A stretch of 64,000 nucleotides of DNA from Gemmatimonadota bacterium. Lineage in GTDB: Bacteria > Gemmatimonadota > Gemmatimonadetes > Gemmatimonadales > Gemmatimonadaceae. The first letter of the stretch is position 1; every line of letters starts with the position of its first letter. Positions 1 through 64,000 of the stretch are shown piece after piece. Position numbers and translations under genes: made by a program. The notes beneath the pieces were generated by a model. The model did no database searches. It had not been told where the DNA came from and saw nothing but the letters and a program-made list of their open reading frames with translations. Location: positions 62,001 to 126,000 of the forward strand of contig JAJTGR010000033.1 of assembly GCA_021299375.1 (NCBI GenBank), read 5' to 3'.

Positions 1-2110
1 CATGATGGCCGACGGTCGCATGCGTGACGCGTTCGTTGTAGCGTTGGCTCTGCCCGGCGCCGCCGAACCAGTGGATCCCGATCGCGCCGGACGGCAGCGA
101 CTTCGGATCTCCCGGCGCGTGCAGCTGGGCGATCTGGCGCCAGTCGAACGCGTAGACCACGTCCATGTCGATGTTGAACGGACGGTCGGATGGGTGCAGG
201 GTGGCAAGCGCCTCGAAGGTGGGGAAACACCGCTGCAGCAGATGCGACCCGAGTGACTGATACACCGTGGGATCGAACGTCCGCGGGGCCTCGGCGACGA
301 GCTGCTCGTAGCATGCGGCACCCGGTGCCCCGAACAGGAAGCCGATGAACTGATGGCCGTAGTGCGCGCAGAGCCCGACGCGTGCATCCGCCTGTGCGGG
401 GTCGTTGAAGGACGCGAAGCGCACGGGACGGTGGTAGGCAATGTCGGCGTCGCTGTACAGGCCACCCTCGGTCGCGAGGACGTGCCAGCGGAAGAAGTCG
501 GCCTTGAACGTCTCCGCAGCGCCGGCGAGCGCCGGCCAGCGATCGAAGTCCACCTCCACGATGTCCACGTCGGCCAGCGCGTAGAGGTCACGTGCATAGT
601 CGCGACCACGGAAGGTGCTGCCTTCGTATGCCTCGAGCGTCGTCCACTCGGCCGACCGCTGGTGGAGCGTGCGCGGGACGTGCACCCGCACTTCCCAGTC
701 GGGATTGGCTCGACGGAACGAGGCAACCGTGAGATAGCGCAGGAACGAGGTCCGCTCACCGCCCCAGTAGAAGTGGGCGATGCGCGGAATGGCCTGCAGA
801 TGCCACGGGCGGGTGAACCCGAGTCGGGTGCGCAACGCCTGCGGCCCGCGCGCTTCGAAGAGCGTGTGGAGCTCCGCCCACGTGGTGTCATCGGGAAAGA
901 GGTCGCCCGCGCGGGCCAGCACCGCGGCCACGTCGCCGCCGTCGTGCAGGGCCGTGTCGAGCGCGCGATACATGGCAACGCGGGAGGAACGCTGGTACTG
1001 CGGACTCCGCGAGGCGCCGTCTGGTTCGTCCTGCGGATTGGCACCGGTCACGAGCCACTCCGCCAGCACCTCGGCCTCTGCCGTATTCGCCAGGCCGACG
1101 GCTCGCGCCTGCTCACGCGCCACGCGGTGGGCACGTGGCGCGATCATGAACGGCGCGCTGCGGTCGATCGTCCGGAGGGCGGTGTCGATGTCCTGGGGTG
1201 ACAGGTAGCGACGAGCGAGTTCCACGGCCGCCTCGGCAAACTGCGCGCGCCATGCTGCGCGCTCCGTGCCCTGAAGCCACGCGCGCAGCCGCTCCAGCAG
1301 CACCGTCGACGGCCCCACGCCCCGGTGTATTGGGGCGGTTGTGTCCACCGCGATCGTGAGCGCCGACTTCGCGGCGGCCAGCAGGCGCTTCGGATCCTGC
1401 ACGACGGCTGGCGCGAGCAGTGCCTCGAAGGGGCGCTGCTCGAGGAAGGTGTCGAGGATGAGCCCGGCCTCCACGCGGGGGCCCGCCGTCACCATCGGCA
1501 ACGAGGGCTCCGCAGCGGGAGTCGCGTGCGCGGCCGCCACCACACGCAACGTCGGCCCGCTGGCGGCGAGCTCGAGGGCCAGAGCGAACTCGGGCACCCA
1601 GCGCCAGCTGGTCCAATCCGAGGTGGTCGAGGTGACGGCCGCGGAAGCGAGGCAGAGCGGGGCCGTCACCGACCACCGGCCTGCGCACGCCGCGAGCACG
1701 GGCGTCTCGAGCAGGGTGCCGGCCGCTGACGACGGCATGGCCCGCGCGGCGATGCCCTCGGCCTGCTCTCCCGATCCGATCAGGAGGGCTTCCGCGGGGT
1801 ACGCCGCGACGGCGCGCTGGAAGGCGCGGAGTGCGGTCGGCTCGAGTGTTGTGCCGTGGGTGGGCACCACCAGCCACGCCGTGCGGGCGGCGGCGGCGGC
1901 GGCCACCAGCGCCGCGCTGCGCGTGGTGTGCGTCCCGGCATCGACCACCCCGTCCGGCATGGCCGGCACGGCGGCGTTCGGCATCGCCTCGTCCACCCGC
2001 GCCACGATGATGTCGACGTCCCCGTGTGCAGCGTAGGGTGCCGACGCGTCGGCCACGGACATCGTGGTGTCCAGGACAAGCAGCAGGGAGACGCGAGGAA
2101 GGGCAGGCAT
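1..2110 (-). CDS. Glycosyltransferase with DXD sugar-binding region (3' end off window)
   Basis: The reading frame runs from an ATG at 2110 off the left edge, so only the first 703 codons are present. From about residue 442 the protein looks like the glycosyltransferase family that carries a DXD motif (Gly_transf_sug type): an IPRIAHFYWGG segment, then GGLYSDADIAY with the DAD metal/nucleotide-sugar motif at residues 554-556, and later HWFGGAGQS. The first ~400 residues open with a GT2-like VSLLLVLDTT strand and then an Ala-rich region I cannot assign. It is last in a minus-strand run after the sugar-nucleotide genes, 76 bp downstream of the 2-epimerase, which fits a transferase that uses the sugar they make. 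The acceptor (flagellin or a polysaccharide) is inferred only. No signal peptide is visible, so it is probably cytoplasmic. Confidence 0.8.
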   Translation of the reverse strand, partial: MPALPRVSLLLVLDTTMSVADASAPYAAHGDVDIIVARVDEAMPNAAVPAMPDGVVDAGTHTTRSAALVAAAAAARTAWLVVPTHGTTLEPTALRAFQRAVAAYPAEALLIGSGEQAEGIAARAMPSSAAGTLLETPVLAACAGRWSVTAPLCLASAAVTSTTSDWTSWRWVPEFALALELAASGPTLRVVAAAHATPAAEPSLPMVTAGPRVEAGLILDTFLEQRPFEALLAPAVVQDPKRLLAAAKSALTIAVDTTAPIHRGVGPSTVLLERLRAWLQGTERAAWRAQFAEAAVELARRYLSPQDIDTALRTIDRSAPFMIAPRAHRVAREQARAVGLANTAEAEVLAEWLVTGANPQDEPDGASRSPQYQRSSRVAMYRALDTALHDGGDVAAVLARAGDLFPDDTTWAELHTLFEARGPQALRTRLGFTRPWHLQAIPRIAHFYWGGERTSFLRYLTVASFRRANPDWEVRVHVPRTLHQRSAEWTTLEAYEGSTFRGRDYARDLYALADVDIVEVDFDRWPALAGAAETFKADFFRWHVLATEGGLYSDADIAYHRPVRFASFNDPAQADARVGLCAHYGHQFIGFLFGAPGAACYEQLVAEAPRTFDPTVYQSLGSHLLQRCFPTFEALATLHPSDRPFNIDMDVVYAFDWRQIAQLHAPGDPKSLPSGAIGIHWFGGAGQSQRYNERVTHATVGHH

Positions 2111-2186
2111 GGTCGGATGAGTGAACGGTCGTGGAACGGCGTTGGTCGGGGCGCGGCGGGCGGCGCGACGGGGGGCGGGCGCCACC

Positions 2187-3308
2187 TCAGCCGCTGAGGG
2201 GCTCCCCATGCCGGTCGCGCTGGTGCGCGAAACGCCGATGACTCGTGACAATGCGCACCACGCGCTCCGCCACGTCGGGGACCACATACTCCTCGGGCGG
2301 CGACCACGACGGCGGCGCCGCAAGCACCGTGTCCACCAGGGTCACGATGCGCCCGGTATCGGCCCCCGAGAGCACGTTGCTTCCGCACTCCAGCGTCTCC
2401 GGACGCTCCGTTACATCGCGCAGGGTCACGGTGGGCACACGCAGGATCGCGCACTCCTCCTGTACGGTGCCGCTGTCACTCAACACGCAGCGCGCATGAC
2501 GCTCGAGGGCCACGAAGTCGGCGAAGCCGAACGGCGTGAGCAGCCGAACCCCAGGGTCGTCCGCGCCAAGACCGTACTCCGCGAGGCGGCGCTGTGTGCG
2601 GGGGTGGGTGCTCACGATCACCGGCATGTCGTGGCGTGCGCGCAGCGTACGCAGCGCGCCGAGAATCGCCGACAGGCGCGAGCGCACGTCCACGTTCTCG
2701 GCCCGGTGCAGCGTCACGAGCAGGTAGCGCCCGCGCTCGATGCCGAGCGTGTCGTGAATGGACGACGCCTCGATGCGCGCCTGATGGTGGTTGATCACCT
2801 CGAAAATCGGATTGCCCGTGACATAGATCCGCTCGGCCGGGATCCCCTCGCGCATCAGGTTGTCCTTGCTGTTGCGCGTGTACGGCAACAGCACGTCGCT
2901 CGAGTGGTCGATCAGGCGACGGTTCACCTCCTCCGGCACACGGTCATCGTGGCATCGGTTTCCGGCTTCCATGTGGTACACCGGCACGCCAAGCCGCTTG
3001 GCCGCGATGGCGCCCAGGCTGGAGTTGGTATCGCCGAGCACGAGGAAGCGATCGGGGCGCTCACGTTCGAGGATCTGCTCGAGGCCCGACACGATGGCGC
3101 CCAGCTGCTGGCCGAAGCTGCCGCGGGCGCCGAGGTGGTGGTCCGGCGGGCGCACCGCGAGTTCCTCGAAGAACACGCCGTCGAGCGCATGGTCGTAATT
3201 CTGGCCGGTATGGACGAGAATCTGCTCGCCCATGGCATCGAGCCGCGGGATGATGCGGCTGAGGCGGATGATTTCCGGCCGCGTGCCCAGAATGGTGAGG
3301 ATCTTCAC
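2187..3308 (-). CDS. wecB: UDP-N-acetylglucosamine 2-epimerase, non-hydrolysing
   Basis: This 373-residue protein has the length and motifs of the non-hydrolysing WecB/CapG family, which interconverts UDP-GlcNAc and UDP-ManNAc or epimerises C2 of related UDP-amino sugars. Visible landmarks are GTRPE (8-12), GDT with D93, MEAG with E114, the PEEVNR stretch near 125, HRAEN with H201, and SDSGT (277-281). These align with the catalytic and UDP-binding positions of E. coli WecB. The start is GTG with no obvious ribosome site; it lies 8 nt behind the RmlD-like gene, so translation is probably coupled. Next to reductase and cupin genes, a role in making an activated deoxy-amino sugar is more likely than enterobacterial common antigen. 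The exact substrate cannot be read from the sequence. Confidence 0.92.
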   Translation of the reverse strand: MKILTILGTRPEIIRLSRIIPRLDAMGEQILVHTGQNYDHALDGVFFEELAVRPPDHHLGARGSFGQQLGAIVSGLEQILERERPDRFLVLGDTNSSLGAIAAKRLGVPVYHMEAGNRCHDDRVPEEVNRRLIDHSSDVLLPYTRNSKDNLMREGIPAERIYVTGNPIFEVINHHQARIEASSIHDTLGIERGRYLLVTLHRAENVDVRSRLSAILGALRTLRARHDMPVIVSTHPRTQRRLAEYGLGADDPGVRLLTPFGFADFVALERHARCVLSDSGTVQEECAILRVPTVTLRDVTERPETLECGSNVLSGADTGRIVTLVDTVLAAPPSWSPPEEYVVPDVAERVVRIVTSHRRFAHQRDRHGEPLSG

Positions 3309-3316
3309 GCGACGGA

Positions 3317-4231
3317 TCAGGAATTGAAGGGATGCGCCGCCATCTCAGTCAGCATGGCGTGAAAGGTTGGCGGCTCCGCGTAGCCGGCCGCTCGCCACAG
3401 GGCCGCGTTCGTGTCGGCATCGGCGGTGGCGAGGGTGCGGTCCACCACCGTCGGGGCTTCACCGTGGGCGATCGTGAGGTCCGCCCGGCCATACGTGGCG
3501 GCGAAGGCGTCCAGCATCGCGGCTTTCGTGACCAGTCCCGTCGGGATGACGTGCTGTACGCGCGGCAGGGGCAGTGCCGTGCGCACGATCCCGTCGCACA
3601 GCCGGGCAAAGTGGTACGTGGTGATGCCGTTCCAGAGATGGTTGGTGAAGCCGGTGAGGCGCGCGCCATGGGGCTGCCCGCGGAACCAGTCGAGCAGCGA
3701 CACGTGGCCGGTCACTTCGGGGCCGATGATCGAGCAGCGCAGGTGGTGCAGGGGCTCCGCCGGCACCTCGCCGAGGCTTTTCGTGCGCCCGTAGGCATCG
3801 AGCGCGTCATGGGCGGTGCCTTCCACGTACCGACCGGTGCGCCCCGACCAGACGCAGTCGGTGGCGATCTGCAGCACACGGGCTCCCGCCGCGCTCGCCG
3901 CTTCGGCGAGCCGATGGGGGAAGAGCGCGTTCACGCGAATGGCCCGTTCGACCTGCGCGGCATGGTCGTCCTTGATGTACGGCTTGATGACGCCGATACA
4001 GTTGATCACCCACGTGAAGTCCGAGAGCGCGGGGAGTTCGTCGCGCTCGGCATCGAACGCCAGGCAGGATACGCGGGCCGCGGGCCCGCTGATGCCGGGC
4101 CGCGTCCCGGTGCGCGAGGTGACCGTCAGGGCGATGTCGGGCGACCGGGCGAGCACGTCGGTGACCATCGCGCCCAGCATGCCGGTGCCACCAAGCACGA
4201 GTACCCGTGGCGTCGGGGGCGCGGTGCTCAT
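3317..4231 (-). CDS. RmlD-like sugar-nucleotide reductase (SDR family)
   Basis: This 304-residue extended SDR protein resembles dTDP-4-dehydrorhamnose reductase. It has an N-terminal GGTGMLG dinucleotide-binding loop, an NCIGVIKP segment, an ATDCVWSG strand, and a YGRTK motif that supplies the catalytic Tyr and Lys. I chose the ATG at 4231 because it has GGAGG four bases upstream and overlaps the stop of the preceding cupin gene as ATGA. A longer reading from 4258 would begin inside that gene. It likely reduces a 4-keto sugar-nucleotide. In FnlB/CapF enzymes an equivalent reductase domain is fused to a C-terminal cupin; here the two activities are on separate, translationally coupled genes. 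Confidence 0.85.
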   Translation of the reverse strand: MSTAPPTPRVLVLGGTGMLGAMVTDVLARSPDIALTVTSRTGTRPGISGPAARVSCLAFDAERDELPALSDFTWVINCIGVIKPYIKDDHAAQVERAIRVNALFPHRLAEAASAAGARVLQIATDCVWSGRTGRYVEGTAHDALDAYGRTKSLGEVPAEPLHHLRCSIIGPEVTGHVSLLDWFRGQPHGARLTGFTNHLWNGITTYHFARLCDGIVRTALPLPRVQHVIPTGLVTKAAMLDAFAATYGRADLTIAHGEAPTVVDRTLATADADTNAALWRAAGYAEPPTFHAMLTEMAAHPFNS

Positions 4232-4686
4232 CGTTCCTCCACCGTCCACGGGTTCCACAGGCGTGCCGGATACCGCACGTCGTCCGCCCGGCTCTCCTCG
4301 ACGGTGGAGGTGGAGAAGAACACGAGCTGGGTGTCGTCGGCGAGTGACATGAAGCCATTCGCGTAGCCGGCAGGAATGTGCAGGATCTGCGGCCGCTCGG
4401 CGGCCAGCACATGGCGATGCACCGGCAGATCAGGCGAGGGCGAGTCCCAGTCGTCCACCGCCACCGCGGCCACGATGGCGGCGCCGCGTGACACCCACAC
4501 GTACTTGGCCTCGTGTCGATGCGCGTGCCACGCGCGCACGAACCCCCGCGCGTGGTTGGACACGGCATAGAAACGGCGCACGCCCTCGAAGCCGAAGCCG
4601 TTCACGAACGCCACCTGCCCACGATCATCCACGGCGAGACCGCCCTCCAGCAGGGTCGGGCGCGCCGCCGGTGGCGTCGCGCTCAT
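4228..4686 (-). CDS. RmlC/WxcM-like cupin sugar epimerase
   Basis: This is a short, 152-residue single-cupin protein of the dTDP-4-dehydrorhamnose 3,5-epimerase-like group. The two cupin signatures are visible as AWHAHRHEAKYVWVSRG and HIPAGYANGFMSLADDTQ, the second matching the GVAHGF...DD element of RmlC relatives. It probably epimerises or isomerises a keto-sugar nucleotide. Its ATG overlaps the stop of the upstream epimerase gene (ATGA), and its own stop overlaps the start of the reductase gene, so three enzymes are read as one tightly coupled unit. It is clearly shorter than full RmlC (about 180 residues), so a C3-only epimerase or an isomerase of the FdtA type is possible. Confidence 0.8.
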   Translation of the reverse strand: MSATPPAARPTLLEGGLAVDDRGQVAFVNGFGFEGVRRFYAVSNHARGFVRAWHAHRHEAKYVWVSRGAAIVAAVAVDDWDSPSPDLPVHRHVLAAERPQILHIPAGYANGFMSLADDTQLVFFSTSTVEESRADDVRYPARLWNPWTVEER

Positions 4687-5630
4687 GCGGCCCGCAGGTG
4701 GGTGGCGTACCGCGCCAGGAACGCCTGGTTGGTGTACCGTGGGTTCTCGATGTCCCGGATCCGCCCGGTGACAAGCAGCTCCTTGACCTCCTCGATGCCG
4801 TCGTCGATCGAGTGCGAGGGCCGGAAACCGAACGTGGACGCGGCCAGCTCGCTGCGCACCCGATAGTTGCGCGCGTCCTGGAACGTCATGTCGGTGTGCT
4901 CGATCACCAGGTCGGGGAAGTGGTTGCGGACCTGATAGGCAAGGTCCACGATGCGCACGTTCTGCCGATGCAGGTTGTAGATCCCCCGGTGCGCGGTGCC
5001 CACGTTCTGCACCACGGCGGTCGCGGCATCCTTTACATGGAGCAGCGGCCGGAACTGGTCGCCGCCGAACACGGTGACCTTGCCCGCTGTGAAGGCCCGC
5101 ACGACCAGCGTGTTCACCACAAGGTCGAGGCGAATGCGGGAGAACAGGTCGCCGACGCCGAAGATGGTGCCCAGACGGAAAATGATGGCGTTGCTGTTCG
5201 CCAGGGCGCGCTCGGCCTCCAGCTTCGTCGACGCGTACACCGAGAGCGGATTGGTGGGCGACGTCTCGTCGAGCTCCGCATTCTGTGCGCCATACACGGA
5301 GCACGTCGACATGAAGACGATGCGGCCCTGGTAATTGGCGGCGAGCCATTCCACCGCCCGCTGGTTGATCTCGACCGCGACGTCGGGGTTGAGTGCGCAG
5401 GCGCCGTCGCCGACGAGCGCCGCGAGCCACACCACGGTGTCGGCCCACGCCAGATGCGGGCGCAGCTTGTCCGTGTCGCGAATGTCCCCGTAGACGAAGT
5501 CCACTGGCTTGCGACAGGCTTCCTCGTACAGCAGCGCATCGTAGATGCGCACGGTGTGCCCTTCGGCCACCAGTTGGTCGGTGACGGCGCCACCGATGTA
5601 GCCGGCGCCGCCGACAATGAGGACGTTCAC
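4683..5630 (-). CDS. NAD-dependent epimerase/dehydratase, first gene of sugar operon
   Basis: This 315-residue extended SDR protein starts VNVLIVGGAGYIGG, with a classical NAD-binding loop, a STCSVYGAQN segment and a YASTK catalytic motif. These place it in the GalE/RfbB-like group, but the substrate is not evident. I placed the start at the GTG at 5630 because AGGAG stands seven bases upstream; the longer frame to 5705 would begin inside the sigma-54 promoter. It is the first gene of the run epimerase, cupin, reductase, 2-epimerase, glycosyltransferase. It lacks the SMK triad typical of FnlA/CapE dehydratases, so the product is probably not simply UDP-L-FucNAc. Confidence 0.85.
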   Translation of the reverse strand: MNVLIVGGAGYIGGAVTDQLVAEGHTVRIYDALLYEEACRKPVDFVYGDIRDTDKLRPHLAWADTVVWLAALVGDGACALNPDVAVEINQRAVEWLAANYQGRIVFMSTCSVYGAQNAELDETSPTNPLSVYASTKLEAERALANSNAIIFRLGTIFGVGDLFSRIRLDLVVNTLVVRAFTAGKVTVFGGDQFRPLLHVKDAATAVVQNVGTAHRGIYNLHRQNVRIVDLAYQVRNHFPDLVIEHTDMTFQDARNYRVRSELAASTFGFRPSHSIDDGIEEVKELLVTGRIRDIENPRYTNQAFLARYATHLRAA

Positions 5631-5700
5631 GAGATCACTCCTGATCTGAGGAGGGTAGGGAGGGTTCGCGCCCGGATTCGAGGGCGTCTGCAAACAGCTA

Positions 5701-5716
5701 TGCAAGACGCGTGCCC
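5701..5716 (-). promoter_or_regulatory. Sigma-54 (RpoN) type -24/-12 promoter of the sugar operon
   Basis: Read on the minus strand the site is GGGCACGCGTCTTGCA. It matches 15 of 16 positions of the -24/-12 consensus TGGCAC-R-N4-TTGCW, including the invariant GG and GC at the required spacing. The expected start of transcription is near 5690, giving a leader of about 60 nt before the GTG at 5630. No activator gene is in the window. Confidence 0.72.
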
Positions 5717-5846
5717 AGCACGCGAAGCCTGTAACGTGTTGTTTGGCAATGCTTTGGGTTGATCAGGCCGTCCCGCCCCGGAGTGCCGCGCGGCGGAAAC
5801 ATCGGCCGTCCGGCCAGCCGGAGCGGCACCGCGTGCCGAGCAGGTG

Positions 5847-6986
5847 TCACGCGGCGCAATACGCGCGGACCGGGGTGGTCACCAGCGCGGCCACCTGCTC
5901 CCCGATCGCCAGCGATGCGGTGAGTCCCGGGGACTCGATGCCGAACAGCTGCACCACCCGGGGTACGCCGTGACGGGCAGGACCGTCGATGCGGAAATCC
6001 GCCGCCGGCTCGCCCGGGCCCGACAGTTTGCTGCGGATGCCGGCATAGGCCGGTCGCAGCGACTCCATCGGAAGGCCGGGCCAATAGCGACGGATGTCCT
6101 GCGCAAACGCGGGCGCTCGCGTCGCATCCACGGCATACTCCCATGAGGTCGTCCCGTGCGGCAGCCATTCGACGTCGGGACCGAAGCGTGCCTGCCCGGC
6201 CAGGTCCAGCGTCAGGTGAATGCCCAGACCGCCATCGCTGGGCGTGGGGTACACGAGCCGCGTGAACGGCACGGCGCCGCTCAGGGCGAAATAGTGTCCC
6301 TTGGCCGTGTGCTGGACCGGAATGTGTTCGGACGGGAACCCCACCATGGTGCGGGCGACCGCCTGGGCGTGCAGGCCGGCCGAGTTCACGATCCAGTCCG
6401 TGGCGATCCTGGTGCCATCGGCATCATCGGTCGTCACGATCCAGTGATCGGCGACACGATGCACGGCCCGGACCGCGGCGCGACACGCCACCGCCCCCCC
6501 GTGCGCTTCCACGTCGGCGCGCAGCGCGGTCATCAGTCCGTGTGAGTCCACGATACCCGTGACCGGCGACCACAGGGCGGCCACACAGGCGACCTCCGGC
6601 TCCATCTCACGAACCTGTGCACGGTCGAGGCGCTGGAGTTCATGGACGCCGTTCGCCTGGGCACGCGAGGCGATCGCATCGAGACGCGCGGCATCGCCGT
6701 CGTCGACCGCCACGATCAGCTTGCCACACTGCCGGTAGGCAATGCCGTTCGCCCGGCAATACTCGTACAACAGCGACCGGCCACGGACGGCGAGGCGCGC
6801 CTTGAGCGACCCGGGGGCGTAGTACAGCCCGCCATGGACCACCTCGCTGTTTCGCGACGAGGCACCGGTCCCGACCGTCGCCGCGCTTTCCAACACGAGG
6901 ACGTCACGTCCACTCAGGGCGAGGGCGCGCGCGATCGCGAGCCCGACAACGCCCGCACCGATCACCACGCAGTCAACACGATCCAT
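5847..6986 (-). CDS. FAD-dependent oxidoreductase, L-2-hydroxyglutarate oxidase-like
   Basis: This 379-residue member of the DAO/LhgO group starts at the ATG at 6986 (MDRVDCVVIGAGVVG), with the GxGxxG FAD loop near residues 9-14. It then has TGASSRNSEVVHGGLYY, the family signature around the flavin-linking region, and a C-terminal FGIESPGLTASLAIG flavin-binding segment. Relatives oxidise L-2-hydroxyglutarate or similar 2-hydroxy acids and pass electrons to the membrane quinone pool. The start overlaps the stop of the upstream TPR-glycosyltransferase as TAATG, with GGAGA about 12 bases before it, so the two are co-translated. Why a 2-hydroxy-acid oxidase is coupled to a flagellin glycosyltransferase is unclear; it may act on a sugar precursor. 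Confidence 0.82.
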   Translation of the reverse strand: MDRVDCVVIGAGVVGLAIARALALSGRDVLVLESAATVGTGASSRNSEVVHGGLYYAPGSLKARLAVRGRSLLYEYCRANGIAYRQCGKLIVAVDDGDAARLDAIASRAQANGVHELQRLDRAQVREMEPEVACVAALWSPVTGIVDSHGLMTALRADVEAHGGAVACRAAVRAVHRVADHWIVTTDDADGTRIATDWIVNSAGLHAQAVARTMVGFPSEHIPVQHTAKGHYFALSGAVPFTRLVYPTPSDGGLGIHLTLDLAGQARFGPDVEWLPHGTTSWEYAVDATRAPAFAQDIRRYWPGLPMESLRPAYAGIRSKLSGPGEPAADFRIDGPARHGVPRVVQLFGIESPGLTASLAIGEQVAALVTTPVRAYCAA

Positions 6987-8449
6987 TACGCGATGTCTCC
7001 TGGGGAAAGGGGGGCGCGGCGGAGGGCGGCCACGCACTTCGTTACCCGATCGATCACCGGCTCCCATCGCATGGACTCGTCCTGACGCAGCAGCGTGACG
7101 CGGTCGTACCACGGCGTTCGCTCACCCTGTACTCCCCAGCGATAGTCCGGGCAGAAGGGCAGGCAGAGCAACGTCGGGATGCCCAGCGCGCCCGCGAGGT
7201 GGGCCACGGCACTGTCCACGCTGATCACGAGGTCCACCCGACGCAGCGCATGCGCCGAATCCTGGAACGTCGCGCACGCCGCGCCGACATCGAGCAGGCG
7301 AGGCTGCAGCGATTCCGGCAGCGCCGAAATCATCGATGGGGTCTTCTGCATGGCCACGAACCGCACGGCTGGCAGGTCGAGCACCGGGGCAAGCAGGGCA
7401 CCCCGGATCGACCGGCGATGATCATTGATGTGCAACGGGTTCCCTGCCCACGCGAGAGCGACCGTCGGGATGCCGTCGCGAGGCAACAGCGCCGTGAGAT
7501 GCGGGGGACAGTCCCCGGACGGGGTGAGATATGCTCGGCCATGAAGATCGGCGGGGGTGATCTGCAGGACGTGCATGAGCGACATGAGCGGCACGTGCAG
7601 TTCGTGGCGCGGGAACGGAGACCCGACGGCCGTGCACGTGGCGACCCCGGGGGCCGCGGTCAGCAGTGGGACGAGCGGGGCCGGGCAGCGCACGTGCACC
7701 ACGGCGCCACGGGCGGCCAGGGTCTCGGCGAAGCGGACGCCCATGATCGCGTCGCCCAACCCTTGCTCATGCTGGATAAGGAGATGCCGACCGGCGAGGT
7801 CCGTCACGCCGTCCCAGCGCGGGGTGGGCGGGTTCTCCCGGTACAGGATGGATCGCCCGATCGCCTCTTCGCGCGCCTCCAGCGCTGCCCACCCGGCAGG
7901 CCAGTCCCCCAGCGCCACGAGTTTCATGCCATACTGCATTCGCGCTTTGGCGTGGTGCGGCGCCAGCGTGAGTGCAGCGGCGTACACGTCGCGCGAGCCT
8001 TCCCAATCGCCGAGGTGCTTCAGGATCTCGGCCAGATTGTGCATCGCGGACACATTGCCGGGGTCGAGCCCGATGGCACGCTCGGCGGCCGCGAACGCCT
8101 CACGCGGGCGATCCAACTGCAGCAGGACCGTTGCCAGATTGTTCGCCGCATCGCTGCGAGCAGGAAAGCGCTCGGCGAGCTCGCGGGTTTCGCGAAGCGC
8201 GTCCGTCATTCGCCCAGCGTTGTAGTACGCATGCGCCAGGTCCCGCCGCGGGTCGTGCTCGTCCGGGACGACCGCAACGACGCGCTCGAGCTGCGCAATG
8301 GCCTCGCGGTGCTCCCCCGCGCGCATCAGCGCGCGCGCCTGCCGGGCCACATGGGTCCAGTCGTCGCCGGACGGGCGACGTGGGGCCCGGGACGGATGAA
8401 CCGGGTGGCGCGGGAGCGGCGGGGCCGTCCTGGCTCGGCGTGGTGGCAT
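6986..8449 (-). CDS. TPR protein with GT9-like glycosyltransferase domain (candidate flagellin glycosyltransferase 1)
   Basis: This 487-residue protein has TPR repeats in about residues 30-180 (for example DAANNLATVLLQLDRPREAFAAAERAIGLD, shown here only in part by DAANNLATVLLQL and AERAIGLDPGN). The C-terminal half, about 210-480, resembles heptosyltransferase-type GT-B folds, with HEQGLGDAIMGVRF and VISVDSAVAHLAGALGIPT. Caulobacter FlmG has the same TPR-plus-transferase design and glycosylates flagellin by binding it through the TPRs. Location beside the flagellin gene supports that role here by inference. The start at 8449 has no good ribosome site; a start slightly downstream is possible. 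A sigma-54 type promoter lies about 70 nt upstream, and the FAD oxidase follows with overlap. Confidence 0.75.
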   Translation of the reverse strand: MPPRRARTAPPLPRHPVHPSRAPRRPSGDDWTHVARQARALMRAGEHREAIAQLERVVAVVPDEHDPRRDLAHAYYNAGRMTDALRETRELAERFPARSDAANNLATVLLQLDRPREAFAAAERAIGLDPGNVSAMHNLAEILKHLGDWEGSRDVYAAALTLAPHHAKARMQYGMKLVALGDWPAGWAALEAREEAIGRSILYRENPPTPRWDGVTDLAGRHLLIQHEQGLGDAIMGVRFAETLAARGAVVHVRCPAPLVPLLTAAPGVATCTAVGSPFPRHELHVPLMSLMHVLQITPADLHGRAYLTPSGDCPPHLTALLPRDGIPTVALAWAGNPLHINDHRRSIRGALLAPVLDLPAVRFVAMQKTPSMISALPESLQPRLLDVGAACATFQDSAHALRRVDLVISVDSAVAHLAGALGIPTLLCLPFCPDYRWGVQGERTPWYDRVTLLRQDESMRWEPVIDRVTKCVAALRRAPLSPGDIA

Positions 8450-8518
8450 CGGAATGGAGGAAACGCGCGGGAGTGGAAGCGCCGCGGCGAAGGCGGCGGG
8501 CGCTGACTCGCCTCAAAA

Positions 8519-8534
8519 TGCATTAATTGTGCCA
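8519..8534 (-). promoter_or_regulatory. Sigma-54 (RpoN) type -24/-12 promoter of TPR-glycosyltransferase 1
   Basis: On the minus strand the site reads TGGCACAATTAATGCA. It has the invariant GG and GC elements at the right spacing and differs from the consensus TGGCAC-R-N4-TTGCW only by A for T at one position. It lies in the 226-bp gap between the two TPR-glycosyltransferase genes and would start transcription near 8507, about 58 nt before the ATG at 8449. An 11-bp palindrome, TTGTCGGACAA, sits about 15 bp upstream of it. Confidence 0.65.
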
Positions 8535-8583
8535 TATCCAAAGCCTTGTCGGACAATGATTTACGATGGTCTCTCGCTTCGGC

Positions 8584-8601
8584 GGGCGCCTCCCGGCGCC
8601 C
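8584..8601 (-). terminator. GC-rich hairpin after TPR-glycosyltransferase 2
   Basis: GGGCGCC and GGCGCCC form a 7-bp perfect stem around a TCCC loop, about 75 nt downstream of the stop codon at 8676 on the minus strand. There is no T-run. It may end the second TPR gene before the sigma-54 promoter of the first. Confidence 0.35.
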
Positions 8602-8675
8602 CTGCTCGGGCAACTCTTGCCGCCCACGGCGGCACGTCCAACCGATCGGCGGCCCCCTGTGCGCGTCGCCCGTGC

Positions 8676-10100
8676 TCAGGGGGGAGCCCTGTCCGGCGCC
8701 ATCGTCAGCCGGCGATGCAGCGTCGTGATCGCGCCCCCCCAGTCCAACGGCGCCGGTTGTCGGATCAAGCGGACACTCGGGTACCAGGGCGTACGATCCC
8801 CGGAGAGCCCCCATCGCCAATCGGGAGAAAACGGCAGCAGCACCCACGTCGGGCAGCCCATGGCCCCCGCGAGGTGCGCGAGGCTGGTGTCCACGCTCAC
8901 GACGCCGTCGAGCGTCGCGAGCAGGGCCGCCGTGTCCATCCAGTCGCGGCAGGGGGGCATGGGCGCAATCGGGAGGCCCCCGGGCACCGGGACATCGTGC
9001 TGCAGCGATACCCAGTCCACGCCCGGCAGGCCGACGAGGCGCGCCAGCTCGTCACCAGGCAGGTCGCGCAACACCGTGCCGAGAAACTCGGGATTGCCCT
9101 GCCAGACCACGCCCAACCGACGCGGCGTCCGCGCCTGGCCCCCGTCCGGCGCGACCGGCTGGGCCTGCAGGTACGGCATACGCTCGCTGGCCACGTCGTC
9201 ATCGAGCCCGAGACGGTACGGGAGGGAGAGGAGGGGGACGGACCACTCCGCAGCTGGCCCGTCGTCGGGCGGTCCTACCGGTAGGCCATTGGCCTGCAGG
9301 AGTCGCGTCAACGAAGGGGCCGCGGCGACCCACACCTGGCCGGCGCCGCGCTCCATCAGGCGTGGCACATACCGCAGGAAGTGAAACTGGTCGCCGAACC
9401 CCTGCTCGGCGCACACCACGATCCGCTGTCCCTTGAGCGGTTCGCCGTGCCACTCCCGGGTGCCGGGCCACGGGGCGGGGCGTCGCCGCGCCTCGAACAA
9501 CGCCCAGCCACGGGCATTCGGTCGCGCCATCAGCGAGGCGAACGCCTGCTGACGCCTGGTGATGGCATGATCGGGGCGCATGGCTGCCGCGCGGGCCAGC
9601 CAGTGTTCGGCCGTCGCCAGATCGCCGAGCGCGTATCGGATCTGGCCGGCCGTGAGCAGCACGGTCGGGTCGTCCGGCGCGAGGGCGAGGGCGCGCTCCG
9701 CGTGGAGCCACGCCGCCTGTGGATCCCCGGTGGCCCGGGTCGCGCTGGCGAGTGCGCCCCACGCCGCGGCATCCCGGGGACGAGCCGTCGCGACTCGCTC
9801 GAAGCAGTCCCGCGCCTCACGCGGTGCCCCCTGATCCAGCAGCGCCGAGCCCAGTTCGAAGAGCGCCGGGATTTCGGTGGGATCGGCATGCCGCCACGCC
9901 GCAAGGAACGCCTCGCGCGCCCGAGCCCTCCGCCCACCCAGCTGCCAGGCGCGTCCCGTCATCTGGTGCAGGAGCGCCAGGCCGGGGAACGCGGCGGCGG
10001 CCCGCGCAAAGGTCTCGGCCGCCTCCTCGTAACGCCCGGCCTCGAGGGCCATCTGACCGGCGGCGAGGAGGTCGGGGAGCTGCGACGCCGGGTCGCTCAT
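8676..10100 (-). CDS. TPR protein with GT9-like glycosyltransferase domain (candidate flagellin glycosyltransferase 2)
   Basis: This second TPR-transferase has 474 residues from the ATG at 10100. TPR-like units fill about residues 1-180 (GQMALEAGRYEEAAETFARA, then GDPQAAWLHAERALALAPDD). The C-terminal half has QRIVVCAEQGFGDQFHFLRY and VVSVDTSLAHLAGAMGCPTW, closely matching the equivalent segments of the neighbouring paralogue. The frame stays open to 10259, but that longer start would run through the flagellin promoter, so I prefer 10100, although no ribosome site is clear there. It is transcribed divergently from flagellin, with 180 bp between the two starts. As with Caulobacter FlmG, flagellin is the probable substrate; two paralogues may act on different sites or add successive sugars. 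Confidence 0.75.
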   Translation of the reverse strand: MSDPASQLPDLLAAGQMALEAGRYEEAAETFARAAAAFPGLALLHQMTGRAWQLGGRRARAREAFLAAWRHADPTEIPALFELGSALLDQGAPREARDCFERVATARPRDAAAWGALASATRATGDPQAAWLHAERALALAPDDPTVLLTAGQIRYALGDLATAEHWLARAAAMRPDHAITRRQQAFASLMARPNARGWALFEARRRPAPWPGTREWHGEPLKGQRIVVCAEQGFGDQFHFLRYVPRLMERGAGQVWVAAAPSLTRLLQANGLPVGPPDDGPAAEWSVPLLSLPYRLGLDDDVASERMPYLQAQPVAPDGGQARTPRRLGVVWQGNPEFLGTVLRDLPGDELARLVGLPGVDWVSLQHDVPVPGGLPIAPMPPCRDWMDTAALLATLDGVVSVDTSLAHLAGAMGCPTWVLLPFSPDWRWGLSGDRTPWYPSVRLIRQPAPLDWGGAITTLHRRLTMAPDRAPP

Positions 10101-10172
10101 GCGAAACGCGGCAAACACGGGCCGGGCATGTGACGAAATGTGCTGGAAAGCCGGGAGAAATGCGGGACGCGC

Positions 10173-10199
10173 TAAAGGTTTCGCGACCGCCACCGAGAC
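10173..10199 (+). promoter_or_regulatory. Sigma-28 (FliA) type promoter of flagellin
   Basis: The elements TAAAGGTT and ACCGAGAC are separated by 11 bases, close to the FliA consensus TAAAGTTT-N11-GCCGATAA. The site ends 81 nt before the flagellin ATG. Its -10 is weaker than in the other three FliA-type sites of this window, and its spacing is one base shorter. Confidence 0.6.
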
Positions 10200-10280
10200 T
10201 GATGCGGTGACTGGGACCCCGATCGTCGGACCCAGAAGGGGCACGGACGCCCCGGACATCCCATCACGGAGGATACACGC

Positions 10281-11054
10281 ATGCGTATCAACACCAACGT
10301 CGGCGCGCTGACCGCTTCCCGCAACATCTTCGTCAACCAGATGGCGACGGAAGGCAGCATGCGGAAGCTCAGCTCGGGTCTTCGCATCAGCCGCGCGGCG
10401 GACGACGCGGCCGGTATGTCGATCGCCAACAAGCTGCGTACGCAGAGCCGTTCGCTCAACCAGGCGGCGGCGAACGCCGAGCAGGGCAACGCCATGCTCC
10501 AGATCGCGGAAGGCGCGGCCCAGACCATTCAGCGCATTCTCGAGCGTCAGAAGGAGCTCGTCACGCAGAAGCTGAACGGCACCAGCAGCAGCACGACCAC
10601 GGACACGGTCGAGAGCGAAATCGGCAAGCTCTCGGCGGAAGTGGAGCGCATCATCAACATCACCACGTTCCAGGGGTCCTCGGTCTTCGGTTCGCTGGCG
10701 TTCCAGGTGGCTGAGCAGGATTCGGACGGGACGGTCACGATTGATGCCGGTCTGGCCGTTGCCGACGTGAGCCTGGCCGACAGCGCCAGCCTGCAGGATG
10801 TCGACGACGCGATGGACGCCATCAACGAGACCCTCGCGAACATCGGTGCCGGCCAGAACGTGCTGGACTACGTCACGCAGAACCTCAAGTCCACCGTGGT
10901 GAACCTCCGCGCGGCGGAATCGACCATCCGCGACGTGGACATGGCCGAGGAGATGGCCACCTTCACCAAGAACAACATCCTGCAGCAGGCGGCGCAGGCG
11001 ATGCTGTCGCAGGCGAACCAGGGAGCACAGGGCGTCCTGTCGCTCTTGCGGTAA
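10281..11054 (+). CDS. fliC: Flagellin (filament subunit)
   Basis: This 257-residue protein has the conserved N-terminal D0/D1 helices (MRINTNVGALTASRN, then LSSGLRISRAADDAAGMSIA) and a C-terminal half ending TKNNILQQAAQAMLSQANQ and VLSLLR. That is the full flagellin signature. It is short for a flagellin: the surface D2/D3 region is almost absent, leaving only a Ser/Thr-rich stretch around residues 99-107 (GTSSSTTTDT) and an Asp/Ala-rich segment near 150-175. GGAGG stands eight bases before the ATG. It is exported by the flagellar type III system and polymerises outside the cell. The upstream sigma-28 promoter and downstream hairpin make it a single-gene unit. The Ser/Thr stretch could be an O-glycosylation site for the neighbouring TPR transferases (inference). 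Confidence 0.97.
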   Translation: MRINTNVGALTASRNIFVNQMATEGSMRKLSSGLRISRAADDAAGMSIANKLRTQSRSLNQAAANAEQGNAMLQIAEGAAQTIQRILERQKELVTQKLNGTSSSTTTDTVESEIGKLSAEVERIINITTFQGSSVFGSLAFQVAEQDSDGTVTIDAGLAVADVSLADSASLQDVDDAMDAINETLANIGAGQNVLDYVTQNLKSTVVNLRAAESTIRDVDMAEEMATFTKNNILQQAAQAMLSQANQGAQGVLSLLR

Positions 11055-11081
11055 GGTAGGCGGTTCCCTTCGCAGTGAACG

Positions 11082-11112
11082 ACCCCGGGGTTGGCTTGGC
11101 CAACCCCGGGGT
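11082..11112 (+). terminator. Strong hairpin between flagellin and fliD
   Basis: A perfect 14-bp stem (ACCCCGGGGTTGGC with its complement) encloses a TTG loop, 27 nt after the flagellin stop. There is no T-run after it. It would end or attenuate the abundant flagellin transcript and protect its 3' end, while allowing some read-through into fliD. Confidence 0.8.
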
Positions 11113-11143
11113 ATGGCCTTAGTGACGTGACGGAGAGGACGGC

Positions 11144-13207
11144 ATGACCACCATCAACTTCAGCGGGCTGAGTTCGAGCATCCAATGGGGTGACGTCGTC
11201 GACTCGACGATCAAAGCCATGGAAGCGCGGAGCGTGCAGCCGCTGACCACGCAGATCGAGCGACGTGCCGCGCAGAAGGCGGCGTGGAACACGTTCCGGA
11301 CACTCGTCGATAACCTGAACAGCAGCGCCTTGGCACTGCGTCGTCCGGGGATTGGCGGATTCACGACGATGGTGCCCACGAGCCCGGCCACGGGTCGGGC
11401 CCTGCTGACGGCCACGGCCAATTCGGCGGCCACGCCCGGCAAGAGCCGGGTGGAAGTCCTGCAGCTGGCCGATGCGGCGAAGCTGTCGGGTGGCTCCGTC
11501 GCCGACGTGAATGCTGCGCGCAACCTGACGGGCGCCTTTTCGATCAACGGCACACAGATTGCCATTGACCCGGCGGATTCGCTGCGCGCCATTCAGGCCA
11601 AGATCAACAGCGCCAACTCCGGCGCCACCCCCACGGGCGTCACGGCGTCCATCGTGAGCGAGGGGCCAACGGCCGGTCGGCTCGTGCTGACGTCTACGTC
11701 GGGCAGCGCCAATGCGATTCAGCTCACGGATGGCACCGGTGGCATGGCCCGCGAACTCGGGCTGCTCGACACGCGCTCGAAGCCCATCTCGTCGGCCGTG
11801 CAGTCGGTGGCGGCCGCCATGGGCATGTCGGTGTGGCCCCAGCCGGCGCAGATCCGCGTGGGCAGCACGGTGATCACCGCCGACCTTTCCACCGATTCGC
11901 TGGCGGCGATCGCTGCGCGCATCAATGCGGCGGGTGGTGCGGCGTCGGTCGAGTCGGAGCAATACGGAAGCGAAACCCGGTTCCGGCTCGCGGTCGACGG
12001 CAACGTATCGGCCATGGACGGGGACGCCGATTCGGCCGATATCGTGGCGGCACTCGGCTTTGCGGCCGGGCAGCCGGGACGCGTTCCGCAGACGGTCCAG
12101 TCGCCGCTGCTCACCAGCGCGGGCGGCGGGGCCGCCACGGCCGCCACGGCGCTCACGGCGCTCGGAGTCGACGGCACACCGACCGGGCTCGCGGCGGGGG
12201 ATGCCATCAACATTCGTGGCGTGCGTGGTGACGGCACATCCGTCAACTTCGGCCTGATCGTGCAGCCTGGCGATACCGTGCAGACGCTGCTCGAGCGGTT
12301 CAACGATCCGGTGACCGGCCTCAAGAGCGGAGCGCGCACGGCCACGGCCAGCCTTGGCCCTGATGGCCGCATTCGGGTGACCGACGATACCGGCGGCCCC
12401 TCGAAGCTGTCGTTCTCGATGAGCATCACGCGCGCCGACGGCAGCACCGCCCCCATCGGCAGCACCACCGTGTCGGTCGCTGGCCGCAGTCGCGCGCTGC
12501 AAGAAGGGAAGCAGGCCATCGTCCTGGTGGATGGCCGTGAGGTGCGCCGTGCGTCCAACACCATCTCCGACGCCATCGCTGGTGTCACCCTCAACCTCAC
12601 CAACGCCGAGCCGGGGACGACCATCGACGTCACGGTGGATCGCGACCGGGCGACGGCGGAGGACACCATCCAGAAGTTCGCGGACGCGTTCAACGCGATC
12701 CGCCGGTTCTTCGACGAGCAGCGGCAGCCGGACAGCCCGCTGTATGCCAACTCCTCGCTGCGCCGGGTCGTGGACTCGTTCACGGATGCCCTGCGCACCA
12801 GCGTGTCGACGAACGCGACCTACCGCTCGCTCGCCGTGTCCGGTCTCGCGCTCGATCGCAATGGCCTCCTCACGGTGAACAAGGACACCGTGTCGAAAGC
12901 CCTCGCCGAGAAGCCGGAAGAACTCGAAGCCCTGTTCGGCTTCTCCGGCGTAGGGACGGCCTTTGTGACCGCTACCGACAACGCGACGCGGTTCAGCACC
13001 GGGACCATCGCCACCCAGCTCACGAGTATCGACTCCAGCACGCTGACGCTGCGTCGTCGCGAAGGTGAGGCCAGGAGCCGGCTCGACGTCCGCCGTGAGC
13101 AGCTCGTCCAGCAGTACACCCGCATGGAGGAGGTGGTGTCCCGACTCAGGGCCCAGAGTAGCTCCCTGCTCGGCTCCCTCGGCGCACTTCAGACCAAGGA
13201 TCGGTGA
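11144..13207 (+). CDS. fliD: Flagellar hook-associated protein 2 (filament cap)
   Basis: This 687-residue protein begins TTINFSGLSSSIQWGDVVDSTI, the conserved FliD N-terminus, and ends in heptad-rich helices (QYTRMEEVVSRLRAQSSSLLGSL) that form the D0 coiled coil of the cap. Between them are beta-rich domains with repeated AxxINAA and VNTA-type segments. A RSLAVSGLALDRNGLLTVN element near residue 565 is typical of the FliD C-terminal domain. The protein caps the growing filament and folds exported flagellin. GGAGAGG lies eight bases upstream of the ATG. It is longer than E. coli FliD (468 residues), as is common outside Enterobacteria. A fliS-type chaperone gene follows after 56 bp. Confidence 0.93.
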   Translation: MTTINFSGLSSSIQWGDVVDSTIKAMEARSVQPLTTQIERRAAQKAAWNTFRTLVDNLNSSALALRRPGIGGFTTMVPTSPATGRALLTATANSAATPGKSRVEVLQLADAAKLSGGSVADVNAARNLTGAFSINGTQIAIDPADSLRAIQAKINSANSGATPTGVTASIVSEGPTAGRLVLTSTSGSANAIQLTDGTGGMARELGLLDTRSKPISSAVQSVAAAMGMSVWPQPAQIRVGSTVITADLSTDSLAAIAARINAAGGAASVESEQYGSETRFRLAVDGNVSAMDGDADSADIVAALGFAAGQPGRVPQTVQSPLLTSAGGGAATAATALTALGVDGTPTGLAAGDAINIRGVRGDGTSVNFGLIVQPGDTVQTLLERFNDPVTGLKSGARTATASLGPDGRIRVTDDTGGPSKLSFSMSITRADGSTAPIGSTTVSVAGRSRALQEGKQAIVLVDGREVRRASNTISDAIAGVTLNLTNAEPGTTIDVTVDRDRATAEDTIQKFADAFNAIRRFFDEQRQPDSPLYANSSLRRVVDSFTDALRTSVSTNATYRSLAVSGLALDRNGLLTVNKDTVSKALAEKPEELEALFGFSGVGTAFVTATDNATRFSTGTIATQLTSIDSSTLTLRRREGEARSRLDVRREQLVQQYTRMEEVVSRLRAQSSSLLGSLGALQTKDR

Positions 13208-13263
13208 CCGATACTCCGCAGTAGCGCAGCATCGATCCCTCCTCGACTCAACACCCTGCCCCA

Positions 13264-13674
13264 ATGTCCTACGCCAGCCAGACGTCGTCGTATCGCGAGA
13301 TGGAAATTCATTCGGCGTCGCCCGAGCGTCTCCTGGTCATCGTGTTCGAGCAGCTGGTGGTCAACCTCGAGCGGGCCCGCCTCGCGATGGAGCGCCACGA
13401 CATCGAGCTGCGCGTGGTTTCGCTCACCCGGGCACGCAACCTCGTGGCGGAACTGCTTGCGACGCTCGACTTCGAGCAGGGTGGGGCGATCGCGGTGGAG
13501 CTGGCCAACCTGTATCAGTTCATGCTGATGGCGCTGGTCGACGTCGGGACTCGACGGGACGTGGTCACCATGCGCAAGCTGGTGAACATCGCGTCGCACT
13601 TGCGCGACGGATTCATCGGAGCGGCGCAGCAGCTCGCGGCCGAAGGCGCCACCGGGCGCCGGCGGTCGGCATGA
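13264..13674 (+). CDS. fliS: Flagellin export chaperone FliS
   Basis: This 136-residue protein is an all-helical member of the FliS family. The diagnostic region is HSASPERLLVIVFEQLVVNLERAR (in part ASPERLLVIVFEQLV), equivalent to the ASPEKLIxMLYDGAI motif that contacts flagellin, and the length matches. It binds the C-terminal D0 helix of flagellin in the cytoplasm and prevents premature polymerisation. It follows fliD by 56 bp and overlaps the next gene by four bases (ATGA). An ACCGATAC sequence at 13207-13214 resembles the -10 of the FliA sites of this window, but no -35 is seen, so separate transcription is unproven. Confidence 0.92.
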   Translation: MSYASQTSSYREMEIHSASPERLLVIVFEQLVVNLERARLAMERHDIELRVVSLTRARNLVAELLATLDFEQGGAIAVELANLYQFMLMALVDVGTRRDVVTMRKLVNIASHLRDGFIGAAQQLAAEGATGRRRSA

Positions 13675-14180
13675 GCCAGCGCCATCCGGTCGCGCCGTTG
13701 CAGCGGGAGACGTCGTCGTCGACGGCGGCGCCCGAGGCCGCCACCGCTGCGGCTGATCGCTCGGCGGTGGCACGCGAAGCCCTGGCCCTGTGTGCCGGCG
13801 CCGATGCGCTGGCCCGTGAGGCCGAGTCCGTGATCGCCTCCCGCACCAACGAGGACCGGCTTCTCGCCGTGCTTGAACGGCGGGATGAACTGGTGCAGGA
13901 CCTTGCCGAGCAGCTGGCCCTCCTGCGATTCGAGCGGCCACGCGCCGACAGTCCCCTGTTGGCGGACACCGAGCGGTTGGTGGCGGCGGCAGATGCGGTC
14001 GTGGACGAGGTGTGCGCGGCCGTCTCGGCGACGCAGCGGCGGACCCTCGATCTTGCGGCGCGGATGGCCCGCCGGACCGAGGAGATCCGTGCCGAACTGG
14101 ACGAGGTGCAGCGGGCCGTCACCGCCAGTGTCGGCTATGGCATCGGATCGGCTCCCCACTTCGTCGATCGGGTGCGCTGA
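13671..14180 (+). CDS. Putative FlgN-like flagellar chaperone
   Basis: This 169-residue, mostly helical protein starts with an ATG that overlaps the fliS stop (ATGA). A low-complexity Ala/Ser/Thr head of about 35 residues is followed by long charged helices such as VLERRDELVQDLAEQL and RRTEEIRAELDEVQRAV. FlgN and FliT chaperones have this coiled-coil character, and a gene of this kind commonly follows fliS or flgM. I see no diagnostic motif, so the name rests on context, length and helical content. Its position between fliS and flgM strongly supports a flagellar role, probably chaperoning hook-associated proteins FlgK/FlgL. Confidence 0.65.
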   Translation: MSQRHPVAPLQRETSSSTAAPEAATAAADRSAVAREALALCAGADALAREAESVIASRTNEDRLLAVLERRDELVQDLAEQLALLRFERPRADSPLLADTERLVAAADAVVDEVCAAVSATQRRTLDLAARMARRTEEIRAELDEVQRAVTASVGYGIGSAPHFVDRVR

Positions 14181-14182
14181 CC

Positions 14183-14521
14183 ATGCCCGGTCAGCCCGAA
14201 CGCTTCGACCACCTGCTGCAGCAGAAGCTCGACGAGCTCGATGCCGCGGCGGCGGAGGAAGCGTGGCTGGAGGTCGACGCCGTGGAGCAGCTCCGACTGC
14301 GGGCCGCCCACCTGGTCACGGGCGAAGAGGGGCGACGCTGGCCGACCGGGGCCGCCGTGCAGTTTCAGCAGGACCCAGGGGCCCAGCGGCCGGCGCCCCC
14401 GGTACTCGACATCCGCTACCCCGCGCGTCGGGCGGCCGAGCCGGTGGCCGGGGGCGGTGCAGAGACTTCCCCTCAGCGACCGGGGCGTGGCATTCCGCGA
14501 TCTGGAACACCGTCGCAGTAA
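14183..14521 (+). CDS. Hypothetical protein between FlgN-like gene and flgM
   Basis: A frame of 112 codons starts with the ATG at 14183, two bases after the preceding stop (TGACCATG). The first half is helical and acidic (FDHLLQQKLDELDAAAAEEAW, read here as KLDELDAAAAEEAWLEVDAV). The second half is Pro/Arg/Gly-rich and looks disordered. I do not recognise a family. The tight spacing suggests it is co-translated with the FlgN-like gene. Its TAA stop lies inside the -35 element of the flgM promoter, so the frame ends exactly where the next unit's control region begins. The composition of the second half leaves some doubt that it is a real gene. Confidence 0.45.
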   Translation: MPGQPERFDHLLQQKLDELDAAAAEEAWLEVDAVEQLRLRAAHLVTGEEGRRWPTGAAVQFQQDPGAQRPAPPVLDIRYPARRAAEPVAGGGAETSPQRPGRGIPRSGTPSQ

Positions 14522-14546
14522 AGTTTCCCGGCGATGCTGCCGATAG
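14519..14546 (+). promoter_or_regulatory. Sigma-28 (FliA) promoter of flgM-cheY-cheZ
   Basis: TAAAGTTT and GCCGATAG are separated by 12 bases. Fifteen of the sixteen element positions match the enterobacterial FliA consensus TAAAGTTT/GCCGATAA, the closest match of the four sites in this window. The site lies 26 nt before the flgM ATG, and its first three bases are the stop codon of the preceding frame. FlgM, the anti-sigma-28 factor, would be under its own target's control, as in enteric bacteria. Confidence 0.85.
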
Positions 14547-14572
14547 TCCCATGTTGAGGAGGAGGAAACCCC

Positions 14573-14857
14573 ATGAAGATCAACGGCTACATCGATTCCC
14601 TGCGTCCGACGCCGGCGAGCACCCCTGCCGTCCAGCGTTCGACTCAGGACGTCCCAGCAGTATCGGCCCCGCGGCCGGTCAAGTCGGACTCGGTCCAGAT
14701 CTCGGAGGCGGGCCGGCGTCTGAACGCCGAAGCGCGCGAGGCGCTCGACCCCGAGCGGGTGACCGAGTTGCGGCAAAAGGTCCTGTCCGGCGCCTACAAC
14801 ACCCTCGACGTGGTGGATCAGGTGGCTCGACGCATTCTCACGCGTGGCGACCTCTAG
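14573..14857 (+). CDS. flgM: Anti-sigma-28 factor FlgM
   Basis: The 94-residue length and layout match FlgM: an unstructured N-terminal half, SDSVQISEAGRRL at about 42-54, and a C-terminal helical part (VTELRQKVLSGAYNTLDVV) that in known FlgM binds sigma-28. FlgM holds FliA inactive until the hook-basal body is complete and is then exported through it. AGGAGGAGG lies seven bases before the ATG. The near-perfect sigma-28 promoter immediately upstream predicts autoregulation: FliA makes its own inhibitor. cheY follows after 42 bp. Confidence 0.92.
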   Translation: MKINGYIDSLRPTPASTPAVQRSTQDVPAVSAPRPVKSDSVQISEAGRRLNAEAREALDPERVTELRQKVLSGAYNTLDVVDQVARRILTRGDL

Positions 14858-14899
14858 TCGCGGCGCCAACCCTTCCGGCCACTCCAGGAGATCGGCGGC

Positions 14900-15271
14900 A
14901 TGAAGTTCCTTGTGGTGGACGACTCGGCGACCATGCGTCGAATCGTCATCAATTCGCTCCAGCGCATCGGCTACAACGACACGGTCGAAGCCGGCGATGG
15001 GCAGGAAGCGCTGGCCAAGTTCGACGCGTCCATCGGGTTCGTGATCACCGACTGGAACATGCCGAACATGACCGGCACCGAGTTCACCAAGGTCCTGCGC
15101 GCCCGTGCCGACGGACGCCAGATCCCGGTCCTCATGGTCACCGCCCGCTCGGTCAAGGAAGATATCCTGACCGCGATGGAAGCCGGCGTGAACAACTACA
15201 TCGTCAAGCCCTTCACCCCCCAGGTCCTCAAGGAGAAGATCGACGCGCTCCTGCCTGCGGCGGCTGCCTGA
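14900..15271 (+). CDS. cheY: Chemotaxis response regulator CheY
   Basis: This 123-residue, single-domain receiver has all key positions: D7-D8 (VVDDS), phosphorylated D51 in TDWNMPNMTG, T81 and K103 (VKPF). Phospho-CheY binds the flagellar switch (FliM) to change rotation. The DWNMP sequence is that of true chemotaxis CheY proteins. AGGAG is placed ten bases upstream of the ATG. It sits between flgM and cheZ with short gaps and is probably transcribed from the sigma-28 promoter at 14519. A second receiver gene, at 20492, has different motifs. Confidence 0.95.
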   Translation: MKFLVVDDSATMRRIVINSLQRIGYNDTVEAGDGQEALAKFDASIGFVITDWNMPNMTGTEFTKVLRARADGRQIPVLMVTARSVKEDILTAMEAGVNNYIVKPFTPQVLKEKIDALLPAAAA

Positions 15272-15283
15272 GGACATGAGCCA

Positions 15284-15964
15284 ATGAGTGACACCCGTGC
15301 CCAAGCGGCATACCACGACTCCGAAGCGGCGCTCCGCCTGGTGGACAAGGAGCTGGACCAGCTCCGTGAAACTCCCGCCGCTGCGCAGCGTCTCATCATG
15401 GTCAGCCTCGCCGACCTGCCGCAGATCCTCGAGCGTGCCAACAGTCAGATTCGGGAAGTGCTCACGCACCTTCGCGAGACGCGGCAGGCCATCCAGTCCA
15501 CGACGCTCGACAAGATCCAGACCACGCACGACAAGCTCAAGGAAGTGACGTCGGCCACCGAGGATGCCGCGACCAACATCATGGACGCCTGCGACCGGGC
15601 CAACCAGATCGTGGATGAACTCGATGCCGTCGATGCCGCCGAGGTGCCGGATCGGCAGCGGGCGACCGACCTTCGGGCCACCTTGCGCGACGAGCTCTTC
15701 ATGATGATGGGCGCGCTGCAGTTCCAGGACATCACCTCGCAGCAGCTCACCCATGCTTCGTCGATGCTGATCGACATGGAGTCCCGGCTGGCGGACATCT
15801 CGAAGCTCTTCGACTCGAGCATTTCGCCCGACCGTCCCCTTGCGTCGATGCGCGGGGCACCAGACGAGAAGACCTACGATCCGAATGCGACGATCCGCAA
15901 CGCCGAACAGCGGCAGCATCTTGTCGACGAGATCTTCACCACGGTGAAGGCCGGCGCGGCCTGA
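15284..15964 (+). CDS. cheZ: CheY-P phosphatase CheZ
   Basis: This 226-residue helical protein carries the CheZ active-site block ELFMMMGALQFQDITSQQL. D149 and Q153 align with the catalytic D143 and Q147 of E. coli CheZ. The long N-terminal helices and a C-terminal tail (NATIRNAEQRQHLVDEIF) fit the four-helix hairpin dimer plus CheY-binding peptide. It speeds loss of phosphate from CheY-P. It follows cheY by 12 bp, supporting the assignment. CheZ is best known from Proteobacteria; here it coexists with a CheX-like phosphatase gene at 20868. A hydrophobic membrane segment is absent. Confidence 0.92.
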   Translation: MSDTRAQAAYHDSEAALRLVDKELDQLRETPAAAQRLIMVSLADLPQILERANSQIREVLTHLRETRQAIQSTTLDKIQTTHDKLKEVTSATEDAATNIMDACDRANQIVDELDAVDAAEVPDRQRATDLRATLRDELFMMMGALQFQDITSQQLTHASSMLIDMESRLADISKLFDSSISPDRPLASMRGAPDEKTYDPNATIRNAEQRQHLVDEIFTTVKAGAA

Positions 15965-16052
15965 TCGCCGAGCGCCCTTGCTCACTCAACGGCCCGCACA
16001 AGCATGTGAGGGCCGTTCGTGTCTGCGGGACCGACAACACCGAGGTCGGTGG

Positions 16053-16080
16053 TAAACCTCCGGCGGGGTCGGCCCGATAC
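16053..16080 (+). promoter_or_regulatory. Sigma-28 (FliA) promoter of cheA
   Basis: TAAACCTC and CCCGATAC are separated by 12 bases, the same spacing as at flgM and cheW. Ten of the sixteen element positions match the FliA consensus, including the TAAA and CCGATA cores. It lies in the 177-bp gap after cheZ and ends 61 nt before the GTG at 16142, which argues that cheA starts at that GTG and not at upstream codons. Confidence 0.68.
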
Positions 16081-16141
16081 TGCCCACCGAGGCGAGTGTC
16101 CGCGTGGACGCTCCCGTCGAGACCTTCCTGCGCCATTGCCC

Positions 16142-18448
16142 GTGTCTCCTTTGAACCTCGATGACGCCGCCACGCTGCTGATGCAGCTCGAAGCGACAGA
16201 TACCGCCGACCTCTCGGTGCTGCGGGATGCGCTCACCGACCTCGCGTTCGAAAATCGCGTTCCCCTTCGCGCCCAGCCGCTGGTGGCCAAGGCCGCCCGC
16301 GTGCTTGGCACGATCGTGAACGGGACCGCGACCGATGTCACGGCGGCGTTCACCGAGGTGGGTCAGGTCATCGAGGAGGCCATGCGGGTCAGCGACCTGT
16401 ACGGCATGACTGCCGTCGCGACCGATCCGATGGCTGGCGCGATGGGGGAGGCGGTCGATGGGGCGAACGGCCTCCCCGTTGCTTCGGGGGGGGAGCATGC
16501 CAGTGACGACCACGCCAACCAGGCCGGCCAGCCGCCGGCCCAGGCGCTCGCGGCGACGGCGCCGGTTCCGGCCCCGCTGGCTCCCGCCGCGTCCGCCCAG
16601 GCGGAAGCGCCCACGGCGCCCGTTCCCACGGCGCCCGCGCCGACGCGATCGGCCCAGCACGATGTCGGCGCTGACCGCCTGCCCGACGACGCCGATCGCG
16701 TCCTGCTCCCCGAGTTCATCACGGAAAGCCACGAGTGCGTGACCAACTCCGAGGCAGCGCTCCTCCAGCTTGAGGAGAATCCGACCGATGAGGAAGCCGT
16801 CAACACCGTGTTCCGTGCGTTCCATACGGTGAAGGGCACCTCGGCATTTCTCGGGCTCACCCGCATCGCCGCCTTCGCCCACGAGGCCGAGTCGCTGCTG
16901 AGCCGGGTGCGCGACCGGGAGATCAATTATACCCGCGGCTGCGCCGACCTGTCGTTGCGCAGTGTGGACATGCTCAAGGAGCTGCTCTCGTCGGTCGAGG
17001 TCGCGCTACAGGGCGACGGTCGGCTGCCGCTCCCCGCGGGCTACCACGAGCTGCTTGACGCCCTGGCGGGCTATGACCCCGCCCGCGACGCCGCGGGGGT
17101 GGCCCTTGGCGCTGCCGCGGCAGCGGGCGATGACATCTTCCCTGCGGTGTCGTCGACCGGCACTCGCGGCGCTGCCGACCCGGCCGCGCCCCCAGCGGCT
17201 GGCCAGGTGGCCGCTGCCACCCGCAAGGCCAGTGACTCCAACGGCGACGCCACGATCCGCGTCCGGACCGATCGCCTCGATCGTCTCGTCGACATGGTCG
17301 GCGAGCTGGTGATCGCGCAGTCCATGATCGCCGGCGACGACGCCTTCGGCAGCGGCACCCAGCATGAACTGCTCCGCAAGGTGGTGCACGCCGGCAAGAT
17401 CGTGCGGGAGCTGCAGGACCTCAGCATGTCCATGCGCATGGTGCCGCTGCGTACCACCTTCCAGAAGCTCGCGCGCGTGGTCCGCGACACGGCCATGAAG
17501 GCCGGCAAGTCGGTGCAGTTCGTCACCGATGGCGACGACGTCGAGATCGATCGCACGCTGGTCGACCGCCTGAGCGATCCCCTCGTGCACATGGTGCGCA
17601 ACGCGGTGGATCACGGGGTGGAGCCGCCACACGAACGCACCGCCAACGGCAAGGCCGGCACCGGCGTGGTCCGCCTGCGCGCCTTCCACGCATCGGGCAA
17701 CGTGGTCGTTGAACTGATCGACGACGGCCGCGGCCTGCATCGCGACAAGATCGTGAAGAAGGCGATCGAGAGGGAGCTCATCGAGTCCGACAAGGGCTTG
17801 AGCGACAGCGAGGTGTTCAACCTCATCTTCGCGCCCGGCTTCTCCACCGCGGACAAGATCACCGACATCTCCGGTCGCGGGGTCGGCATGGATGTCGTGC
17901 GCCGCAATCTCGAGGAGATCCGGGGGCGTATCGACATCACGTCAGCGCCGGGCCAGGGCACCACGTTCGCGATCCGGCTGCCGCTGACGCTGGCGGTCAC
18001 CGACGGCATGCTCGTGCGCGTGGGCGAGGAACGGTTCATCGTGCCGCTCACGCACATCCACATGAGCTTCCGCCCCGAGCCGAGCATGCTCTCGACGGTG
18101 GTGGGCAAGGGCGAGATGGTGCTGCTGCGCGGCGAACTGATGCCGATCGTGCGCCTCCACCGCCTCTTCGACGTGCCGAATGCCGTGGAGAACCCGCTCA
18201 AGGGCCTGCTCATGATCGTCGGCGATGGCACACGGCGCACGGCGTTGCTCGTCGACGATCTGCTCGGCCAGCAACAGGTGGTGGCCAAGGCACTCGGGGA
18301 CGGCCTGGGCAAGGTTGCGGGGGTCAGTGGGGGGGCGATCCTCGGCGATGGCCGAGTGGGCCTTATCGTCGACGTGAACGAGACCGTGGCGCTCGCCCAG
18401 TCCGGCGAACCCCCGCCATCGCGCCACGAGCGCGCCACGGCGGCGTGA
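16142..18448 (+). CDS. cheA: Chemotaxis histidine kinase CheA
   Basis: This is a 768-residue kinase. An N-terminal helical domain of about 85 residues precedes a long Ala/Pro linker. The P1 phosphotransfer domain lies at about 186-290, with H228 in FRAFHTVKGTSAFLG. P3 dimerisation (DRLDRLVDMVGELVIAQ) begins near 375, then P4 kinase motifs VHMVRNAVDHG, DDGRGL and GRGVGMDVV, and a CheW-like P5 to the end. I see no CheY-binding P2 domain; the P1-P3 stretch is short and Ala/Gly-rich. The frame is open upstream to 16019, but the sigma-28 promoter at 16053-16080 makes the GTG at 16142 the likely start, although no ribosome site is clear. It phosphorylates CheY and CheB in receptor arrays. Confidence 0.93.
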   Translation: MSPLNLDDAATLLMQLEATDTADLSVLRDALTDLAFENRVPLRAQPLVAKAARVLGTIVNGTATDVTAAFTEVGQVIEEAMRVSDLYGMTAVATDPMAGAMGEAVDGANGLPVASGGEHASDDHANQAGQPPAQALAATAPVPAPLAPAASAQAEAPTAPVPTAPAPTRSAQHDVGADRLPDDADRVLLPEFITESHECVTNSEAALLQLEENPTDEEAVNTVFRAFHTVKGTSAFLGLTRIAAFAHEAESLLSRVRDREINYTRGCADLSLRSVDMLKELLSSVEVALQGDGRLPLPAGYHELLDALAGYDPARDAAGVALGAAAAAGDDIFPAVSSTGTRGAADPAAPPAAGQVAAATRKASDSNGDATIRVRTDRLDRLVDMVGELVIAQSMIAGDDAFGSGTQHELLRKVVHAGKIVRELQDLSMSMRMVPLRTTFQKLARVVRDTAMKAGKSVQFVTDGDDVEIDRTLVDRLSDPLVHMVRNAVDHGVEPPHERTANGKAGTGVVRLRAFHASGNVVVELIDDGRGLHRDKIVKKAIERELIESDKGLSDSEVFNLIFAPGFSTADKITDISGRGVGMDVVRRNLEEIRGRIDITSAPGQGTTFAIRLPLTLAVTDGMLVRVGEERFIVPLTHIHMSFRPEPSMLSTVVGKGEMVLLRGELMPIVRLHRLFDVPNAVENPLKGLLMIVGDGTRRTALLVDDLLGQQQVVAKALGDGLGKVAGVSGGAILGDGRVGLIVDVNETVALAQSGEPPPSRHERATAA

Positions 18449-18505
18449 TCCGCCGTAGGGCGCCCGGCCTCGCGGCCCCGGCACCAAGGTCCCAGTCCCA
18501 GACAG

Positions 18506-18533
18506 TGAAGCGCGGACGGCTGGGCGCCGATAC
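18506..18533 (+). promoter_or_regulatory. Sigma-28 (FliA) promoter of the cheW-cheB operon
   Basis: TGAAGCGC and GCCGATAC are separated by 12 bases. The -10 differs from consensus only in the last base; the -35 has TGAA in place of TAAA. It ends 53 nt before the cheW ATG, in the 138-bp gap after cheA. Confidence 0.65.
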
Positions 18534-18586
18534 CACCACTGGACGGGTCGTCTGACCCGTTCGCGTCCATTCCACTCGAACGAGCC

Positions 18587-19084
18587 ATGCGTACGCAGTC
18601 CGACACCGCCACTCTCACGCCGTCTCGCGCCGGCAAGTATCTCACCTTCTTCCTCGCCGGCGAGGAGTACGGGCTCGAGATCCTCAAAGTGAGCGAGATC
18701 ATCGGCCTTCAGCCCATCACGCGTGTGCCCCGGATGCCGGAGTTCGTCCGCGGCGTGATCAACCTGCGCGGCAAGGTCATCCCGATCACGGACCTGCGCA
18801 TGAAGTTCGGCATGGACGCCCGGGATTCCGAGGACAGCTGCATCATCGTGGTCCAGATGAGCGGCGTACAGACCGGCATCGTGGTCGATCGGGTGAGCGA
18901 GGTGGTGGCCGTCGCCGAGGCGGACATCGAGGATGCGCCCACCTTCGGGGCTGGCATCCGGACCGAGTTTCTGCTCGGCATCGGCAAGACGGGTGGCCGC
19001 GTCAAGCTACTGCTCGATATCGACAAGGTGCTGGCCACGAGCGAGCTGGCGGCGCTCGAGTCGGCGCAGACGCACACGGCCTGA
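18587..19084 (+). CDS. cheW: Chemotaxis coupling protein CheW
   Basis: This 165-residue protein is a single CheW domain: TFFLAGEEYGLEILKVSEII near the start, the conserved LPRMPEFVRGVINLRGKVIPI-type loop (here RMPEFVRGVINLRGKVIPI), and GIVVDRVSEVVAV. It couples chemoreceptors to CheA at the membrane array. It opens a compact run cheW-cheR-cheD-receiver-cheX-cheB with gaps of 38 bp or less or with overlaps. No chemoreceptor gene lies in the window. The sigma-28 promoter upstream places it in the late flagellar class. Confidence 0.95.
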   Translation: MRTQSDTATLTPSRAGKYLTFFLAGEEYGLEILKVSEIIGLQPITRVPRMPEFVRGVINLRGKVIPITDLRMKFGMDARDSEDSCIIVVQMSGVQTGIVVDRVSEVVAVAEADIEDAPTFGAGIRTEFLLGIGKTGGRVKLLLDIDKVLATSELAALESAQTHTA

Positions 19085-19122
19085 TCCACCCCGCCCGTTC
19101 ACGGCGACCACCGGGAGCTTCC

Positions 19123-19962
19123 GTGGCCCCACCACACACGCCAACCGCCGTCCTGGCCGACTGTGAACTCACGCCGGCCCAGTTCGCGCGCATCACCGGC
19201 CTGCTGTACGAGCATGCCGGCATTCGCATGCGCGAAGGAAAGGAGGGGCTGGTGCGCGCCCGCCTGACCAAGCGGCTGCGCAAGCTCGGGCTCCCCGACT
19301 TCGACGCTTACCTGACGTTCGTGGAGCAGGAGACCTCGCGTCGGGAGTTCGCCGAGATGATCGACGCGCTCACCACCAACAAGACGAGCTTCCTGCGCGA
19401 GGCCTCGCACTTCGACTTCCTGCGCGACGACGTCTTCCCGCAGCTCCGGGGTCCGGTGCGGATCTGGAGTGCGGGGTGCTCGAGCGGCGAGGAGCCGTAC
19501 ACGCTGGCGATGCTGTGCCAGGATGCGTTCGGCGACAGCGCCGCTCGCGACGTGCGCATCCTCGCCACCGACCTCAGTCATCGCGTCCTGGCGACGGCAA
19601 AGGCCGGGGTCTACCCGGACGAGACCATGGCCGACGTGCCGTCCGAGTGGCTGAGGAAGTACTGGGTCCGCAAGACGGACCACGCGGGACGGGTGGTGTA
19701 CGAGGCGCAGGGCAACCTGCGGCGGCTCGTCCACTTCGCGAAGCTGAACCTGATGGAACGGTGGCCGATGCAGGGACCGTTCGACGCCATTCTCTGCCGG
19801 AATGTGATGATCTACTTCGACAAGGCGACCCAGCAGGAGTTGGTGGAGCGCTACTGGGCGCTCCTGCGACCCGGCGGGCACCTGTTCGTCGGACATTCGG
19901 AGAGCCTCACCGGCCTTGCGCACCGGTTCCGGTATGTGCAGCCCGCCCTGTACGTGAAGTAA
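19123..19962 (+). CDS. cheR: Chemoreceptor glutamate methyltransferase CheR
   Basis: This 279-residue protein has the CheR N-terminal helical domain, TTNKTSFLRE at about 84-93, and the SAM-binding domain with SAGCSSGEEPYTLAM (116-130). It then has LCRNVMIYFD and GGHLFVGHSESL, typical of the family. It methylates receptor glutamates with S-adenosylmethionine for adaptation, opposed by CheB. The start is GTG at 19123 with GGGAG six bases upstream. It lacks a C-terminal NWETF-tether-binding extension, so tether use cannot be predicted. cheD follows after a single base. Confidence 0.94.
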   Translation: MAPPHTPTAVLADCELTPAQFARITGLLYEHAGIRMREGKEGLVRARLTKRLRKLGLPDFDAYLTFVEQETSRREFAEMIDALTTNKTSFLREASHFDFLRDDVFPQLRGPVRIWSAGCSSGEEPYTLAMLCQDAFGDSAARDVRILATDLSHRVLATAKAGVYPDETMADVPSEWLRKYWVRKTDHAGRVVYEAQGNLRRLVHFAKLNLMERWPMQGPFDAILCRNVMIYFDKATQQELVERYWALLRPGGHLFVGHSESLTGLAHRFRYVQPALYVK

Positions 19963-19963
19963 A

Positions 19964-20476
19964 GTGGCTATCCTCGCGTCCGCCAAGGCGGTAGATCGGG
20001 TGGTCGGCGTCGCCGACCTCAAGGTGTCGAACGTGGCCGGCGAACGGCTCATCACCTACGCGCTGGGCAGTTGCCTCGGCATCGTGGTCCACGATCCGGT
20101 GGCTGGTGTGGCCGGTATGCTGCACGTGATGCTGCCCACCGGCACGATCGACCCGGCCAAGATGCTGGAGAAGCCGGCGATGTTCGTGGACAGCGGCGTC
20201 CCGCTGCTGTTCAAGGAGTGTTACAAGCTCGGTGCGAAGAAGGAGCGCATGCAGGTCAAGGTGGCGGGCGGCGCCCACGCCGGCGCCTCCGAGGCCGACG
20301 ACCGCTTCCAGATCGGCAAGCGCAACATGATCGCGCTGCGCAAGCTGCTCTGGAAGAACGGCGTGATGGTGCATGCGCACGACACGGGCGGTGTGCAGAC
20401 GTCCCGCACCATGTGGGTGGACGTGACCAGTGGCGAGGTCACGCTCAAGATCAACGGCGCCGAAAGCAAGCTCTGA
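19964..20476 (+). CDS. cheD: Receptor glutamine deamidase CheD
   Basis: This 170-residue protein has the CheD active-site landmarks: C37 in YALGSCLGI and H54 in GMLHVMLP, matching the Cys-His pair of Thermotoga CheD, plus GGAHAGASEADDRFQIGKRN in the middle (read as GGAHAG and FQIGKRN). It deamidates receptor glutamines. In many bacteria CheD also binds and stimulates CheC, but no cheC is here; the phosphatase partner present is a CheX-like protein four genes of spacing away. Translation starts at a GTG one base past the cheR stop. Confidence 0.93.
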   Translation: MAILASAKAVDRVVGVADLKVSNVAGERLITYALGSCLGIVVHDPVAGVAGMLHVMLPTGTIDPAKMLEKPAMFVDSGVPLLFKECYKLGAKKERMQVKVAGGAHAGASEADDRFQIGKRNMIALRKLLWKNGVMVHAHDTGGVQTSRTMWVDVTSGEVTLKINGAESKL

Positions 20477-20491
20477 CGAGCGGACTGACGT

Positions 20492-20920
20492 ATGGCCTTC
20501 AACGTTCTTGTGGTGGATGACAGTGCCGTCATGCGGCAGATGGTCGTCCGTACCCTGAAGATGAGCGGTCTGCCGCTGGGCACGGTCCTCGAGGCCGGCA
20601 ACGGCGAGGAGGGCCTGTTCATGCTCCAGGACCAGTGGGTGGATCTGCTGCTGCTGGACATCAACATGCCGGTGATGACCGGCGAGGAGATGCTGCGGCG
20701 GCTCCGGGCGAACCCGGAGACGGCGCAGCTGCCGGTCATCGTGGTGTCCACCGAGGGGAGTGAGACACGGTTGCAGGCGCTGCAGGAGCTGGGCGCCTCG
20801 ATCGTGCGCAAGCCATTCGCGCCGGAAACCCTGCGCGAGAACATTCTGCGTGTCACTGGAGTCACGGATGTCGAGTACTACGGTCCAGTCCCTGTCGCGA
20901 GCGACGACGGCGACTTTTGA
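20492..20920 (+). CDS. CheY-like single-domain response regulator
   Basis: This 142-residue receiver has D9-D10 (VVDDS), phospho-acceptor D56 in LLLLDINMPVMTG, S86-T87 and K107 (RKPF). The last ~20 residues form a short acidic tail ending DDGDF, which true CheY proteins lack. Compared with the CheY at 14900 it has DINMPVMTG, common in receivers that serve adaptation or act as phosphate sinks. Its 3' end overlaps the CheX-like gene by 53 bases, so the two are made together and the CheX-like phosphatase may act on this receiver (inference). Confidence 0.88.
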   Translation: MAFNVLVVDDSAVMRQMVVRTLKMSGLPLGTVLEAGNGEEGLFMLQDQWVDLLLLDINMPVMTGEEMLRRLRANPETAQLPVIVVSTEGSETRLQALQELGASIVRKPFAPETLRENILRVTGVTDVEYYGPVPVASDDGDF

Positions 20921-21338
20921 GGAGCTCGCGCTCCTGTTCCCGGAAGCCGACCTGTTCCCGGAGCAGGCGGCGGCACCGTTGGATGTCGCGGTCTCGGTCG
21001 AGTTCCGGGGGCCCCTGGCCGGCCGCCTCGTCGTCCGCGCCTCGGAGTGCATCCTGCCGGCCATCGCCGCGAACATGCTGGGGGCCGATGAATCGAGGCA
21101 GCCGGCGTTGCAGCGCGATGCGCTCGGTGAGGTCGCCAACGTGATCTGCGGACACGTGGTCCCCCTCATCGCCGGCACCGACGCCGTGGTCAATCTCAGC
21201 GCGCCCCGTGTGCTCGAACCGGGCGCGCTCGATTCGCGCGACGACGACGAACCCTCGGCGCGGGTGCAGTTCGGCGTGGAGGATGGGCGCGTGGAAACGC
21301 GGCTCTACCTGTTCCCCGCATCGGCCACGGCGGCGTGA
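20868..21338 (+). CDS. CheX/CheC-like CheY-P phosphatase
   Basis: This 156-residue protein belongs to the CheC/CheX/FliY phosphatase group. The single E-x2-N motif, E88 and N91 in LGEVANVICGHV, is the catalytic pair of these enzymes; CheC would show two such motifs. The region before it (ILPAIAANMLGADE) is a typical CheX helix. I chose the ATG at 20868 because GGAG stands just upstream, although this makes the gene overlap the previous receiver gene by 53 bases. The stop overlaps the cheB GTG. Combined with CheZ upstream, the locus encodes two unrelated phosphatases for receiver proteins. Confidence 0.82.
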   Translation: MSSTTVQSLSRATTATFEELALLFPEADLFPEQAAAPLDVAVSVEFRGPLAGRLVVRASECILPAIAANMLGADESRQPALQRDALGEVANVICGHVVPLIAGTDAVVNLSAPRVLEPGALDSRDDDEPSARVQFGVEDGRVETRLYLFPASATAA

Positions 21339-22438
21339 GCACCCTGCGTTCGGTGCCATCGATGGCCAACGGCGCCGGCCCCGGGCGGTCGCCCACGCCC
21401 ATTCGTGTGCTCGTCGTCGACGACTCGGCGCTGGTGCGGCGCATCCTCACCGAAGCGCTGTCCAGGCACGATGACATCGAAGTCGTGGGCACCGCCACCG
21501 ATCCGTACGTGGCGCGGGAGCGCATCGCCCAGCTGCGCCCCGACGTGATCACGCTCGATATCGAGATGCCGCGCATGGACGGCCTCTCGTTCCTGGCCAA
21601 GCTCATGCGGCATTTCCCGCTGCCGGTCGTCGTGTGCAGTTCGCTCACGCCGCAGAACAGCGAGACCGCCCTGCGGGCCCTCGCGCTCGGTGCGGTCGAT
21701 GTCATCGCCAAGCCCGGCTCCTCGCTCGCGGCTGTCGACGTGGTCGAGGAACTCGCCCGGGCCGTGCGGGCGGCGTCCCAGGCGCGGGTGGCGAAGCGCG
21801 TCGACTCGGTGGAGGTGCCGGCCGTGGCCCGCCCCGCCATTGCCACGCTCGACGCCACCAACAAGATCATCGCCCTTGGCGCTTCGACCGGTGGCACCCA
21901 GGCGCTCGAACAGGTGCTGCGCCGCTTTCCGGTGGACGCGCCCGGGACCGTCATCGTGCAGCACATGCCGGAGCACTTCACGCTGTCGTTTGCCAAGCGC
22001 CTCGATTCGGTGTGCGCCATGCGCGTCCAGGAGGCGAGGGATGGGGACTACGTGGTGCCCGGGCTCGCGCTGGTGGCGCCCGGAGGCAAGCACCTCGTGC
22101 TGCAAGCCAATGGCGCCCGCTGGGTGGCCCGGGTGAAGGATGGCCCCAAAGTGCACCACCAGCGTCCCGCCGTGGATGTGCTGTTCCAGAGCGTCGCCCG
22201 CTGCGCCGGTCGCAACGCCGTCGGGGCGATCCTCACGGGCATGGGCGCCGACGGTGCCAAGGGCATGCTCGCCATGCGCGAGGCGGGGGCGTACACGGTG
22301 GCGCAAAACGAGGACACCTGCGTCGTGTACGGCATGCCGCGCGAGGCGGTCAAGCTGGGGGCCGTCGTCGACGTCCTCCCGCTCGACGGCATCGCCGACG
22401 CGCTGCTGCACGCGCTGAAGGCCCCCGCCTACGCCTGA
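21335..22438 (+). CDS. cheB: Receptor methylesterase CheB
   Basis: This 367-residue protein joins a receiver domain (VVDDS at 27-31, D75 in LDIEMPRMDG) to the CheB methylesterase domain. The serine-hydrolase triad is S184 (LGASTGG), H210 (VQHMPEHF) and D306 (TGMGADGAKGM). It removes receptor methyl groups and deamidates glutamines when phosphorylated by CheA. Its GTG start overlaps the cheX-like stop (GTGA). It closes the chemotaxis operon; a histidine-kinase gene on the opposite strand ends 23 bp beyond. Confidence 0.95.
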   Translation: MSTLRSVPSMANGAGPGRSPTPIRVLVVDDSALVRRILTEALSRHDDIEVVGTATDPYVARERIAQLRPDVITLDIEMPRMDGLSFLAKLMRHFPLPVVVCSSLTPQNSETALRALALGAVDVIAKPGSSLAAVDVVEELARAVRAASQARVAKRVDSVEVPAVARPAIATLDATNKIIALGASTGGTQALEQVLRRFPVDAPGTVIVQHMPEHFTLSFAKRLDSVCAMRVQEARDGDYVVPGLALVAPGGKHLVLQANGARWVARVKDGPKVHHQRPAVDVLFQSVARCAGRNAVGAILTGMGADGAKGMLAMREAGAYTVAQNEDTCVVYGMPREAVKLGAVVDVLPLDGIADALLHALKAPAYA

Positions 22439-22461
22439 GGCGGGGCGCTGCCCTCGGGGAC

Positions 22462-23115
22462 TTACTGGGGCGCCACCAGCGGCAGCTCCAGCCGCACGAC
22501 GGTCTCCTGCCCGTCACGCCCGAATGACACGGTCCCCCCCTGCGCAGCGGCGAAGGCGGTCACCAGCGCCAGCCCCATGCCGGCCCCACGCACCCCGGAC
22601 TTCGTGGTGACGAAGGGCCGCCCCAGATTCCCCAGCGATGACGGGAATCCGGGCCCGGTGTCCCGCACCTCGACCACGGCGTGCGTGGGTGTCGTCGACG
22701 CCCGCACCTCGATCGGCGCACCGGCCGGAGCCGCTTCGTGCGCGTTTTGCAGCAGTTCGGCCAGAACCTCGCGCCACCATGTGGCCTCGGCGCCGATGAA
22801 CGCATTGGTGGTGGCCGTCACCGCGACCGGACGCGAGGCGACCAGCCGCTGGAAGGTCGTGGCCGCATCCTCAAGGCCCGCGTCGACGGCGACCGGTGAA
22901 CGCCGCATGCTGCTGGCGCGTGCAAAGCGGGTCACCCGCTGCAGGTACTGCACCATGCTCTCGGCCGCGCGCTGGATCTCCGCCACGTCCGCATGGGTGG
23001 ACGTGGCCGCGGGCAGCTCCGTCAGGAGCAGCTCGCTGTAGGTCCGCACGACCGTGGTGAAATTGTTCAGGTCGTGGGAGAGCTGGCGGGCATACCGGAT
23101 CAGCGTGTCGTCCAT
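22462..23115 (-). CDS. Small soluble histidine kinase
   Basis: This 217-residue protein (from ATG 23115; an in-frame start at 23160 is possible) contains only a transmitter: an H-box SHDLNNF with H14, an N-box ELLQNAHEA, then DTGPGF, PFVTTK and GAGMGLALV. It has no sensor domain, membrane segment or receiver. The HDLNN form of the H-box is common in kinases related to NtrB or to PAS kinases whose sensing is done by another protein. It lies tail-to-tail with cheB and head-to-head with a secreted protein gene, so no partner regulator is evident. Confidence 0.78.
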   Translation of the reverse strand: MDDTLIRYARQLSHDLNNFTTVVRTYSELLLTELPAATSTHADVAEIQRAAESMVQYLQRVTRFARASSMRRSPVAVDAGLEDAATTFQRLVASRPVAVTATTNAFIGAEATWWREVLAELLQNAHEAAPAGAPIEVRASTTPTHAVVEVRDTGPGFPSSLGNLGRPFVTTKSGVRGAGMGLALVTAFAAAQGGTVSFGRDGQETVVRLELPLVAPQ

Positions 23116-23247
23116 GACGGCATTGGTGGGGGATGACCTGCGGAGTAGAATATGACGCACGGGGTCGGGTTGGCCACCAACCGGCGCGTCCCTGCCATGT
23201 GGCGGTCCTCACGATCCTTCCATCCTGCCTTCTCCCCGGAGCCCCCG

Positions 23248-23841
23248 ATGCTTCACGGCGCTGCGCGTGCGTTTGCTGGCCTGCTGGTGAGCGTATCTCC
23301 CTCTCTCGCCGTCAGCCAGTCTCCTCCGCCGATCGCGGAGCAGATCGCTGCGGCGGTGCAGGCCCTCCCGAAGGAAATGCGCGACGGCGCCGGTGTCATG
23401 GGGTACAAGACGGCTGGCAAGCTGGAGCTGCTGCGCCCAGTCAGGAATGGTATGCTTTGCCTGGCTGATGATCCGGCCGAGGAGCAGTTCCATGTGTCCT
23501 GCTACGCCGACAGCATGGAGCCGTTCATGGCTCGTGGTCGGGCGCTCCGCGCACAGGGGGTCAAGGGCGCCCAGGTGGACACGGCGCGCTTCGCCGAAGT
23601 GAAGGCCGGCAAGCTCACGATGCCGACGAAGCCGGCGGCGCTGTACCAGATCTTCGGGCCGAAGGATGCCTACGATGCCGCTACCAATTCCGTGAAGGGC
23701 GGGCGCGCGCTGTTCGTGGTCTACATCCCGTTCGCCACCGCCGAGAGCACCGGCCTGTCCACCGTGCCGTCGGACAGCAAGCCGTGGCTGATGCTGCCCG
23801 GGACCCCCAAGGCGCACATCATGTTCAGCGCCACGATGTGA
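23248..23841 (+). CDS. Secreted hypothetical protein
   Basis: This 197-residue protein begins at ATG 23248, preceded by GGAG. A signal peptide ending near AVSQS (about residues 1-26) is followed by PPPIAEQIAAAVQALPKEMRDGAGVMG, of which IAAAVQALPKEMRDGA is a helical element. The rest is a compact soluble domain with GMLCLADDP, HVSCYADSMEPFMARG and LMLPGTPKAHIM. I do not recognise the family. It is probably periplasmic. Two cysteines, in MLCLADD and VSCYADS, could form a disulphide. Its stop overlaps the start of the glycosylase gene, but the functions look unrelated. Confidence 0.7.
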   Translation: MLHGAARAFAGLLVSVSPSLAVSQSPPPIAEQIAAAVQALPKEMRDGAGVMGYKTAGKLELLRPVRNGMLCLADDPAEEQFHVSCYADSMEPFMARGRALRAQGVKGAQVDTARFAEVKAGKLTMPTKPAALYQIFGPKDAYDAATNSVKGGRALFVVYIPFATAESTGLSTVPSDSKPWLMLPGTPKAHIMFSATM

Positions 23842-24533
23842 GTCCGGTCGTCACGCCCCTGACGCGCCGCCGCCTCGACGAAGCCCAGGAGGCGCTGGCG
23901 GCTCGCGACATCCGGCTCGGTGAGGTGATCGCGCGGGTGGGGCCCTGTACCATGTTGCCGCGCCGCGAGGGGACGCACTTCGGCCATCTGGTGCGCAACA
24001 TCATCCATCAGCAGCTCTCCACGGGTGCGGCGGCTACCATTCACGGCCGGTTTGTGGCCCTGATCGGCGGCGAACGGGATGCGCCTGATCCGGCGGCCAT
24101 CCTCGCCCTGCCCGAGGAGGCGTTGCGGGCCTGTGGCTTGTCGATGGCCAAGACCCGGGCCATTCGGGACCTCGCGCTCCATGTCGTCGACGGGCGGTTG
24201 CCGATGCACGCTCTCGACACCATGACCGACGACGAGGTCATTCAGGCGCTGGTCCCGGTGCGGGGCATTGGCCCGTGGACCGCCCAGATGTTCCTCATGT
24301 TCCGCCTTGGCCGGCCCGACGTGCTGCCGGTGCTCGACCTCGGTGTGCGGAAGGGGGCGCAGCGCATGTACCGCACGCGGGCCTTGCCGGATGCCGCGCG
24401 CCTCGAGAAGCTGGCGCGGAACTGGCGCCCGTGGGCCAGCGTTGCGAGTTGGTATTGCTGGCGTGCACTCGAGCTCGACGACGCGACCAGCACATCCCCA
24501 CGGGCGCTGCGCGCCGCCCGTCGCGTACCCTGA
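23838..24533 (+). CDS. DNA-3-methyladenine glycosylase II (AlkA-like)
   Basis: This 231-residue HhH-GPD protein starts at a GTG overlapping the previous stop. The helix-hairpin-helix is VPVRGIGPWTAQM (139-151) and the catalytic Asp is D167 in LPVLDLGVRKG. HFGHLVRNIIHQQLS near 48-61 is the conserved substrate-binding helix. It removes alkylated bases such as 3-methyladenine from DNA. It lacks the E. coli AlkA N-terminal TATA-box-like domain and the Cys-rich iron-sulphur motif of MutY/Nth enzymes. A frame open to 23784 exists, but those codons lie inside the upstream gene. Confidence 0.88.
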   Translation: MSPVVTPLTRRRLDEAQEALAARDIRLGEVIARVGPCTMLPRREGTHFGHLVRNIIHQQLSTGAAATIHGRFVALIGGERDAPDPAAILALPEEALRACGLSMAKTRAIRDLALHVVDGRLPMHALDTMTDDEVIQALVPVRGIGPWTAQMFLMFRLGRPDVLPVLDLGVRKGAQRMYRTRALPDAARLEKLARNWRPWASVASWYCWRALELDDATSTSPRALRAARRVP

Positions 24534-24554
24534 TCTCGTGAAGGTGCTGAGCTG

Positions 24555-25934
24555 ATGGCGGAGTTTCGCAGGCGCATTCGCGTGCCCGTGCCGGTGGAGA
24601 CGCTCTTCGGATGGCATGAGCGGCCGGGCGCCTTCCTGCGGCTGTCGCCGCCGTGGGACCGCCCCGTGGTGCTGTCGCACACCGGTGGGATCCGCGACGG
24701 CGCCCGGGTAACGCTGCGGGTGCACGCAGGGCCGATCCCCACCACCTGGACGCTCGAGCACCGCGACTACCTCGCCAACCGGCAGTTCCGCGACGTGCTG
24801 CGCGAGGGGCCGTTTTCGTCGTGGGTACATACGCACTGCTTCGAGCCGGACGGTCCGGCCGCCAGCGTGCTCGACGATCACATCGTCTACCAGCTGCCGT
24901 TGGGTGAGATCGGCGACATCGTGGCCGGTGGATTTGCCCAGGCGACGCTGGCGCGGGTGTTCGCCTATCGCCACGCGCTGCTGGTCGGTGATCTCGAGCG
25001 GCATGCCCAGTTCGCCGACCGCCCGCGGCTGCGCGTGGCCATGACGGGGGCGACTGGATTCATCGGCACGCAGTTCGCTGCGTTCCTGAGCACGGGCGGG
25101 CACGAGGTGGTGCGCATCGGTCGCGGGCCGGTGCGTCCGGGGGTGGTGGATGTCCGTTGGAATCCCGACCGCGGCGAACTCGACCCCCGCGCCCTTGAGG
25201 GTGTCGACGCGGTGGTGCATCTCGCCGGTGCATCCATTGCCGAGCGGTGGACGCCGGCACATCGCGCCGCGATCAAGTCGAGCCGGGTGGAGAGCACGTC
25301 GCTGCTCGCCCACACCATCGCGCGCCTCGAACGCCGGCCACGTGTGTTCCTCAGTGGATCGGCCATCGGCGTCTACGGCAACCGTGGTGACGAGCTCCTC
25401 ACCGAGCATAGCCCCTTCGGCACCGACTACCTCGCTGAAGTTGGGCGGGCGTGGGAAGGGGCGACCGAGCCGGCCGACAAGGCGGGAGTGCGTGTCGTGC
25501 ATCTGCGCACCGGTATCGTGCAGGGGGCTGCGGGTGGCGCCCTGGCCAAGCAGGCCCCGCTCTTCAAGGTGGGGCTGGGCGGTCCGCTGGGCGACGGACG
25601 GCAATGGGTGAGCCCGATCGGCCTCGACGACCACCTCGGGGCGATGCATTTCTGCCTCATGCGGGGCGACGTGCGGGGCCCGGTGAACCTCGTCGCCCCC
25701 GACCCGGTGACGAACGCCGCGTACACGAAGGTGCTGGCCCGTGTCTTGGGGCGGCCGGCCCTGGCGCCCGCCCCGGCGTTCGCGCTGCGGCTGCTGCTGG
25801 GCGCCGAGATGGCCGATGCCACCGTGCTCACCAGTCAGCGGGTGGTGCCGGCGGTGCTGCAACGGGTAGGCTTCACATGGCGCCTGCCGACGCTGGAGGC
25901 CATGCTTCGGTTCGAGTTGGGCGTCTCCGCCTGA
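24555..25934 (+). CDS. SRPBCC-TIGR01777 epimerase fusion (YfcH-like)
   Basis: This 459-residue protein has two domains. Residues 1-150 resemble the SRPBCC/polyketide-cyclase fold (VPVPVETLFGWHERPGAFLRL). From about 157 there is an NAD(P)-binding epimerase of the TIGR01777/YfcH group: VAMTGATGFIGTQF, VHLAGASIAERWTP, SGSAIGVYGNRG and HLRTGIVQ. The usual YxxxK of SDRs is not visible, as in other TIGR01777 proteins. The function is unknown; YfcH relatives have been linked to cell division and stress in some bacteria. The start has no neighbouring AGGAGG, but the fold begins at its first residues. Confidence 0.85.
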   Translation: MAEFRRRIRVPVPVETLFGWHERPGAFLRLSPPWDRPVVLSHTGGIRDGARVTLRVHAGPIPTTWTLEHRDYLANRQFRDVLREGPFSSWVHTHCFEPDGPAASVLDDHIVYQLPLGEIGDIVAGGFAQATLARVFAYRHALLVGDLERHAQFADRPRLRVAMTGATGFIGTQFAAFLSTGGHEVVRIGRGPVRPGVVDVRWNPDRGELDPRALEGVDAVVHLAGASIAERWTPAHRAAIKSSRVESTSLLAHTIARLERRPRVFLSGSAIGVYGNRGDELLTEHSPFGTDYLAEVGRAWEGATEPADKAGVRVVHLRTGIVQGAAGGALAKQAPLFKVGLGGPLGDGRQWVSPIGLDDHLGAMHFCLMRGDVRGPVNLVAPDPVTNAAYTKVLARVLGRPALAPAPAFALRLLLGAEMADATVLTSQRVVPAVLQRVGFTWRLPTLEAMLRFELGVSA

Positions 25935-25971
25935 CACTTTCCCGCGCGCTCGGCGTAGTGCTGGTACCCTC

Positions 25972-26232
25972 ATGAACGTCATTCTTCTCGAGAGCGTCCT
26001 GTTCATCGCCCTGCTGGCGGTGGTGGGCGCTCTTGTGCTCAACGCGCTGGGTATCACCCCCGTCGGCAGACGCCTGCGCCAGACGGCCAATCGCAAGCGC
26101 ATCGACAAGCAGGCCGAACTCACCTGTCCCATCCACGGGCTGCAGCGCGAAGACGATCTCGTGCGGCTGCCCACGGGTGAACCCCTGTGTCCCAAGTGCT
26201 ACCAGGAGGCCGTCCATGGCCACATCGACTGA
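25972..26232 (+). CDS. Small membrane-anchored zinc-ribbon-like protein
   Basis: This 86-residue protein has one N-terminal transmembrane helix (ILLESVLFIALLAVVGALVL) and a basic stretch (RRLRQTANRKR). The C-terminal region has C-P-I-H and C-P-K-C pairs (TCPIHG, LCPKCYQEA), which look like a small zinc-binding module. It overlaps the SPFH gene by 17 bases, with the ribosome site AGGAGG of that gene inside its coding region. Such a pair suggests an accessory protein for the SPFH scaffold. I do not know a named family. Confidence 0.72.
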   Translation: MNVILLESVLFIALLAVVGALVLNALGITPVGRRLRQTANRKRIDKQAELTCPIHGLQREDDLVRLPTGEPLCPKCYQEAVHGHID

Positions 26233-27181
26233 TGACCTGCTCGAAGGTATCCGCCACTCCATGCGCAGCTCCCTGACCGGCATGCCCGGCGGCGGGGGCG
26301 GCGGTAGCGGCGTGTTCCGCAAGCTGGGGCTCGCCGCCGTGCTGCTGCTCGGGCTCATCCTGCTCGTGCGGCCAACCATTGCCTACATCGAGCCGGGGCA
26401 TGTGGGCATCGTCATCAACCGTGCCGGTGGCGGCGTGTCACCGCAGCCGCTGGGGCCGGGTTTCCATCTGCGCAACCCCGTGTTCACGCAGATCCAGGAG
26501 TATCCGACGTTCATGCAGACGCTGGTCCTCACGCGCGAAAGTACGGAGGGCTCGCCGAGCAATGACGAGATCAATGTGAACTCGGTCGAAGGGCAGCCGC
26601 TCTCGCTGGACGTGTCCATGTCGTTCGAGCTCGATGGGGCTCGGGTGCCGGCACTGTACCAGACGTTCCGCACCGATGTGCAGGCCATCGCCCGCGGGTT
26701 CATCCGGCAGGCCATACGCCAGTCGCTGCAGGAGGTCGTGGGCCAGGAGCAGATTGCCGAAATTCTTGGCCCGAAGAAGGCGGCCGTGGTCACGCAGACG
26801 CAGGCGCAACTGCAGAAGCGCCTCGACCCGTACGGCATCATGGTGAAGCAGTTCACGCTCAACGAATTCCGCGCACCCAAAGCCGTGATGGATGCCATTT
26901 CGCTCAAGAACGTCATGCAGCAGCAGGCACTCACGGCGCAGAACGAGCTGCAGAAGAACACGTTTCAGGCGCAGGGCGACAGCATCAAGGCGGCGGGACG
27001 CGCCAAGGCCATCCTCACGGAGGCGGAGGCGCAGGCCAAGGCCAACGACCTGCTGTCGCGCAGCATCACCGGCAACCTGGTGCAGTACGAGATGGCCAAG
27101 CGCTGGAACGGGCAGATGCCGCAGGTCACGGGTGGGGCCATGCCCATGATGCAGTTGCCGGGCTCGATCAAGAGCCCGTGA
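26216..27181 (+). CDS. SPFH/prohibitin-family membrane protein
   Basis: This 321-residue protein starts at ATG 26216, with AGGAGG seven bases before it. After a flexible Gly-rich head comes one membrane helix (about 38-58) and then an SPFH/Band 7 domain: YIEPGHVGIVINRAGGG, LGPGFHLRNPVF and ITV-like VNSVEGQPLSLDVSMSF. The C-terminal part is a long coiled coil with ALTAQNELQKNTFQAQGDSIK-type repeats (read as AQNELQKNTFQ) and AEAQAKANDLL. These proteins form membrane scaffolds. The small zinc-ribbon gene overlaps it upstream. No protease gene of the FtsH or HflK/C kind is adjacent. Confidence 0.9.
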   Translation: MATSTDDLLEGIRHSMRSSLTGMPGGGGGGSGVFRKLGLAAVLLLGLILLVRPTIAYIEPGHVGIVINRAGGGVSPQPLGPGFHLRNPVFTQIQEYPTFMQTLVLTRESTEGSPSNDEINVNSVEGQPLSLDVSMSFELDGARVPALYQTFRTDVQAIARGFIRQAIRQSLQEVVGQEQIAEILGPKKAAVVTQTQAQLQKRLDPYGIMVKQFTLNEFRAPKAVMDAISLKNVMQQQALTAQNELQKNTFQAQGDSIKAAGRAKAILTEAEAQAKANDLLSRSITGNLVQYEMAKRWNGQMPQVTGGAMPMMQLPGSIKSP

Positions 27182-27191
27182 GGTCGATGGC

Positions 27192-27689
27192 ATGCCACGC
27201 GTCGCCTTCGATGCGCTGCCCAATACGGCACGCCTGTGGGTGTTCAGTGCCGCCGGCCCGGTGACCGGCGCAGCCGCCGAGGCGTTGCTGACGCTCGTCG
27301 ATGGACATCTGGATCGGTGGCGCGCCCACGGCGTGCCGCTGGTATGCGCTCGTGACTGGCGTGACCATCGCTTTCTTGCCATCGGCGTCGACGAGGCGGC
27401 CACGGGTGCGTCGGGGTGCTCGATCGACGCGCTGTTTCATGCGCTGCGCGATGCCGAGCGTGAGGTCGGGACGTCGCTGGTGGACAGTGCGCGCCTGTTC
27501 TGGCGCGATGCAGACGGCGTAGTGCAGGGGACCGACCGGCCGGGGTTTCGCGCGGCCGGTGCCGCGGGCGTGATCGCTACGGACACGCCGGTGTTCGACA
27601 CGACCGTCGAAACCGTGGGCGCGTGGCGCACCGCGTTCGAGAAGCCGGCGCGGGAGAGCTGGCAGGCGCGATTGCTGCCTCCTCGTTGA
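27192..27689 (+). CDS. Conserved hypothetical protein with GCSID motif
   Basis: This 165-residue soluble protein has RLWVFSAAGPVT at the start, WRAHGVPL, and a distinctive GASGCSIDALFHALR (about 75-89). It matches a widely distributed but uncharacterised family, mostly known from Bacteroidetes and relatives, whose members are sometimes mislabelled as ABC-type ATPases; no Walker A is present here. The conserved Cys in GCSID could be catalytic, which is a guess. It follows the SPFH gene by 10 bp and is the last gene before a 240-bp convergent gap. Confidence 0.72.
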   Translation: MPRVAFDALPNTARLWVFSAAGPVTGAAAEALLTLVDGHLDRWRAHGVPLVCARDWRDHRFLAIGVDEAATGASGCSIDALFHALRDAEREVGTSLVDSARLFWRDADGVVQGTDRPGFRAAGAAGVIATDTPVFDTTVETVGAWRTAFEKPARESWQARLLPPR

Positions 27690-27880
27690 TCGCGGGGGGG
27701 TAATCGGTCAGTCGGCCGTTTGGGCGCCCGCTGTGCGGGCGCGATCCACCGCTGGATGCACAGCGGGATGGCTCGGTGCGGCGGCAGGGGGGCTTCGCCG
27801 TTGCCACCTCGACCAAGGGAGGCAAGGCGACGTGATCGAAATCGGCGCCGGCCCATCGGTTTTGCATCCCGTTGGAGATC

Positions 27881-27899
27881 GCGCCGCCGGAGGCGGCGC
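27881..27899. terminator. Hairpin between convergent genes
   Basis: GCGCCGCC and GGCGGCGC pair perfectly around a GGA loop, between the stops of the plus-strand GCSID gene (27689) and the minus-strand aldolase gene (27931). It could end either transcript. The rest of the 240-bp gap is GC-rich sequence with no convincing gene. Confidence 0.45.
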
Positions 27900-27930
27900 C
27901 CATTCGACTGCTACGTCATTCCGCGGACGA

Positions 27931-29007
27931 TCACCGCAGCCAGTCGTCCAGCCGCTCGGCCACGAACCGATCGTCCGCGAGATCCGGATACTGCGCGGAT
28001 AATCGTGACAGGGCCTCCGCCTGACCCGGTGACAGCTGTTCGTGGGTGTCGAAGGTCCACGTGCCGCGTACGAGGCCCTGGAGGCGCAGGATCTCCAGGA
28101 TGCCCGGCAGGCAGCCGCGATACCCGTTCGCGGCGTCGAAGATCACGGCGTTGGCCATGGTGAGTGCGGCCCCGCGCGTGAGCCACTCGCGGCGCAGCAT
28201 GTCGGTGCCGGAGGCGCGCCACGTCTGGATGGCATGCAGCATCTCCACCGCCTTGGAGGTCCACACGGCCCACTGCCCGAGCAGTCCGCCCACGAAATGC
28301 CGCGTGTAGCCGCGGCCGCCGCTCGTGACCGGCATATCGGTCACCAGGTCGGCAACGATCGCATCATCGTTGCCGGTGTACAGCGCGATGTCGTCGCGGC
28401 CGGCATCGGCGAGGGCCCGCACCACGTCGAGGGTGGCATAGCGATCGAATGGCGCCACCTTGATGGCCACCACGTTCGCGATCTCGGCGAACTCCCGCCA
28501 GAACGCGTAGCCCAGGCGACGTCCGCCCACGGCCGGCTGCAGGTAGAATCCGAACAGCGGGATCGCTTCGGCCACGCGCCGGCAGTGCGCAAGGATCGCC
28601 TCGTCGCTCGCCTCACGCCACGCACCCAGCGACAGCAGGCCGCAGTGGTAGCCGAGGGCGAGGGCGATCTGGGCTTCGCGGGTGGCCTGCGCCGTGTCGC
28701 CGATAAGTCCCGCCACTCGCACGAACGGCCGTGACGCGTCGGCCAGCGCCGCCGTCGCCGTCTCCGCGGCGAGTTCGAGCACCGGGCGATAGAGCCCGAT
28801 CTTCGGATCGTGGATGGGGAAGCCCGTGGTGTGCACGCCGACGGCCATGCCGCCCGCACCAGCCGCGACGTAGTAGCGCGTCAGGGCGCGCTGGTGCCGC
28901 TCGTCCATGTCACGCGTGGGCGTCAGGGCCAGCGGATGCGCCGGGATGACCTGACCGGTCTGCAGGTGCGCGCGCACGTTGAACGCGGCGTGCTCAGAAG
29001 CGCCCAT
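27931..29007 (-). CDS. DapA-like dihydrodipicolinate synthase/aldolase family protein
   Basis: This 358-residue class I aldolase-type protein has the expected Schiff-base lysine K183 in VVAIKVAPFDRY and the FGFYLQPAVGG strand that precedes it. MDERHQRALTRYYVAAGAGGMAVG (in part RYYVAAGAGGMAVG) is the usual first barrel element, and LYTGNDD a later one. It is longer than DapA (about 290), with an extra C-terminal helical region. Relatives cleave or form 2-keto-3-deoxy sugar acids. I chose ATG 29007, with GAGGTG upstream, which overlaps the preceding epimerase gene by 14 bases. The coupled pair suggests a sugar or sugar-acid catabolic route. Confidence 0.82.
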   Translation of the reverse strand: MGASEHAAFNVRAHLQTGQVIPAHPLALTPTRDMDERHQRALTRYYVAAGAGGMAVGVHTTGFPIHDPKIGLYRPVLELAAETATAALADASRPFVRVAGLIGDTAQATREAQIALALGYHCGLLSLGAWREASDEAILAHCRRVAEAIPLFGFYLQPAVGGRRLGYAFWREFAEIANVVAIKVAPFDRYATLDVVRALADAGRDDIALYTGNDDAIVADLVTDMPVTSGGRGYTRHFVGGLLGQWAVWTSKAVEMLHAIQTWRASGTDMLRREWLTRGAALTMANAVIFDAANGYRGCLPGILEILRLQGLVRGTWTFDTHEQLSPGQAEALSRLSAQYPDLADDRFVAERLDDWLR

Positions 29008-30025
29008 CACGCACCTCGAACTTGGTGGGTTTCGACAGCAGGCGCCCGCCCTGCCGCACCCACGCCACGGCCCACGCACACAGCGTGTCGAGCGGGAGCG
29101 GGGTGTACGGCAGCAGGGTGTGCAGACGGTGCACGTTGGCCACGAGCGCATCCGCCTGTTCGGTGCCCACGCACACGGGCGTGACACCGGCGTGGCGTCC
29201 GAGGCACTCGGCGAGCTCGCGCACACGTACCATGGGGCCGGTCACGTTGAGCGCCACCGGGGGTGACGCGGCCACACCGAGCGCACGCAGCGCGAGCCGG
29301 TTGGCGTCACCCTGCCAGATCACGTTCACCCAGCCGGTGGCGAGGTCGATCGGCTCCTCGGCCAGCACCCGGCGCGCGAGTTCGGTGACCACGCCATAGC
29401 GCAGATCGCAGGCATAGAACAATCGGTAGAGCAGCAGCGGTGAGCCGGTTCGGCGCGCCACGCTCTCGAACGCCCGCTCGCGCCCGATGGTGCTGGCGGC
29501 ATACTCGCCGTCGGGCACGAGCGCCTCGTCTTCCTGCGAGCCGCCGTGTGCGACCGGCGTACGGCCATACACGTTGCCGGTGGAGAAGCAGACCATCCGT
29601 GCGCCCGCATAGCGCTCGGCGGCATGCACGCTGGCGACGACGTTCTGCGTCCACGTTCCCACCGGATCGCCGGTGGTGCCGAACTTCTGACCGGCGAGCC
29701 AGAGGACGTTGGCGGCATCGGGAAGGGCCGCGACGGCGTGTGGATCAGAGAGATCGGCGCGGATGACGTCGACACCGGTGGCCTCGAGCATGGCGGCGGC
29801 CTGCGGATCGCTGAACCGCGAGACGGCGATCACACGACGGCCACGGTCAGCGATGGCGCGACGTGCCATGCGGGCAAGCGTTGGCCCCATCTTGCCGCCG
29901 GCCCCGAGGATGAGCACGTCGCCGTCGAGGGCGCGCAGTGCGTCGATTGTGTGCTGATCCGGCGTGGCGAGGCGGTGCTCGAGATCCGGTTCGGTAATCG
30001 GGGCGCTGCTGGAAGAGGTGCTCAT
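28994..30025 (-). CDS. NAD-dependent epimerase/dehydratase family protein
   Basis: This 343-residue SDR protein has an NAD loop DVLILGAGGKMGPTL near 35-48, a VLWLAGQKFGT segment and CFSTGNVYGRTP. The usual YxxxK is replaced by a region YAASTIGRERAF, so the catalytic arrangement is atypical. It is the first gene of a two-gene minus-strand unit with the DapA-like aldolase, overlapping it by 14 bases. A role in oxidising or dehydrating a sugar or sugar acid before aldolase cleavage is plausible. The promoter must lie in the 184-bp region up to the plsC gene, where a large inverted repeat sits. Confidence 0.82.
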   Translation of the reverse strand: MSTSSSSAPITEPDLEHRLATPDQHTIDALRALDGDVLILGAGGKMGPTLARMARRAIADRGRRVIAVSRFSDPQAAAMLEATGVDVIRADLSDPHAVAALPDAANVLWLAGQKFGTTGDPVGTWTQNVVASVHAAERYAGARMVCFSTGNVYGRTPVAHGGSQEDEALVPDGEYAASTIGRERAFESVARRTGSPLLLYRLFYACDLRYGVVTELARRVLAEEPIDLATGWVNVIWQGDANRLALRALGVAASPPVALNVTGPMVRVRELAECLGRHAGVTPVCVGTEQADALVANVHRLHTLLPYTPLPLDTLCAWAVAWVRQGGRLLSKPTKFEVRDGRF

Positions 30026-30062
30026 GTCCTCTGGCCTTGTGTGTGCGCGACATTCCTGCTGC

Positions 30063-30169
30063 CTGGCCGCGGATTACGCAGAAACGACGGCAACCACACG
30101 GATACAGCAACAGCTCGTATTGGTCTTATCCGTGTCGTTTCCGACTGCGTCGGTGTGATCCGCGGCCAG
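30063..30169. repeat. Imperfect palindromic intergenic element
   Basis: CTGGCCGCGGAT at 30063-30074 and its exact complement at 30158-30169 bound a 107-bp element. Inside, further matched pairs can be seen: CGCAG, AAACGAC and ACACGGATA on the left arm recur, complementary and in the same order, on the right arm. It lies between the epimerase (30025) and plsC (30210) genes. It resembles dispersed palindromic repeats of REP/MITE type; mobility is not shown. Confidence 0.6.
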
Positions 30170-30209
30170 AATACTCAACAGCAGCGGCTAGGCATCCCGA
30201 AGAGACGGT

Positions 30210-30983
30210 CTACACCGACGCGGTCGCGCCCACCGGCGGCATCGCGATGCCGAGTTCCGCCGCCAGCGCGCGCCGACCCATGTCGATGCGCTCGCGCGCC
30301 ATGGCCTTGAGAGTCGGGAGGTCGCTCAGGGTCATGTGGGCGGTCTCGATGGGGTCGAGCACCTGCGCCAGCGCTTTCGCCTTGAGAAAACGAAACGTTC
30401 CCTTGGCCATCGCGTTGCGCGTGCCCGCCACCGCGATCGGCAGGATCGGCGCACCGCTTTCGATGGCGAGGCGGAACGCGCCGTCCTTGAACGGCAGCAT
30501 CTCCTGCGTTTTCGAGCGGGTGCCTTCGGGGAAGACCATCACGCTCACCTTCTTGGCGAGCCGGTCGCGGCATTGGGCAATTGCGTTGATCGTGGAATCG
30601 CGATCGCCGCGTACGAGGTGGATGTCTCCCGCCATGCGCATCATCCAGCCCATGCAGGGGATCTTGAACATGGTGTCCTTGCTCAGCCACTTCATCTCCC
30701 ACGGGAAGCAGCTGAGGAGGAACACGTCGGCGTACGACTCGTGGTTGGCGATCACCACATACGGGCGTCGCGGGTCGGCGAGCGAGCCGCGGACACGAAA
30801 GCTCCACAGCCCATTGAGGCGCATGGCCGTGACGCCCACCAGGCGGAAGGCGCGCCCGGCGGCATAGCGCCCCTTGTCGAACGGGGCGGTGCACGCGAAC
30901 ACGAGGGCCACCACCGGCGTGCCGAGGATGACGACGAGAACCGTCTCCACCCAGGCCCACCAGTTCAAGATCGTTCCGAGCAT
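30210..30983 (-). CDS. plsC: 1-acyl-sn-glycerol-3-phosphate acyltransferase
   Basis: This 257-residue membrane-associated acyltransferase has N-terminal hydrophobic helices (about 8-35). The PlsC motifs follow: NHESYAD with H81 and D86 (H-x4-D), a GDIHLVRGDRDS region for substrate binding, and FPEGTRS at 151-157. It acylates lysophosphatidic acid to phosphatidic acid in phospholipid synthesis. The end of the protein (MPPVGATASV) is short and unremarkable. It lies six bases downstream of the CDGSH gene on the same strand. Confidence 0.92.
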   Translation of the reverse strand: MLGTILNWWAWVETVLVVILGTPVVALVFACTAPFDKGRYAAGRAFRLVGVTAMRLNGLWSFRVRGSLADPRRPYVVIANHESYADVFLLSCFPWEMKWLSKDTMFKIPCMGWMMRMAGDIHLVRGDRDSTINAIAQCRDRLAKKVSVMVFPEGTRSKTQEMLPFKDGAFRLAIESGAPILPIAVAGTRNAMAKGTFRFLKAKALAQVLDPIETAHMTLSDLPTLKAMARERIDMGRRALAAELGIAMPPVGATASV

Positions 30984-30989
30984 CGGTGG

Positions 30990-31232
30990 TCAGCCCTGCG
31001 GGAGCGCCGGATTGTCCATGGGATCAGCGGGATCGATGAACCCAAGCTCCTTGTGTGAGCCATCACAGAACGGCTTCACCTTGGAGGCTCCGCACCGGCA
31101 CAGCGACATGGGCCGCCCCTCGGCGCGCGGCGGGATGACGGTGCCCTCGTGGTCGAGGAGGACGATCTGGGCGGCATCTTCGGCGTTGATGCCGAGGGAG
31201 CCGTTCTTGCGGACGGTGATGGTGATGGGCAT
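30990..31232 (-). CDS. CDGSH iron-sulphur domain protein
   Basis: This 80-residue protein contains the complete zinc-finger-like CDGSH motif that holds a 2Fe-2S cluster with three Cys and one His: C45, C47, C56 and H60 in SLCRCGASKVKPFCDGSH. Only one motif is present. The N-terminal half, PITITVRKNGSLGIN, is a beta-rich cap common to bacterial family members. It is cytoplasmic, likely a small electron or cluster carrier. The sufE gene lies 72 bp upstream on the same strand, consistent with Fe-S metabolism. Confidence 0.93.
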   Translation of the reverse strand: MPITITVRKNGSLGINAEDAAQIVLLDHEGTVIPPRAEGRPMSLCRCGASKVKPFCDGSHKELGFIDPADPMDNPALPQG

Positions 31233-31304
31233 GAGAGCGCAGGGACCAGGAAGGAGGGTGTCGGGGAGGAGGGGGCAGCGATGGCGCGGGCTGCCCGGTG
31301 AGTG

Positions 31305-31751
31305 CTACGCCTCGGATGCCGCGGCCGCGTGCCGCTTGAGGCGGGCGATCATGGCATTGAGGCCGGACTCGCGGGCGCCCAGACCGATGTCGGTCATGAG
31401 CAGCCGCACGAAGTCCCCTGGGAGCGCCAAGGTGACGGCCGGTGGCTGGTCGTTCACGGCGGCAAACACGATCGCGAGGATCGCCGCCACCGTGGGTGAC
31501 TGCCGGGCGTTCACGTCGGCGAAGAAATGGATCGTTCCGTCGGCCTGCTGTTCGGGAAAGAGGTCGACCCGCGTCTGGCACTCGTGGACCGTGTACGCCG
31601 CCCGATCGAGCGCGGCGAGGCGCTCGGGAAGCGGTTCGAGCTTCTTCGACCAGGCCAGGAGCGCTGCCATCTTGTCTTCCCGCCCCAGCATGCGGAATTG
31701 CTTGAGGGTGCGGGCGAGGGTTGGCGGCAGGCCTTCGGTGGTGTCGGACAT
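31305..31751 (-). CDS. sufE: SufE-family sulphur acceptor
   Basis: This 148-residue protein carries the acceptor cysteine, C58, in VHECQTRVDLF, equivalent to the GCQSQVWI loop of E. coli SufE, which takes persulphide sulphur from the desulphurase SufS. The C-terminal helical region (MIARLKRHA) and length match the family. It works with SufS in Fe-S cluster assembly in the cytoplasm. No sufS is adjacent in this window, but the neighbouring CDGSH gene is an Fe-S protein. The ATG at 31751 follows a 73-bp gap after the amine-oxidase stop. Confidence 0.9.
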   Translation of the reverse strand: MSDTTEGLPPTLARTLKQFRMLGREDKMAALLAWSKKLEPLPERLAALDRAAYTVHECQTRVDLFPEQQADGTIHFFADVNARQSPTVAAILAIVFAAVNDQPPAVTLALPGDFVRLLMTDIGLGARESGLNAMIARLKRHAAAASEA

Positions 31752-31824
31752 GTGCCAAAGCTAGCCGGTCCGCCAACGGTCACGGGACGGGTTGACGGAC
31801 CGGCCGGGGCGCGTCGTGCGGGGC

Positions 31825-33789
31825 CTAGCGGCTCCTGGGAATGTCGATGGCGGGACTGCGGGCGAAGAAGCCCACCGGCCGCAGCGCGAAGCTGTGCCAG
31901 GCGACCGGCATGACCGGCCAGTCCTCGGGGCGCGGCACATGGTGGAAGCCGAGCGTCAGCCAGGCCACCACGTCGGTGTTGCCGATGGCCCGGTTGGCCG
32001 ACGTCCACTTGGGCAGGCCGTCGCCGGCCACGCTGTTGGAGGGGTAGTCGCCCGCGGCATAGAGCTCGGTCGGCGCATAGGGCGTGACCCACAGGGTGTG
32101 GTCGACGAACCCGGCCCGGCGGCGCATGTAGTCGTCGGGGGTCATGAGCGACATGGCCCCGTGGCCTTCGATCTCGTACCCCACCGGCCACCCGAAGGGG
32201 TTCTTCACGGCCGGATTCACGATCCGCCACACTTCCGGCGCGTTCATCGGGGACATGCGCATCGCGTCACGTTCCCGCTCGGGCGCGAGCGCCTGCACGG
32301 TCCACACGCTGCGCCGCGGGTTGTCGGCGGCGAGCGTGGTCGTCTGCAGCTTGTCGACCAGCAGGGCGTTCTGCTCGCCGTCCACGTCCATGTCCAGCCG
32401 GAACGAGAAGAAGTGACTGTGGTTCACGCCCACCAGCTTGTCGGCGATGAGGCGGCCGTAGTCGTTGTCGCGCGGGGTGCCGCTGGCGGGCTTCACCTGG
32501 TCCATGCCGGTGGCCCCGACGTTCACCGTGACGGCGCCGTCCTGCTGGAAGACCCAGTCGAACAGGTAGTCGTAATTGCCGGCGTTCATGTACATGCGCA
32601 GCACGAGGTCGGTCCGCGGTCGGGCCTCGTTGACGCTGCCGCCAGCCCGCGTGTGCCGCCATGCGACATCACCGGTGCTGCGCTCGAACAGACAGCTCGT
32701 TCGCTGCCGCTCGCGTGGGGCCCCCTTGTCGGTGACCACGTAGCTGCTGAAGTACGTGGCGTAGAGCGGGCATTCCACACCCGGCTCGAGTGAACTCGCA
32801 ATCCCGCCGAACACCGAGGGATAGGTGCCAAGGTCGAAGTAGCCCTGATAGTTCCACGGGTCCGACGCGTCCATGTACGGCACGAACAGCTCCGAGAGCG
32901 AGCCCTGATACATCACCGACCGTTCCTTGCCCGCGTCGACGTAGCGCACCTGCGAGACCACGAGGCCACGGCGCGCGTCCATGCGGAAGTGGAACTTCCA
33001 GTTCTGCCAGCTCACCTCGTGTCCGTCCACCGAGTACGTCGGCCCCTTGGGCTGCACCATCTCCACCGCGTTCACGGGCGCGCGCGTGGCCCCGATCTCT
33101 TCGGGCGCGTGGCCTCCCACCGGCCCCGTGCGCGTCTCCACACCCCGGTCGATCACGCGCAGGACCTTGTCGTTCGTGAGGTCCACGACCGCCACCAGGT
33201 TGCCGAACGCTTCGGCGTACCCGGAGATGCGCCCGCGGGAATCATCGCAGGTCACGTGCAGCACGCGCAGGTTGCGCTCCTCCGGCAGGTCGAAGTACCC
33301 GTTGTTGGCCGGGAAGCAGCCCACGTGCGTGAGGTCGGTGATGCCGCGCCGCTTGAAGGCAGCCTGCACGCGCGCATCCTTGAGCACGAGCGCCTCGGCC
33401 GCATGGCCTTCGGCGATGCTTGTCATGTACTGCTTGCCCGGCAGCGGTGTCCAGGTCAGGAGCTTCCGCCCGATGATATCCACGGTGGCCTCGTAGCCGA
33501 ACGTGCCCTGCGTGAGGTGCACCGACGCCTCCCGCCTGATCGGCTGGCCAGCACGCCACGTCTTCACCTCGGACTTGGGGGGCTCCTTGAGCCCCACGTA
33601 CAGCAGCCGGAAGGTCGAATCGAGCTTGCCCGACGCCTGGAGCGCCTCGTACACGCTCCAGTGTTCGCGGGCGGAGATGTCGTCGAGCGGGTGAGTCGGC
33701 GTCTGCGCCGGGAGGGAGACTGCGGACGCGGCCAGCGCCGCCGCGACGACCGCTGGCCAGCCTGGGCGGGCAACACGGGCACATGACAC
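31825..33789 (-). CDS. Secreted copper-containing (primary) amine oxidase
   Basis: This 654-residue protein has an N-terminal signal peptide ending near LPAQT (about 1-30). The amine-oxidase centre follows: catalytic-base D319 in GYFDLGTYPSVFGG, NYDY at 405-408 whose Y406 should become topaquinone, H457 and H459 (NHSHFFSFR) and the third copper ligand H616/H617 in GFHHVPRPEDWPVM. It oxidises primary amines to aldehydes with release of ammonia and peroxide, in the periplasm or outside. The GTG at 33789 has GGAG nine bases upstream. It lies divergent from the HlyD exporter gene. Confidence 0.92.
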   Translation of the reverse strand: MSCARVARPGWPAVVAAALAASAVSLPAQTPTHPLDDISAREHWSVYEALQASGKLDSTFRLLYVGLKEPPKSEVKTWRAGQPIRREASVHLTQGTFGYEATVDIIGRKLLTWTPLPGKQYMTSIAEGHAAEALVLKDARVQAAFKRRGITDLTHVGCFPANNGYFDLPEERNLRVLHVTCDDSRGRISGYAEAFGNLVAVVDLTNDKVLRVIDRGVETRTGPVGGHAPEEIGATRAPVNAVEMVQPKGPTYSVDGHEVSWQNWKFHFRMDARRGLVVSQVRYVDAGKERSVMYQGSLSELFVPYMDASDPWNYQGYFDLGTYPSVFGGIASSLEPGVECPLYATYFSSYVVTDKGAPRERQRTSCLFERSTGDVAWRHTRAGGSVNEARPRTDLVLRMYMNAGNYDYLFDWVFQQDGAVTVNVGATGMDQVKPASGTPRDNDYGRLIADKLVGVNHSHFFSFRLDMDVDGEQNALLVDKLQTTTLAADNPRRSVWTVQALAPERERDAMRMSPMNAPEVWRIVNPAVKNPFGWPVGYEIEGHGAMSLMTPDDYMRRRAGFVDHTLWVTPYAPTELYAAGDYPSNSVAGDGLPKWTSANRAIGNTDVVAWLTLGFHHVPRPEDWPVMPVAWHSFALRPVGFFARSPAIDIPRSR

Positions 33790-33955
33790 GAGCGGATCTC
33801 CGGAGACCTGAAAGGGAGGAACGGTGCGGACGAGGGCGCAAATGTGCGGCCCCTCGGCGCGGGGGGTAATACGACCCGCCGCGTCCGGGCCGCTCGGGCG
33901 TACCTTAAAGGACGGCGGTCGTGGTTGCCTGCCTCATCTCCCCCTCCACCTTCCC

Positions 33956-34912
33956 ATGTCGCGTCGCCTGCTGGTTTCGCTCGCCGTTGGACTGCTCGCT
34001 TGTCGCGGCCCTGCCGAGGCTGACTCGGCGGTCGGTACGCTCGAAATGGTCGAAGTGGATGTCGGCCCGCTACAGCCGGCACGAGCGGTCCGCGTGCTGG
34101 TGGAGGAGGGTGATCCGGTGCGCATCGGGGATACGCTGGCCGTCTTCACCATCCCCACGCTGGCCGCCTCGCAGGCGCAGGCCGACGCCCGGGCGGCGGC
34201 CGCCGAGCAGACGGCTCGTGAGCTGGTCCGCGGGTCGCGTCCCGCCGAAGTCCTGCGCGCCGAAGCCGATCTGCGGGCGGCCGAGGCCGACGCCGAGCGC
34301 ACCGCCGCCGACGTGGCGCGCCTCGAGCCGCTGGTCGCCAAGGGGGATGTCAGTCGCGCCATGCTCGATGCGGCGCGCGCAGCGTCACGGGTGGCGGCCG
34401 GACGCCGCGACGCGGCCCAGGAGGTGCTGCGGCTGGTGCGCGATGGCGCGCGCGCCGAGCGGCGGCAGGCGGCGGCTGCGGAGGCCCGGGGGGCACAGGC
34501 GGCCGCCGAGGGATGGCGCGCGACGGCTGATGACCTCGTGCTGCTGTCGCCCGTCGATGGCGTCGTCTCGAGCCGCAATGTGGAGCCGGGGGAAGTGCTG
34601 GCCGCCGGGCAGAGCGCCATCACCGTGGGGCAGCCGATGCGGCCATGGGCGCGCATCTACGTGTCCACCGGCGTGCTGTCCCGTTTGCGGTCGGGGGACA
34701 CGCTCGTGGCGCGTCTCGATGGCGACACCACGAGCTATCGTGGCCGCATCACCGCCATCGCGACCAAGGCCGAGTTCACGCCGCGGGTGGCGCTCACGGA
34801 GCAGGAACGCGCTGATCTGCTCTTTGGCGTGAAGGTGGAGTTCGCGGACACCATGCTGCGGTTGCGTGCCGGCGTGCCGATCACCGTGCAGTTGCCTCGT
34901 GCCACTCACTGA
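33956..34912 (+). CDS. HlyD-family periplasmic adaptor lipoprotein
   Basis: This 318-residue protein starts at ATG 33956 with a lipoprotein signal: SLAVGLLAC, so C16 would be lipid-modified. It has a biotinyl-lipoyl-like segment (RVLVEEGDPVRIGDTLAVF), a long Ala/Glu/Arg coiled coil in about 65-175, a second lipoyl half (SPVDGVVSSRNVEPGEVLAAGQ) and a beta-barrel end. Such adaptors link an inner-membrane transporter to an outer-membrane channel. The ABC ATPase begins 5 bp after its stop, and the permease follows with overlap. No outer-membrane factor gene is nearby. Confidence 0.87.
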   Translation: MSRRLLVSLAVGLLACRGPAEADSAVGTLEMVEVDVGPLQPARAVRVLVEEGDPVRIGDTLAVFTIPTLAASQAQADARAAAAEQTARELVRGSRPAEVLRAEADLRAAEADAERTAADVARLEPLVAKGDVSRAMLDAARAASRVAAGRRDAAQEVLRLVRDGARAERRQAAAAEARGAQAAAEGWRATADDLVLLSPVDGVVSSRNVEPGEVLAAGQSAITVGQPMRPWARIYVSTGVLSRLRSGDTLVARLDGDTTSYRGRITAIATKAEFTPRVALTEQERADLLFGVKVEFADTMLRLRAGVPITVQLPRATH

Positions 34913-34916
34913 GGCG

Positions 34917-35717
34917 ATGGCCGTCCCGCTGGCGGAGGGCCGGCAGGCGCCCGTTGTACGCACTCACGCGCTGCGCAAGGCGTTCGGCGGCCTCGTGGCG
35001 GTGCAGGGGCTCGATCTCACGATCGCCCGCGGCGAAGTGTTCGGCCTGCTCGGCCCCAACGGGTCGGGCAAGACCACGACCATTCGCATGCTGTGCGGGC
35101 TGGTGGTGCCCACCAGTGGCACGGCGGAGGTGGCGGGCTTCGACATCACGACCGAGGCGGAGTCGGTGCGGCGACGGATCGGCTACATGTCGCAGCGCTA
35201 CGGCCTGTACGACGAGCTCACGGTGCGCGAGAACCTGCGTTTTTACGCGAGTGTGTACGGCCTGGTCGGGCGCGAGCGCGATGCGCGGCTGGCTGCCCAC
35301 ATCGAACGGCTGGGGCTCGGGGGGCGCGTGAGCCAGCGGGCCGGGACGCTGAGTGGCGGGTGGAAGCAGCGCCTTGCACTGGCCTGCGCCACGGCACATC
35401 ACCCGGACCTCGTGTTTCTCGACGAGCCGACAGCCGGTGTCGACCCGGCCGCGCGTCGCACCTTCTGGGAAACGATCTACGAACTCGCCGGTGATGGTAC
35501 GACGGTGCTGGTGACCACGCACTACATGGACGAAGCCGAGCGGTGCCAGCGGCTTGCCTTTCTGTCGCGGGGGCAGCTCATCGGGCTGGGAACCCCGGCC
35601 GAAGTCGTGCAGCAGTTCGGAGCCACGACGGTGGAAGACGTCTTCGTCATGCTGCAGCGGAAGGACGAACAGGAGGCCGCACTCGGGATCGGGACGACGG
35701 CGGTGGCGGCGCGATGA
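34917..35717 (+). CDS. ABC transporter ATPase (export type)
   Basis: This 266-residue ATPase has Walker A GPNGSGKTT (46-54), a Q-loop near GYMSQRYGLYDELTV, signature LSGGWKQRLALA, Walker B LVFLDEPTAGVD and a switch TTHYMDEAERC. It matches the DrrA/CcmA-like exporters, with a short C-terminal extension. It powers the permease encoded next; together with the HlyD-type adaptor it forms a YbhFSR-like exporter of unknown substrate. Translation starts at ATG 34917, five bases after the adaptor stop; the stop overlaps the permease ATG. Confidence 0.93.
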   Translation: MAVPLAEGRQAPVVRTHALRKAFGGLVAVQGLDLTIARGEVFGLLGPNGSGKTTTIRMLCGLVVPTSGTAEVAGFDITTEAESVRRRIGYMSQRYGLYDELTVRENLRFYASVYGLVGRERDARLAAHIERLGLGGRVSQRAGTLSGGWKQRLALACATAHHPDLVFLDEPTAGVDPAARRTFWETIYELAGDGTTVLVTTHYMDEAERCQRLAFLSRGQLIGLGTPAEVVQQFGATTVEDVFVMLQRKDEQEAALGIGTTAVAAR

Positions 35718-36844
35718 GGTGGCTCGATCGCGTGGAGCGCTGGACCGCGTGGCCGATGCTCTGGAAGGAGTTCCTCCAGTTGCGGCGCGACCGGCTCACG
35801 TTCGCCCTCATGACGGCGCTCCCGGCCATTCAGCTGGTGCTCTTCGGATATGCCATCCAAACGGACGTGCGCAAGCTGCCCACGGTGGTCGTGGACGAGT
35901 CACGCACGAGCGAAAGCCGGGCCCTGGTGCAGGTGCTGCAGAATACCGACAACTTCAGGATCGTCGCCGCCGTGCCCGGTCGTGATGCCGCGAAACGATG
36001 GATCGAACGCGGGGCGGCGCGCGTCGCGTTGGTCATTCCCCCCGAGTACCAGCGCAACATCCGCGGCGGGCACACCGGTGTGGCGCAACTGCTCATCGAT
36101 GCCGCCGATCCGCAGTCCAGCGGCGCCGCCATTGCCGGAGCGCAACTGGCCGCGCAGGCGCGGAGCACACAGTTGCTGGCGCAGCGCTTTCGGCTCCGCC
36201 CGCCGGTGGAGATCCGCGTGCGGCCGTGGTACAACCCGGCCCAGCGCAGTGCCACGTTCATCGTTCCGGGGATCGTGGGCATTCTGCTCACGATCACCAT
36301 GACCCTCATCACCAGCACCGCCATCGTGCGCGAACGCGAGCGTGGCACGCTCGAGCAGCTCATCGTCACGCCCATCGGCAAGTCGAGCCTGATGCTCGGC
36401 AAGCTCATTCCGTTCGTGCTCGTGGGCTACGTGCAGATGTCGGTGGTGCTGCTGCTTGGCGTGGTGTTCTTCGGCGTGCCGGTGCAGGGGAGCCTACTGC
36501 TGCTCTACGCTCTGGCGCTGGTGTTCATCGTCGCCTCGCTCGGCGTGGGGCTGCTGATCTCCACCGTGGCGCGCAGCCAGGCGCAGGCGATGCAGCTGAG
36601 CTTCTTCTTCATGCTGCCCAACATCCTGCTTTCCGGCTACATCTTCCCGCGCGCCGCCATGCCTGAGCCGGCGCAGTGGCTCGGACTGCTGCTGCCACTC
36701 ACCTTCTTCCTGGACATCCTGCGCGGCGTGCTGCTCAAGGGCATCGGGGTGCGCGACTTGCTGGCGCAGCTCGGGGCCCTGTTGCTGCTCGCGGCGGTGT
36801 TGTTCACGGTCAGCGTGCGGCGGTTCTCGAAGACGCTCGACTGA
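35714..36844 (+). CDS. ABC-2 type membrane permease
   Basis: This 376-residue protein is an ABC-2 permease: one N-terminal helix (FALMTALPAIQLVLFGYAI), a periplasmic domain of about 150 residues (for example YNPAQRSATFIVPG), then five or six helices such as VGILLTITMTLITSTAIV and FFFMLPNILLSGYIFP. The sequence ERERGTLEQLIVTPI is the family hallmark on the cytosolic side. It is the last gene of the adaptor-ATPase-permease run; its ATG overlaps the ATPase stop. A hairpin terminator follows. Only one permease is encoded, so a homodimer is expected. Confidence 0.9.
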   Translation: MRWLDRVERWTAWPMLWKEFLQLRRDRLTFALMTALPAIQLVLFGYAIQTDVRKLPTVVVDESRTSESRALVQVLQNTDNFRIVAAVPGRDAAKRWIERGAARVALVIPPEYQRNIRGGHTGVAQLLIDAADPQSSGAAIAGAQLAAQARSTQLLAQRFRLRPPVEIRVRPWYNPAQRSATFIVPGIVGILLTITMTLITSTAIVRERERGTLEQLIVTPIGKSSLMLGKLIPFVLVGYVQMSVVLLLGVVFFGVPVQGSLLLLYALALVFIVASLGVGLLISTVARSQAQAMQLSFFFMLPNILLSGYIFPRAAMPEPAQWLGLLLPLTFFLDILRGVLLKGIGVRDLLAQLGALLLLAAVLFTVSVRRFSKTLD

Positions 36845-36870
36845 GAAGGGCCGGGGCAGCACCGAGGCGA

Positions 36871-36906
36871 TCCGAGCCCGAGGTCGGAGACCGGATCGGG
36901 CTCGGA
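36871..36906. terminator. Hairpin between convergent exporter and aldo/keto reductase genes
   Basis: TCCGAGCCCGA pairs perfectly over 11 bp with TCGGGCTCGGA around a 14-base loop, in the 81-bp gap between the permease stop (36844) and the aldo/keto reductase stop (36926). It can serve as a two-way terminator. The loop itself contains a short GGTC/GACC pair. Confidence 0.65.
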
Positions 36907-36925
36907 GCGCTGAGGTCTGACCGGA

Positions 36926-37906
<981 letters not shown>

Positions 37907-38029
37907 GGGCCGGGCAGGAAGAGGGGCAGAAACGGTCTAGACTGGAGGTCCAAGTCTGGCCAAGGGAACCGATCGCGGCGCCTGTCGCTACAATGTAGGT
38001 GCCCGTCGCGTCCCTCACCCCGCCTTGCC

Positions 38030-38944
38030 ATGCTGATCCGTCATCCTGACGACCTCCCGTCTTCCGAGATCACCCCCGAAGGCCTCTACCAGAACCGTCG
38101 CGCCTTCGTGGGCACGGCCGGGGCACTCGCACTCGGCACGGTGCTCGCGCCATCGGCGGTGCAGGCCCTGAGTCATACCGGTGGCCAGGAGGACAAGGTC
38201 ACGCCCGAGGAAGACGCGACCAGCTACAACAACTTCTACGAGTTCGGCACCGACAAGGAGGAGCCGAAGGAGCTGGCCAAGGACTTCAAGCCGATGCCCT
38301 GGACGGTGACTGTCGAAGGGCTCGTGAAGGCGCCGCGGCCGTACGCGTACGACGAGTTGCTCGGCAGGTTGCCGGTGCAGGATCGCACCTACCGCATGCG
38401 TTGCGTTGAAGCGTGGTCGATGGTGATTCCGTGGCAGGGGGTGCAGCTGAGCGACATCATCAAGCGCGTCGAACCGTTGCCGAGCGCCAAGTTCGTGGAG
38501 TTCACGACGCTGTACGACCCCAAGCGCATGCCCGGCCAGCGCCGCGCCGTCCTGCCCTGGCCGTACAAGGAAGGGCTGCGCATGGACGAAGCCATGCATC
38601 CGCTCACGCTGTTCGCGACCGGCATGTACGGCAAGCCGCTCCCCAACCAGAATGGCGCGCCGCTGCGTCTGGTGACGCCGTGGAAGTACGGCTTCAAGGG
38701 TATCAAGAGCATCGTGAAGATCCGCTTCACCGACCGCATGCCCAACACGACCTGGAACGACGCCAATCCCAGCGAGTACGGGTTCTACGCCAACGTGAAC
38801 CCGGCCGTGGATCATCCGCGCTGGAGCCAGGCCAAGGAGCGACGCATCGGCGAGTTCCTGCGCCGCAACACGCTGCCCTTCAACGGCTACGCCGATCAGG
38901 TCGCGTCCCTCTACAGCGGCATGGATCTCCGCAAGTTCTACTGA
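38030..38944 (+). CDS. msrP: Periplasmic methionine-sulphoxide reductase catalytic subunit
   Basis: This 304-residue protein has a twin-arginine motif ([12 protein letters not shown]23-R24) for Tat export. Its molybdopterin-binding core has C125 in [15 protein letters not shown], the cysteine that ligates molybdenum in E. coli MsrP (YedY). Length and the C-terminal GMDLRKFY end match. It repairs oxidised methionines of periplasmic proteins and takes electrons from MsrQ, whose gene follows after four bases. I took ATG 38030, since codons before it are in the AKR promoter region. The substrate-side segments [11 protein letters not shown] and [13 protein letters not shown] are well preserved. 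Confidence 0.93.
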
Positions 38945-38948
38945 TCGC

Positions 38949-39605
38949 GTGCGCACCCTGATGGCCCGCGCCGAACCGCTCGTTCGGCGCTGGGTGCGGC
39001 CGGCGCTGTGGGCGCTGGTCGTGCTGCCGGCCCCCGTCCTCGTGCTCCAGCTGCTCCTCGACCAGCTTGGGGCCGACCCCATCGACAAACTCGAGCGCCT
39101 TTCCGGCGAATGGGCCCTGCGTTTCCTGGCGGGGTCCCTGGCCGTCACGCCCCTCATGCGGCTTACCAGCTGGGGGTGGCTGGTGGCCCAGCGCCGTTTC
39201 CTCGGGCTGGCGGCGTTCTTCTGGACGCTCGGGCACCTGAGCATCTACACGGTGCTCGACTGGTTCTTTGACTGGGACGAAATCATCAAGGACGTGCTGG
39301 AGCACCTGTACATCACGCTCGGCATGCTGGCCTTCGTCCTGATGATTCCGCTCGCGCTCACGTCCACCAAGGCATCCATCCGCCGGCTGGGAGGCGCCCG
39401 CTGGAACCGCCTCCACGCGCTCGTCTATGCGTCGGTCATCGCCGCGTGCCTTCATTTCTTCTGGGCAGTCAAGAAGGACGTCGAGGAGCCGATACTCTAC
39501 AGCGTGGGGGTGGCCGTCCTGCTGGCGTTTCGGGTGTTCCGGCGCCCGGTGCGGCGACCCCCGTCCGGCGGTCGCCCCGCCGACTCCCCGGTGGCGGCTG
39601 CGTGA
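38949..39605 (+). CDS. msrQ: Haem-binding membrane subunit of methionine-sulphoxide reductase
   Basis: This 218-residue integral membrane protein is of the ferric-reductase-like MsrQ (YedZ) group. About five to six helices can be traced, including RRFLGLAAFFWTLGHLSIYT, HLYITLGMLAFVLMIPLAL and LHALVYASVIAACLHFFWAV. The histidines in LGHLS, LEHLY, RLHAL and CLHFF are the likely haem ligands. It passes quinone-derived electrons to MsrP across the membrane. It starts with GTG four bases after msrP. The C-terminus is a Pro/Arg-rich tail of about 25 residues. Confidence 0.92.
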   Translation: MRTLMARAEPLVRRWVRPALWALVVLPAPVLVLQLLLDQLGADPIDKLERLSGEWALRFLAGSLAVTPLMRLTSWGWLVAQRRFLGLAAFFWTLGHLSIYTVLDWFFDWDEIIKDVLEHLYITLGMLAFVLMIPLALTSTKASIRRLGGARWNRLHALVYASVIAACLHFFWAVKKDVEEPILYSVGVAVLLAFRVFRRPVRRPPSGGRPADSPVAAA

Positions 39606-39801
39606 CCGCGGGGCCGGCCCGGGGGGGGGCGTCGGACAACTGGCTGCTCCCCTCTGTGCCTGGCTTCATGACGTATCCGAACGGGGTCGCTCAACGCCGC
39701 CCCGACTCTCCTGACCATGCTGATCGCCGCCGCCCTCACGGGGGGGCGGCAGGACAAGGCGTCGTTGACCGCCGATCGGGCGATCGGGCGATCGCGCCCG
39801 C

Positions 39802-42486
39802 GTGGCGATGGGCATGACCTTGCTCCAGCCCCCTGGCGAGGCGGTGGCCGCGACGGTCTGGTGGCAGCTCCTGCTGCCGCTGCCGATCGTTGCCGCCTCG
39901 CTGGTGCTGGCCTGGCGGGCCAGTCGGGATCTGGCGTTCGACCGCAGGACCCGCCGGTTCTGGCGGCTGCTGATGGTCGCGATCGCCCTGCTCCACGCGG
40001 AGCAGCTGCCCACACGGCTCGTCCCGCAGGTGCCGTCCGTGGGGCCGTGGGGGCCCCTGCTCGTCTCCCTGGCCGGCCCCCTCCTGCTGCTGGCGGCCCT
40101 GCTCCAGCTTCCCACGGCTCCGCGCACCCGGGTCGACAGGGCGAAGCTCTGGCTCGATATCGGTACGGTGACGGTGGGCGGCATGCTCGTGGCGTGGTAC
40201 GATGTCAGCACCGCCACGCTGCCCGGCGGTACCCTGTCGCGTCTGCCGCTTGCCGTGCTGTACGCCGAGGCGGTGCTCGACATCGTGCTCGTGCTGGTGG
40301 CGTCGCTGCACTGGAGGCGGACCCTGCTCCAGCACCGCGCGACCATGCTCGTCCTCATTGGCGTTGCCCTGCTCGTGCACTTTCTCGGGCACACCGCCGC
40401 CATCGTCCTCCTCCGGCGCGGCGTGCCGCCGCTGAACATCATGCCGGTCGTGTCGCTCCTCACCATCGCGGTCATGGCCTCCGCCGGCTGGCACAGCCGC
40501 GCAACGGTCCTGCAGCGCGAGGCGCGTCAACCCCGCGACCCCGCGTTGCGGTCGTCGAGCGTGATCCCCTACGTGGCGGTAATCCCCGGCTTCGCCCTGC
40601 TGCTGCTGGGGGCCATGGAGCAGAATGCCCAGCCACTGTTCGGCCTCGTGGTTGGTGCAGTCATCCTCACGGGCCTTGCGTTCGCTCGGCAGTTCGTGGC
40701 CACCCGCGAGGCGGTGAGTCTGCACACCGAAGCAGCCGGGCGCCAGAACGAAGCCCGCCTCCACGCCCTCGTGCAGCACTCGAGTGACGTGATCATGATC
40801 GTCGATCCGGATGGGACACTGCGCTACGTCAGCCCCTCCATGACGACGGTGTTCGGCCACGCGCCAGCGCACGTCATCGGTAGTCCCGTGACGACCCTGC
40901 TCCACCCCGAGGACGTTCCCGCCGCGAGGCGCTTCCTCGAGGAGCTCACCCATACCGCCCCGCGTCCGGGCGCGGCCTCGCCCGATGTGCTGAAGGCGGA
41001 GTGGCGCCTCGCACACGCCAATGGCGCCTGGATGACGGTCGATACCGTGGGGACGAACCTGCTCCATGAGCCAGTCGTGGGCGGCCTGGTGCTCAACACG
41101 CGCGACGTGACAGAGCAGAGCGTCATCAAGCAGCAGTACATGCATCAGGCGTTCCACGACCCCCTCACCGATCTCCCCAATCGCTCGCTGCTGCTGTACC
41201 AGATCGGTCACGCGCTGGCTCGCGGTTCGCGGCACGGCGTACCCGTGACCGTGCTCTTCCTCGACCTCGACAACTTCAAGACGGTCAACGACTCCCTGGG
41301 CCATGCTGCGGGCGACCGGCTCCTGGTGGAGGCCGCCCGACGCCTTGCCTCGTGCGTGCGGGGGAGCGATCTCATCGCCCGGCTTGGTGGCGATGAGTTT
41401 GCCGTCCTCGTCGAGGACGCCGAGTCGGTGGATGACGTGCTGCTCGCGGCCACGCGCATCGGCGCGGCACTGGCGCGGCCGTTCCCGCTGAGCGGCAAGG
41501 AAGTGTTCGTGAGCGCGAGCATTGGCATCGCCCGCTCGTCGCCCGGCGAAAGTGCCGACGACCTGGTGCAGAACGCCGACGTGGCCATGTACGTGGCCAA
41601 GACGCGCGGCAAGGGGCAGCAGGTGCTCTTCGAGACCGAAATGCGCCGCGCCGCACTGGAGCGGCTCGTGGTGGAGGCGGACCTGCGTCGCGCCATCGAG
41701 CACGAGGAGTTCTTTCTGCAGTACCAGCCCATCGTCGAGCTGTCCACGGGGGACGTCGTCGGGGCCGAGGCGCTGGTGCGCTGGCCCTGCCGCGAGCGGG
41801 GCACCGTGCCGCCGGGGTTCTTCATTCCGATCGCCGAGGCGACGGGGCTGATCGTTCCCATTGGGCGCTGGGTGCTGCGGCGGGCCTGCCGCGAGGCGCA
41901 ACGCTGGACGAGCGAACGCGGCCACGCCGTGCGCATCACGGTCAATCTGTCGGGGCGCCAGCTGCAGGATGCCGGAGTGGTCGAGGATGTGCAGGCCGCC
42001 CTCACGGAATCGGGACTCGATCCATCGCAACTCGTGCTCGAGATCACCGAGAGCATGCTCATGCAGGATACCAGCCTGTCGACGAGCCGCCTGACGGCGC
42101 TCAAGGCACTCGGCGTGTCCCTGGCCATCGACGACTTCGGAACGGGGTATTCTTCGCTGAGCTATCTGCAGCGCTACCCGATCGACATTCTCAAGATCGA
42201 CAAGGCGTTCGTGGATGTAGTCGACAAGGGAGAGGATGGACCGGTGTTGGCCCAGGCCATCGTGGCACTCGGAGAGACGTTGCGGCTGCACACCGTGGCG
42301 GAAGGCATCGAGACGGAGGCGCAGCGTGGCCACCTGCTCGGCCTGGGCTGCGAGTTCGGACAGGGCTATCTCTTCGCCCCGCCGCTCGATGCCGACGCCT
42401 TTGGGCAGCTCCTGCGGGTGCGTGGCGCCCGCACGCTCTTTCCCGTTGGCCCGCTGGGCGACCTGAGTGCCCCCCAGGCCGCGTAA
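39802..42486 (+). CDS. PAS-GGDEF-EAL cyclic di-GMP signalling protein
   Basis: This 894-residue protein has about eight membrane helices in residues 15-300, a PAS domain (ALVQHSSDVIMIVDPDGTLRY, read from LVQHSSDVIMIVDPDG), GGDEF at 529-533 in RLGGDEFAVL, and EAL at 656-658 followed by ITESMLM, DDFGTGYSSL and EGIET. Both catalytic motifs are intact, so it could make and break cyclic di-GMP, though in many such proteins only one activity works. Three in-frame starts (39802 GTG, 39808, 39814) cannot be separated; none has a good ribosome site. The methyltransferase gene overlaps its 3' end by 20 bases. Confidence 0.92.
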   Translation: MAMGMTLLQPPGEAVAATVWWQLLLPLPIVAASLVLAWRASRDLAFDRRTRRFWRLLMVAIALLHAEQLPTRLVPQVPSVGPWGPLLVSLAGPLLLLAALLQLPTAPRTRVDRAKLWLDIGTVTVGGMLVAWYDVSTATLPGGTLSRLPLAVLYAEAVLDIVLVLVASLHWRRTLLQHRATMLVLIGVALLVHFLGHTAAIVLLRRGVPPLNIMPVVSLLTIAVMASAGWHSRATVLQREARQPRDPALRSSSVIPYVAVIPGFALLLLGAMEQNAQPLFGLVVGAVILTGLAFARQFVATREAVSLHTEAAGRQNEARLHALVQHSSDVIMIVDPDGTLRYVSPSMTTVFGHAPAHVIGSPVTTLLHPEDVPAARRFLEELTHTAPRPGAASPDVLKAEWRLAHANGAWMTVDTVGTNLLHEPVVGGLVLNTRDVTEQSVIKQQYMHQAFHDPLTDLPNRSLLLYQIGHALARGSRHGVPVTVLFLDLDNFKTVNDSLGHAAGDRLLVEAARRLASCVRGSDLIARLGGDEFAVLVEDAESVDDVLLAATRIGAALARPFPLSGKEVFVSASIGIARSSPGESADDLVQNADVAMYVAKTRGKGQQVLFETEMRRAALERLVVEADLRRAIEHEEFFLQYQPIVELSTGDVVGAEALVRWPCRERGTVPPGFFIPIAEATGLIVPIGRWVLRRACREAQRWTSERGHAVRITVNLSGRQLQDAGVVEDVQAALTESGLDPSQLVLEITESMLMQDTSLSTSRLTALKALGVSLAIDDFGTGYSSLSYLQRYPIDILKIDKAFVDVVDKGEDGPVLAQAIVALGETLRLHTVAEGIETEAQRGHLLGLGCEFGQGYLFAPPLDADAFGQLLRVRGARTLFPVGPLGDLSAPQAA

Positions 42487-43696
42487 GCCAACGACCCCGA
42501 CGCCGGCAGCCCAGGGGACAGCCGCACCGCCTGCGCGCCTGGAGGCATTCGCGGTCGCCGCTCCAGGGTTCGCGCCGCTGATCGCCGCCGAGTGCGTGGC
42601 GCTGGGACTCTCGCCGCGCGAGGTGACGCCGGCCGGTGTGGCGCTCGAGCTCACGCCGGCCGAGCTGTTCACGCTCAACTGCTGGACTCGCCTGGCCAGC
42701 CGTGTCCTCGTGCGTTTGGCCCACTTCGGCGCGCGTGATTTCGCCACCCTCGAGAAGCAGGCGGCGCGGGTACCATGGGCTCGCGTGGTGCATCCCGGCG
42801 CGTCGGTTCGCCTGCGCGTGACCTGCAGAAAATCGCGTCTCTATCACTCGGATGCCGTCGCCGAGCGCGTGGCGCGCGGCCTTGCGGCGGGGATTGCCGG
42901 CGCGCAGGTGAGCGGACGGGCTCGCGACGATGAAGAGGATGACGGCACCGACGAGACGGCGCCGGCGCAGCTGATCGTGGTCCGTCTCGATCACGACCGC
43001 TGCACCATCAGTGCGGACAGTTCGGGTACCCTGCTGCATCGGCGTGGCTGGCGAATGGCCGTGGCCAAGGCGCCGCTGCGCGAAACGCTGGCAGCCATGA
43101 TGCTCGCCGCCGTCCCGTGGGATGGCGGCGAGCCGCTGGTCGATCCGTTCTGCGGGTCGGGGACCATCGGTATCGAGGCCGCATTGCGGGCGCGCCACAT
43201 GGCTCCGGGGCTGGCGCGCCGCTTTGCGATGGAGCGCTGGCCTGGCGCCGATGCGGCCGCGTGCGAGGCGGTACGCGCAGCCGCGCGGGCCGCCGTGCGA
43301 CCCGGTGTGGGTGTGCCGATCGTGCTGCGCGACCGGGATGCCGGGGCCATCACCGCCGCGCGCGCCAACGCCGAGCGCGCCGGGGTGCTCGGCGACCTGA
43401 TCATCGAACAGGGCGCCCTCTCGGAGACCGACCTCGCCGCGCTCGGTCCGCGCGGCCTGCTGCTCACCAATCCACCGTACGGCATGCGGGTCAGCGACGG
43501 CGCCGACCTGCGTGGGCTCTATGCTCGGCTCGGTGACGTACTGCGCGCCGGGGGGCCCGGGTGGCACCTCGGCCTGCTCGTTCCGCACGATCGTGCCCTC
43601 GCCGGGCAGCTGCGGCTGCGGCTCACGCCCGCTGTGCACACCACGAATGGCGGGTTGCCGGTCGAGCTGCTGCTCACGCCTCAGGCGCGGAAGTAG
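42467..43696 (+). CDS. THUMP-domain RNA methyltransferase, RlmL/Trm-like
   Basis: This 409-residue protein combines an N-terminal THUMP-type RNA-binding domain (about 25-190) with a Rossmann methyltransferase. The SAM site is DPFCGSGTIGIEAAL near 223 and the active site is NPPYGMR near 335, the N6-adenine or N2-guanine type of the RlmL N-terminal half. It probably makes N2-methylguanosine in 23S rRNA or tRNA. It starts with a GTG inside the end of the GGDEF-EAL gene (20-base overlap). Its stop lies within the last codons of the opposite-strand DUF6526 gene, overlapping by 16 bases. Confidence 0.88.
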   Translation: MPPRPRKPTTPTPAAQGTAAPPARLEAFAVAAPGFAPLIAAECVALGLSPREVTPAGVALELTPAELFTLNCWTRLASRVLVRLAHFGARDFATLEKQAARVPWARVVHPGASVRLRVTCRKSRLYHSDAVAERVARGLAAGIAGAQVSGRARDDEEDDGTDETAPAQLIVVRLDHDRCTISADSSGTLLHRRGWRMAVAKAPLRETLAAMMLAAVPWDGGEPLVDPFCGSGTIGIEAALRARHMAPGLARRFAMERWPGADAAACEAVRAAARAAVRPGVGVPIVLRDRDAGAITAARANAERAGVLGDLIIEQGALSETDLAALGPRGLLLTNPPYGMRVSDGADLRGLYARLGDVLRAGGPGWHLGLLVPHDRALAGQLRLRLTPAVHTTNGGLPVELLLTPQARK

Positions 43697-44121
43697 TCGC
43701 CCCGCCAGCTCTTGATCTGCTGCTTGATCTCCTTCCCCTTCATGGCGGGATTGGCGATCACCTGCTGCACCAGCGCCGGCAGCTCGGCGTCACTGGCGAA
43801 GCGCAGCGCGATGTAGTGGCGCGGCGACAGCGTCGCCTCGGCCTTGGCGGCCAGCTCCGGTGTGAGGACGCGGGCGTAACGCAGCTGTTCCTCGAGACGG
43901 ATGAGCCGATCCTGGACCCGCAGCGGTGACAGCCGGCTGACCGCCGTGACGCCGAAAAGCGCGAGCCCGCCCACCAGCACGTAGCCGGTATCCGCGCCGG
44001 GATTCGCGAAGAACCGCGTCAGGCTCCAGACCAGAAACACGAGCGCCAGCGGGCTCGCGAAGAAGTGGTAGATCGGCGTGAACTTCGCGTGATTGGCGTA
44101 GGACTGGGGCTGGGAGGACAT
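43681..44121 (-). CDS. DUF6526 family membrane protein
   Basis: This 146-residue protein has two membrane helices in its first 60 residues (FFASPLALVFLVWSLTRFF and GYVLVGGLALFGVTAVSRL) and a cytosolic helical tail. SQPQSYANHAKFTPIYHF, with its YANH, and RVQDRLIRLEEQLRY are typical of the uncharacterised DUF6526 group. The function is unknown. It ends inside the methyltransferase gene on the opposite strand. Upstream, 216 bp separate it from the NadR-like gene; I see no gene in that gap. Confidence 0.78.
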   Translation of the reverse strand: MSSQPQSYANHAKFTPIYHFFASPLALVFLVWSLTRFFANPGADTGYVLVGGLALFGVTAVSRLSPLRVQDRLIRLEEQLRYARVLTPELAAKAEATLSPRHYIALRFASDAELPALVQQVIANPAMKGKEIKQQIKSWRGDYFRA

Positions 44122-44337
44122 GTAGTCGTTGGGAAGAGGGCAGGACGTCAGGAACCGGTACAGAAAGAATCCTACTGCGGGCCGGAACAGTTCCGCTGGT
44201 CGGCATTCGGTGACGCCTGCGCTGACCGATGCGCGCGCTCCCTGGTTTCCGCTGTTTCCGTGCGTCCCGGCCGTTCATCCGAGGCGCTCCCGGCGTGCGC
44301 GCCGTGCCAGGACGCGGCCACCCGGGAGGCCGTGCCG

Positions 44338-44925
44338 TCAGTCGGTCCGGTGTGTCGTTCCCGCGGGAGGCCGGGCGGGCCACATCAGGAACCGGTCGAT
44401 CTCGGCCACGGCCGCGCGCAGGCGGTCGTCCCAGGAGCCCCGCACGACGGTGAACGGCGCGGCGAATCGTGTGAGCGTCTCCAGGAACAGCGTCTGCACC
44501 TCGTGGCGCCGCTCGCCGCGATCACGGACGCCGTCGGGCACCCACGGCACGTCGATGTCGAGCAGCAGATACCGATCGGCACGTCGCGCGCTGGCCAGTG
44601 CCTCGACGACGGGCGGACACTCGCCATGGTAGTGATGGCTGTACGCGACGGTACTCAGGACGTCGGTGTCGTGCACAATGAACTGATGCCCCGCCTCGCG
44701 GGCCCGTGCGAGGTACGCCTGCTCGAGCGCCACCTGCCCGCGGGCGATCGGCTCGACATCATGGATGGTCAGCGGTACGCCCTGGCGCTCGGCATAGCCT
44801 CGTGCGAACTCGGGTACCGACAGGGTGCCGTATCGCGCCGCCACCTCGGTGGCCAGCGTGGTTTTGCCTACGCACTCGGAGCCGGTGATCACGAGGCGTG
44901 CGGGCGGGATGAGGCCAGGGCTCAT
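44338..44925 (-). CDS. NadR-like ribosylnicotinamide kinase-type ATPase
   Basis: This 195-residue P-loop protein closely follows the kinase domain of NadR: Walker A ITGSECVGKTTLA (13-25), LSVPEFARGYAE, HDTDVLSTVAYSHHYHGECP and LLLDIDVPWVPDG with DRGERR. That domain phosphorylates nicotinamide riboside to NMN. It lacks NadR's adenylyltransferase and repressor parts. Its ATG overlaps the stop of the PnuC-like gene (ATGA), so uptake and phosphorylation are coupled. Because a TPP-riboswitch gene lies just upstream in the opposite direction, a thiamin-related substrate cannot be ruled out. Confidence 0.82.
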   Translation of the reverse strand: MSPGLIPPARLVITGSECVGKTTLATEVAARYGTLSVPEFARGYAERQGVPLTIHDVEPIARGQVALEQAYLARAREAGHQFIVHDTDVLSTVAYSHHYHGECPPVVEALASARRADRYLLLDIDVPWVPDGVRDRGERRHEVQTLFLETLTRFAAPFTVVRGSWDDRLRAAVAEIDRFLMWPARPPAGTTHRTD

Positions 44926-45572
44926 GCGGAGGCCTGCGTTGCGCTCTGCTGCCGGTACGAGCGGCGCCACGCCACCAAGCCGTGTGCGGCGAGCCCGAGG
45001 AATACCGCGTACAGCACGGCCGTCAGCGGGAGTCGCCGGTTGATGAACAGGCCGACGTAGATCACATCCACGGCGATCCAGAGCAACCAGTGCTCGAGCA
45101 GTTTGCGCGTCATCATCCACTGGGCGACCAGACTCGTGGCCACGAGGGCCGCATCGAGCCAGGGCAACGCGGCACCGGGGAGGCGCGCGGTGACGGTGGC
45201 CAGCAGCAGCCACGTGCCCGCCCCCACGGCACCGAGCATGACGGCGAGGCGCACCGGGGTCTTCGTGACTGGGCGTGTCGCGCGTGGGACCGCGTGCGCG
45301 GACCCGCTGGCGGCGCCATGCCACCAGTACCACCACCCATACAGCGACAGTACGAAGTACACGCCCTGCAGCCCGGTGTCAGCGTACAGGCCCGTGCGCG
45401 CGAAGACCACGGCATAGAACACGGCGTTGAGCACGCCAAGTGGCCAGCTCCAGAGGCTCTGTCGGGTGACCAGCCACACGTTCAGCACACCCGTACCGAA
45501 CCCGAACGCCTCGACGCACGACGAGCCGTGCGTGGCGAGCCAGGTGCAGGGGGATGCGAGGACACTGGTCAT
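44922..45572 (-). CDS. pnuC: PnuC-family vitamin-riboside transporter
   Basis: This 216-residue integral membrane protein has about seven helices. The family segments are visible: WSWPLGVLNAVFYAVVF, LYADTGLQGVYFVLSLYGWWYW and WIAVDVIYVGLFINRRL. PnuC carries nicotinamide riboside by facilitated diffusion, trapped inside by the kinase encoded next; PnuT relatives carry thiamin. I placed the start at ATG 45572 in place of a TTG at 45581. The gene is divergent from the TonB receptor, with only 31 bp between this start and the TPP riboswitch. That leaves PnuT (thiamin) as a real alternative, although the NadR-like kinase favours nicotinamide riboside. Confidence 0.8.
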   Translation of the reverse strand: MTSVLASPCTWLATHGSSCVEAFGFGTGVLNVWLVTRQSLWSWPLGVLNAVFYAVVFARTGLYADTGLQGVYFVLSLYGWWYWWHGAASGSAHAVPRATRPVTKTPVRLAVMLGAVGAGTWLLLATVTARLPGAALPWLDAALVATSLVAQWMMTRKLLEHWLLWIAVDVIYVGLFINRRLPLTAVLYAVFLGLAAHGLVAWRRSYRQQSATQASA

Positions 45573-45603
45573 GCCGGGCAAAGCTAATTAGGCTATGGGC
45601 ACA

Positions 45604-45689
45604 TGACCGGGGTGCCCGCGCCGCCAGTGTGCGCAGGCTGAGAAGACACCCGTAGAACCTGATCCGGTTCGTACCGGCGTAGGGAGTCC
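45604..45689 (+). ncRNA. TPP (thiamin pyrophosphate) riboswitch
   Basis: The conserved THI-box elements occur in order and spacing: CCGGGGTGCC, GGCTGAGA, ACCCGTAGAACCTGATC, then the pyrophosphate-sensor arm ending ACCGGCGTAGGGA. GAC at 45605-45607 can pair with GTC at 45686-45688 to close the switch. The AGGGAG just before the ATG at 45694 would be the ribosome site, so folding with TPP would directly block translation of the TonB receptor. Confidence 0.93.
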
Positions 45690-45693
45690 ACTG

Positions 45694-47841
45694 ATGTTTC
45701 GCCAGATTCACACGCGCCGCGGGCGCGTGCGGCGCTCGGCGAGCGCGGGCCCGGGCCCGCGCATCGCGCCCGCCATCGTTCGTTACGCCATGCGCGCGGC
45801 GGTCCTCGCCGCCGGCCTGGCGGTCATCCCGCCGACCGCCCAGGCGCAGGTCCGTCCCGACAGTGCCGTGCGAGCCGATTCGGCGGCCCGTCGCATCGAA
45901 GGGGTGACCGTGCAGGCCATCCGTGCTGGCAGCGACACACCCATTGCCCAGAAGACCATCGAGCGGGCAGCGCTCACGCAGCGTCACTTCGGGCAGGATG
46001 TGCCGATGCTGCTCATGAATGCGGCGCCGAGTCTCATGGCCCACACCGAGACGGGGACACAGTGGGGCTACAGCTACCTGCGGCTGCGCGGGCTCGACCA
46101 GACACGCATCAACATCACGATCGACGGCGTGCCGCTCAACGACATGGAGGACCAGGTCCTCTATTTCGCCAACTTCGCCGATCTGCTGTCCAACGTGCAG
46201 AGCGTGCAGGTGCAGCGGGGGGTGGGCACCAGCACGGCGGGTACGGCGTCCTACGCCGGCTCCATCAACTTCGAGACGGTGCCGGTGGCACAGCGGCAGG
46301 CGGGCGGGGATGTGCAGCTGCAGATGGGATCGTTCGGCGCCCAGCGGGCCACGGCCTCGTTCAATACCGGGCTCACCGACCGCCGGTTCGCGGCCTACGG
46401 CCGCGTGAGTGCGCTGCGTACGAACGGCTATCGCGACCACAGCGGCGTCATGGGCCGCTCGGCGTTCCTCGGGGCTGGCTGGTTCGGCGACAAGGACATT
46501 GTGAAGCTCACCGCCCTGGTGGGGTTGCTGGCCGACACGCTGTCGTACACCGGGGCCACGCTGGAGCAGCTGGCGCGGAACCGGCGCTTCAATCCACTCT
46601 CGCCCGACGAGCGGGACAAGTTCGGCCAGCAGATGGTGTCGCTGGCGTGGTCGCGTGCGCTCTCCGGCGGCGGCACGGTGAACACCACCGTGTACCGCAA
46701 CTCGGCCAGCGGCAACTACGACTACTTCGAACTGCCCGACCGCTACCGCTTCAATCTCGCCCACACGTGGTACGGTGCCACGAGCGTGTACAACGTGGAG
46801 CGCGGCGCGGTGCGCCTCCACACCGGCATGAACGCGAACACCTACCAGCGTGCCCACCGCGGCTATCTCCAGCCCGACGTGGCCTTGTACGACAATACCG
46901 GCCACAAGCAGGACGCCAGCGCGTTCGCCAAGCTGTCACTGGATGCCGGCAAGGTCCGCTGGTTTGCCGATGTGCAGGGGCGGTGGGCGCGATTCCGCTA
47001 CGCACCCAGTGCGAACGCCGGCATCTCGGAGCGCCATATCGACTGGGCATTCCTCAATCCCAAGGCGGGCGTGACCTATACCATCGGACACGGCGTGTCG
47101 GCGTTCGCGAGTTACGGCATCACCAGCCGCGAGCCGGCACGCAACGACCTGTTCGGCGGCGAGGACGACCTCAACAGCGGCAACGTGGCCGACTTCGGCG
47201 ACTTCACGCGGGTGAAGCCGGAACGATTGGGTGACACCGAGATCGGCCTCAACGTGACGAAGGCGCTGCTCGATTTCTCGGCCAATCTGTACAGCATGGA
47301 CTTTCGCAACGACATCGCGCGCATTGGCGCACCCACGGCGTCGGGGTCCATCCTGCGCCGCAACGTGGGCAGCAGTTACCGGCGAGGCCTCGAGGTGGAC
47401 GTGGCGTATCGCGGCATCCGGCGCGTGGTGCTGGCTGGCAACGCCACCTGGAGCACCAACCGCATCGCGCAGTTCACCGACTCGTCGCGTGGTACGCCGG
47501 TGGTACGCCGCAACGTGGAACCGCTGCTCACGCCGCGTTTCGTGTCCGCGCACCGCGTGGAGGTCATGCCCACGGCCCGGGTGATGGTCGGCCTCGAGGG
47601 GCGCTACCAGAGCCGGGCCTTCCTCGACAACACCAGCAGCCCCGACCGGGTGCTCCCCGACTACTACACGCTCGACGCCACGGCGCGCGTCACGCTGGGG
47701 CGCACGAGTTTCGTGCTGCGCGGGCAGAATCTCGGCGAGACGCAGAAGTTCGGCAGCGGTGCGGTATCCGGGTCGGGACGCGTGCGATACTTCGTGCTGC
47801 CGGCGCGGGCGCTGTTCGTCACGGCGGCGTATACGTGGTGA
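45694..47841 (+). CDS. TonB-dependent outer-membrane receptor, probable thiamin transporter
   Basis: This 715-residue protein has a signal region ending near AQAQV (about residues 50-55), a plug domain (GYSYLRLRGLDQTRINITIDG, read as YLRLRGLDQTRINI, then GVPLNDMEDQ) and a 22-strand-type barrel ending FVTAAYTW with the usual aromatic terminus. It carries substrate across the outer membrane with TonB energy. The TPP riboswitch directly before its ATG means it is made when thiamin pyrophosphate is scarce, so thiamin or a derivative is the likely ligand, as for the OMR1 receptors described in Bacteroidetes. The long basic head before the hydrophobic signal helix suggests the true start may be the later Met near 45790. 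Confidence 0.9.
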   Translation: MFRQIHTRRGRVRRSASAGPGPRIAPAIVRYAMRAAVLAAGLAVIPPTAQAQVRPDSAVRADSAARRIEGVTVQAIRAGSDTPIAQKTIERAALTQRHFGQDVPMLLMNAAPSLMAHTETGTQWGYSYLRLRGLDQTRINITIDGVPLNDMEDQVLYFANFADLLSNVQSVQVQRGVGTSTAGTASYAGSINFETVPVAQRQAGGDVQLQMGSFGAQRATASFNTGLTDRRFAAYGRVSALRTNGYRDHSGVMGRSAFLGAGWFGDKDIVKLTALVGLLADTLSYTGATLEQLARNRRFNPLSPDERDKFGQQMVSLAWSRALSGGGTVNTTVYRNSASGNYDYFELPDRYRFNLAHTWYGATSVYNVERGAVRLHTGMNANTYQRAHRGYLQPDVALYDNTGHKQDASAFAKLSLDAGKVRWFADVQGRWARFRYAPSANAGISERHIDWAFLNPKAGVTYTIGHGVSAFASYGITSREPARNDLFGGEDDLNSGNVADFGDFTRVKPERLGDTEIGLNVTKALLDFSANLYSMDFRNDIARIGAPTASGSILRRNVGSSYRRGLEVDVAYRGIRRVVLAGNATWSTNRIAQFTDSSRGTPVVRRNVEPLLTPRFVSAHRVEVMPTARVMVGLEGRYQSRAFLDNTSSPDRVLPDYYTLDATARVTLGRTSFVLRGQNLGETQKFGSGAVSGSGRVRYFVLPARALFVTAAYTW

Positions 47842-47909
47842 TCGGGTCGCGGGCCGGCGCCGGCGATTGGCGCAGGCGTCCGGAGATTGGCGCGGAGGGC
47901 CGAGAGTGG

Positions 47910-48043
47910 CACGAAGGAACACCCACGAAGCATGGGAACGGCGGAAGGCACGGATTCCGCGGTGATGATCGGGTGGTGTTCGGCGTGCGCGAGATCCGTG
48001 CGTTCCGCCGTTCCCGTGTTCACCAGCGTGTTCGTCCGTGAAC
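47910..48043. repeat. Imperfect palindromic intergenic element
   Basis: The 25-base arms at 47931-47955 and 47994-48018 are complementary with two mismatches (core GGGAACGGCGGAA). Weaker complementarity (CACGAAGGAACAC on the left against GTGTTCGTCCGTG on the right) extends the element outwards. It sits directly after the TonB receptor gene. It is of the same general type as the element at 30063 but has a different sequence. It might be a long hairpin in the receptor mRNA. Confidence 0.6.
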
Positions 48044-48049
48044 CACTGT

Positions 48050-48600
48050 GCCCGCCATCGCCGCGTCCGACCGGGCGCTGGCGCTCTTGGCGTCACCGAC
48101 GACTCAGTGCGCGCGGCACTCGGCCTCGCCCACACCGGAGCCGACAACGCCGCGCTCGGCGAACGCATCACGCTGCCGGCGCGTCTTCGTGCGCTGCTCG
48201 AACGACACCACACGTCGCTCGGATACCCTATCACCCGCGATCCCGCCGAAGCCACGCGGAGCCCGGATCGGGCGCGCCAGGTGCTCGTGTCGTAGGGCAG
48301 CGGCTCCATCAGCGTTCGGGTACCCCGCCCCGTGCCACCGGTGCAGGCCGTCAGACGCGTCGAGACGCGCAGCGACGGACAGGCGCCGTACACGCGGCCC
48401 ATGCTTGGCGGGTCGCGGCCGCTCTACCACTTCTTCGTGGAGCGGCTCGGCACCACCGTGATGACGGTGCCCACCGTGAACGCCGACAACAGCCGCACGC
48501 CCCCAACGAAAACCTGCGCCTCCGCAGCCTGTGGGACGGCATCGCCCGGATGGCCGAGCTCATGACCATGCTCGGCGCCGAGCGGCCGCCGCGCTCCTGA
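48050..48600 (+). pseudogene. Decayed M20-family peptidase, C-terminal part
   Basis: Three frame-fragments read in order like the end of an M20 dipeptidase: DSVRAALGLAHTGADNAALGERITLP, (in part LGLAHTGADNAALGERITL), RALLERHHTSLGYPITRD, then PMLGGSRPLYHFFVERLG with MTVPTVNADNS, and finally HAPNENLRLRSLWDGIARMAEL. An in-frame TAG stands at 48293. Near 48500 a single missing base shifts NADNS into another frame from HAPNEN. Segments between LPARL and RALLER are absent, suggesting an internal deletion, and there is no N-terminal catalytic half. It is therefore a non-functional remnant. The preceding palindromic repeat may mark a rearrangement point. Confidence 0.82.
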
Positions 48601-48616
48601 GCGCCGGGCACACCCG

Positions 48617-48802
48617 CTAGTCCGCCGCCTTTCCCATCCGGCACTTGTCGCTGCAGTAGCGGACGTGCTGCCAGTCCCGCTCCCACTTCTTGCGCCAGCT
48701 GAAGGGACGGCCGCAGCGGGCGCAGCGTTTGTCGGGGTGTCCGTTCACCCCCCGGGCGCGGGTGCCGCCGTCACGTGGGCGCTTGGCATCGTGCTTGGTC
48801 AT
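48617..48802 (-). CDS. DUF2256 small zinc-binding protein
   Basis: This 61-residue protein has the DUF2256 pattern [18 protein letters not shown] then [11 protein letters not shown]. Two Cys pairs, C-x2-C and C-x3-C, probably hold zinc, and the rest is basic. I chose ATG 48802 with GGGGAG five bases upstream. The function is unknown. It faces the histidine kinase gene head-to-head, 40 bp apart. Confidence 0.85.
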
Positions 48803-48842
48803 GTCGCTCCCCAAGCGATGCGCGCCGGTGCAGAGTTCCCGG

Positions 48843-50114
48843 ATGCACAGCCCCCACGACGCATCCGCGCATCCGACCCGCTCGGAGGACCTCCTGTACT
48901 CCGACTACCGGCGGACCGAAGAGCTGGGGACGCTCCGCCAGGTCGCCCGGGCTCTGGCCGCGGAAACGCGGCCCGAGAGGGTGCTGGAGACACTCTGCGC
49001 CCTCTCCATGGTGCAGGCGCGGGCTGGTGGCGCTGCAGTGGCGTCTATAAGTGGCGACAGTGGCGTATATACCGCAGGAACAGGCAAGGCCGCGTCCCTC
49101 CTCGGGGTGTCCTTCCCGCTCGCCGGCACCTTCACGGGGCGTGTCGCCGCCGAACATCGCGCATTGGCGTTCGACTCGTCGGCCGCCCGCACCCCGTTCT
49201 TCGCCACCGTGATCACCAGCCTCGGGGTCGGGCCGGTCCTGCTCATCCCACTGCTCGCCAACCAGCAGCTGTTCGGGGTGCTGTCCCTTGTCCGCGACGT
49301 CGGGCACCCGCCGTTCGACCGTGCCGATGAAGAGCGGCTCTGGGTCATGGCCGACCTCGCCGCGCTGGCGCTCTGGAAGGCGCGGCTCTTGGAAGAGGCG
49401 CAGTCTGCCGACGCCGCCAAGACCAGCCTGCTGGCCATGCTCTCCCACGAGCTGCGCACCCCGCTCACCGCCCTCGAGGGCTACGGCGAGCTGCTTGAGG
49501 ACGAGATTCTCGGGCCGCTGAGCCCCGAGCAGCGTGACGTGGTGACCCGCCTCCGCACCGTCGGGCGGCACCTTGGTTCGCTCATCGAGGACATTCTCAC
49601 CTACGCGTCCCTCGAGGCCGATCGGCTCACCGTGCGGTCGGCTCCGGTCCGGCTCGATGAAGTGGTCGACTCCTTGCACCCCTTCCTCGAGCCGCTGGCC
49701 CGGGAGAAGGGGATCGAGTTCATCCTCGCGGTGGAGCCCGGGCTGCCCGTGCTGCACACCGACGAGGACAAGCTGCGTCAGGTGCTGCTCAATCTCTGTC
49801 AGAACGCCATCAAGTTCACGGAAACCGGCGGGGTCACGCTCCGCGTCTCACGCGGCTCGCCCGCGCCCGACGGCGGCAGCGCCGTGCGCTTCGCCGTGCG
49901 CGACACCGGCATCGGCATTGCCACCGCCGATCTGCCGCGCCTGTTCCGTCCGTTCTCGCAGCTCGAAGACGTCAACGCCCGCCGCCACCGGGGCACTGGG
50001 CTTGGCCTGTACATCGCCCGCCGCGTGGCCACCCTGCTCGGGGGCCGCATCGAGGTCGTCTCACGCCCCGGGGATGGGTCGCTGTTCACCCTCGTCCTCC
50101 CCGCTCAGCCCTGA
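48843..50114 (+). CDS. GAF-domain hybrid-less sensor histidine kinase
   Basis: This 423-residue soluble protein has a GAF domain in about 35-180 ([39 protein letters not shown]), then a transmitter: H202 in [18 protein letters not shown]-box [26 protein letters not shown] and [11 protein letters not shown]. There is no receiver or membrane segment. A small ligand or redox signal read by the GAF domain is likely. The frame is open further upstream to 48690, but ATG 48843 begins just before the first conserved helix. The 2-oxoglutarate dehydrogenase gene follows after 23 bp; no response regulator is adjacent. Confidence 0.88.
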
Positions 50115-50137
50115 GCGCCCCGCTAGATTTCAACGCC

Positions 50138-52939
50138 ATGTCTGCCATCACGAGCGTTTTCAACGACGGCGTCGTCGCCGAGCAGTTCGAGCGGTACCGC
50201 CGCGATCCGGCCAGTGTCGACGAGACCTGGCGCCAGTACTTCCGCGTTGCCGAATCGCTGTTTGCCGGCACGGCGCCGGCCGCGGCCACGGACACTCCGG
50301 CGGCGACTGCTGCCCTGGACGTGGCGCTGCTCTCCAAGGTGGCCGCGGCGGCCTCGCTGCAGCAGGCCATTCGCATGTTCGGCCACTATGCGGTGCAGCT
50401 CGACCCCCTCGGCACGCCACCCGCCGGCGCCGACGAACTCTCGCCCGAGTTCCATGGCCTTACCGAGGCCGATCTCGCCCGGATCCCCGGCGCTGCGCTC
50501 GGCGACGAGCGCTTCGCCACCGCGCGCGACGTGATCGCGCGCAAGCGGGCCGTGTACTCGAACAACGTGGGCTTCGAGGTGTGGCACCTCGAGGTGAACG
50601 AGGAGCGGAACTGGTTCCGGCACGCCTTCCGCGACGGCATCCTCACGCGTCCGCTCACCGCCGACGAGAAGAAGCAGGTGCTCACGCGCCTCAACGAGGT
50701 CGATGGCCTCGAACGGTTCCTTGGCCGCGCCTATCAGGGCTACAAGCGATTCTCCATCGAGGGCACCGACACACTGGTGCCGATGCTCGATGCCATGATC
50801 GAGGCGCTGGGGCGCGAGGGCGCGAAGGAAGTCGTGATCGGCATGGCACACCGCGGCCGCCTCAACGTGCTGACGAACGTGATGGGCAAGCCGTTCGAAA
50901 CGCTCTTCGCCGAGTTCGAGGGGCACCACGACGCTGCCGACGCCAATGCCACCGGCGACGTGAAGTACCACATGGGCTTCAACGGGGCCCGCCTCGTGGA
51001 TGGCCGCGAGGTCAGGCTCCGGCTCATGCCCAACCCGTCGCACCTCGAAGTGGTGAACCCCGTCATCGAGGGCGTGGTGCGGGCCCTGCAGCGCGAGCCG
51101 GGCAAGCCCGGCGCACGCAACGAGCACACGGTGGTGCCGGTCGCCATCCACGGAGACGCCGCCTTCCCGGGCGAAGGCATCGTGGCCGAAACGCTGAACA
51201 TCTCGCATCTCAACGCGTATCGCACCGGCGGCACGATTCACCTCATCGTGAACAACCAGGTGGGCTTCACCACCGACCCGCACGATGCGCGCTCCACCTA
51301 CTACGCGTCGGATCTCGCCAAGGGCTTCGAGATCCCCATCTTCCACGTCAATGCCGACGACGCCGAGGCGTGCATCATTGCCATGCGCCTGGCGTGTGCA
51401 TACCGCGCGACCTTCAAGAAGGACGTGCTCATCGACCTCGTGGGCTATCGCCGCCACGGCCACAACGAAGGCGACGAGCCGATGTACACGCAGCCCACGC
51501 GCACGGCACTCATCCGGCAGCACCCCACGGTGCCGCAGGTGTGGGCCGCGCGGCTTGTCCGCGAAGGGCTCATGACGGCCGACGAGGCGGCCGCGGTGGA
51601 GCGCACGGTGTCGCAGCGATACGCCGACATCCATGCGCGCTTCAAGCAGTCGCTGCTGGCGCGCGAGAAGCATGCGCCGTGGCCGGCGGAACCGGCGCCC
51701 GCCGTACGTACGGTGGCCACGCAGTTGCCCGCCGAACGGCTGCAGTTCGTGAACGAGTCGCTGCTGCAGTGGCCACGTGACTTCACGCCCAACCCGCGCC
51801 TCGCCAAGCAGCTCGAGCGGCGCCGTGAGGCCATGGGCGAGCAGGGCGGTATCGAGTGGGGGCATGCCGAAGCGCTGGCGTTCGGGTCGCTGCTGCTGGA
51901 CGGCTGGTCGGTGCGCCTCACCGGGCAGGATGCCGAGCGTGGCACCTTCTCGCACCGTCACTCGGTACTCAGCGACGTGAACACGGGGCGCAAGTACGCG
52001 CCGCTCGCCAACCTTCCCGGCACCAAGGGCGCCTTCGAGGTCTACAACTCGGCACTGTCCGAAACGGCCATCCTGGCGTTCGAGTACGGCTACAGCGTGG
52101 TCGCCACCGACACGCTCACGCTGTGGGAAGCGCAGTTCGGCGATTTCGTGAACGTCGCGCAGCCGATCATCGACCAGTTCATCGTGGCCGACCGGGCCAA
52201 GTGGGGCCAGGACAGCGGGCTGGTGATGCTGCTGCCGCACGGCTACGAGGGGCAGGGGCCGGAGCACTCCAGTGCCCGCCTCGAGCGGTTTCTGCAGATG
52301 TGCGCCGAGGGGAACATGACGGTGGCGTACTGCAGCACGCCGGCGCAGTACTTCCATCTCCTGCGGCGGCAGGCCCTGCGCACGAGCCGCCGTCCACTCA
52401 TCTGCATGCAGCCCAAGTCGCTGCTGCGCCTGCCCCAGGCGGCGTCGAGGCTGGATGATCTCGTGCACGGCGGTTTTCAGGCAGCCATCGACGACCCGGT
52501 CGCGTCGCGGTACCGCGACGACGTGCGCCGGCTGGTGTTCTGCACCGGCAAGCTGTACTACGATCTCGCGCTGGCCCCCACGCGGAATCCGCAGGTGGCG
52601 CTGGTGCGTGTGGAAGAGCTCTATCCGTGGCCGCATGAGGAGATCCAGCGCATCATGGACCTGTACCCGGCCATCGAGCAGGTGGTGTGGGCGCAGGAAG
52701 AGCCCAAGAACCAGGGTGCGTGGACCTATGTGCAGCCGCGGTTGCGGGTGTCGGCCGGTGCGGCGGTGGGCGTGCGCTATATGGGGCGCCCCGAGCGGGC
52801 CAGCCCGGCCGAAGGCTTTGCCGATGCGCACCAGGCCGAGCAGGCGCGCATCATCGCCGCCGTCATGGATGTCGACTCGGCCCCCACGCCACTTAGCGTG
52901 ATGGCGCAGCCGGGGGCCCCGTGGAGCGAGCGGCCGTGA
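50138..52939 (+). CDS. sucA: 2-oxoglutarate dehydrogenase E1 component
   Basis: This 933-residue enzyme has the SucA layout: a short N-terminal E2-binding segment (VVAEQFERYRRDPASVDETW), the thiamin-binding half with GMAHRGRLNVLTNVMGKP, FHMGFNG-like YHMGFNGARL and HGDAAFPGEGIVAETLN, then a C-terminal transketolase-like half with LPHGYEGQGPEHSSARLERF and EELYPWPHEEI. It decarboxylates 2-oxoglutarate in the TCA cycle, using TPP. It stands without sucB (E2) or lpd (E3), so those subunits must be elsewhere. The last 4 bases overlap the PIG-L gene. Confidence 0.95.
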   Translation: MSAITSVFNDGVVAEQFERYRRDPASVDETWRQYFRVAESLFAGTAPAAATDTPAATAALDVALLSKVAAAASLQQAIRMFGHYAVQLDPLGTPPAGADELSPEFHGLTEADLARIPGAALGDERFATARDVIARKRAVYSNNVGFEVWHLEVNEERNWFRHAFRDGILTRPLTADEKKQVLTRLNEVDGLERFLGRAYQGYKRFSIEGTDTLVPMLDAMIEALGREGAKEVVIGMAHRGRLNVLTNVMGKPFETLFAEFEGHHDAADANATGDVKYHMGFNGARLVDGREVRLRLMPNPSHLEVVNPVIEGVVRALQREPGKPGARNEHTVVPVAIHGDAAFPGEGIVAETLNISHLNAYRTGGTIHLIVNNQVGFTTDPHDARSTYYASDLAKGFEIPIFHVNADDAEACIIAMRLACAYRATFKKDVLIDLVGYRRHGHNEGDEPMYTQPTRTALIRQHPTVPQVWAARLVREGLMTADEAAAVERTVSQRYADIHARFKQSLLAREKHAPWPAEPAPAVRTVATQLPAERLQFVNESLLQWPRDFTPNPRLAKQLERRREAMGEQGGIEWGHAEALAFGSLLLDGWSVRLTGQDAERGTFSHRHSVLSDVNTGRKYAPLANLPGTKGAFEVYNSALSETAILAFEYGYSVVATDTLTLWEAQFGDFVNVAQPIIDQFIVADRAKWGQDSGLVMLLPHGYEGQGPEHSSARLERFLQMCAEGNMTVAYCSTPAQYFHLLRRQALRTSRRPLICMQPKSLLRLPQAASRLDDLVHGGFQAAIDDPVASRYRDDVRRLVFCTGKLYYDLALAPTRNPQVALVRVEELYPWPHEEIQRIMDLYPAIEQVVWAQEEPKNQGAWTYVQPRLRVSAGAAVGVRYMGRPERASPAEGFADAHQAEQARIIAAVMDVDSAPTPLSVMAQPGAPWSERP

Positions 52940-55608
52940 CACGAGGCGCAGGGTCAACCTGGTGGGTGCTGAGCGCCGCGACTCTGGTCGCGGCGCTCGT
53001 CGCTCGTGCCCATGTTGCGGTGGCGCAGGTTGCCCCGGAACGTGGCGCGGCGGCACTGGGCTCCACGCTGGCGGGCATTGGCACCACGGGGCGCGTGCTC
53101 ACGGTGGCCGCGCACCCCGACGATGAGGACACCCCCATCATCGCGTGGCTGGCGCGTGGCCGGCATGTGGAGACGGCGTACCTCTCGCTCACGCGCGGCG
53201 ACGGCGGGCAGAACCTCATCGGCAACGAGCTCGGCGAGGCGCTGGGCGCTATCCGCACGCAGGAGCTGCTGTCGGCGCGGCGCATCGATGGCGGCACGCA
53301 GTACTTCACGCGCGCCTACGACTTCGGCTTCAGCAAGCACGCCGAGGAGACGTACACGCACTGGCCCAAGGATTCGATTCTGGGCGATGTGGTGCGGGTG
53401 GTGCGCGCGTTTCGCCCGCATGTGATGGTGGCGTTCTTCAGCGGCACGCCGCGCGACGGGCATGGGCATCATCAGGTGAGTGGGCTGCTCGCGCGCGAGG
53501 CGTACGACCTGGCCGGCGACACGGTGCGTTTTCCCGTAAAGGACTTCGGGCTCCCGTGGACGCCGCTCAAGTTCTACCGCAGCGCGCGGCAGGCGCCTGA
53601 CAGCGCCACGCTTCGCGTGAACACGGGTGAACACAACGCCCTGCTGGGCCGCAGCTGGTACGAGATTGCCGCTGAAAGCCGGTCGCAGCACAAGAGTCAG
53701 GGGTTCGGCGTGCTCCAGCGAAAGGGTGTGATCTGGGGGTATCTCGCGCGTGAAGCGGCGCGCCGCGGGCCGGCCGATCCGCGGGCCGAGCGGTCGCTGT
53801 TCGACGGTGTGGACACCACGTGGGCGGCGTTGCGCTCTGCGGTCCCGGCACCTGCGCAGGCGGCGCTGGATTCAGCGCTCACTGCGGTAGCAGCAGCGCG
53901 GGCGATGTATCGCGCCGAGGACCCGGCGCCGGTGGTGCCACGGCTCGCCGACGCGTTGCGGCACGTTCGCGCCGCGCGCAGCGTCTGGCGCAACGGCCCG
54001 GGGCTGTTGATTGCCGGACGCCCCGGGGCGCCGTCGTCGCTCTCGCGCCGGTCGCCCGACGAAGCGCCGCCGGCGGTGTGGGACGCGCTCACCACGACCA
54101 TCGAACGCACCGAGCAGGCGCTGGTGCTCGCCGCCGGCGTGGTGGTGGAGGCCACGGCACCGCGGGCCACGTTCCCGGTGCGCGAGTCGGTGAAGGTGGC
54201 GGTGAACGATTCGCTGCCGGTGACGGTCACGGTGTTCAATCGTGGTGCGGCGCCGGTGCGACTCCGCAATGCGTCGGTGGCCGGGTTGGGGCTGCGCCCC
54301 GGCGAGACGGGCGACCTGACCATCGCCCCCGACAGCGCGGCGGTGCTCAATCGCTGGGCGGTAGCGTATGCGTCCAACTCGCCGTGGTGGCGCGCCTATG
54401 GCCGCAAGCAGCAGGACTGGTTCCAGGCGCCTATCGATGCGCGCAACGAGGCACAACAGCAGGCGCAGCGGGCCACGCTGGTGGAGGCGCGACTCGAGAT
54501 CGCGGGGCAGTCGGTCTCGGTGAGTGCGCCCGTGGTGTATCGCTACGCCGACCCGATCAAGGGCGACCAGCAGGTTCCGGTGAGCGCGGTGCCCGGCATC
54601 ACGGTGAATCTGGCGAGTGCCATGGAATACATCCGTGCCGGTGTCCCGGTGGAGCGACTGGTGCCGGTGCGGCTGCAGTCGAGCTATCCGCACGAGGCCA
54701 AGGTCACCGTGCGGCTGGAGCTCCCCGAGGGGCTCAAGGCCGACAGCACCGAGCGGGAACGCACGCTGGGCCCCGATGGCAGCGCCATCGTGACGTTCCG
54801 CGTGCGCGGTGTGGTGAAGGAAGGCCAGCTGCAGCTGGTGGCGATGGCGCTGCATGACGGCACCATGAGCACCAACGGGTCGTATCTCATCAGCTACGAT
54901 CACATCGCCTCCATGCGTCTGTACGGCGGGTCGGGGATGTACCTGTCGGCGGTGAAGGTGGCGCTGCCGCCGCGGGCCCGGGTGGGCTACATCAAGGGCG
55001 TGGGGGACACCGGTCTCGAGGCGCTTGAGCAGCTGGACATCGCGGTCGAGAAGATCGAACCGGCGATGCTGAGTGCCACTGATCTGTCGCGCTTCACGAC
55101 CATCGTGGTGGGGCCGCGCGCGTATGAGTCGAGCGAGGTGCTGGTGCGGCAGAATGCGCGCCTGCTGGACTATGCCAATCGCGGCGGGACGCTGGTGGTG
55201 CAATACGGCGCGCAGAACATGAACGCGCTGGCCAGTGTGTTGCCGTATCCGCTGCAGTGGGCGCCGCGGGCGGCGCGCGTGACGATGGAAGACGCACCGG
55301 TCACCGTGCTGCGGCCGACGCATCCGCTGCTCACGACGCCCAATCGCATCGGCGCCACCGACTGGGCGGGGTGGGTGCAGGAGCGGTCGACATACATGCC
55401 GAGTGTGATCGACAAACGCTACACATCACTGCTGCGCATGAACGATCCGGAGGAGCCGGCGAACGACGGCGCGCTGCTCGTGGCCCCGGTGGGGAAGGGG
55501 CGGTACGTGTACGTCACGCTGGCCTTGTTCAGACAACTGCCGGCGGGGGTGCCGGGGGCGGCGCGCCTGCTGGCGAACTTGGTATCGGGGGTGCCGGTGG
55601 TGCAGTGA
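52936..55608 (+). CDS. Secreted PIG-L family deacetylase with C-terminal GATase-like domain
   Basis: This 890-residue protein has a signal peptide ending near AVAQV (about residue 30). The LmbE/PIG-L N-acetylglucosaminyl deacetylase domain follows, with the zinc motif AHPDDE (59-64) and a later HGHHQVSG near 175. Residues ~400-600 form beta-sandwich domains. The last ~250 residues (GVGDTGLEALEQLDIAVEKIE in part as GDTGLEALEQLDIAV, and GGTLVVQYGAQNM) resemble a class I glutamine-amidotransferase-like fold without an evident nucleophile. I prefer the GTG at 52936, which overlaps the sucA stop. It is probably periplasmic and acts on an acetylated sugar or glycan. Confidence 0.88.
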   Translation: MTRGAGSTWWVLSAATLVAALVARAHVAVAQVAPERGAAALGSTLAGIGTTGRVLTVAAHPDDEDTPIIAWLARGRHVETAYLSLTRGDGGQNLIGNELGEALGAIRTQELLSARRIDGGTQYFTRAYDFGFSKHAEETYTHWPKDSILGDVVRVVRAFRPHVMVAFFSGTPRDGHGHHQVSGLLAREAYDLAGDTVRFPVKDFGLPWTPLKFYRSARQAPDSATLRVNTGEHNALLGRSWYEIAAESRSQHKSQGFGVLQRKGVIWGYLAREAARRGPADPRAERSLFDGVDTTWAALRSAVPAPAQAALDSALTAVAAARAMYRAEDPAPVVPRLADALRHVRAARSVWRNGPGLLIAGRPGAPSSLSRRSPDEAPPAVWDALTTTIERTEQALVLAAGVVVEATAPRATFPVRESVKVAVNDSLPVTVTVFNRGAAPVRLRNASVAGLGLRPGETGDLTIAPDSAAVLNRWAVAYASNSPWWRAYGRKQQDWFQAPIDARNEAQQQAQRATLVEARLEIAGQSVSVSAPVVYRYADPIKGDQQVPVSAVPGITVNLASAMEYIRAGVPVERLVPVRLQSSYPHEAKVTVRLELPEGLKADSTERERTLGPDGSAIVTFRVRGVVKEGQLQLVAMALHDGTMSTNGSYLISYDHIASMRLYGGSGMYLSAVKVALPPRARVGYIKGVGDTGLEALEQLDIAVEKIEPAMLSATDLSRFTTIVVGPRAYESSEVLVRQNARLLDYANRGGTLVVQYGAQNMNALASVLPYPLQWAPRAARVTMEDAPVTVLRPTHPLLTTPNRIGATDWAGWVQERSTYMPSVIDKRYTSLLRMNDPEEPANDGALLVAPVGKGRYVYVTLALFRQLPAGVPGAARLLANLVSGVPVVQ

Positions 55609-55700
55609 ACGGCTACTGCGGGTGGAGTTGACCTGCTACTGCGGTTTTGGACTGCTATTGCAGTTATGGGCCTTCACTGCGGTTTGGGAACACGGCGGTT
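55609..55700 (+). repeat. Degenerate ~20-bp tandem repeat, left edge of lower-GC island
   Basis: About four units follow the PIG-L stop, for example CTGCTACTGCGGTTTTGGA, CTGCTATTGCAGTTATGGG and CTTCACTGCGGTTTGGGAA. The shared form is close to CTGCNNCTGCGGTTNGGGA. A second block of the same family and orientation lies at 63571-63670, on the other side of the island. It is not a CRISPR: units are adjacent, with no spacers. Confidence 0.6.
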
Positions 55701-56268
55701 GGGGTGGATATGGTGGGCCCTGGACCGGCGTTGCCGGTCGGGGCCAGAGCCCTCCCTCGTGACTCGCCTTCTACTCCCGGCATCGCGCTTTGTCCCACCT
55801 TCCTCTCCTGCTTGCGGTTTTTCACACTACGCGAAATCACCGCCTCGGAAGCAGGCGTCCCAACTACGAACTCACGGTGCGGCGGATCCGGGAACAGTCC
55901 TGCTTGCCATGAGTCATCGACGCCACGGCGACCTGTGCAGTGATGCTTAGAAACTGGGCAGCACTACGTGACCGGCAACACATCTGAGCCTGCAATTTAC
56001 GATCGAGCGACCCGAGGGCTCTTGCGGAACGGCAACCGAGAGCAAACTCTTTGCTGGGAGGTCACTGCAACAGTGGGGGTGTTGTGCACGCGCCGTTGCT
56101 CCAGGGACGAAGCGGTTTGGTCGCCAAATGGTCGGCCCCCGCTGCTCACGGCAGCAGTAGCTGACCGCGTTGTGTCGGTGAACCGTCCGATGGAGTGCGC
56201 AGCACTCGAGCTGTGACCTTCAGGACTACGGCTGATTCGAAGGTACTCGGATCGACAAGGAGGTACTT
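55701..56268. other. Gene-poor stretch before the thioredoxin gene
   Basis: No frame here has convincing coding character. The longest, 55968-56216 on the plus strand, encodes 82 residues with no recognisable family and no ribosome site. The sequence is visibly lower in GC than the core genome and may be remnant or regulatory DNA. An AAGGAGG at its right end belongs to the following gene. Confidence 0.5.
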
Positions 56269-56889
56269 GTGCCTGTGTCAACACAACGCCTTCGCGAAAT
56301 CGTGCGCTCATTGCCCATGTTTGGCGCCGTCTTCCTCGTGCTCGTGTTGGGCATGCAGGTCCACGAGCTGAGGAAGTACAAGAGCGAGGTTACGCGCGTA
56401 AAGGCGTTCCCGCGAGCGGGCCAGTGGATGCCGGCCGTGGATCTTGTCTCCACATCCGGCGACTCCGTAACAATCGGCGAGACGGATATCGGACGGGCGC
56501 AGATCCTCATCGCATTCAATACAACCTGCGAGTTCTGCCGAGAAACGATTCCCGTTTGGCAACGCGTGACGGATTCGCTTTCCCGCGACGCGCGAGGGCG
56601 TTTCGATGTTGTGTGGATTTCCGGCAGTTCGTGGGAGGCCACCAGAAGCTACATGGCACGCCATTCCATCCGTGCGACCGTCGCGAAAATGCCGTCCGAA
56701 AAGATGTTGCGCGTCTATCAAATTCGGGGCGTGCCGCTGACCATCGTGTTGGATCGATGGGGACGCGTTGCGTACTTCCATGCGTCGAAGTTCGCAAAGC
56801 AGGCTGACGTCGATTCATTGTTCGCCGCTGCATACCAAGCAGCGGCCGCAGATTCAACTCTGAACTCCGTGGCAAGCCTCGATCCATGA
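56269..56889 (+). CDS. Membrane-anchored TlpA/thioredoxin-like disulphide protein
   Basis: This 206-residue protein has an N-terminal membrane helix (about 13-30, MFGAVFLVLVLGMQV) and a periplasmic thioredoxin fold. The active site is C87-E-F-C90 in AFNTTCEFCRETIPVW, and the cis-Pro loop is RGVPLTIVLDRWG near 153. Such proteins reduce or isomerise disulphides or drive thiol redox at the cell surface. The start is GTG with GGAGG five bases before it. Its stop overlaps the ATG of the DUF4876-like lipoprotein gene, and an eight-Cys secreted peptide is encoded just beyond, so that peptide may be its client (inference). GC is about 58% in sampled lines here against about 70% in core genes. Confidence 0.85.
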   Translation: MPVSTQRLREIVRSLPMFGAVFLVLVLGMQVHELRKYKSEVTRVKAFPRAGQWMPAVDLVSTSGDSVTIGETDIGRAQILIAFNTTCEFCRETIPVWQRVTDSLSRDARGRFDVVWISGSSWEATRSYMARHSIRATVAKMPSEKMLRVYQIRGVPLTIVLDRWGRVAYFHASKFAKQADVDSLFAAAYQAAAADSTLNSVASLDP

Positions 56890-58376
56890 CGCTACCAAGT
56901 CTTTCTCGCGCGCACTTCACCGGCTTCGCGTCGTTCCGGCGTACTCTCGCTCAGGTCGTAGCGGGCGAAGCGAGCGCCTCAATGATCGCGCGTAACCTGC
57001 ACGGCACGCTTCACCACGTCGCCAGCACGAAGGTCTTGGCACGGGTACTGCGCTCCGGCATGCCGGTGCTGTTGCTGGCCTGCGGCGGCGCCGGTGTGAG
57101 CGATGGCGCCAATCCGGGCGAGACACCCACGGGCCCCCCGACAACCGGCACGGTCCAGCGAACGAGCCTGAGCGTTCGCGTGCAGATCGATCCGGCCGAC
57201 GCCGCCCTCGCCAACGCGGCTGGCGTTGGCGTGGCCGGGTTGACGGTCCGGTTGACGCGGGCCGGTGATCAGACGGCCCCCCGCACGGCTGTCACTGATG
57301 CAAGCGGCGCCGTGCAATTCGATGCACTGCTCGACGGAATGTATACCGCGAGTGTTGAGCGCACGCTCACGCCCGGGGAGCTTGACCGTCTGCCACCAAA
57401 CGACCGTGATGCCGGCATCTTCGCAGGGGGCAGCACCGTTCCCGTATCACCACCGGCGACGCCGAGTACGGTCGTCTCCCTCGTGGCCGCCCGGCGCGGG
57501 TCTGTGGTGATTTCTGAGGTATTCGACTTTACCGGTACGGGTCCCGTCTACAACTGGGCGCACTACGTAGAGTTGTACAACAACAGCGACACCACGGTCT
57601 ATCTAGACGGGATGTTGCTCGCCTTTACGTCAACGAATCTTCACACCGCCGGCTTTGCGCCCTGTAACGACGCCAGCTTCGCGCCGTATCGGGCAGACCC
57701 GAACAATATCTGGGCTGAAAGTGGCATTCGGTTTCCGGGGGGCGGTCGCGACCACCCGGTACTTCCTGGGCAAGCTCTTGTCTATGCGCAGGATGCCTTG
57801 GACCATTCGCTTGCAGCTGGGTCCGGCAGTTACCCGAATCTCGCCGGCGCGCAATTCGAGCATGTCGGCACCCCAGCGGATACCGACAACCCTATCTCAG
57901 CCAACGTGCTGCCAATCTTTGCGACCGGTACTGGCGCCGGTGGTCGCGGGTTACGCGTGACTGTCCCGACCAGTATCGCGCTCGTCAAAGCACCGGGGTA
58001 TAGCCCGCTCGACACCGTGGCGTTGCTGCCAGTGACTCCAACGCCAATTGGTGGCCTACCACGTTCCCCGCGAACGTTTTGGCGCGTTCCACGCCGCGAC
58101 ATCATCGATCTCGTGTCGTTGGACTATTCAGCGGCGCACAAGGCGTACCTGGCCACCACGACCTTTCGTTATGTCGTCTGTCAGCCGTGGTTGCCATCGA
58201 TCTTCGAGCAGGCGGAGGCAGAAATTGCCGACTATCGGTTCCCTGGGGGAATGCGCCGACGGTCGCTTGGTGTGAGCGCCACTGGGCGCGAAATCCTGAT
58301 GCGCACCCGTACCAGTGCGAGAGATTGGGAAAGAACCTCCGATCTGCTGCGACGTTCACTGAATCGAGAACGGTAG
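56886..58376 (+). CDS. DUF4876-like surface lipoprotein
   Basis: From the ATG at 56886 the product has 496 residues. The lipobox VLLLAC gives a modified C66; this is deep for a signal peptide, so the true start may be the Met at 56982. After a Pro/Thr linker comes a beta-sandwich repeat (TVRLTRAGDQ...DASGAVQFDALLDGMYTASV), and then a domain like DUF4876/lamin-tail: VVISEVFDFTGTGP, YVELYNNSDTTVYLDGML and FPGGGRDHPVLPGQALVYAQ (read as VLPGQALVYAQ). Relatives occur beside TonB receptors in Bacteroidetes-type genomes. It is likely an outer-membrane-exposed partner of the barrel proteins encoded downstream. No function is established. Confidence 0.75.
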   Translation: MTLPSLSRAHFTGFASFRRTLAQVVAGEASASMIARNLHGTLHHVASTKVLARVLRSGMPVLLLACGGAGVSDGANPGETPTGPPTTGTVQRTSLSVRVQIDPADAALANAAGVGVAGLTVRLTRAGDQTAPRTAVTDASGAVQFDALLDGMYTASVERTLTPGELDRLPPNDRDAGIFAGGSTVPVSPPATPSTVVSLVAARRGSVVISEVFDFTGTGPVYNWAHYVELYNNSDTTVYLDGMLLAFTSTNLHTAGFAPCNDASFAPYRADPNNIWAESGIRFPGGGRDHPVLPGQALVYAQDALDHSLAAGSGSYPNLAGAQFEHVGTPADTDNPISANVLPIFATGTGAGGRGLRVTVPTSIALVKAPGYSPLDTVALLPVTPTPIGGLPRSPRTFWRVPRRDIIDLVSLDYSAAHKAYLATTTFRYVVCQPWLPSIFEQAEAEIADYRFPGGMRRRSLGVSATGREILMRTRTSARDWERTSDLLRRSLNRER

Positions 58377-58482
58377 CGAGCAGGGGAGGAACGAACACCG
58401 CCTGGCGAGTAGCATCAGTGCGATACGCGGGCATCGTCGAGAGTCGCGATGCGGAGATTAACACCGATCAACGGAGAACCAC

Positions 58483-58743
58483 ATGTCAAAGGTCAACGAG
58501 GGACTAAGGCTCGTGGCACTCGCAGGGGCACTTCTCTTCGGTGGTGTCCAAGCCGCCCAAGGCGGTGTCCCGTTTCGGAAAGCAGATTGTCCGCCCAACA
58601 ACTCGAATTGGTGCGCGACATCTCGCGGCGGACTAGCCAACTGCATCGCTTGTTGCAACGGTGCGACGAATTCAGTCTGTTCGTTCTTCGACGAAGACTC
58701 ACCCACTCCGCCCTTCAGTCAAGGGTGCATTTGCGGGGGATGA
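58483..58743 (+). CDS. Small secreted eight-cysteine peptide
   Basis: This 86-residue precursor has a clear signal peptide (about 1-27: RLVALAGALLFGGVQAAQG) and a mature part of about 59 residues with eight cysteines spaced C-x7-C-x9-C-x2-CC-x7-C-x15-C-x-C, ending in GG. GGAG stands six bases before the ATG. No domain family is recognised. The even number and tight spacing of Cys suggest four disulphides and a stable extracellular fold. It lies in line after the TlpA-like and lipoprotein genes and opposite the TonB and barrel genes. Secreted Cys-rich peptides encoded beside TonB systems occur in Bacteroidetes (NVEALA-type), but I cannot assign this one to that family. Confidence 0.75.
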   Translation: MSKVNEGLRLVALAGALLFGGVQAAQGGVPFRKADCPPNNSNWCATSRGGLANCIACCNGATNSVCSFFDEDSPTPPFSQGCICGG

Positions 58744-58891
58744 CGATAGGGTAGTCTCGACTGGTTCGCTTCGGCGGTTCGTTGAGACGAGCAACGAGGG
58801 CGTGGCATTGTCGGGGGGACAACCCACGAGGCCGCGCCCTCTATCCTTCTCCCTTGGAAGATCGTGAGGGTGCGAAAAGATCTTGGGTAGC

Positions 58892-60550
58892 CTACGGCCT
58901 GTACCCCAAGCTGAACGCGAGCCGAGTCCGATCGCCGCCCGGCTGCAAACGTGAGGGTAGCCGCGTGCTTGGAGATGCCTGCTCGCCGCGCAGTTGCACG
59001 AATACCGTGCGTCCCTTCACGGCCCGCTGCAGCGACAGCCACGCCGCCCATGCGGACGCTTCCGCCGCGTCATAGGCGAGCTCCGTTGCTTGCAGCCGAC
59101 GGTAGTTGGCGCCGCGATTGACGTTCGGTACTTGCCCGCTGGGTGTGCGGTTGGCCCACGACGCGCCGAGCGCCACGGACGTCGCCCCGAAATGCCGCGC
59201 CAGCTCACCACTCACGAACGGCGTCGCGACATCGACCCGGGCGGCAAGGTCGGCCACGAAATCCTCCCGCACGTATTCGCGGTTGGTGACGCCGGCTATC
59301 ACACCGGCTTGCCACCGGCTCCACCGCCGCCGCACATCCAACTCGGCGGCCTGCTGCGCGTCGCTCCCGCGAATGGCGAGCCCCGGGAGGTCGCTCCGGC
59401 GCCCTTCGCCATCAAACGACAGCGCGTGAGCCACCAGCATCACATCAGTGCGGGTGCCCAGTGCGCGGGATATTTGCAATCGCGTCTCGGATCCGTCGAG
59501 CCGCCAGGCATCGGTTGGACGCACCCGTGCGGTGATCTGGAAGTATTGATCGTCCGCTCTCTGACCGGCTTCGTGCGACAGGACCACCACCGTTCCCAAC
59601 AGGGTAACGTCGAGACTGCCACCAATCGCGGATGCCCGGCGGTCGTGCCGCACGAATACCGGTGGGCCGGTCAGTGCAATGCCGGCGGGTTCATCCAAAC
59701 CCTGCACGGAGTACAGCACGGTCGCCAGAGGATTGGCGCTTAACACAAACGTTTCAGTTGGCTCAGACCACCGATAGAATCCGCCCACGCGCACGCGTCC
59801 CAGCAGCCGGCGTTCGACGCCGACCGCAAGGCTTGGGGTGGCCCATCGCCCCGTGCGTCGCAGCGGAAAATCGATGGAGTTGTGTTCGCGCGAGTCGAGT
59901 CCACCACTCAGGCCAACGCCAAAGCCCCCAACGAGCCACCCCAATGCGCCTTCGAGGCGGGCGCGGGTGCGCTGCATGGGTGGGCGAACTGAATCGGTCA
60001 CCACGAAAGGCGACGTCATGCCGGCGCTCACGCGCTGGGTGAACGCCGAGACCTCGTGGTACTCCTGGTCGATCACGAAGCGTCCCATGGCCATACCGCG
60101 CGATCCGACCGGCGACCAGCCGCCGCCGATCAGTTGCGAGGCCGCACCGCGCGCCATGTCGAACGGTCGATGAAAGTCACCGCGCTCCTGTGCCCGTTGT
60201 ACGCGCAGTTCACCGAATCGACGCGACGGTTCGCGTGCCCGCAGAAAATCGCTTGCCAGCGCTCCGGGAGCGCCCGTCAACATGAATGCTCCGGCGACCG
60301 GCGATGGGCCGTCGAGCACGCCGGGCGCCATCGGGGCGCGCACCTCACCACGCGCGACATCGGCCAACGGCCGCAATGGTGACCACGCGCCCAACCATGA
60401 AAGCGTTGTGCTGTTGGTGACGCTGCTCGCGTCGTGTGCGCGAGCCCACGCCGATGGCGGGGCATCCTGCGCCGCCAGGGCGTGGCGTGCAGGGAGCGTC
60501 GCCAGAAACGCACCAGCCACTGCGGCCCGTAGCGTAAGCACGCGGGTCAT
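58892..60550 (-). CDS. Outer-membrane beta-barrel protein (DUF6850-like)
   Basis: This 552-residue protein has a signal peptide ending near ALAAQ (about 1-27). Alternating-residue strands run through the remainder, for example RVRVGGFYRWSE, TVVVLSHEAGQ and RTRLAFSLGYRP, with the final strand ending the protein as in barrel proteins. A GGGWSPVGSRGMAMGRFV segment is present near 140. The domain order resembles the DUF6850 outer-membrane barrels that accompany DUF4876 lipoproteins; that link is from memory of the family, not searched. Its ATG overlaps the TonB receptor stop (ATGA), so the two are made together. Confidence 0.72.
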   Translation of the reverse strand: MTRVLTLRAAVAGAFLATLPARHALAAQDAPPSAWARAHDASSVTNSTTLSWLGAWSPLRPLADVARGEVRAPMAPGVLDGPSPVAGAFMLTGAPGALASDFLRAREPSRRFGELRVQRAQERGDFHRPFDMARGAASQLIGGGWSPVGSRGMAMGRFVIDQEYHEVSAFTQRVSAGMTSPFVVTDSVRPPMQRTRARLEGALGWLVGGFGVGLSGGLDSREHNSIDFPLRRTGRWATPSLAVGVERRLLGRVRVGGFYRWSEPTETFVLSANPLATVLYSVQGLDEPAGIALTGPPVFVRHDRRASAIGGSLDVTLLGTVVVLSHEAGQRADDQYFQITARVRPTDAWRLDGSETRLQISRALGTRTDVMLVAHALSFDGEGRRSDLPGLAIRGSDAQQAAELDVRRRWSRWQAGVIAGVTNREYVREDFVADLAARVDVATPFVSGELARHFGATSVALGASWANRTPSGQVPNVNRGANYRRLQATELAYDAAEASAWAAWLSLQRAVKGRTVFVQLRGEQASPSTRLPSRLQPGGDRTRLAFSLGYRP

Positions 60551-63405
60551 TGGGCGCTCCGAAACAAGCCAGTAGTGGGCAGCGTGAGCTCCGCCCCGAA
60601 CCGTGAACTGGGCAGGGCCCGCACGGCGCCACCGCTACTGATGGTCAGGAACTTGTCGGTGACGTTGTACACGTAGAACGAAAGGCGTCCGTTGCCGGCA
60701 ATGGATTTCGCGACCTGCAGGGTCATCACCCAATCATCCGGTGAGGTGAAGCGGCCGGCGATGGTGCTGGCACGTTGTTGCCGCAGGTCGCGAAACTCCG
60801 AATCGAGCCGCCGCTCAGCGGGCACCGGTACCAGAGTCCCGTTTCGCGTCAGATACCCCGCAAACGATACCGAGTCGGTGGGTGCAAACGTCTGCCGTGA
60901 TTCGCCGAGCCGTTGCTGCACCGTGGCCGTGAGCACCATGCCGAGGTCCGGCTGATGGTGGACCAATCGCCACGTCAGGATTGAACGCGTCGATGTCGTC
61001 GAGAGTCCTTCGTAGTACGCGACCCAACGGATGCCGGTGTCCAGTTGGAATTCCCCGAGCCGGTTGGCCGGACCGAAGTTGCGGTCGTCGGTCACGAAGT
61101 CGGTGGTAATCTGTGCCCCGTTTACCTCCAATCGCGTACGAAGCGCAGGGATGACCGGCAACGTCACCGTGAACTCCACGCCGTGGCTGCGGAGTGTGCC
61201 GCCATTGGCGAAACGGTCGAGGAAAATGGGAATGTCGTCGAAGCTAAGCGGCGGATCGACGATGCGTCCCGGCTGTCCAGTGCCGATGCCGGTATCGGCG
61301 AGCGCGTATCGTGCGCGTTGCAGCGAGGTCGGCTCACGGCGCAGCGTGACTGCGCCGGTGATGCGATCATCAAACCACACGGCGTTGATCGCGCCTCGAC
61401 GCATGCCGCCGTCGAGCTCAAATCCGAACTCCTGCTTCCTGGCCCGAGACAAGCCAAGCGATTCGTTGCGAGGATCGCGAATGAATGTCGTGATGACGGC
61501 GAGTCGCTCGGCGGGATTGGGCGTGTAGCGATTGACGTTGACGAGATCGTAGAACTGCTTCGCAGGATTCAGTTGCGCGACGCTGGGTGCCTTGCTCACC
61601 ACGCCGACGCCGCCTCGCAGTCGCGCCCATGGCCGTGGTGAAATCTGTGTCACCAATCGTGGCTGTAACTGCGCTGAACGGATCCCATCGCCCCATCCTC
61701 GCTCGTGCAACGATTCGAGCCGCAGCCCGGGCTGCACTTCGACGTGCAACCCGCCAAGCCGCGTGGCGACGCGAGTATCCACATAGGCGCCGGTGGTGGC
61801 CAGAGGCGCAATGATGGCAAAGTTCCGGGGACGATCATAACCGGACGTGCCGTTGAATGGACTCGCCTGCGGTGGACGGGCAATGTCGAACTGGTAGCCA
61901 ATCCCATCATTCCACTCGCGTCGCGCCTCGGCGCCGATGCGTAGTTGCGCGGCCACGGCGCCGCGGCGGTTTCGCTCCCACTCCAGCCGAGAATAGAGCA
62001 GTCGTGGCGCCCCCTCGATGGAGTACGCACCAGAATAGGGGCCCTCGACATACGACCCGATGTTGCGCCCTTCCTCCAATCGATCCGTGAAGGGCGTCGT
62101 CGGACGTGACAGGATGCGTGACTCGCGGGTGGTTTGTTCGGTGCGATCCAGTGCGCCCGTCCATTCCAGCAAGCCGCCCGCCAATGCCAGTCGCGCGCGA
62201 GTGCCGAGGCGCAGCCCGCGGTCGTTTTGAAATGAGTTGCGCCCGGGTTCGAGATCGATGCGCTCGGGGGCATCAAAGCGGAGTTGCCACCAGTCGAGAC
62301 GCGAATCGAGGCTGAAGCGCGGTGTGGTACCGGCGGTATTGCGGATGTCGGGAACGGCGCCTAGTTGCAACCGATAGGCCACCTGGCCCGCGCCGCGAAT
62401 GATCGACGTGCTGCTGAGCGTGCGGGCGCTGCGCGTTTCGGCAACGTTTCCGGTGATGGTCAGCGCATGCCGGTCCGATGCGAAGGCGCGACCTCCCACA
62501 ACATTCCCCTCGGCAGTCCGGGGATCGAATCGGCCGGCAAACTCCGGTGAGGCAGCGGCCGCACGCGTGTCCACGATGATAGCACCCTGCGTAAGGTCTC
62601 CCCAGCGCGCCGAGGGGATGCCGCGAATGACTTCCACTCGTTCGAGGGTCGAGGCCGGAATGCGCCGCAGGTCGACACCGCCTCCCGCCGTCGAGGCGCT
62701 CGGGGCAATCTCACCGCGTGCACCGATGCCCTGCAGATTAGCATTGTTGGACAACGGGACGCCGTCGAGCACGATGAGCGTGCCAGCGGCGCCGATATCG
62801 CCGGCTGAGGGACCGTTTACGCCGCCGGCGCCGCCCAAGCCATTTTGCGCCAGCGCCCGAAGCGAGAACTGCGCGCTGGCGTCGAGTCCGGGCGGCTGGA
62901 GTGGCGTACCGGGAATGAGCTCCAGCACGCCTTGCAGGCTCGCGGCGATCTGATTTGCAATGGCGTCACGGTCAATGACGCTGGCGCTTCCCAATTCCCC
63001 GCGTGCGCGACCGGACTGATCGGCGGTGACGATCAGTTGGTCGAGCTGCAAGGCGCTCGTGGCAATGATGAGATCGAGGGTCACGCTTCCCGTGACAGGA
63101 ACGGTGAGCGGCGTTCGGCTGGGGGCGAAGCCGAGTCGTCTGGCTGAGAGCACCTGCGGCCCCGGCGGGGCATTTCGCAGAGTGTAACGTCCGAGTGAGT
63201 CTGTTCGCGTCTGGAGCGCTGTCCCCTCAAGGGACACGGTAGCGCCCGCAAGTCCTGTCGCGCTTCCGCGCACGCGGACAATCCCGGTGATCAGAGTCCC
63301 AGTATCCTGCGCCGCGGCGAGCGGTGCACGCAGCACGAGCGCGGCGCCTGCAACACAGACGGCAATGAGAAGTCTCACGGCGGCGGGCTGGCGCGAGGAA
63401 GGCAT
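60547..63405 (-). CDS. TonB-dependent receptor with N-terminal CarboxypepD-regulatory domain
   Basis: This 952-residue protein has a signal peptide ending near AAAQD (about 1-33). A carboxypeptidase-regulatory-like beta-sandwich follows in about 38-115 (ITGIVRVRGSATGLAGATVSLEG, in part GLAGATVSLEGTA), then a plug domain with LIVLDGVPLSNNANLQGI and LERVEVIRGIPSARWGD, and the barrel. SusC-like systems have this layout, but no SusD-like gene is here. The DUF4876-like lipoprotein may play the lid or partner role (inference). It ends on GLFRSAQ and its stop overlaps the next gene. Upstream, 311 bp of non-coding DNA hold two palindromes that could be operators. Confidence 0.88.
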   Translation of the reverse strand: MPSSRQPAAVRLLIAVCVAGAALVLRAPLAAAQDTGTLITGIVRVRGSATGLAGATVSLEGTALQTRTDSLGRYTLRNAPPGPQVLSARRLGFAPSRTPLTVPVTGSVTLDLIIATSALQLDQLIVTADQSGRARGELGSASVIDRDAIANQIAASLQGVLELIPGTPLQPPGLDASAQFSLRALAQNGLGGAGGVNGPSAGDIGAAGTLIVLDGVPLSNNANLQGIGARGEIAPSASTAGGGVDLRRIPASTLERVEVIRGIPSARWGDLTQGAIIVDTRAAAASPEFAGRFDPRTAEGNVVGGRAFASDRHALTITGNVAETRSARTLSSTSIIRGAGQVAYRLQLGAVPDIRNTAGTTPRFSLDSRLDWWQLRFDAPERIDLEPGRNSFQNDRGLRLGTRARLALAGGLLEWTGALDRTEQTTRESRILSRPTTPFTDRLEEGRNIGSYVEGPYSGAYSIEGAPRLLYSRLEWERNRRGAVAAQLRIGAEARREWNDGIGYQFDIARPPQASPFNGTSGYDRPRNFAIIAPLATTGAYVDTRVATRLGGLHVEVQPGLRLESLHERGWGDGIRSAQLQPRLVTQISPRPWARLRGGVGVVSKAPSVAQLNPAKQFYDLVNVNRYTPNPAERLAVITTFIRDPRNESLGLSRARKQEFGFELDGGMRRGAINAVWFDDRITGAVTLRREPTSLQRARYALADTGIGTGQPGRIVDPPLSFDDIPIFLDRFANGGTLRSHGVEFTVTLPVIPALRTRLEVNGAQITTDFVTDDRNFGPANRLGEFQLDTGIRWVAYYEGLSTTSTRSILTWRLVHHQPDLGMVLTATVQQRLGESRQTFAPTDSVSFAGYLTRNGTLVPVPAERRLDSEFRDLRQQRASTIAGRFTSPDDWVMTLQVAKSIAGNGRLSFYVYNVTDKFLTISSGGAVRALPSSRFGAELTLPTTGLFRSAQ

Positions 63406-63570
63406 TGCGAATACGGGCGATGGAAACGTCGGGCACGGTGCGACAAATACTTGTCAGCCTGATTTGCAGTGTGCTCAACAAGCACAAGTTGCAATGTGCA
63501 GTTGGGAACTGAAAATGGAAACCGAGTGGCAATGAACCGTGCGGCATGATTCCTGGAGGGCCGGCCACTG
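63406..63570 (-). promoter_or_regulatory. Upstream region of the TonB receptor with two short palindromes
   Basis: GACAAATACTTGTC at 63442-63455 (arms GACAA/TTGTC) and GTGCTCAACAAGCAC at 63471-63485 (arms GTGCT/AGCAC) lie 37 and 66 bp before the receptor ATG on the minus strand. Either could bind a regulator. No clear -35/-10 pair can be defined. The 311-bp gap up to 63716 holds no supported gene. Confidence 0.35.
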
Positions 63571-63670
63571 CCGCTGGGAACTGCCACTGCGAGTTGGGGT
63601 AACCGGCCTCTGCAATTGAAGACTGCCTCTGCGGTTCGGGACTGCACCTGCGGTCTGGGATGGAAAGTGC
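63571..63670 (+). repeat. Degenerate ~20-bp tandem repeat, right edge of lower-GC island
   Basis: About five adjoining units, such as CTGCCACTGCGAGTTGGGG, CTGCCTCTGCGGTTCGGGA and CTGCACCTGCGGTCTGGGA, match the repeat family seen at 55609-55700 in the same orientation. They lie just before a secreted-protein gene on the plus strand. Confidence 0.6.
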
Positions 63671-63716
63671 GGGGGCGCCATCCGCACCTGCGACTGCGGT
63701 GCCACTCAAGAGACCA

Positions 63717-64000
63717 ATGACGAATTCACTCCGACTGACTCCAGTCATCGCCACCCTGCTCCTCGCGACCTCCCCGCTCGGCGCGCAGACCCGCGGCGCG
63801 CAGGTCACCCTGCAAGCGGGGATTGCCTCGGCCGCCGACGCCTACCAATCGAACTGCGGGCACTCAAGTCTCGCGTTCGGAGTCGACGTGCAAGGCAAGG
63901 GACGAGTCTTCCCCCAGGCGTCGCTCGAGCGCTTCACCGGGGCCGGTGGCGGCGACGTACTCTGCATCCCGGCGCCGACCGCGGGTGGCTCGACAGTGGG
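63717..64000 (+). CDS. Secreted hypothetical protein (3' end off window)
   Basis: The first 94 codons are present. An ATG at 63717 opens a signal peptide (SLRLTPVIATLLLATSPLGAQ, about residues 4-24) with cleavage probably after GAQ. The mature start, QVTLQAGIASAADAYQSNCG and VFPQASLERFTGAGGGDVLC (in part ASLERFTGAGGGDV), has two cysteines and looks like a beta-rich envelope protein. I do not recognise a family from this part. No clear ribosome site is seen before the ATG, which lies just after the right-hand tandem repeat. Confidence 0.65.
   Translation, partial: MTNSLRLTPVIATLLLATSPLGAQTRGAQVTLQAGIASAADAYQSNCGHSSLAFGVDVQGKGRVFPQASLERFTGAGGGDVLCIPAPTAGGSTV

Follow-up and report, generated by a model that had tools for sequence, protein, structure and literature searches.

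Four sites upstream of the flagellin gene fliC, flgM, cheA and cheW in a Gemmatimonadaceae bacterium (Gemmatimonadota) are very probably promoters of late genes, recognized by FliA (sigma-28), the sigma factor of flagellar genes. They lie in a window of 64,000 nt, the whole stretch of DNA analyzed here (GCA_021299375.1, contig JAJTGR010000033.1, positions 62,001 to 126,000 of the forward strand). The conservation of the sites, the matrix prediction built on their relatives, and the presence of both FliA and FlgM in the genome together lead us to assign them to sigma-28 and to regard cheA and cheW as likely late-class genes. In E. coli and Salmonella, flgM is also a FliA target, and the sigma-D promoters of Bacillus subtilis have the same element types in a late flagellar regulon with FlgM. 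Our literature searches found no paper on the flagellar sigma factor of Gemmatimonadota. The sites and the genes behind them are as follows.

10173-10199, + strand: predicted sigma-28 promoter of fliC (-35 at 10173-10180, TAAAGGTT; N11; -10 at 10192-10199, ACCGAGAC)
10281-11054, + strand: fliC, flagellin, 257 aa (PF00669, PF00700)
14519-14546, + strand: predicted sigma-28 promoter of flgM (-35 at 14519-14526, TAAAGTTT; N12; -10 at 14539-14546, GCCGATAG)
14573-14857, + strand: flgM, anti-sigma-28 factor, 94 aa (PF04316, 26.9 bits, cut-off 25)
14900-15271, + strand: cheY-like receiver, named from sequence and gene order, 42 bases past flgM
15284-15964, + strand: cheZ-like phosphatase (PF04344, 28.9 bits, slightly below the cut-off of 30.7)
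16053-16080, + strand: predicted sigma-28 promoter of cheA (-35 at 16053-16060, TAAACCTC; N12; -10 at 16073-16080, CCCGATAC)
16142-18448, + strand: cheA, most likely start GTG at 16142
18506-18533, + strand: predicted sigma-28 promoter of cheW (-35 at 18506-18513, TGAAGCGC; N12; -10 at 18526-18533, GCCGATAC)
18587-19084, + strand: cheW (PF01584, 131.6 bits)

Direct reading finds the four sites at the positions given by an earlier, sequence-only reading of this DNA, with the 12-base spacer it had described for three of them at flgM, cheA and cheW and a spacer of 11 at fliC; its account of the ends was one letter off, as the cheA -10 element is CCCGATAC and not GCCGATAC. All four sites carry TRAA in the -35 element, as expected of a sigma-28 promoter, and CCGATA at flgM, cheA and cheW agrees with the sigma-28 -10 element GCCGATAA. 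The fliC -10 element, ACCGAGAC (frequently GACGACAC in relatives), matches only in part and is the weakest of the four. The cheA promoter falls within the longest possible cheA frame, which opens at 16019, so cheA would start further downstream; the GTG triplet at 16142 is invariant across 18 aligned sequences. The cheY-like and cheZ-like genes have no sigma-28 site of their own, and they are probably late-class genes read in one transcript behind flgM. A profile search places the FliA gene at C110:28700-29374 (TIGR02479, 210.5 bits, cut-off 189.6).

The TRAA and CCGA cores that the sequence-only reading had singled out are present at the sites, but they do not discriminate. Counted over both strands, the window contains 13 instances of TRAA-N13..18-CCGA where Markov-1 copies average 9.68, and 28 of 150 such copies reach at least 13; the bare core was therefore dropped as a test, its frequency being at chance level. 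This count is what speaks for chance, that is, for a GC-rich genome full of such pairs from which a reader chose those near interesting genes, and the fliC site taken alone is indeed unremarkable. The longer form TRAA-N17-CCGATA, however, is found in the window exactly three times, once each at flgM, cheA and cheW; the 150 copies average 0.03, and none of them reaches three. A form at least 50 times more frequent than expected, conserved in position among relatives and predictive of other genes leaves chance a negligible probability. Since only the coarse pattern fits at fliC, the case for that site is made by its conservation in relatives.

Upstream alignments of Gemmatimonadaceae relatives show the -35 and -10 elements as conserved islands before flgM, cheA, cheW and fliC. 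L023 and L024, labelled as other phyla, and L025, which comprises only the cheA end and what follows, were left out of these alignments, of the spacer counts and of the relatives' matrix. The relatives' -35 element is nearly invariant at T1, A3 and A4 and has A, C or G at position 2, and the invariant parts are TnAAGTT and GCCGATA. With a free choice of 8 to 16 bases, the spacer is 12 at all 17 flgM sites and thus fixed in this genus, 12 at 15 of 18 cheA sites (11 at two, with one tie), 12 at 15 of 19 cheW sites (11 at two, with two weak) and 11 at fliC in 12 of 12 genomes, where the -35 element is TCAAGTTC/TAAAGGTT; the relatives are kin to each other, so these counts do not represent independent events. 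A same-genus genome (G022) also keeps sites before flgL, with a spacer of 11, and before one chemoreceptor orthologue, with a spacer of 12.

Across the phylum, we surveyed 50 of 51 FlgM places, leaving out a second place in G172. A site scoring at least 18 is present at 43 of the 50 (42 with a spacer of 11 or 12), compared with 10 of 1440 random 190-base chunks, and the flgM spacer is 12 at 24 of the 50 places and 11 at 18. The 12-base spacer had been proposed as specific to the lineage, which describes flgM in this genus but neither fliC nor, in the phylum at large, flgM. It is not a fixed property of FliA in the lineage, because the same genome has 11 bases at fliC and flgL and the phylum-wide flgM spacer varies. 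A rule that a strong -10 element goes with a 12-base spacer is not strict either, since flgL has TCCGATAC with a spacer of 11.

Prediction of other late genes used a scoring matrix of 45 relatives' sites, none of them from this genome, and a threshold score of 9. It was applied to 211 genes in 202,052 bases, a nonrandom sample made up of the window and of stretches picked because they surround flagellar or chemoreceptor genes. Sites scoring at least 9 precede 7 of 15 other late genes and 6 of the remaining 193 genes (Fisher p 3e-6), where the 15 late genes, including all eight chemoreceptors found, had been chosen by function after the scores had been seen. The seven are a second cheA, flgL, fliC and four chemoreceptors; no site at score 9 was found with this matrix before flgK, fliD, fliS or the other four chemoreceptors. 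The AUC of the matrix is 0.80, a value matched by 0 of 300 column-permuted matrices. The claim that chemotaxis genes are late-class here agrees with the site test for cheA, cheW, the second cheA and half of the chemoreceptors. Of the further late genes to which the sequence-only reading had pointed, chemoreceptors yielded four of eight and motA has no site, its best score with the relatives' matrix being -1.1.

Two other readings of the blocks bear on these results. The sites could be promoters of another sigma-70 family factor, housekeeping or RpoS-like, with a secondary likeness to sigma-28; the genome encodes several further sigma-70 family factors, and G024 (95% complete, core flagellar genes absent from the contig read) has flgM and cheW sites with no FliA above the cut-off. 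We judge this very improbable, as the invariant parts TnAAGTT and GCCGATA are those of sigma-28, the matrix retrieves a flagellar and chemotaxis gene set, and this genome encodes FliA, as do 25 of 39 genomes of the family. Alternatively, the blocks, known from DNA comparison alone, could be operators bound by a regulator, or could belong to an RNA, and the fliC leader does contain an RNA element. Their arrangement as two blocks 11 or 12 bases apart, their place on the sense strand (opposite-strand AUC of 0.44) and their promoter-like distance from the start codon make this very improbable.

The RNA element in the fliC leader is a CsrA-type hairpin:

10238-10253, + strand: fliC leader hairpin GGGGC-ACGGAC-GCCCC, CsrA-type, with ANGGA in the loop

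Its loop ACGGA is invariant in 13 of 13 sequences, and its stem is 100% paired with two compensatory changes. Both csrA and fliW are present in the genome. A sigma-54 promoter was considered for the hairpin sequence GGCACGGATGCC and rejected: its GG and GC lie too close together for one, and the two arms covary in the manner of a paired stem. With ANGGA in the loop of a leader hairpin and again at the ribosome-binding site, and with both regulators encoded, the arrangement resembles the way CsrA and FliW control flagellin mRNA in Campylobacter jejuni and B. subtilis (PMC4894983), but it occurs here in another phylum, and control is predicted from sequence.

Exact matches to the motif are largely background at the genome scale. 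The spacer-12 pattern occurs at 1.07 per Mb in 25 genomes with FliA and 0.79 per Mb in 14 without (p 0.14), and the spacer-11 pattern at 0.75 and 0.73 per Mb; exact counts thus fail to separate the two groups, from which we conclude that most genome-wide matches are background. A reversed-pattern control for spacer 12 was discarded, its baseline being too low: FliA-negative genomes exceed the reversed-pattern level as well. Of 11 exact spacer-12 matches in this genome, five precede flgM, cheA, cheW, the second cheA and one chemoreceptor; the others lie 78 bases before an HDOD gene, 65 before a Big_1 gene, 194 before a weak-TPR gene and, in three cases, inside predicted genes. Of six exact spacer-11 matches, one lies before flgL and another before an uncharacterized small frame on C41; those at window position 39469, L067, L068 and L070 have no late-gene link.

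What the sequence points to is the known late-gene switch of flagella, here in a phylum that has received little study, and the start signals apparently come in two spacings. During assembly of the hook and basal body, FliA would be held by FlgM; once the hook is complete, FlgM would be exported and FliA-RNA polymerase would start the late genes. The late set would comprise flagellin; flgM followed by cheY and cheZ; cheA; cheW followed by cheR-cheD-cheY-cheB; and further flgL, the second cheA and roughly every other chemoreceptor gene, with a spacer of 11 or 12 bases between the 8-base elements presumably maintained gene by gene. A bolder combined reading, which we consider rather unlikely, is that the spacer is a gene-specific, selected setting in Gemmatimonadota (11 at fliC and flgL, 12 at flgM and chemotaxis genes in the genus), giving one sigma factor two strengths or times, and that the regulon reaches beyond its usual members to a pair of HDOD signalling proteins and to a secreted Ig-like (Big_1) protein, the site of the latter being conserved in another genome of the genus.

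The likeness to the FliA class 3 promoters of E. coli and Salmonella lies in the TAAAGTTT and GCCGATAA elements and in the flagellin, cheA, cheW and chemoreceptor targets. The enteric consensus is TAAAGTTT-n11-GCCGATAA (PMC2859248); in contrast, the spacer here is 12 at flgM, cheA and cheW, position 8 of the -10 element is C or G rather than A, and position 2 of the -35 element is A, C or G. E. coli FliA targets include tar-tap-cheRBYZ and motAB-cheAW (PMC4183435), the latter a FliA operon, whereas motA here lacks a site. The motif TVAASYTn-N11/12-GCCGATAS, tested here, may be used to predict late flagellar genes in Gemmatimonadota. A 12-base spacer can apparently be the conserved form at a sigma-28 promoter, and scanning for the enteric consensus would overlook such sites or score them too low.

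The genome is 4.48 Mb in 116 contigs (96% complete), and the window lies within a 193-kb contig, C110. The closest relatives of its CheA come from MAGs, most of them labelled Gemmatimonadaceae or Gemmatimonadota. From position 10281, the + strand carries fliC, fliD, fliS, an unnamed frame, flgM, cheY, cheZ, cheA, cheW, cheR, cheD, a second cheY, and cheB, and this fliC-che gene order is conserved among relatives. The unnamed frame occupies the flgN position and had no match in a Pfam scan; cluster genes outside that scan were named from sequence and gene order. FlgM narrowly exceeds its Pfam cut-off (26.9 versus 25). FliA is encoded 33 kb upstream of the window at C110:28700-29374 (TIGR02479, 210.5 bits; cut-off, 189.6), within the main flagellar block near flhA (PF00771) and frames reading as flhF and flhG, which were likewise named from sequence and order.

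Four predicted FliA promoters, each with two 8-base elements, can be read directly in the window.

Predicted sigma-28 sites in the window
fliC: TAAAGGTT-N11-ACCGAGAC
flgM: TAAAGTTT-N12-GCCGATAG
cheA: TAAACCTC-N12-CCCGATAC
cheW: TGAAGCGC-N12-GCCGATAC

All four lie where a sequence-only reading had located them, although the -10 ending it proposed, GCCGATAC/G, is one letter off for cheA. The short TRAA and CCGA cores are by themselves no proof: TRAA-N13..18-CCGA has 13 matches on both strands of the window versus 9.68 expected (150 Markov-1 copies). The stricter TRAA-N17-CCGATA has three matches versus 0.03 expected, all at flgM, cheA, and cheW. The longest cheA frame begins at 16019 and encloses the cheA site. 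The GTG at 16142 is in frame with cheA and invariant across the upstream alignment, which argues that cheA most likely starts there, with its site upstream of the gene.

We aligned the upstream regions from the window with those from 19 loci (L005-L022 and L026), wherever the gene was present, giving 12 sequences for fliC, 17 for flgM, 18 for cheA, and 19 for cheW. Both promoter elements stand out in the alignments of all four genes, and the flanks and spacer are variable. With a free choice of 8 to 16 bases at each aligned site, the spacer is 11 in 12/12 fliC sites, 12 in 17/17 flgM sites, 12 in 15/18 cheA sites (11 in two, one tie), and 12 in 15/19 cheW sites (11 in two; weak in L012 and L026), counts that overstate independent events because L005/L006 and L013/L019 are near-duplicates and L020 and L021 share one genome. 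L026 comes from a MAG that bears the label Candidatus Kuenenia stuttgartiensis, probably a binning error; this contig shares the fliC-che order, with proteins 53-86% identical, as well as the flgM and cheA sites.

The E. coli FliA consensus spacer is n11 (PMC2859248). Among 200 Gemmatimonadota genomes, FlgM was found in 49, at 51 places. Across 50 of these (a second place in genome G172 was left out), the flgM spacer is 12 at 24, 11 at 18, and 16 at one, probably by chance, with only a weak site at 7; random 190-base chunks of the window's genome attain the score used here in 10 of 1,440 cases. All 12 genomes of the window's genus and of genus g24 have the 12-base flgM spacer, and the window's genome uses both lengths. 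The view of the 12-base spacer as a lineage trait stands for three promoters and, at flgM, genus-wide, but the length is not fixed for the sigma factor. The best reading is that spacers of 11 and 12 would both be accepted, the choice being inherited gene by gene. No measured tolerance of a 12-base spacer appeared in the literature surveyed, which included PMC12282069 and was incompletely covered.

FliA scores above the cut-off in 25 of 39 family genomes, and whole-genome exact pattern counts did not separate FliA-positive from FliA-negative genomes. Genome G024 (locus L016) has flgM and cheW sites in a flagellar/chemotaxis cluster, and a profile search at E up to 10 found no FliA over the cut-off. 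Its cluster contig holds flgL, fliW, and a sigma-54 activator and lacks the main flagellar block; with the genome 95% complete, FliA may be encoded in one of its gaps.

We scanned the sequence upstream of 211 genes predicted in the window's genome with a matrix built from 45 relatives' sites at flgM, cheA, and cheW, none from the genome itself.

Top matrix scores, leaving out the three training genes
Second cheA, C41: 22.8
Small frame, C41: 21.3
HDOD/EAL gene beside motB, L056:15494-16756 (C110): 19.8; sigma-28-like site, spacer 12, at -145
Protoglobin chemoreceptor, C48: 18.6
Site within cheR, ahead of cheD: 15.6
Chemoreceptor, C109: 15.3
Chemoreceptor, C77: 14.9
DUF6733 gene: 14.5
flgL: 11.5
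fliC: 11.4
Second cheY: 11.3
Gene at window 52966: 9.4
Chemoreceptor, C24: 9.2

A score of at least 9 was reached by 7 of 15 non-training late genes versus 6 of 193 other genes (Fisher p 3e-6). The AUC of 0.80 was equalled by none of 300 column-permuted matrices, and the opposite strand gave 0.44. The proposal that chemotaxis genes are late-class is largely borne out, with predicted sites at the second cheA and at 4 of 8 chemoreceptors at score 9. It does not extend to motAB, named earlier among prospective late genes: by the matrix test these have no late-class site (best motA score, -1.1). Nor did flgK, fliD, fliS, or the other four chemoreceptors have a site at score 9. G022, a one-contig genome of the same genus, has a flgL site with spacer 11, TCCGATAC, as in the window's genome, and a spacer-12 site ahead of the C24 chemoreceptor orthologue. 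The gene for a secreted-looking Big_1 (Ig-like) protein (L034:773-1462, C107) is preceded at 65 bases by a sigma-28-like site whose spacer is 12; in the G022 orthologue (L173) the site lies 64 bases before the start, with spacer 11. An HDOD-domain gene (L029:400-1449, C39) has a sigma-28-like, spacer-12 site at -78 that scores 21.8; this gene and the HDOD/EAL gene are possible new late-class signalling genes. A chemoreceptor on C77 (L064:2474-3730) seems to be split, with its 4HB sensor part and signalling domain in separate open frames, which may reflect a frameshift or assembly error.

The fliC leader contains a hairpin (window 10238-10253) whose ACGGA loop is invariant; its stem pairs 100% in 13/13 sequences and shows two compensatory changes. 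Many of the sequences have another ACGGA where the ribosome binds (window 10266-10270), and the genome encodes both csrA (C110:21395-21550) and fliW (C110:55396-55746). The layout of hairpin plus second site is that of C. jejuni flaA, as described in PMC4894983. These features suggest that flagellin translation in Gemmatimonadota is likely controlled by CsrA and FliW, a topic on which the literature searched yielded no paper.

Sigma-28 regulons are well known. Our search found no study of flagellar sigma-28 in Gemmatimonadota, an absence weakly supported since the search fell mostly outside subscription journals, and for Gemmatimonas flagellar, motility, and chemotaxis genomes it turned up only sigma-54 work; the predicted regulon here is a new member, in a phylum lacking such a study in the literature searched. 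In flagellar systems, FlgM holds FliA until FlgM is exported, and late genes then start. Early control here probably involves the following features, the sigma-54-like sites standing before four genes of the main block.

Sigma-54-related features
L055:10636-12126: sigma-54 activator gene (PF00158), flanked by flgL on one side and the main block's flgB end on the other
L055:10415 (-): sigma-54-like site before the flgB-side gene
L054:5726 (-): sigma-54-like site before flgF
L054:11338 (-): sigma-54-like site before flhA
L054:13581 (-): sigma-54-like site before fliQ

The early flagellar genes are probably read first and are probably sigma-54 dependent. By analogy with known flagellar systems, FlgM would then hold FliA until FlgM is exported. 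Freed FliA would start fliC, flgL, flgM-cheY-cheZ, cheA, and cheW with the genes behind it, as well as the second cheA and some chemoreceptors, and the fliC leader hairpin would likely add a further layer of flagellin control at the mRNA level.
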